From positions 963,725 to 988,779 of the forward strand of contig NW_003140814.1 of assembly GCF_000003605.2 (NCBI RefSeq): a DNA stretch of 25,055 nucleotides. The letters are read 5' to 3'. Below are positions 1 through 25,055 of this stretch, in pieces. Origin of the DNA: Saccoglossus kowalevskii (taxonomy: Eukaryota; Hemichordata; Enteropneusta; Harrimaniidae). The notes below the pieces were generated by a model that ran no database searches, was not told the DNA's origin, and was given only the letters and a program-made list of their open reading frames with translations. Both the position numbers and the translations under genes were made by a program. Position 1 is the first letter of the stretch, and every line of letters begins with the position of its first letter.

Positions 1-57
1 CAGATTTAACTTTATGTTTATTACAAATAGTACAATTATAATTGTAAATGAACCCAC

Positions 58-299
58 CTTCTCAAATGGAAACACTGAATCAATTTTTGGTTTGATTTTT
101 CCCGCTCTAAACATCTCTAAAAGAGCTGTAATTCCTTCTTTGATCAGATCTTTTTCCTCCTGTAACATTCCAAGATGAAATCCACAGACGGATTTGTTGG
201 CTTTTATCAAGGTCATACCATGGAATGATGGCATTTGGAACCAATTTTTTGCCAAGTTCCAAATTTTGCGATGTTCACCGATAACAAAGTTTGCCCCAC
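58..299 (-). CDS. VAT1: VAT1 coding exon 5 (residues 254-334)
   Basis: Acceptor CTTTCTTTCAG|GTGGGG and donor TTTGAGAAG|GTGGGT bound 242 bp, phase 1 in and phase 0 out. The exon encodes FVIGEHRKIWNLAKNWF, IKANKSVCGFHLGM and IKPKIDSVFPFEK, all characteristic of the VAT1 C-terminal half. The following exon is outside the window; only 57 bp of intron are visible. Confidence 0.94.
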
Positions 300-3200
300 C
301 TGAAAGAAAGCTACTTATTGATGAGTTGGCAATAATAACTTGAACAAAATTAGAAACACATCATTAAAAATTGGAGTATAGGTATAACCAATGTGTCATT
401 TTTATCTAGTAAAAAAGTTTTATTTCTGGACCGAAATTTCAAGGTGCACTTTTATTTACAATTAATTATCTGTATCTTAATGTCACATCATAAAATAAAC
501 CTGCATGACTTTTCAATAAATTCTTAAGAGATTTTTTTCAAGACATAGATGATATGAAATATAAATTACAAAAATGTACATGTACATCCATGTCTTCCAA
601 ATAAACACATAAAGGAAATGTATTCAAAAGGCGGCAGTCGTCGTGCCGCGTCCTGTTCGATATGGGACTCATAACGACGTTTACAATGCTTGTAAAATAC
701 ATTGTTTATTTACATGAAATTTGAACACGCTCTGCGCGACGACCACCACCCTTTAAGCTTTGCCTGTATAAGAAATTCAGATTTGTGAGGCGAGTTATAT
801 TTTAAGACAGATTTTGCTGCAAAGAAGATCTTTAGCAAGGTTGACCATTATTTGCGATTCATGTGTAGAAATTATGTACCGAATATTATATAAGCTAAGT
901 AACTTGACTCATAGAATGTAAAATACTTTATTTTGGCTGGATTTACTTTTACTTTTTCACTGATTTGTGACAAGTTGAATGTAAATTAAGGGAAATAGGG
1001 CATATTCACTGTATTTTATTTTCACTGAATCATCCGTTAGGCGAAAATAAGTTCCAAGCGAAAATAAAGTATTTTGCAGTAATACGCCGAAATAATTTTA
1101 GCATGGTAGCTCATACTATATTGTTTTTTCTAAATTTGCAGCTAGTTAAGTCACTTTGAAACAACCAAGGATGCTTTTCATTAAACTGTATTTTTATGAC
1201 CTATAGTGTTTATCTATTGGATTCGTTCTCCACTATGAGCATGTTGCATAATATGCATGACGACAGTGGCACTAGACGTACAAGCTAACTTCTATACACC
1301 ATCTTTCATTTCATGCATAAAAATGTTTGCGATATTGCACTAAATGTTGGCAGTAAATACCGTAATATGGCATCTAAAAGGCTAAGTGTCTAAAATCTGT
1401 ATATTTCCGTTCCCATGGGACAAAAAAAACATGTAATATATAAAAAAAACTTGATATGTTACACATTAACAGAAAAGTCTGCATTACACAATTAAGAGAT
1501 TAAAAACGATGACAACTCATTATTGCGTGATAACGGGGCAAGGACGGGGATCAATATGTGCAATAATGTTTAAGACACAGTCACGCTCATTTTTTGGACA
1601 AACATCTCTGCCCGAGCCCTGTTGTCATGCAATAATGAGCATTGAGGAGTCTTTTTTTTGTTTCAATTATACCGGTAATACCCTGAAATTTTGATAAATT
1701 TTACACGCAGTGGTATCTTGAGAGAAACGAAAGCAGACAGCATGCAAAAACACAGGGATAGGTATTTTTTTAGATGAAAATAACTGATTTTTTACCATGG
1801 AAAAATCATGGAGGGTTTATTGTTTAAAATTTTCATACATGTTTGAGGAAACATTGGTCATGGCTGAGTCATGCACTCTAGTTTGAACGTTCGTACATTG
1901 ACCTCGATTACTGACATTTTATTGTCTGATGTCAAAGCCGCACACGATACTGACAGAGTGATGGCAACACAACATTTCAATAATGAGGAACGAGTGATCC
2001 ACCTATCAGTGTTAAGTTATTACGCGTACTGAGGTATACGTGCAGTACGGTATGTAATTATTAAATCAATCATTAAAATACATGTACTGACCATAGTCAG
2101 TCAACTCTGTCATTGCAGAAGTGGATATGCTACTATACTATCAACAAAATATATTAAATATATCTTAAAATACTGTAAAATACTTTATTTTAGCTGGAAT
2201 TAATTTTTGCTGAAAAGAGTTTTTTGGTATTTTCACTGATTTTAAAATTAATTCCAAGCGAAAATAAAGTATTTTACAGTAAGCTACATTGTAGATAAAA
2301 CATTATATCTGTATTCCTGTATTTTAATTTTGTAATAAATATTTTTAATTTATTTAAGTATTTTCAATTTATTTAAACGTAAAAACTTTTTCACACCTTT
2401 GATGTAAAGTTCACATGGCATATTGGATGTCTTGCCGATGGTCACCCAGATATAGAGTCAAAGTACTCCAACAACACACTAGACGTTAGTAACTATATTT
2501 CAAATTCTCAAATTCTGAAAATGACTACTAATTTTGGAGCGAACAGACAAAACTTGAGTCAATTTTCATTTTTTAATCAAAAAAGTTTAGCTAATATTAT
2601 CCCAATCCCCTGAGAGGAAATGCAGATTATAAATATAAATATTTTGTTAATTTGTGATGAAAATAGGGAACAGGTGGTGAAAAGTTAAGACTATCAATAC
2701 AAATGGTGATGACTAATACACATTACATTTCCATTCCATTGTATAACTCTAATGTTGCTTGGTTTTAATGATTGTTTGAAATATGTGCAAGTATTTAAAA
2801 AAAATGATTTGTGTGGAGTAGAAGGCATTAAGGGAAATAATATTTTATTCATTTCCTGTTTTTAAGTTGTTGGTATTCCTGACATGTACCGGTAACGACA
2901 AAAATAGGCCAGTCAAATTATGGTACCGGTAATGTTGTCTAAGCCCAAAATAAACTGCAACAGAAGCTATTTCCACTGTTTTGTAATAGTAAAACACAAG
3001 TTAGTACCCGGTACCGTATATGTATATTAGGCTATGTTTTTCTTAATGAAATTTATGAAATTCAACCAAAAAATATACCCCACGTCCCAACAATCTTGCT
3101 TTTTAGGTACACTATGATGTCTTGTATTTTGTTAATTGATATTCCAGTGTATTTTTAACCTGCTAAAAATATCATTTGAAATTAATGTAAATTTTAATTC

Positions 3201-6200
3201 TGAACTAAAATAAAGATTACTAATATACATCTATAACTGTAACCTTAATTTTGCAGTATTGCACTGGGTATTTTCATCCTGCCATATTAGGAAACGCTAA
3301 TACATGTACCAAAAATGGAACGATTATGTGCGCAAGCATCCTCTAATAATAAAAAACAAACATGGCTGCCCCCAGGGTTTTTACTAAAATCACACGAAGA
3401 AGTTCACTAAATCTAAACGTTTTAGATATCGGCATTTCCATGATGTATTCCTGGGAGAAAAAGATGTATAATAATAAGGTTATTACGAAAATACTGCAAA
3501 GTACCAGTATGCACTCAGACAGTGCATGTCAGTTGATACTCCCACTGTACTGTCTTCGTGCATACTTTGCAGTATCCTCATAATAACCTCATAGTAGTAC
3601 ATTTTGTGATATACTGTCATGCTGGTTTTGAAAGTTGTTATTTATACTTAATCATCAACTCCTATTCACACTACTCTAAATTATTATTTATAGCACAAAA
3701 GAAAGGTATTTTCATGTTTATTGATAATTCAATATATTTTCCCATTGATGGCCACTATTCAGTAATTTGTAGAAGAGGCCATTTCTTTAAACTGTATGAA
3801 ATGCTTTTTGAAAGTCAATAAATACAGTTTATCATTCAACTTGTATTTGGTGACAATAGTTTTCCAAATAAAAAAATTGGTCTGCAGTATGATGATCTTA
3901 ATGAAAACCTGCCAGGCTATTATGTAAAACATTATTGGTTCCAATAAAGTGACTAAGTCTATTATTTATACTAAAAAAACTTTTCCAACATAACTAGAAA
4001 CTATTATTCCTCTGATCTGATCTGACACCTTTTATAAAAATGTGAGAAATGATAAATATACATGTGTCTGGGTAAGTTCAAAATTAGAATAGTTTTTTAG
4101 TGGATTTTTAGAAAATCATAAATTTACTTAATCATTTCTGAGCAGAATCCATCATAATCTGATGCTTTTTTATTCTTAATTTGTTTAATTGCAATTTTGC
4201 TATTTTTCTCATTTAATGGATTCCAGATCATTGATTTTTGAGACTAAACTACTGTGGAAATCATTATCTTCATCTTTATTTATTTAGTTCAACTTTAGTT
4301 TGCATTGGTTTATGTTGCGTATTACTGTAAAATCTGTATTATAAGCGGCGGCTTCTATTAAAATGGTACAAAGCAACAGAAATGCGGCTTCTATTAAATT
4401 TTTGGCTCTCAATTGTTCAAAAAGAATGAATGCGGCTTCTATTAGGGATGCGGCTTCTAATACAGATTTTACAGTACTAGTTTTAGAAACTTTTAATTCA
4501 TTAACGATTTTCCAGAAGTGCATGCATTGGATCAGTTGTTTTCAAAATTTAAAATATATTTACAATCATATTTTCTGCTTTATATTTCTTTTTCTCAAAT
4601 GGATATTCACTAATTAATTAGACTTATATAACAAGTGACCATCATTTTGGTTTGTTCAAATAAACCTGTCTATAAAAGACAAAATGACGGGAAATGATTA
4701 CATGCATCTTTTACACTAATCTCTACACTGGCATTTTCAATTTAATCAAATCAAAAAAGCTTTCTTCATCTTCAAATATCAGTTGAAAAATTTTCCCCTT
4801 AATTTGAGAAATTATTGTTTTCACAACTGATAAATGGGAGTCTAATGTTTATATTAGACAATATTTATTGACACAACTATTTGCATATTCATGAGCGTCT
4901 TTATGTTGCTACGTCATCAGTTTTTTCAAGCTGTACACGTGCTTGATAAATAGCCATTTGGTAGTCACTTTTTGTTTGACTGTAGCTAGTGTAGCATTGT
5001 GATAGTAGTTGCTGGTAGATCTCATTGACACATTCGCTGATAGCACCTAAAGTAATAATTGCAGATAAATATATTGGCCAGGAAAATATATTTGTTTCTG
5101 GTCGCTGCATTTGTAAATATTATGAAAATAAAAAACAAAAAATGGCCGTCATGACACCATTTTATTGAAGATTGCAGGACCAGAATAAATATTTTTGTTA
5201 AACAACATCTGATAAGAAATATTCCTCATCAATCAATTTTCCACAGTTTGTAGTTTTTTGTAGTTGGTGCTGTCATCATTGTTCCTTTGTCAAACAGAGT
5301 AAACATTTGAGTTTTCTGATACTGTTCAACTGTAGATTTTGTTATCATTAGTTTGACGATTCAAAACAACATGACTGAGTTTATAAGTTAATAATTACAT
5401 AATATTCCTCTTTATGAGTAAACTGCCGGGTCAACGCACTTCAGTGACATAAGCAAATATATACACAGTACAAGAAAACACTTGCACACAAACACACAAT
5501 TCATTTCTATAGACATTTTAGGTATTGGTTTCCCAGGAAACGTATTGTTCCTAAACGATTTTAAAATCTTGAAAAACACTTGCTCAAAGTCAATACAGAA
5601 CCATGTCAATATGGAGAAAGCAATTCACCCCTGCATAGTGCAGACTGTTAGGACAACAGACAACATGCAAAGGCATGTCAATATTAGTTGTTAATTATTT
5701 AATACAGTGTGCTATTGAGTATTATGTAAATAACCCCTCCTGTTATTCTTATTTCATATTTAATTGGAAGATGCTGACACACCCTTGGTGTTTATAATTG
5801 AAGAAACGAGTTCCTTTTGTGCACCCCCCCCCCACCCCTAACTATATTGCCCACATCCAGTTTGTATTTGGTTACACCTATGCCCCCTCCGGATAACTGT
5901 AAGTGTCCTTAGGAAGGACATATATGGTACAATTTAATTGTGAAGCACTTTAGGGTAGGGTTAGGATTAGGATTAGGGGTGGAGGATACAAAAGATCTCT
6001 TTTCAATAACTTATTCAGTACAAAATAAAAAAAAATTCAATAAGATTTAGGATGTATACAGAGAATTTCATGGAAGCATGAATTTTTTTTATAAAAATTT
6101 ATGAAATATTTTACCTTTGAAGACTCTCACAATTCATTAAATCCAAAAAATGCTAAATAAATAATGCTCATTACCCATGAGCCTTTGCAGGTTTCCTTCA

Positions 6201-9200
6201 GTCATACCGTTGGTTGATTTATTGCCAAGAATCAGTTAACAGGTCAGGCTGTTTCCACCATCATTTGAAATATTTATGCCTTTATGAAATTCACTGTAGA
6301 ATTCAGTTAATTCCAAAACTTTTTTTCTCTACAGGATGAATTGAACAAATAATATTGCACACAATGCATGAACCTTAACTTCAGTTACCATGGTGACAAA
6401 AAATGAGCAGTATACTTACCAAAAACAATTATTTTACCCATTGGCTTTAACAATTCGTATCCCTTCTTTGTGTCTTTGCCTCCCAATGGATCCAACACGA
6501 TATCCACACCTACAATTGTACATTGGATATAAAAATAAAGAAATAATAAATGCATGGTCATATTCTAGGAATCTGATTTGGTTACTATGGTTACTGTGAT
6601 GTTATCTTGAAATCAATTGCTCAAGAGAAAAGTTATATATACATGTAGCTACCGGCATTGTATAGATCTTAAGAATTTGTCAAATCTGTCATGTTTCCTA
6701 AAAGACAATACCTATCGTACATTATCATCTGCTGGCACTGTAAACCATTATTTGTTATTAATATCAATTTTTGCAATATTACAAATAACATGGTTACGGT
6801 ACATTATGTCAGGGAACAGTGGACGCTAAGATGGGGGAAAATCCAACAATATTTGTGGGGTGAAAACGAGTATTGTTGCAGTCTTGCTCTCAAAAAATGG
6901 CAAAATTTTACGAAAGCCACTGCAACTAACTGCTTCTCTGGTAAATGTTTACTACTACGAAATTGGGAGAGTTCTCAAATTAACTAAAATTAAATTTATT
7001 TATTTATTTATTGCTCAACTGCTGGCCTGGAACTGAGTCTAAATACTCAAGAGATGTTCCATACAATGTATCAATATCATTATGCAAATAACTAAACTAA
7101 AATGTCATAGCCTCAAATCATTACACCAGTAAATATTTTCCTTTATGCAGTATGTCTTGGTACTCGGCATATGAATCAACCTCCATGCTTACTTTACAAC
7201 TATTCATTTTCACTGGCATTTAATTACATTATTTATTAATGCTTTGAGCGATTTCACAGGGTTTTAAGTTCATAAACTTGGCAGGAAAACAACAAGCTTT
7301 ATTGTTATTTTACAAGTTCATGTGAATTTAATGTAGCGTATTTACGTATTGGCGAAAATAGCGAAATTAAAATCCAGCGAATAATTAATGTGTTATTTGT
7401 AACCATCAAATAACCATGATTAAACAGATTTGTCACATGGCTGTCGCAAATTGCAAAAGTTTCAGCCAATCAAATTGCTGTACTGAATATTGGTATGCAT
7501 GAATTCATTTGAGGTCAATTTGTCACAGTCAAAGATAACCGCATAAATTCTAGAATGCTCATTGGGCAATTCAGCACAGCCGAAATACAAAATACTAATT
7601 TTTTGATATTTTCTGAAAATTATGACTTAGCAAGATGCTGACCTTTTGGGGCTATTCTGAGTACTTCTTGTTTGTAGTCTTTTGTTCTATAGTCTATCGG
7701 ATGTGTGATTCCATTTGCTTTGATGGCATCATGTTTATGCTCTGACGAAGTACCGAATGTAGTTACATTTGGAACTGTCTGGCATATCTGTGCAGCGGCA
7801 AAACCTACACCACCTTAGAGTAAAGAAATACAATATATTTATTAACCAAGGATACATTGTCATATATTATTATTATTATACTGACACTCGTAAATTATTG
7901 AACAATATTTTATCATCAAGTTTTTTATTTAAAAATAAGTGTGAGAAAGAAATTATTCCCAGAAATGTGTGAAGACAGTGTGTGATTTGATTCATGTACG
8001 ATTCGCATATGATTTGTGTATTATTCCTGTACAATTGATTTACCATTCATACTCCTATTAAAATAACTATAATTTATGCAAACGTTTATATATAGCAATT
8101 TGGGACAATGTACCGGTAACAATATATTTTTAGGAATTCTCTGTTTTGAAATCCACATGTTGGGCTCAAACCCCACCAAAACTAGTTTAAAACATGATAA
8201 ATGTGTAAAAAATATATCAAAGTCTCAAACTATCCCCATGATATTTTTATTTATATTTATTGCCCTGTAGCTCTGGTTGTATAACCTTGATTTTCTTAGA
8301 AAATTTTACCATGATTCCTATTTTGACGCACAAATATTGTTACATTACCTCAGCATGTGCATGACTTTTAATTGAAGTTCAAAAATGTCAATTGTATAAT
8401 ATGTAATGTATGTGAACTGTACATGAATCAAACCTACGTCCTCTTCACATTCAAAACCAAAATAAAAAAATTGCTGCAAAATTTGCCAGTGTCTATAACG
8501 ACAACATTCCGTATCGGAAATAAACAAGAAAAATTTATCCTGCACATTATGTGCAAGGTTAGACAATAGCCTTTATGCATGACCTCTAAAAAGGTGAACA
8601 TCCTGGTATTTTCGGGGTGCAATTTTACTATCAATAAGAATATCTCAATTATTGTTCCCAAAAATGCAGGCAGTTCTGTTGGAATTGCAATCTGATTAAA
8701 ATAAGATCCCATTTCCAGTTTTATTTTTCAGCTTTCATTTTTTTAAATATTTATTTTTATATTTTACTTTATTTTATTTGATTTTATTATTTATTTGCTG
8801 GCATTTTTTTTACAAGTTTTGTTAATCTCGAAATCTCACAAGGTATGTGGGATAGTTAAAGTAATACAAACTAAAATGTATGTAATACATGTAGTAATAT
8901 AAAAAATAATGAAATAATACAAATTTATAGTAAAAATAAAATAAAATATATAAAATTTAATTAAATTCATGCTGTACAATACATCATATTTCAATTAAAT
9001 TGTTGCAAGTTTAGAAATAATACACCTTGAACTTTCCAGGATGCATAACCTTTCATGGTCGTGCATAAGACACATTTTACCTGCTGCCATGTGAATAAGC
9101 ACACTTCTATTGGGTCGTAAATTGGCTAAATCAAAAAGCATAAAATAAGCTGTCAGATAATTGACAGGTATTGCAGCGGCTTCTTCGAAACTCATCTCAT

Positions 9201-9948
9201 CAGGAAATTCAAAACACTGATCAACTGGTAATGTAACATATTCAGACCACAATCCAGATTTGCTCATGCAAATAACACGTGCACCAACCTAGAAAAATAA
9301 ATTAATGTAGTAAGGGGTGTGGCAGTAGATTTAGGAGAGAGGGGAAACCCTTTAAAAAAAAAAAAGTGTTACAGGGAAATTAATATTTCTGAACACACGC
9401 TTAATGAAGAAAACCAACAACAAAATTTACAACAAAATCATCCTAAAATAAAAAATAAAATAAAAAAATTGCTCTGTATTTCTAATGATTAACTGTATAA
9501 TGTAAAAGTGTGTATATATTTTCCAATTGAATAATTATTTGAAAAATGGTCATATACAATTGGGACTTCTGACAATTCATTCTAGCGGTTTTTTTTTTGG
9601 TTTTTTTTGTTGGTTTTTTTGTTTTTTTTTGAGAAAAAAATAATGCTAGTGTCTTACCTTTGGACCCGTAACACCAAGGCCCAGCTTCACAACTACCCCC
9701 GAGCATTCATAGCCGAGCACTGCTGGCAATGTTGGACGAGGAAAATAAAGTCCCTGTCGCGCTGAAATTTCCGCGAAATTCAGTCCACATGCTTTAACTT
9801 CAACTAGTATTTCGCCCTCTTCTGGCACTGGCACCGACTTTTGCCATGTCTGGAGTTTATCATAACCTCCAAACCCTACCAGGACAATTGTTTTGGAAAG
9901 TTTGTCCAAATTCTCTTGTGCCGCTTCGGATGCGCGTTTCTCATCCAT
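58..9948 (-). CDS. VAT1: VAT1-like quinone oxidoreductase-type protein, partial (exons 1-5)
   Basis: The joined exons 9658..9948, 9081..9288, 7643..7813, 6420..6509 and 58..299 read open for 334 residues. Intron phases are 0, 1, 1 and 1, and the last exon ends in phase 0. The product matches synaptic vesicle membrane protein VAT1, a zinc-free medium-chain dehydrogenase/reductase related to zeta-crystallin quinone oxidoreductases. The family is linked to vesicle and mitochondrial membranes. A GroES-like N-terminal domain (about residues 18-150, with GYECSGVVV near residue 80) precedes a Rossmann fold with AAGGVG at 165-170. The VAT1-typical stretches GITHPIDY and SVCGFHLG follow. Vertebrate VAT1 has about 390-420 residues, so roughly 50-60 C-terminal residues should lie left of the window. 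The start ATG at 9946-9948 has A at -3 and G at +4. The gene is divergent from the RND gene. A VAT1L-type paralogue is not excluded. Family assignment is firm; function is inferred from the family. Confidence 0.95.
627..754. mobile_element. short inverted-repeat element (MITE candidate)
   Basis: A 128-bp GC-richer patch in an AT-rich intron has imperfect terminal inverted repeats of about 32 bp. The left end AAAGGCGGCAGTCGTCG mirrors the right end CGACGACCACCACCCTTT, and both arms continue to GTTC. No coding capacity and no clear target-site duplication are visible. Confidence 0.6.
914..1081. mobile_element. MITE family A, copy 1 (degraded)
   Basis: The left end TGTAAAATACTTTATTTT and right end AAAATAAAGTATTTTGCAG are inverted and match the copies at 2171-2281 and 19656-19821. 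The interior is about 100 bp and noncoding. The left-most bases have decayed, so the start is approximate. Confidence 0.75.
2171..2281. mobile_element. MITE family A, copy 2 (best preserved)
   Basis: This 111-bp element is nearly all inverted repeat. About 38 bp at each end pair with one mismatch and one indel, starting TACTGTAAAATACTTT and ending AAAGTATTTTACAGTA. Flanking TA dinucleotides at both ends fit a TA target duplication, as in Tc1/mariner-type MITEs. The superfamily is inferred. Confidence 0.85.
3472..3592. mobile_element. foldback/MITE-like inverted repeat, about 120 bp
   Basis: AGGTTATTACGAAAATACTG at the left pairs with CAGTATCCTCATAATAACCT at the right, about 30 bp with a few mismatches and extended by GCAAAGTA. 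Weaker pairing (GCACTCAGACAGT against ACTGTCTTCGTGC) continues inside, so almost the whole unit can fold. No target duplication is evident. Confidence 0.65.
4323..4476. mobile_element. MITE with repeated GCGGCTTCTATTA modules
   Basis: This 154-bp unit has perfect 19-bp terminal inverted repeats, TACTGTAAAATCTGTATTA and its exact complement. Three exact copies of GCGGCTTCTATTA (4348, 4384, 4432) and one variant (4450) lie inside in the same orientation. The ends resemble those of MITE family A (TACTGTAAAAT), suggesting mobilisation by a related transposase. Open frames crossing the unit on both strands are probably by-products of the modular spacing. Confidence 0.85.
4864..4869 (-). terminator. 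AATAAA poly(A) signal behind the candidate alternative exon
   Basis: The plus-strand TTTATT reads AATAAA on the minus strand, 31 bp past the stop at 4901. Such hexamers are common by chance in AT-rich sequence, so it only supports the exon call in combination. Confidence 0.35.
4901..5046 (-). CDS. candidate alternative last exon of VAT1 (or exon of a nested gene)
   Basis: Inside VAT1 intron 4, on the same strand, an acceptor-like ATTATTACTTTAG|GTGCTA opens a frame of 47 residues plus the split codon. The frame contains ECVNEIYQQLLSQCY and ends EKTDDVAT at a TAA. It starts in phase 1, exactly what exon 4 (ending ...TTTG) requires. AATAAA lies at 4864-4869 on the same strand, about 32 bp beyond the stop. 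If used, it would replace the C-terminal part of VAT1 after IIVFG with a polar, helix-prone tail. I recognise no family. It may instead be a fortuitous frame; the ATG at 5108-5110 would allow a 69-residue free-standing reading. Confidence 0.4.
5941..5985 (+). repeat. degenerate telomere-like (TTAGGG-related) tract
   Basis: The run TTTAGGGTAGGGTTAGGATT continues as AGGATTAGGGGTGG. It reads as a short array of TTAGGG variants. A smaller TAGGGTTAGGGTAG lies near 19298. Confidence 0.4.
6420..6509 (-). CDS. VAT1: VAT1 coding exon 4 (residues 224-253)
   Basis: A 90-bp exon lies between acceptor CAATTGTAG|GTGTGG and donor GTTTTTG|GTAAGT, phase 1 both sides. It encodes GVDIVLDPLGG and ELLKPMGKIIVFG, the cofactor-domain core that follows the substrate loop in VAT1. 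It could splice either to exon 5 (58..299) or to the candidate alternative exon at 4901..5046, since both take the same phase. Confidence 0.93.
6510..7642. other. VAT1 intron 3, about 1.1 kb
   Basis: No exon is visible. Around 7331-7386 the sequence GGCGAAAATAGCGAAATTAA resembles the interior of the family A MITEs and may be an eroded repeat. Nothing else is recognised. Confidence 0.7.
7643..7813 (-). CDS. VAT1: VAT1 coding exon 3 (residues 167-223)
   Basis: Acceptor TTTACTCTAAG|GTGGTG and donor CCAAAAG|GTCAGC bound 171 bp in phase 1. The exon completes the Rossmann motif AAGGVG and gives FAAAQICQTV, TTFGTSSEHKHDAIKANG and GITHPIDYR. The donor GTCAGC departs from the GTRAGT consensus, but reading frame and protein similarity support it. 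Confidence 0.93.
7814..9080. other. VAT1 intron 2, about 1.3 kb
   Basis: No exon is visible. The stretch from about 8725 to 8990 is extremely AT-rich (runs of ATAAAATA and TTTATTTT types). The small overlapping frames around 8345-8712 show no family resemblance. Confidence 0.7.
9081..9288 (-). CDS. VAT1: VAT1 coding exon 2 (residues 98-167)
   Basis: The exon lies between acceptor TTTTTCTAG|GTTGGTGC and donor GCAGCAG|GTAAAATG, phase 0 in and phase 1 out. It encodes VGARVI, the family-typical SFEEAAAIPVNYLTAY helix and VLIHMAA. The latter leads into the nucleotide-binding glycine motif completed by exon 3. Confidence 0.95.
9289..9657. other. VAT1 intron 1, 369 bp, with poly-T/G tract
   Basis: The intron includes an A-run near 9353-9365 and a T-rich simple repeat with scattered G at about 9586-9640. 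On the coding (minus) strand the latter is A-rich and lies just after the exon 1 donor. No other feature is seen. Confidence 0.8.
9658..9948 (-). CDS. VAT1: VAT1 coding exon 1 (residues 1-97)
   Basis: The exon starts MDEKRASEAA and runs to GVTGPK, then meets the donor AAAG|GTAAGAC in phase 0. It encodes the N-terminal tail and most of the GroES-like domain. The cysteine and histidine set of zinc-binding alcohol dehydrogenases is not seen, as expected for this branch. Confidence 0.95.
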
Positions 9949-10444
9949 TCTTTAGTCAGGTGACTAAATTAAACTTTGAACTCAGTCATAGTTCATCGAC
10001 CTTGCAGTACGCTATCAGACCAGACAACTCCACAAACACAAGAATATCGTTGGAAATTGGTATCTAAATGGGTACTTCGAAAATTTTCTGCGGTTTGAAT
10101 TTAAATAAAATTCGTACAATAAACATAAACTAAGGTAAAAAACACGTTTTTTTTGTTTTTGTTTTTTTAACAAGCTAAATTAGGATATTACATCATGCAG
10201 CAGCCGAAATGGCTTCGGTAGGCGTCAGAATGGAACAGAGCATTATGCAAATATAAAATAACGTCACCTGATTGGTCAACTGGATGCAGAGCTTCCCTTC
10301 TGATCTCACAAGCGCAAGGCATTACAGGTTGATCCTTTGAACGAACAGAAGCTATATTCATGTTTTGCGCAGTATCTATGTGAAATAACCCCAAAACTGG
10401 TGTGAAATTACTACACAGCCAAGTATATACCACAGAAAAGCAAA
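9949..10444. promoter_or_regulatory. bidirectional promoter region between VAT1 and RND
   Basis: The 496 bp between the two start codons must contain both 5' UTRs and both core promoters, unless upstream non-coding exons exist. The region shows a compact group at 10261-10280: ACGTCA (half CRE), CACCTG (E-box) and ATTGG (inverted CCAAT box). No convincing TATA box is positioned for either gene. Transcription start sites cannot be read from sequence alone. Confidence 0.65.
10261..10280. promoter_or_regulatory. CRE half-site / E-box / inverted CCAAT cluster
   Basis: ACGTCA, CACCTG and ATTGG fall within 20 bp, 165-185 bp upstream of the RND ATG and about 315-330 bp upstream of the VAT1 ATG. CCAAT and CRE elements are common in divergent promoters. 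Activity here is inference. Confidence 0.35.
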
Positions 10445-10564
10445 ATGTCTCACCGTCGATCAGTTATCATCGAACAAACGGGTTGTAAAATTCTCCTTGT
10501 GGGCGACAGTCGATGTGGCAAGTCGTCGCTGCTAAAAGTGTTCGTCAAAGAAAGCTTTACTGAG
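10445..10564 (+). CDS. RND: RND coding exon 1 (residues 1-40)
   Basis: ATG in context CAAAATGTC (A at -3) starts MSHRRSVIIEQTG, followed by beta-1 CKILLVG and the P-loop GDSRCGKS. The exon ends KESFTE at donor ACTGAG|GTACGT, phase 0. The second P-loop position normally Gly (Ras G12) is Ser22. Confidence 0.95.
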
Positions 10565-13500
10565 GTACGTAGATGGTTCATTTTCTGGAAATCTGTGTTC
10601 ACTGTTTTTACATCGGGTATTACTGTGTGCTACTGATACATACTCGTCGAAAAGTTAATATCGGTCTGTGATTTGTGTGGTGCGAACTGGCTACGTTGGT
10701 TTATCTCGTTCTTTGATCGATTCTACCGAGATCCATTGTTTACTCGCTAGCAGAAACCATATCGATATAGCCCGCATCGTGGAGAACGTATTGCCGGCAA
10801 ACTAGTATCAGACGATTGTATTGTATTCATGTGGTTCGTGAATGAGAGTACTGTATGTTAACACGATTTATAATTATATATATTTTTTATATATTGTTAG
10901 GTGTATGTTCCAACTATCTTTGATAATTCAACTGCCTCCTTTGAAGTGGAAAAATATCGAATTGATTTGAGTCTTTGGGATACTTCAGGTAAGATTTATT
11001 ATAACAGTACTGAGCCTAAGTTTGTAAACATATTCCGGATATCGATTGCTCGCCCGGAAAGCCAAAGGTCTAGTGACAATTCGTCGTCACCAGCCCGCCT
11101 ATTATCGGATGTTTGGATACGCCACCTCGTGTTATTCAAAAACATTGAGGCGTGTATCAATATACGGTGTCGAGTTGCTGTTAAAATTGATGTGTAACAG
11201 TGTATGTTGTTTCCACGGTATCCCGGAATAAGCTACCTGATATCCGAATCGCGACGTGTGGCGGACGTGATGAAATGTTTTAAGCGTTTATTTCATCGCC
11301 CACTAACATCAACATACTGATACTTTTGGAAAAATAAGCCCCTAAAATGAAGCCACTGTGCGTTACGAATGTTGTGTAATGCGATGTAGAGGTAGTTCCG
11401 TAAATATTTCTCTTGTGACCAACTTTTATAATTAGTTTTGTTTGTAGCGAGCCAGGAACCCACAGGAACAATAACACATCTGGAACTGCATAGTTCTACC
11501 ATGGAGGTAAAAAGAGAAGGAGTCACGGCCATTATAATCCTTCTAAACTTCTTTTGTTTTAGACAAGTTTAATCCTATAATTCCCTTTGTCTTATCATCC
11601 TTTCACCCCAGAATCGTCGCCGACGCGTCATTTACTCTCAAGCGTTGCTGCATACAGTACGCACTCCAAGGTCTTGTTTTACGGTGTCACAGTAAAAGCC
11701 AAATGACATAAAGCATGCGCAGATCTTTTATACGTGGAGGAATCGTGTTTGTGAGAACGGGAAAGTTGGAATTTTGAAAATCAGAGAATTTCTTGTTAAG
11801 TTTATGTAATTTTTCGTTTTTCAGCACATTTTCCGTTGTAGTTTTGAATCAGCAATATTGTAATGTTTCGAAACCTTGCTAGTACTGTTTTTTAGTCCAC
11901 AATAAAGTTCGTTTAATGATCTTTGCAATGGTGCATGGCATGGACCGCACCGCGTTGTACCGGAGACTGAATTTTTAGGTTCAAAATGACGCTTTTTGAG
12001 GTTTATATCCCTTGTATATCCTACTTCCTACGGCAGTGCGTCAACAAGAACTTCGCTGCATTTTTTTGTTATCGAGCAATCGTTTAGTTCACAGCATATC
12101 GAAAACAATTTTTCGTCTGTAATATGCTCTTCGATTTCGTTTACGTCTTCTGAATTGAAGGACGTAGCAGTTTCAGCATCGTAGTCAAACTCGTGCGCGT
12201 TATCGATCGTCGCAATATTTGTTTATAAGAATTTGACAGATTTGTGACGAAAATCACCGAGTGCCGCCGAAGGCGTCCGTAGTATGCTAATTCACGGTAA
12301 TCCTCACTGCGCTTAGAGGAAACTGTCCTCCTTGATCCGTTCGGCAAATAAACTCCCTGAAATATGTACAAACAGCGGCGACCATCCTGGTATCTTTGAT
12401 CTAAGCTTGGCTGTGACTCCTTCTCTTTTTACCTCCATGGTTCTACGAACTTCTACTAGGATGTATCATCATGATAAAGGGAATAAAAATCTATTCCCCT
12501 CTTCGATTCCTTTCGGTATCAGCTAAACAAAATAAATGTATGCACACCCCTAGGTCTACAGTTCAACATTGATGGACAAAAAAACAACAAAAAACACATC
12601 TGAAATATGGAGTACATGCAAATAAGAATGAAGTATGTCAATACATTTATAATCACCCTGGCTGAAACGGTTTAAACAACATTGGGCTAGAGCACAAACA
12701 ACATGAAATTTATAGTCTTTCCATACAAGTAGTAGTTACCGGTATATCATCACTCAAATTGGACAGACTAGATGTCAAATGCCTCTTCCATGCTTGAGTG
12801 ACCAGATATCGAAGTAAACAACATATTTCATAGATGTTATTTAGTTAGAAGCTTTTATAACTTTTGCTACATAAACACGGTTGTGTGCAGTGTTCTCCCC
12901 AGAAAAATGTTTCAGAGTGGCGGCTAATTTGCATATAATTTACATATCATTAGCATTTGTCTGAAGATAAAGAAAACAATAATGACAGGCTTGCATGGAT
13001 GAAAATGTGTCTTTATTTTTTAACAAATTTATGTAGAAGATTAAATGAATCTGCTGCTGTGTGATTTCTATGTAATGTTGATTCTTCGGACTTTCATGGA
13101 AGCCCAGTGATCTGCAGCTTTTGAGAACGCCATGATTGTCTTTGCTTCCCACTTCTATTAAATGACATGGCCTTCTTGTGCATCTCCGAGTGTGCGTGTT
13201 TATCGATAGCATATTTCGTAATAGTTATACATGGCATAGAATTCCATACCAAAGAACTATTTCTGGATGTTTTTAAGTTGAATTTTCCACATATGTGTCA
13301 CAGCATTCCTAAAAGATAAGAAATAGGAGCGAATCAATACTTGTATTTAAAAAATATCGTTACGATCAACACGAAAATAAACAAATTGCCGCCATTTTGA
13401 AAAGTCGCTAAACTTAAAAATTGCCACGATAAACTTTACCCAACTATTTCAAAACACAATACTAGTATTAGTTACTTTGATAAATCGTAGCCAACAATTT

Positions 13501-16500
13501 TTGAACTTCCAGAAAGAAGTCGTTTCCAAAAAAATGTTTCGACGATCGGCAAAAAATGAAGCCATACAAAAATTTACTAAACTAGGTCAAAACTCGCTTC
13601 CAAGTAAAACGCTACAAATAAATACTTTTTTTACCTTTGCCATCGGATGTTTCTCTCAGCCACGTATATTTTGTTGTCCATTGTGCATCAAATCTAGAGT
13701 TTATTTTTTTGCACTTTTCGTTGTAACATCATCTTGGACACGTTTAGTACCACTGCCGACAGGGGTACCGGTGACCGCGTTGCTGGTGGGTTTATCGCTC
13801 GCAACCAGGGGCCCAGCAGGGCGTTCTACGCGGAACCACAACGTAATATTTCTGCTGTTTGACATCGTTGCTTCTTCCAGCCAAATATGCTACTGAGAAA
13901 ATACTCGCTATTACCCCCAATTAAATAGGGCGAAAGTGTTTATTGTCGAAGTACGAAGCTGTATTAGTCCATTGTCTTTGCGTAATCACTGACATGTTTC
14001 CATTCACACCTGATTTGGCTCACAGTACCGGACGCTGATGACGCTGACTAACAGATTCGCACGTGTATTAACAAGCTAAAAGAAAGAGTAACAGGAAATG
14101 CCACAGAGTAGCGGGCAATCTCTCAGAGTAGCGGCATAAATAATGGAGTAGCGGCCCCGCTACGCTAAAACGCTTTGGGGAGAACACTGGTGTGCTAAAT
14201 GTTTTTTAATAACCATTTTCATAGTTTTGGGATATTTAATTAAAGCTTGAAATTGGTATGTTTAACACATAAAATTTGATAAAAGGACCCTTGATTCAGG
14301 CATGGATGTACTAAGAATGTACACTCTTAGTACATCCATGATTCAGGGGAGTAATTGGGAATTTGAGTCAAAGATGTTGGCTAGGTGGGAAAAGTGAAGG
14401 GAAGTGAAGCGAGGAGGGGTGGGGGGTAGTGTAACTTTCAACAAATATTTGGTTAAGGTAGCATTGTTGCGTTTCATTAGTTGCTTGACATCTAACCCTC
14501 CACAGGGGAAACAGTTCACAAGTACAATACAAAAGTCTGCTCCTAAGATCATGGTTCCCATTGTGAAATTTTCCAACCTAGGTCAAGGGCAAAGACTACA
14601 CTCAAGTAAATAGAGTTGATTAGATTATTTGTGCATTGTTTGTGTTGTGACTATTAAATCCGTAATCATGCTCCTTTTCATGGTTGTGTGAATTGTCTTC
14701 TTGTTATTTTGCTAACTGATGACCCCATGGTGGGTGTTAACACTTTCCTGGGGCTAATTGTTGACGAATTCGCATGTCATTCTCTGCAAAACAAAAAAAG
14801 ACATGACATAACTCTTCCAACGCAAGGTAATTTTCCTCTTATGTTCACCACACCAAGGGTTTAGATCCAAACCGCTTAACACTAGCACTCTGTTGTGAGA
14901 TATGTGTATAGAATTAAATTCCATTGTGACTGGCCAGTGAATTGTCTGAAGTATTGTGTAAAATTATTTAGTCATCAACAATAGACTGCATATTGATTGA
15001 ATAGCATCCTATAAAGATAGGCAGACGGACGGAAGTCCTACCAGATTGTTCACCTTACTGCATTCCTTAGAAACTTGACATGAGTCAATTCTATTGATAT
15101 AGCTTGTCTCATTTCTGCTATGTTCATAATGATGAACTTTATAAAATAAAAAATAAACTTGTGCTAAATAGAATTGAGAAAGTTGAGTTAGTATAGTTTT
15201 CCAGGCAGTGTATCATTAGGAAGTCATTGTTGTTTCAGACTTATGGTGCAAATGATCAAATCACGTCTGTATGAGATGGCCACGTTCACACTAACCATAG
15301 ACTTTTTAGGGTCTATGCACTAACATAGAAATTAACGCCCTAAGTTTTCCTGGTGTGTATAGGATGGACTTGAAATATTAAATTTGACATGAATTTGTTT
15401 ACAGAATATAACAAGCTTGTTTGATTTCCCTCTCTTTAATCATAACACATGCAGCTATTTTTTATAATTATACCTTTGAAAAATTATCCGCTAATGTGAT
15501 TCATCACATTACGTGGACTGTAAATGTGGTGAGGTCAGCTGTGGACGTGTAAATGCTCTGGGGACAAGTAAAAGATTACAATCATGACATGTTACTAATT
15601 TACTAAGAAACAACTGATATGTGAAGCCCACACCCAGATTAAATGACTGTATGATTCATTGTATGACTGGGGTGTATGACTCCCAGATTGCTTACATCAA
15701 GTAGCTGTGTAAGTAAAGTTGGGTGATATACCCCAGTACACAAATTGTGGTCATAAATAATTTGTGTTGATGTGTTTATACAGTATGTTTACGAAGCCAG
15801 CAAGATGACACACTAACCAGAACCTCGGTAAATCCTATAATTGCTGTTACTCCTACTCGCCTCCCTCCCTACCTTCCTTCCTTCCTGACAGTTCAAATTT
15901 CAAGGGATTCGCATACTATGAAATTAATTTGAAAGTTCCTCTGGTGCTTGTTACTGTTTGGGAAATCCTATAATGGCTTTTACTCTGTTGTCTATGGTAC
16001 CGTCCTCCCTTCCTGGCAGATTTCAAAGTTTAAAAGATTTGCATACTATGAAATTAATTTTAAACTTCCTCTGTCTGGTACTTACTACATGTACTACTAT
16101 TTGGGAAATCATATGACGAGTCTGTTTTTTTGTTCTACCTACCTCCTGAGTTCAAATTTCAAAAGATTTGCTAAGAAATAAATTTGTGAATTTCTTCTGA
16201 TATGAAGTATGTGTTACAAGTACGTGGACCTTTCACCCTATCCGTCCGTACAGATAAGATAAAACTTTATTACAGCTGAATAGAAAAAAAAACACTTTTC
16301 TATTTCAGTGGGAAAATGTAAAAAAGTAATAAAGTTCTAAAAGAGAGATTCAGTTTTCTGGCTATTTTTCGTCTCTAATAGAAAATGCTGTTTTAATGGA
16401 AGTAATGACTTTGTCTACAATTTTACATCCATGACGTAAATAAATTCAAATTCTCTATTTTCTGGTTCCAGTATAGGCACTTTCTTTGTTCAGTGCAAAG

Positions 16501-19500
16501 TTTTGGCCTCTGATGTCTGCTTTGTTCAATTTGTATTCTATGTACTTGAACCCTCCTACAAGAACTGTTTACATTAATCAAGGGATAATATTTATTGCTT
16601 GCCAGCCAGTAACCAAGAATTATAATAACATCATGGAAAAACAGAACTATAAAACTCACAACTGTGAAAAAACAAGCATTCGCTGAATAAACTATTCAAA
16701 ACAACATGGCCATTAAAACAAGTCAACAGCTGTGTTCGATCACGAATGAAAAATAGAATTGATTGTTGGCTATCGGAAGGCTTTGCTTTTGCCTATCAGA
16801 AGGCTTTGCTTTTCAGTAATTGCACACTGACATAGAATTAGTACGTACTCTATTTTATTTATCGTATCCCAGACTACGATGGCATTAAAACTACGATCTG
16901 TGATTCATCAGTCCTTGTTTTCAAATTACTAGTTTGTCCTTTAGGTCATTGAACTTTCCTTTTGATGCATGTAATTATGGTATAGTCCATTAGTAATACA
17001 TCGATAAATAAAATATATATTTTTTGCATTTAATTTTTCAATTCGTCTAATTTCTGTTTTCTTTCTAGGGTGTACGGAGTATGATAATGTACGGCCGTTG
17101 TCATATACCGAAACCGATTGTGTTGTAGTCTGTTACGATATTAGTGTGCCAGAATCGTTAGATAATGTCGTCGATAAGGTGAGTAAAAGAATCAGTATTT
17201 TGAAAAGTAGTTTAATTTTGGTGTTTTTCCCAATGTATGCATACTGTTTGTTATGACTTCAATAGAGCCGCACTCTGCTCTTCAGGGAATACATCCAATA
17301 TGATTTGATGCAATTACTGTAATGTCAGTGTCAGGGAACAAGGCATTTTTTTCCTACCACAGAGTTTATGCCTATATTCCCATGTACCGGTAATGGCTTG
17401 TAACTGAAAAATAAAAATTTGTTCTCGTATTTCCAAATGCTTTGCCTTATTACTGTGCATCTTTGCATAATAATTAATTCAACAAGTGGTTGCGAAAGTT
17501 GGCATTATATTGGGTAAAAAATATAAGTTTTGAATTTTACTGTGTTGGTTGTGGTTATATGATGGTACGTTTCTTCTACCTGTACAGAATCTACCGGTAT
17601 GTTGCGTTTGCTGTGGCATGAGCCAATAGATTGAAATTCCACAAATTCCTCGAGTCCACAAAGAATTGACACTGAAAATAGAGGCATTGTAATCCAATTT
17701 TGTTGTGATACAATAACCGTTGACTATGTGGATTTGTATCAGTATTATGTTTGAACTTGTAAATATAAGTTTATGTGGTCAGGGGATTTGTAAGGTATTC
17801 AAGGTTGTGGTCAGTGAAAATATTAAGTAGTCTTTACATTTCATTGAAAAACAAGTTTGTTGACTAGACCCTGGGATCAATTGAGTTTTGTTTCTAATGT
17901 TGATTGAACTGTGCCTAATCCTATTGTATGTTGGGCTTACTGGTAGTTGTGTTTATTTTATACATGCAAACTTCTTGTGTCAAGGGATTGATGGTATCTC
18001 TGTAGAGTTTCTGATTGTTAGATAAATCACCTTAGAAACCAGTATCCACCAATATGTACGAGTAACTTCCTAAATACACCACCCATTATATCATGATTTT
18101 TGATGCCACTCGAATATTTTGTTGTACCGTGTCAGTGACTTTTACTCAGCATGAAAAACAAGCATGTCTGAAGAATTTTCATCCTGTTTATCACTGGTAT
18201 TCTACTAATCTTTGAAAGCCCTGCAGAGTTTCCGTGGTTGTTCACTTGTAAGGAATTGTTGCCTAAAGAAAACAACATGGCCCTGGATGTATTGTGAACT
18301 GACATATGACCTATGTATGCCAGGATGTCTACTCAGTGGTGACTTTCCTGTTATCACTTCTTAGTTTATTCCTCTTGAGTTTGCATACTTGTACAAGTTT
18401 TTTTTTTGAAGGGGGACACCTAATTGCCGATCGGGTGCCTCTCAGTAGTTCTGATCTCAAATTCGTAAGTCTGAAACCTCAAATTGCAAAATGTTTAAAA
18501 ATACAATTAAATTTAAAATCGTGCTTATAAACAAACAGCATTTTTTTTTCTATGACGATTTATGATGTAGTTTTTTAATCTATGAAAATCAATAATCAAG
18601 TGAACCTGTTTTGCATGAATTCAATGTGTTTAAATACTCTTAATGCATTCATTTTTTGCTTTTCAATTTCAAGTAAAATCAGCTAAATTAAACCAGGTGA
18701 ACAAAGTAATAATATAATTCATTGTTTCCCTGCCAAATTTGTGAATAAGCTCAAGACATCAAAATAGTGAAGTTAAAAATGGAAAATAACTGATTTTACG
18801 GAAGGGCAGCTATACCATACGTAATGTAATTCACACAAGTCCAATACAAGGGCATTGATGCACCACTAAAGGCCACCGTTTATACAATTTCCAATATAAA
18901 GGACTTCATTTAACCAGAACTCTTTTGTTAAGTCGCTATAGACTTTATAATGAAATGGCTCCTGATGGGTGTGGCTTCATTTCTTTGTCATTTCCCCTTT
19001 CATTGTAGCGTTCTAGTTGCGATTACACAGTACTGTAAGGTGAATGTATGGCCGCTTTAATTATGGTCTGATTATGCTCCATTTAGTTACAGTCTAGACT
19101 TTACACTCGCTTGAAAACCAAACTGTCAGTTATCTGGTTTGAATAAACTATGTCTTTGTATCCCAGAATGTTGTTGGCAATGGTGGTGTTACAGTAAACA
19201 TAGTATTTCAAGTAGTGTATAATTGTGGATGTTCAAACTCGCCCAGGTTGAATTGATTCACTTTCCATGTACAGCATACTTTGGTATAAATAATATAGGG
19301 TTAGGGTAGTAAGCATCAACTAGCTAGTTCACTGGTCCCTTTGTTGCATTGTAAGCCATCTTGGCTTGTTTTTGTTATGGAAATAATGCTTGATGTCTTT
19401 GTTTTTTTTTCATTCATCTTTCAAGAGTAATTGAGAGTATTTTCTCTCATTACCATGATTACCATGATGATGGCCTTCAGTTAATCAGTGAAGCGAATGT

Positions 19501-22438
19501 GGTAGAGTAATGGATGTTGCACCAGACTAATGTTTGGTCGATCCTGGTTATAATTCTACCTTCTAATTCTTAAATGTTCGACCCCCTACCCTAGCTGAGT
19601 GTGCCACACTGGATGGAAAGTATTAGTGTTCGGCCAGGCCTGGTTGATGCCAGTATACTGTAGAATACTTTATTTTCGCTTGGAATTTATTTTCGCTATT
19701 TTCGCTGGACGAATGATTTTTTCCCTATATTTCACATTAAACTCATCAAAAATCAGTGAAAATAAATTCCATAAAAAACGGCCAAAAAGCCTTTTCAGCG
19801 AAAATAAAGTATTACACAGTAGTGCATTAAATTGTTGTTTGATAGAGGTGAATGCAAAACCCTGTCTAACATGAATATGGCTTCTGTGGCACTGTGTCAG
19901 CACTCACACTCATAATTCAAAGAAGTTGGGTGACATTCAATGCCCAAAACTGTTGCCTGGCACTTAGAAGCAAATTAAGAAAGAAAACATTTTTGAAGCC
20001 ACAAACTAAATATTTTTAGAGAAGCTGAGATCGAGAATTGTCAGTGTCAGTTTGCAACAAACTATGTATTTTAAAGGTGTTTTATATGGTTGCATAGAAC
20101 ACCTATCCAACATGATCAAGTTAGCTTAAAACTCCTGAAACTTATTAGCAATAAAGCACAATTTGTTGTGTAATTAATAATGTGGGAATTAGTCTTTTTA
20201 TAGTCAGATAAGATTTGATTGATGTGAATGTAGGATTCAACACCTGTGTTGATATGTGAGGTACATGTTAATAGACTGACATCATGACTGTGTATTACAT
20301 ACAATGTGTACGGCATGTATACAAAACATTGTTCACTGGATGGTGTTGTCAAACTTTAAATCAAGTCATCATGTCTGTTATGGGATCCATGCAGTGTCTT
20401 TAATTTAGCATACTAAAAAAAAAAAAATCGGCTGTTTGGCGTTATAAAACTATATCTGCTTTATAAAGACTTAAATTTTTCTTTTTCTTCTCCAGTGGTT
20501 TCCAGAAGTGCGACGATGTGGTTCTGCCGGAATTCCCATCATCTTAGTCGGTTGCAAAATGGATTTACGGAATGACATACATACTATTACAGAATTGGCC
20601 CAGAAAAGACAGATAACACTCACACATGAAAAAGTGAGTTTTACATTTCATATTACTTTTTAGTCCCTGTTCGGACGCAGTCCGAAAACGGGGACTTATG
20701 TTTTGACCTCTGTGTGTGAGTGAGTGCGTGCGTGTGTGCGTGCGTCCGGACCTGTATCTTAGAAATGCCTGGTCCAATCACAATCAAACTTCACACATAC
20801 ATCATACATGATAGTATACATATGCACGTCAATTTGTTTCACGATCTGATTCAAGATGGCCGAATGGCGGCCATTTTTGTGCTAAAAATCATCAAAAACA
20901 AGCATTTCTCAGCTGTTAACAGATGGATTTTGTTCAAACTTGGTATATACATTAGACGTTATAGGACCTTGATGCACATCATTTTGTTTTACGATCTGAT
21001 TCAAGATGGCCGAATGGTGGCCATTTTTGTGCTAAAAAATCATCAAAAACAAGCATTTCTCGGCTGTTTACAGATGGATTTTGTTCAAACTTGGTATATA
21101 CATTAGACATTATGAGACCTTGATGCAAATAATTTTGTTTTTTAGATAAGATTCAAAATGGCCGACTGGGCCATTTTGTTTTAATGAATGTGGTTCTCGT
21201 GCCATATTCTGACTTGCTTTCACTGATTATGTTCAAATTTTAAATATTCATTATACATCATGTCATAGATAACCATATATATTGGTTTGACGATCCTATT
21301 CAAAATGGACAAATGGTGGCCATTTTTGTGCTAAAAAATCATCAAATATCAGGCATATATATATGGATTTCGTTCAAACTTGGTACATATGTTAGACATT
21401 ACAGGTTCCTGATGCACATCATTTATTTTTCAGATCGGATTCGAATGGCTGTCTGGTAGCCATTTTGTTTTAATGATTGGGCTTCTAGAGCCACATCTCT
21501 TAAATGCTTTGACTGATTATATTCAAATTTTATATATTATAGTTATACATCATGTTATATATATATACATGTATTTAAAATGGCTGATTTTGAATGCTGT
21601 TCCAGAGCAATATCCCTCAATATGAACAAGTACTTTTTTGACGATCAGATACAAATTTCAATCATTTTAATGTTAAAAAATCATATTCCTGACATGGTTA
21701 TATTCTAGCTATATTACTATAAACAAAACTATATATATTAAATTTGATAACTAACGGGGACTGTGCCATGCATGGCTTGTTTTTATAATGAATTTCAGCA
21801 GTCACTCACTGGTATAACAAAATGACTGTCATCTCGTACATTCTGTCTGTTAATTAATCTTTACACGTACACCCTTTAAAGTGTACAAGATCAGGTAGTT
21901 AAGCATCTTATTTGATGACCAGTTTTATCGACTGTGTGGGTGGCAAATGAATGCATGCAGTGTCCTGCCTGTAATTTAACTATCGAATGTGTACTGTACT
22001 GATAATAGACCGATTGTTCTCATAACGTAAAAAAATAAACTGGCATAACATGGGTTGATAGATGGTTGCGTTATGTTTTTAGGGGAGAGCATGTTCCAAC
22101 TTTACATCAATGAATGTATGGTTGAACTGTATTTCTTTTTTGTTTTACAGGGTATACAAGTTGCCAAACAGATTGGTGCTGCTGCGTTTGTGGAATGTTC
22201 TGCCAAAAACTCCAGAAGCAGTGTCAATGAACTTTTTGAAATAGCCACTTTATCGTCGTTGGGAAAACTCAGCCTTCATAAGTCACTTAAGGGATTACCC
22301 TCACACACCAGATCACTGTCATTCAGAAGGAAAAAGAGCACTGGAGACCTGACACACCATAAGCTGAGAGTGAAAAGCACAGTGTTACAAACATCAACAG
22401 ACTCGTCTAAGTTAAACAAAAGCTGCGTTGTTATGTGA
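10445..22438 (+). CDS. RND: Rnd-type Rho family GTPase, GTPase-deficient (5 coding exons)
   Basis: The joined exons 10445..10564, 10901..10988, 17069..17178, 20496..20633 and 22151..22438 give a 247-residue protein, close to the 227-244 of vertebrate Rnd1-3. Intron phases are 0, 1, 0, 0. It has the G-domain motifs GDSRCGKS (20-27), YVPT (42-45), DTSG (67-70), GCKMDLR (125-131) and ECSAK (167-171), a basic Ser-rich tail and the CAAX box CVVM (244-247), probably farnesylated. The positions of Ras G12, A59 and Q61 are Ser22, Ser69 and Cys71. As in Rnd proteins, these should abolish GTP hydrolysis and leave a constitutively GTP-bound protein. Known Rnds act at the plasma membrane to antagonise RhoA/ROCK and loosen actin fibres, partly through p190RhoGAP. 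DNVRPLSY and the C-terminal extension separate it from Rho, Rac and Cdc42. Which vertebrate Rnd it resembles most is undecided; it is probably pre-duplication. Confidence 0.95.
10565..10900. other. RND intron 1, 336 bp
   Basis: A short intron with normal GTACGT...TTAG ends. Nothing else is recognised in it. Confidence 0.85.
10901..10988 (+). CDS. RND: RND coding exon 2 (residues 41-70)
   Basis: Acceptor ATATTGTTAG|GTGTAT and donor ACTTCAG|GTAAGA bound 88 bp. The exon encodes switch I (VYVPTIFDNSTASFEV) and LSLWDTS of the G3 motif. The effector Thr (T45) is kept. The position of RhoA Tyr42 is Ser50, unlike the Tyr of vertebrate Rnds. Confidence 0.95.
11491..12449. mobile_element. non-autonomous DNA transposon, about 0.96 kb, with ~35-bp inverted repeats
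   Basis: The left end (11491-11530) contains ACCATGGAGGTAAAAAGAGA followed by AGGAGTCACGGCC. The right end (12409-12449) carries the same sequence inverted with almost no changes. The interior is richer in CpG than its surroundings. It holds a minus-strand 62-codon acidic frame, and no complete transposase is present. Exact termini and target duplication are not resolved, and the superfamily is not identified. Confidence 0.75.
12028..12216 (-). pseudogene. ATG-less acidic reading frame inside the 0.96-kb element
   Basis: The frame runs 62 codons to TAG with no internal stop. It includes ATIDNAHEFDYDAETA, NSEDVNEIEEHITDEK and LFSICCELNDCSITKKC. The first codon is ATT followed by GCG in a context (CAAATATTGCG) one base away from a plausible ATGGCG start. 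It may be the decayed N-terminal region of the element's protein. I recognise no domain. The acidic, Cys-containing composition does not look like random AT-rich translation. Confidence 0.45.
13635..13865 (-). pseudogene. remnant transposon first exon (zinc-finger/hAT N-terminus type), frameshifted
   Basis: From ATG (13863-13865) a frame reads MSNSRNITLWFRVERPAG and on to VQDDVTTKSAKK, then stops at 13701 in a run of seven A. Shifting one frame at that run continues INSRFDAQWTTKYTWLRETS and DGK to a donor AAAG|GTAAAA at 13635. The phrase K-x-W-x-x-KY-x-WLRE resembles the start of zinc-finger regions in hAT-type and ZNF862-like proteins. The cysteines would fall in the next, missing exon. The gene is broken here. 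Confidence 0.5.
14101..14175. repeat. GAGTAGCGG subterminal repeats and short hairpin
   Basis: Three copies of GAGTAGCGG (14106, 14126, 14144) lie near the right end of the hAT-like element, the last within the hairpin GTAGCGG-CC-CCGCTAC. Subterminal repeats of this kind are usual transposase-binding sites. Confidence 0.55.
14293..14347. repeat. perfect 16-bp-arm hairpin flanked by direct repeats
   Basis: CATGGATGTACTAAGA (14301-14316) is exactly complementary to 14325-14340 with an 8-nt loop. GATTCAGG occurs directly on the left (14293-14300), and the same eight bases recur at 14340-14347, overlapping the arm by one base. This could be a tiny foldback insertion with its target duplication. 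Confidence 0.6.
15825..16195. repeat. tandem repeat of about 130 bp, nearly three copies
   Basis: GCATACTATGAAATTAATTT occurs at 15911 and 16041, and a diverged version sits near 16170. Shared flanking words (TTCAAATTTCAA, GGGAAATC, TCCTTCCT-type tracts) recur in the same order. Unit length is about 130 bp. Confidence 0.75.
16770..16813. repeat. 23-bp tandem duplication
   Basis: CTATCGGAAGGCTTTGCTTT and CTATCAGAAGGCTTTGCTTT follow each other with a 23-bp period. Confidence 0.7.
17069..17178 (+). CDS. RND: RND coding exon 3 (residues 70-106)
   Basis: Acceptor TTTCTTTCTAG|GGTGTA and donor GATAAG|GTGAGT bound 110 bp, phase 1 in and phase 0 out. The exon encodes switch II with Cys71 at the catalytic Gln position, then YDNVRPLSY and CYDISVPESLDNVVDK. 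Confidence 0.95.
19486..19565 (+). repeat. possible tRNA-derived SINE head (degraded)
   Basis: TGGTAGAGTAATGG (from 19500) resembles an RNA polymerase III A box. GGTTATAATTC, about 50 bp on, resembles a B box (GGTTCRANYCC) with two changes. The spacing fits a tRNA-like head. No cloverleaf or anticodon could be assigned, so this is not called a tRNA gene. Confidence 0.3.
19656..19821. mobile_element. MITE family A, copy 3
   Basis: The left end TACTGTAGAATACTTTATTT and right end AAATAAAGTATTACACAGTA are inverted. The interior is longer (166 bp in total) with further CGAAAATA/TATTTTCG words. TA borders both ends. Confidence 0.8.
20496..20633 (+). CDS. RND: RND coding exon 4 (residues 107-152)
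   Basis: Acceptor TTCTTCTCCAG|TGGTTT and donor GAAAAA|GTGAGT bound 138 bp in phase 0. The exon encodes WFPEVRR, the guanine-specificity motif GCKMDLR, and the Rho-type insert helix region ending ITLTHEK. Confidence 0.95.
20662..21762. mobile_element. about 1.1-kb element with 150-bp internal tandem repeats
   Basis: The left end AGTCCCTGTT and right end AACGGGGACT are inverted with one mismatch. The left end also folds (GTTCGGAC-GCA-GTCCGAAAAC). A GTGTGCGTGCGTG-rich stretch follows. Then come diverging repeats anchored by ATTCAAGATGGCCGAATGG near 20849, 20999, 21151, 21298 and 21439. The first two copies are about 95% alike over 150 bp. No transposase frame is evident, and the boundaries rest only on the short terminal match. 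Confidence 0.6.
20841..21600. repeat. tandem array, unit 141-152 bp, five or more copies
   Basis: Each unit contains ATTCAA(G/A)ATGGCC, a GGCCATTTTTGTGCTAAAAA segment and GTTCAAACTTGGTATATA. Spacings are 150, 152, 147 and 141 bp, with divergence increasing rightward. The first unit length is a multiple of three, which keeps a spurious 128-codon frame open (20720-21106). Confidence 0.8.
22151..22438 (+). CDS. RND: RND coding exon 5 (residues 153-247, stop)
   Basis: Acceptor TTTTGTTTTACAG|GGTATA opens GIQVAKQIGAAAFVECSAK, the last G-domain helix, then a tail with RSLSFRRKKST and terminal CVVM before TGA. In vertebrate Rnd3, phosphorylation of tail serines together with farnesyl recruits 14-3-3. 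The Ser/basic tail here could serve similarly (inference). Confidence 0.95.
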   Translation, partial: GIQVAKQIGAAAFVECSAKNSRSSVNELFEIATLSSLGKLSLHKSLKGLPSHTRSLSFRRKKSTGDLTHHKLRVKSTVLQTSTDSSKLNKSCVVM

Positions 22439-23219
22439 ACTTGCAATTAGAACAGAAAATGCAAAACTTAATATGACGTAAAATTTTTATTTTCATGCCA
22501 TGTGTCAGTATTTACAGTACTTCATGATAAAAAGTACATAGCTTTATGTTAATGTATCTTAACTGAGCCACCCCAGTCAGTCTTTTTTAAAAAATATCCC
22601 TGTGAGGACACAGCATGTTTTGACTGATTCTGATTCATACGCAATTCATTGTCCCATTGCTTCCGTTGTGAGAGCAGAGCCTGACCTTCAGTGTGGGACA
22701 GTGCCTTTGCAATTTACCGAACATTGACGTCAATCTGTTGACTTATCATTAAATCGCCCCCCCACTTCCATGAAATCACAATGTAGAAGGAATCGACCCA
22801 GACCTTACTCAAAAATCAGTATTTTTTTGATGAACGCCTTGAAATGACTGGGGGCTCTATAGATTTTTTCAACTCCTTGAAGTAAAAAAAAAACTTAAGT
22901 GTGTACGTGAATGGTTGATACTAAACTTAATTTATTGTGAGCAAGTGAAGTATGTTGTGAAAAAGAAGTGATCATTATACGAGTTGCAATTTTAAATCAT
23001 TTTACTAAAAAGTACAGAGATGCAAGTTTATATAGTTACTGTTTATTATGACTTTGAATTACAAGTTTTCACATGTAGTAAAAGCTTCTAGGGACTTCCA
23101 TCACTAATACAGGCTTTGTGAGTGCCTTCTGTGGTAATGGCTAAAGTTATTCTGTATTTTCAGTCAAAGAGAAGTGAATGTTTGCACCAGTGCAAGATAA
23201 ACAGTTATTTTCCAGCAAT

Positions 23220-23225
23220 AATAAA
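23220..23225 (+). terminator. candidate RND poly(A) signal
   Basis: First AATAAA after the RND stop that I found, about 780 bp downstream. A second at 23925 is possible. The site actually used cannot be decided here. Confidence 0.4.
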
Positions 23226-24053
23226 GTGAAGGGAAAAAGGACTAACAATTATTTTTTAAGGTGGTGGGAGCAAGAATCTACATGGTTTCCTATGATAATC
23301 TGTATTCTTGTAAAGACATTGTAGACCACAAGTGTATAATTGATAAACAATGGAGTTTAATTACGGTACTGTAACCACAAAGAGATGGAATTCTCCTGGT
23401 ACAACACTGAATTCTAGCCATAATTTCCACCAACCAGTAATAATAATGGTTTGATCCAACACACTGTCAGTAGTTTAGAAATGAGCAATGCTCATTTAAA
23501 GCTTGGTTTAACCATTGTTTTTTATTCGTACAAGACAACTGTAGAAATATTACAGTTGCAGTACGGAAAAGGTGCTTGCTTTATAAAACTTATTGAAAAC
23601 TAAATTAGAGCACAGTATATTGGTACAGAGAGGAATTTATGATGTACTTTGTGAATGTTTGTAAATTTTTAATGTCAAAGATATTAAAGAGTAAGAAACT
23701 TACTTAATTGTATCATTGTGTATTGATGTTTCACAACAGTTCAGAAATGCTTTCTGGTGGAAAGTGCAGTTAAAGTGCATTTATACAAGACAGAATTTGA
23801 AAAATCCGGTTTGTCTTGTAAGTAGCTTCACTACAAATGTGTTAACCCTACATTCTTCCTTCACGATTGATATGGAAAGACATTTCTTATAATAACATTA
23901 TGGCCCAGTAAGACAATCTATGAAAATAAACATTGTTTTTTTTTAAAAAAAGACAATATGAATAAGTATTAATTAAATAATGCAACCACTAGTGCACATG
24001 CTTTTCAAATTTAATACCAGCACATAAAGTGTAGGTACTACCAATACAAGGTT

Positions 24054-24059
24054 TTTATT
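24054..24059 (-). terminator. candidate GLB1 poly(A) signal
   Basis: TTTATT on the plus strand reads AATAAA on the minus strand, 87 bp beyond the GLB1 stop. This is a sensible position for a short 3' UTR. Confidence 0.55.
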
Positions 24060-24146
24060 TTCCAAGTTTTACTCTGTTCACAGCCCCACAGATTACATCT
24101 TCAATTTTTGTACATCACAGTAAACACAACCTTTGACCAGTATTGT

Positions 24147-24413
24147 TCACAGATTTCTATCAAATTCGTCGTCTGTATTCTTCTCAAGTAATGCTGTTCC
24201 ATTAATTATCGGCCTGTCAATGAACTCAATTTGACAATCTCCAGCCAGTATCCAGTTTCCATAGGAACCAGTACAGGGTGCTTTTTCCAATTCAAATAAC
24301 ACAACAGTGTTGTCTCCAGTTTGCAGTATATTAGCGGGTACATAGAGTGTCACCTGAGGTCCTACAACAGGCCAGTAACGACCAAGGTTGAATCCATTTA
24401 TGTATACCTGGCC
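24147..24413 (-). CDS. GLB1: beta-galactosidase (GLB1-type), C-terminal coding exon, partial gene
   Basis: Acceptor GTATTTACAG|GGCCAG opens an 88-residue frame ending in TAG. It starts GQVYINGFNLGRYWP and continues GPQVTLYVPANIL, ELEKAPC, CQIEFIDRPII. This is the conserved C-terminal beta-sandwich segment of glycoside hydrolase family 35 beta-galactosidases. These lysosomal enzymes remove terminal beta-galactose from gangliosides and keratan sulfate. The catalytic TIM barrel and signal peptide would be in exons beyond 25055. RYWP and the APC...C pair favour GLB1 over GLB1L. The tail after FIDRPII is shorter than in human GLB1. It converges on RND. Confidence 0.93.
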   Translation of the reverse strand, partial: GQVYINGFNLGRYWPVVGPQVTLYVPANILQTGDNTVVLFELEKAPCTGSYGNWILAGDCQIEFIDRPIINGTALLEKNTDDEFDRNL

Positions 24414-25055
24414 CTGTAAATACAGTTGAGTCATTTGTTATCCAAAATTATTACCATGTCTGTCTCGAATTGGCAACAATTTCCATGGTTATGAACAATA
24501 ACTTGCTTTGAACCCCTCAAAAAATGATTGGATTCTGGTCAGTGTTCATGTCAGTTGAATTTTTTTTTTTTTTTTTTCTGCCAAAATATTGTGAAAATAC
24601 GCCCCACACCTTTTTTGTTTTAACATTTCATAACCAAAAACAAATTTTTTTTTACCATTATGTAAGATTAAAATGACAATAGTTGAATGAAACCAACAAT
24701 TCATCGCATGAAACAACTTCAAACCACTCGCACTGCAACATATGATTATTCATGGTTATTATTCCTTTGAGTGACCATGCCTTCTTTTATACATATCTTG
24801 TGGTATTCAAATCACAATTATTAGTAACCAACAGAAGACGTTTAAAAGTATCGTTTACATACTGTAAGGGCAGCTCTGCTCACAGTTAAGTAACTCAATT
24901 TTATCTCAAAGTATATTTTTACTGCTATATGAAGTGCTTTAAACTTGGAATTCTGTACAATGCAACTTAATCCTAAATGAACAAATTGCGTAACATGCCT
25001 GGCCAAAATATTTCCTCTGAATATTCATGTTTTAAGTCACATACATGTATGCATA
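24414..25055. other. GLB1 last intron (partial)
   Basis: Intronic sequence with a T-run of about 20 at 24559-24579. No further GLB1 exon could be recognised before the window end. Confidence 0.75.

Follow-up and report, generated by a model that had tools for sequence, protein, structure and literature searches.

The acorn worm genome carries a VAT1 gene on the minus strand and a Rnd-type Rho GTPase gene (RND below) on the plus strand as a divergent, head-to-head pair, with 496 bases strictly between the two start codons. We think it probable, with good confidence, that this pair was inherited from an ancestor common to acorn worms and vertebrates, that human VAT1-RND2 is its surviving copy, and that the spacer between the genes is likely a shared promoter. 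Common descent of the arrangement, as judged from one non-vertebrate genome and the human locus, is very likely.

By the window we mean the whole stretch of 25,055 nucleotides that was analyzed. RND lies entirely within it, as five spliced exons encoding 247 amino acids, while VAT1 is read in five exons (334 amino acids so far) before it runs open past the window edge (Table 1). An in-frame stop precedes the VAT1 start codon by two codons, and the reading frame of RND exon 1 opens at 10406. By the exon lengths, the four introns of RND follow codon 40 (phase 0), split codon 70, which encodes the Gly of DTSG (phase 1), and precede W107 and G153 (both phase 0). The initial annotation had put the ATGs of the two divergent first exons 496 bp apart, and our splice models recovered the same number; its interval of 9658-10564 also proved exact, running from the end of VAT1 exon 1 to the end of RND exon 1. 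With no N anywhere in the window, a scaffolding artefact does not account for the pair. Extended N runs start only outside the window, one of them (C3163:960901-963724) lying just beyond the low end, by VAT1 exon 5. Rfam gave no match in the window at the gathering threshold.

Table 1. Features of the VAT1-RND region, in positions of the window
Feature	Position	Strand	Basis
VAT1 exon 5; gene extends past low window end	58..299	-	splice model, GT donor after FPFEK
VAT1 exon 4	6420..6509	-	splice model
VAT1 exon 3	7643..7813	-	splice model
VAT1 exon 2	9081..9288	-	splice model, AG|exon|GT
VAT1 exon 1, start codon ATG at 9948	9658..9948	-	splice model; human VAT1 match
Spacer, 496 bases between start codons; candidate bidirectional promoter	9949..10444	.	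ATG positions
CRE core (TGACGT) directly beside a CCAAT box	10261..10275	-	motif scan; picked post hoc
RND exon 1, start codon and changed P-loop GDSRCGKS	10445..10564	+	splice model
RND exon 2, effector loop, ending one base into the DTSG Gly codon	10901..10988	+	splice model
RND exon 3, remainder of the DTSG Gly codon, then C replacing the catalytic Gln	17069..17178	+	splice model
RND exon 4, VGCKMDLR	20496..20633	+	splice model
RND exon 5, basic tail with end KSCVVM, stop codon	22151..22438	+	splice model
Beta-galactosidase (GLB1-like) open frame, the next gene after RND, in tail-to-tail orientation; outside the pair; approximate ends	24147..24437	-	ORF; PF21467 1.5e-14, PF13364 1.3e-06

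We compared the minus-strand gene with PDB chains, and the matches at E of 1e-15 or lower comprised 43 distinct sequences. It scored 389 bits with human VAT1 (54.4% identity) and 308 bits with VAT1L (47.9%), and the next oxidoreductase followed at 129 bits. The gene has both ADH domains (Pfam PF08240, PF00107 and PF13602). By sequence it is, as the assignment we started from had it, a member of the VAT1 family of MDR oxidoreductases and not a generic quinone oxidoreductase, and its product would be an oxidoreductase-like protein of that family. A tree intended to place the gene with VAT1 or VAT1L was discarded as evidence; it had four rows, its single inner branch was left open, and its outgroup branch measured 4.76 changes per column.

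Human RND2 is located between VAT1 and BRCA1 (PMC3207938, PMC3970959; in the parts of both papers available). The printed order agrees with the earlier statement that human VAT1 and RND2 are neighbors near BRCA1, and it implies direct adjacency. The acorn worm pair and the human locus at 17q21 thus hold the same two gene families, and we take the human genes to be divergent as well, with VAT1 on the minus strand and RND2 on the plus strand. Their surroundings differ, in that the acorn worm pair is flanked by FAM117 and the GLB1-like gene and RPL27 is on another contig. The mitochondrial code of the genome reads ATA as Ile and AAA as Lys, which fits the code of ambulacrarians, with AAA read as in Saccoglossus, as far as the available part of its description goes. 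By this code the genome is not a vertebrate one, which bears out the view of the host as an invertebrate; since the code points to a hemichordate, inheritance from a deuterostome ancestor is the best reading of the pair. We found no open-licence paper that treats VAT1 and RND2 as "head-to-head" or under "synteny." Neither gene is named in the available main text of one gene-pair paper (PMC3815023), and VAT1 is not named in that of another (PMC8851819).

If VAT1 and RND stood back to back in the common ancestor of acorn worms and vertebrates, human VAT1-RND2 would be the vertebrate remnant of that ancestral arrangement, and the spacer of fewer than 500 bases would most likely be one open promoter region firing both ways. 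We propose that such a shared promoter makes breakage of the pair costly and that the pair has lasted for this reason. Bidirectional genes are defined as lying head to head with transcription starts less than 1 kb apart (PMC3815023, available part). With ATGs 496 bases apart, the transcription starts of VAT1 and RND are likely within 1 kb of each other, barring 5' introns, and from this spacing it is plausible that the spacer serves as a shared promoter. Any functional link between the two proteins would likewise have the spacing as its basis.

Alternatively, the pair may have been inherited but kept neutrally, because breaks in the region are few, with two separate promoters and no selection on the pairing. 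We regard this as a serious if unlikely alternative, and several observations are in keeping with it. The signature of a shared promoter is weak. The spacer has a GC content of 0.365 and a CpG observed/expected ratio of 0.85, compared with 0.66 over the window as a whole, but it is no higher than positions 9449-9948, which span VAT1 exon 1 and its surroundings (also 0.85), and it is exceeded inside RND, both at 10445-10944 (1.44) and at 11751-12250, in a transposon-like element of RND intron 2, where the ratio is the highest of any 500-base window (1.67). Six of the 12 motifs for which we scanned, all chosen after the spacer had been seen, had no hit in it, and GC boxes and the NRF1, YY1, ETS and E-box cores were absent from the spacer. 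The adjacent CRE core and CCAAT box are the sole such pair within 25 bases of each other in the window, and a pair of this kind was present in 20 of 5,000 first-order Markov spacers. Because many motif pairs are possible and this one was picked post hoc, the cluster is not significant and serves as a lead only.

The neighborhood of the pair bears on the same question. One paper cautions that low rates of rearrangement may lie behind some cases of microsynteny (PMC5722932, available part). Beyond VAT1, on its other side, we identified FAM117, which was spotted by eye and then confirmed. The human FAM117 and RND families are, we presume, both on HOX-bearing chromosomes, so the whole block may be old, as neutral retention would have it. 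On the other hand, RPL27, which we take to be a close neighbor of VAT1 in human, had two matches to PF01777, both on contig C993, and none on the contig of the pair (C3163), which at only 1.07 Mb makes the absence weak. Breaks thus seem to surround an intact pair, as judged from this one neighbor, and the wider human neighborhood may not be kept. The NBR1 domain PF16158 had no match, but no control matched either, and no inference can be drawn from it. In the flanks, 50,069 of 100,000 bases to the left and 27,548 of 80,390 to the right are N, so that neighbors may be missing. A codon-usage scan of the flanks passed eight segments; it added little, because three of them (VAT1 exon 1 and two receptor frames) belonged to its own training set. 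Two other long frames in the flank and one frame of 60 amino acids in the window had no Pfam match.

We next weigh whether VAT1 and RND could have been joined independently in the acorn worm lineage and in vertebrates, a coincidence that we consider highly improbable. The comparison covers only this genome and human, two lineages with intermediates such as amphioxus, echinoderm and mollusc, which leaves the idea some room. However, the chance of the same neighbor in the same orientation is about 1 in 50,000 by a rough estimate that assumes 20,000 to 40,000 genes, and about 1 in 10,000, as roughly, once the human gene numbers (three RND, two VAT1) are allowed for, an order of magnitude of 1e-4 or lower. 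In addition, both genes are the right members of their families, and neither has a comparable second copy. A search of the 572-Mb genome gave nine matches for VAT1, four of them outside the window exons (35-41% identical), and 20 for RND, 15 of them outside (22-50% identical), and thus no second VAT1 or RND copy of comparable identity in that search. The best RND match outside the window, on contig C4505, reads as the RhoA orthologue.

The descent of the pair also depends on the identity of the GTPase. RND scored 215.5 bits with human Rnd3 (55.2% pairwise identity), 188 bits with RHO1 (52.0%), 185 bits with Rnd1 (46.6%) and 183-184 bits with RhoA. That Rnd1 is no more similar in raw bits than RhoA or RHO1 was not counted as a refutation, and the question was put to trees instead. 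RND grouped with the human Rnds with support of 100/98.9 in a tree of 10 sequences and of 100/99.7 in a tree of eight, from which the unverified RhoF and Rnd2 rows were left out; the sampling is small in both. In each it joined the Rnd clade; it stood apart from Rho, Rac, Cdc42 and RhoD/F, and a grouping of RND with RhoA and RHO1 was rejected (p-AU 0.0019 with 10 sequences and 0.0034 with eight). A GTPase outside the Rnd clade had been named at the outset as a result that would undo the proposal, and RND fell inside that clade both times.

Its motifs point the same way. In the alignment, RND has GDSRCGKS in place of GDGACGKT and DTSGC in place of DTAGQ, with S, R, S and C at the sites of RhoA G14, A15, A61 and Q63. 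Outside the catalytic residues, RND and the human Rnds of the eight-sequence set have in common DNVRPL and TASFE (as in Rnd3), and close to the C-terminal helix they carry an additional residue (NSRSSV, QSENSV). The changed P-loop and the DTSG motif are common to RND and to human Rnd3/RhoE and Rnd1 (PDB 1m7b, 2rex), with which its G domain is 55% and 47% identical. It differs from both in having Arg rather than Gln at RhoA position 15, and Cys where they have Ser in the position of the catalytic Gln. RND ends in the CAAX motif KSCVVM, and the human Rnds, we presume, end in KSC-x-x-M. By tree, residues and CAAX motif, RND is a Rho GTPase of the Rnd subfamily. That it is instead a diverged Rho with convergent loss of catalytic residues, as the closeness of Rnd1 to RhoA and RHO1 in bits and of RHO1 to Rnd3 in identity might suggest, is scarcely credible given the trees with and without the unverified rows, the rejected Rho grouping, the non-catalytic features and C-terminal end in common with the Rnds, and the separate RhoA orthologue in the genome.

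A methionine at the X position of a CAAX motif directs farnesylation. From its residues, the RND product would be a Rho-family GTPase that cannot hydrolyze GTP and would thus be GTP-locked, and its terminal motif, taken by itself, suggests that it is farnesylated. Vertebrate Rnd proteins are farnesylated, GTP-locked antagonists of RhoA (PMC4319381, available part). If the acorn worm protein is likewise held at the membrane by a farnesylated C terminus and antagonizes RhoA, its activity would be set mainly by the amount made. A promoter shared with VAT1 for so long, here half a billion years or more, would hint at how the dose of Rnd is set.

The pair offers evidence from gene position that Rnd genes outside the vertebrates are genuine orthologues of vertebrate Rnd, and, if the proposal holds, pairing with VAT1 would serve as a marker by which to trace such orthologues. 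RND here argues against the description of Rnd as vertebrate-only in the available part of a 2015 review (PMC4319381). A survey (PMC4669188, available part) reports Rnd in bivalves and amphioxus, likewise non-vertebrate, with no mention there of the neighboring genes, and its Table 2 is blank for sea urchin, Ciona, fly, worm, Hydra, Nematostella and the sponge Suberites; with sea urchin blank, a hemichordate Rnd would fill the ambulacrarian side. We suggest tentatively, leaning somewhat against the full combination, that the pair dates at least to the deuterostome ancestor and perhaps to the bilaterian one, that it has one shared promoter, and that Rnd is an ancient bilaterian gene, born or fixed beside VAT1 and lost in several lineages. 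For human genetics, part of the BRCA1 neighborhood would probably predate vertebrates.

VAT1-RND is an added case of ancient divergent gene pairs, a known kind. The PDI-RhoGDI pairs (PMC5722932, available part) similarly place a redox gene beside a gene of the Rho pathway and have long been kept, but the genes are other ones, and co-induction and protein interaction were tested there, whereas VAT1-RND is known from genes alone. Among the non-vertebrate Rnd genes, scallop PyRnd has five exons, as RND does, and encodes 239 amino acids compared to 247 (PMC4669188, Table 1, available part).

Gene models bear out the central observation of the initial annotation, a divergent pair formed by VAT1, an oxidoreductase gene, and RND, a Rho-family GTPase gene. 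The two first exons point away from each other with 496 bases strictly between their ATGs (the spacer), and the interval originally given for the pair, 9658..10564, corresponds exactly to the outer edges of both exons. RND encodes 247 amino acids across four GT-AG introns and ends in a stop codon; the VAT1 model is incomplete, running for 334 amino acids within the window before it exits at an open donor site. The window (25,055 bases, GC 34.3%; C3163:963725-988779 in a 572-Mb, 4,830-contig genome) contains no N itself, and runs of N border it on both sides.

Features of the VAT1-RND locus (window positions unless prefixed by C3163, the contig carrying the window)
Feature	Position	Strand	Remarks
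VAT1 exons (splice model)	9948-9658, 9288-9081, 7813-7643, 6509-6420, 299-58	-	exon 1: in-frame stop two codons 5' of ATG
RND exons (splice model)	10445-10564, 10901-10988, 17069-17178, 20496-20633, 22151-22438	+	exon 1: reading frame opens 13 codons 5' of ATG
Transposon-like element, RND intron 2	11498-12441
Second element, RND intron 2	12887-14190		ends approximate
Fold-back repeats	917-1081, 2148-2304, 19656-19821
Degenerate repeats, RND intron 4	20660-21780
Sequence resembling intron 4 repeats	near C3163:947720-948200
FAM117 gene	C3163:949083-951359	+	PF15388 6.4e-36; left of VAT1, convergent with it
GLB1-like beta-galactosidase frame			Pfam; right of RND, convergent with it
Rhodopsin-type receptor gene 1	C3163:1022017-1022985		single frame, beyond N right of GLB1-like frame; 7tm_1 by Pfam
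Rhodopsin-type receptor gene 2	C3163:1028492-1029577		single frame, tandem with gene 1; frame likeness only
Retrotransposon-like sequence	C3163:1033468-1037877	-	RNase H, integrase, zinc knuckle (by eye)
Runs of N	C3163:960901-963724, 988780-1015921

The top three PDB matches to the RND product were Rnd3/RhoE chains (215 bits), followed by RHO1 (188 bits; presumably the yeast protein), Rnd1 (185) and RhoA (183-184). Since these raw scores alone leave doubt over Rnd identity, we made trees. In a 10-sequence tree, the window GTPase was sister to human Rnd1, Rnd2 and Rnd3 (support 100/98.9), and its grouping with RhoA and RHO1 was rejected (p-AU 0.0019). That tree included unverified sequences for RhoF and Rnd2; with both dropped, the Rnd grouping was recovered at 100/99.7 and the grouping with RhoA and RHO1 was again rejected (p-AU 0.0034). 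Both trees, together with rejection of the Rho grouping, thus support the assignment of this gene to Rnd.

When aligned with RhoA, the RND P-loop reads GDSRCGKS versus GDGACGKT, and DTSGC replaces DTAGQ in switch II, so that the catalytic glutamine is missing. The tail is basic (13 K/R versus 2 D/E in 57 residues) and terminates in KSCVVM. A final methionine in a CAAX box predicts farnesylation, and the CVVM box would accordingly make RND a predicted target. Vertebrate Rnds are described in a review as GTP-bound, farnesylated antagonists of RhoA (PMC4319381).

The oxidoreductase matched human VAT1 best in PDB (389 bits), ahead of VAT1L (308) and the next quinone oxidoreductase (129). It carries the Pfam domains ADH_N and ADH_zinc_N, and it is 54.4% identical to human VAT1 and 47.9% to VAT1L. 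Judged from sequence, it may be either VAT1 or the common precursor of VAT1 and VAT1L; a four-row tree favours neither.

Copies were sought across the genome by six-frame, exon-by-exon searches in which only the best candidates were scored, so more diverged copies may exist. VAT1 gave nine matches, the five window exons and four others at 35-41% identity, and RND gave 20, the five window exons and 15 others at 22-50%. The two highest non-window RND matches (48% and 50%) come from exons of a gene on contig C4505, a third exon of which (42%, 59.2 bits) scores above window RND exon 2 (58.5 bits). This is the nearest Rho-type gene elsewhere in the genome, and because its frames hold long runs identical to human RhoA, it reads as a RhoA orthologue.

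Human VAT1 is taken to be a minus-strand gene and RND2 a plus-strand gene, with about 0.1 kb between them. Two papers on BRCA1 deletions describe one deletion from around VAT1 to the start of NBR1, with loss of RND2, pseudo-BRCA1, BRCA1 and NBR2, which implies that human VAT1 is directly adjacent to RND2 (PMC3207938, PMC3970959). The literature searched yielded no report of a head-to-head VAT1-RND2 arrangement or synteny. With a hemichordate-like Rnd adjoining VAT1, as is taken to be the case in human, the pair would date to the ancestor shared by chordates and ambulacrarians if the arrangement was inherited, and an ancient pair is the probable reading. Table 2 of one study shows Rnd in three bivalves and amphioxus and leaves it blank for sea urchin, Ciona, fly, worm, two cnidarians and sponge, where a blank is not proven absence (PMC4669188); a 2015 review treats Rnd as vertebrate-only (PMC4319381). 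An origin of the pair in the bilaterian ancestor would hinge on the arrangement at the bivalve loci. Ancient divergent gene pairs are already described as a kind in earlier work (PMC3815023, PMC5722932), and VAT1-RND would add a new case, with some consequence for Rnd history.

N accounts for roughly one half of the flank to the left and one third of that to the right, so genes between the tabulated neighbours may be missing. In human, chromosomes 17, 2 and 7 carry the FAM117 genes and 17, 2 and 12 the RND genes, all of these chromosomes being HOX-bearing, a pattern compatible with an old block that was copied when the vertebrate genome duplicated. RPL27, which we take to be a close neighbour of human VAT1, sits here on contig C993, apart from VAT1-RND; conservation therefore appears to concern the pair, and is not evident for the BRCA1 region at large.

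The spacer has a GC content of 0.365 and a CpG o/e of 0.85, a ratio shared by the 500-base interval holding VAT1 exon 1; the whole window stands at 0.66. Higher values of 1.44 and 1.41 over the 1 kb beyond the RND start could mark an unmethylated promoter zone extending into RND, but the peak of the ratio (1.67, at 11751-12250) falls inside the transposon-like element of RND intron 2 and counts against that reading. Among 12 motifs scanned, GC box, NRF1, YY1, ETS, E-box and TCTCGCGAGA cores were absent from the spacer. A CRE core adjoins a CCAAT box at 10261-10275, a juxtaposition seen nowhere else in the window; one was present in 20 of 5000 Markov spacers, but the motifs had been picked after the spacer was inspected. 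Any shared regulation of the two genes would, judged from the spacing, most likely work through a single nucleosome-free region bearing two divergent start sites.

The first intron 2 element spans about 940 bases, has 34-base inverted ends (97%) and is flanked on both sides by GTTCTAC (by eye); it is probably a non-autonomous DNA transposon whose insertion duplicated a 7-base target. By eye, the second has ends CAGTGTTCTCCCCA ... TGGGGAGAACACTG, and the intron 4 repeats comprise caagatggccgaatgg-like units. The fold-back repeats (TACTGTAAAATACTTTATTTT...), with arms 72-95% complementary, look like members of one family.

Contig C4830 carries mitochondrial genes, including a COX1 with seven internal TGA codons. 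To read its code, ATA was masked as X (the query covered 9 of the frame's 10 ATA sites), as was a single AAA. Against two PDB chains, presumably mammalian COX1, the nine ATA sites aligned with 5 Ile, 2 Val, 1 Leu and 1 Met (7o37_a) or 5 Ile, 3 Val, 1 Leu and no Met (8d4t_N), and the one AAA with Lys in both. ND1 and COX2, recognised by eye, agree (ATA = Ile, AAA = Lys), their AAA codons falling on what we take to be conserved lysines. Among NCBI tables with TGA = Trp, ATA = Ile, AAA = Lys and AGA = Ser are combined in two pterobranch tables only; AGA of C4830 has one informative site, in ND1, read by eye. COX1 lies on the opposite strand from ND1 and COX2, a placement foreign to the usual deuterostome order. 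Published work describes ATA = Ile as a synapomorphy of the ambulacrarians, among which AAA encodes Asn in echinoderms and Lys in Saccoglossus (PMC2697986), and the S. kowalevskii mitochondrial gene order as derived (PMC3121625). A hemichordate near Saccoglossus is accordingly the most likely source of the genome. C4830 looks like a rearranged mitochondrial genome with the ambulacrarian code.
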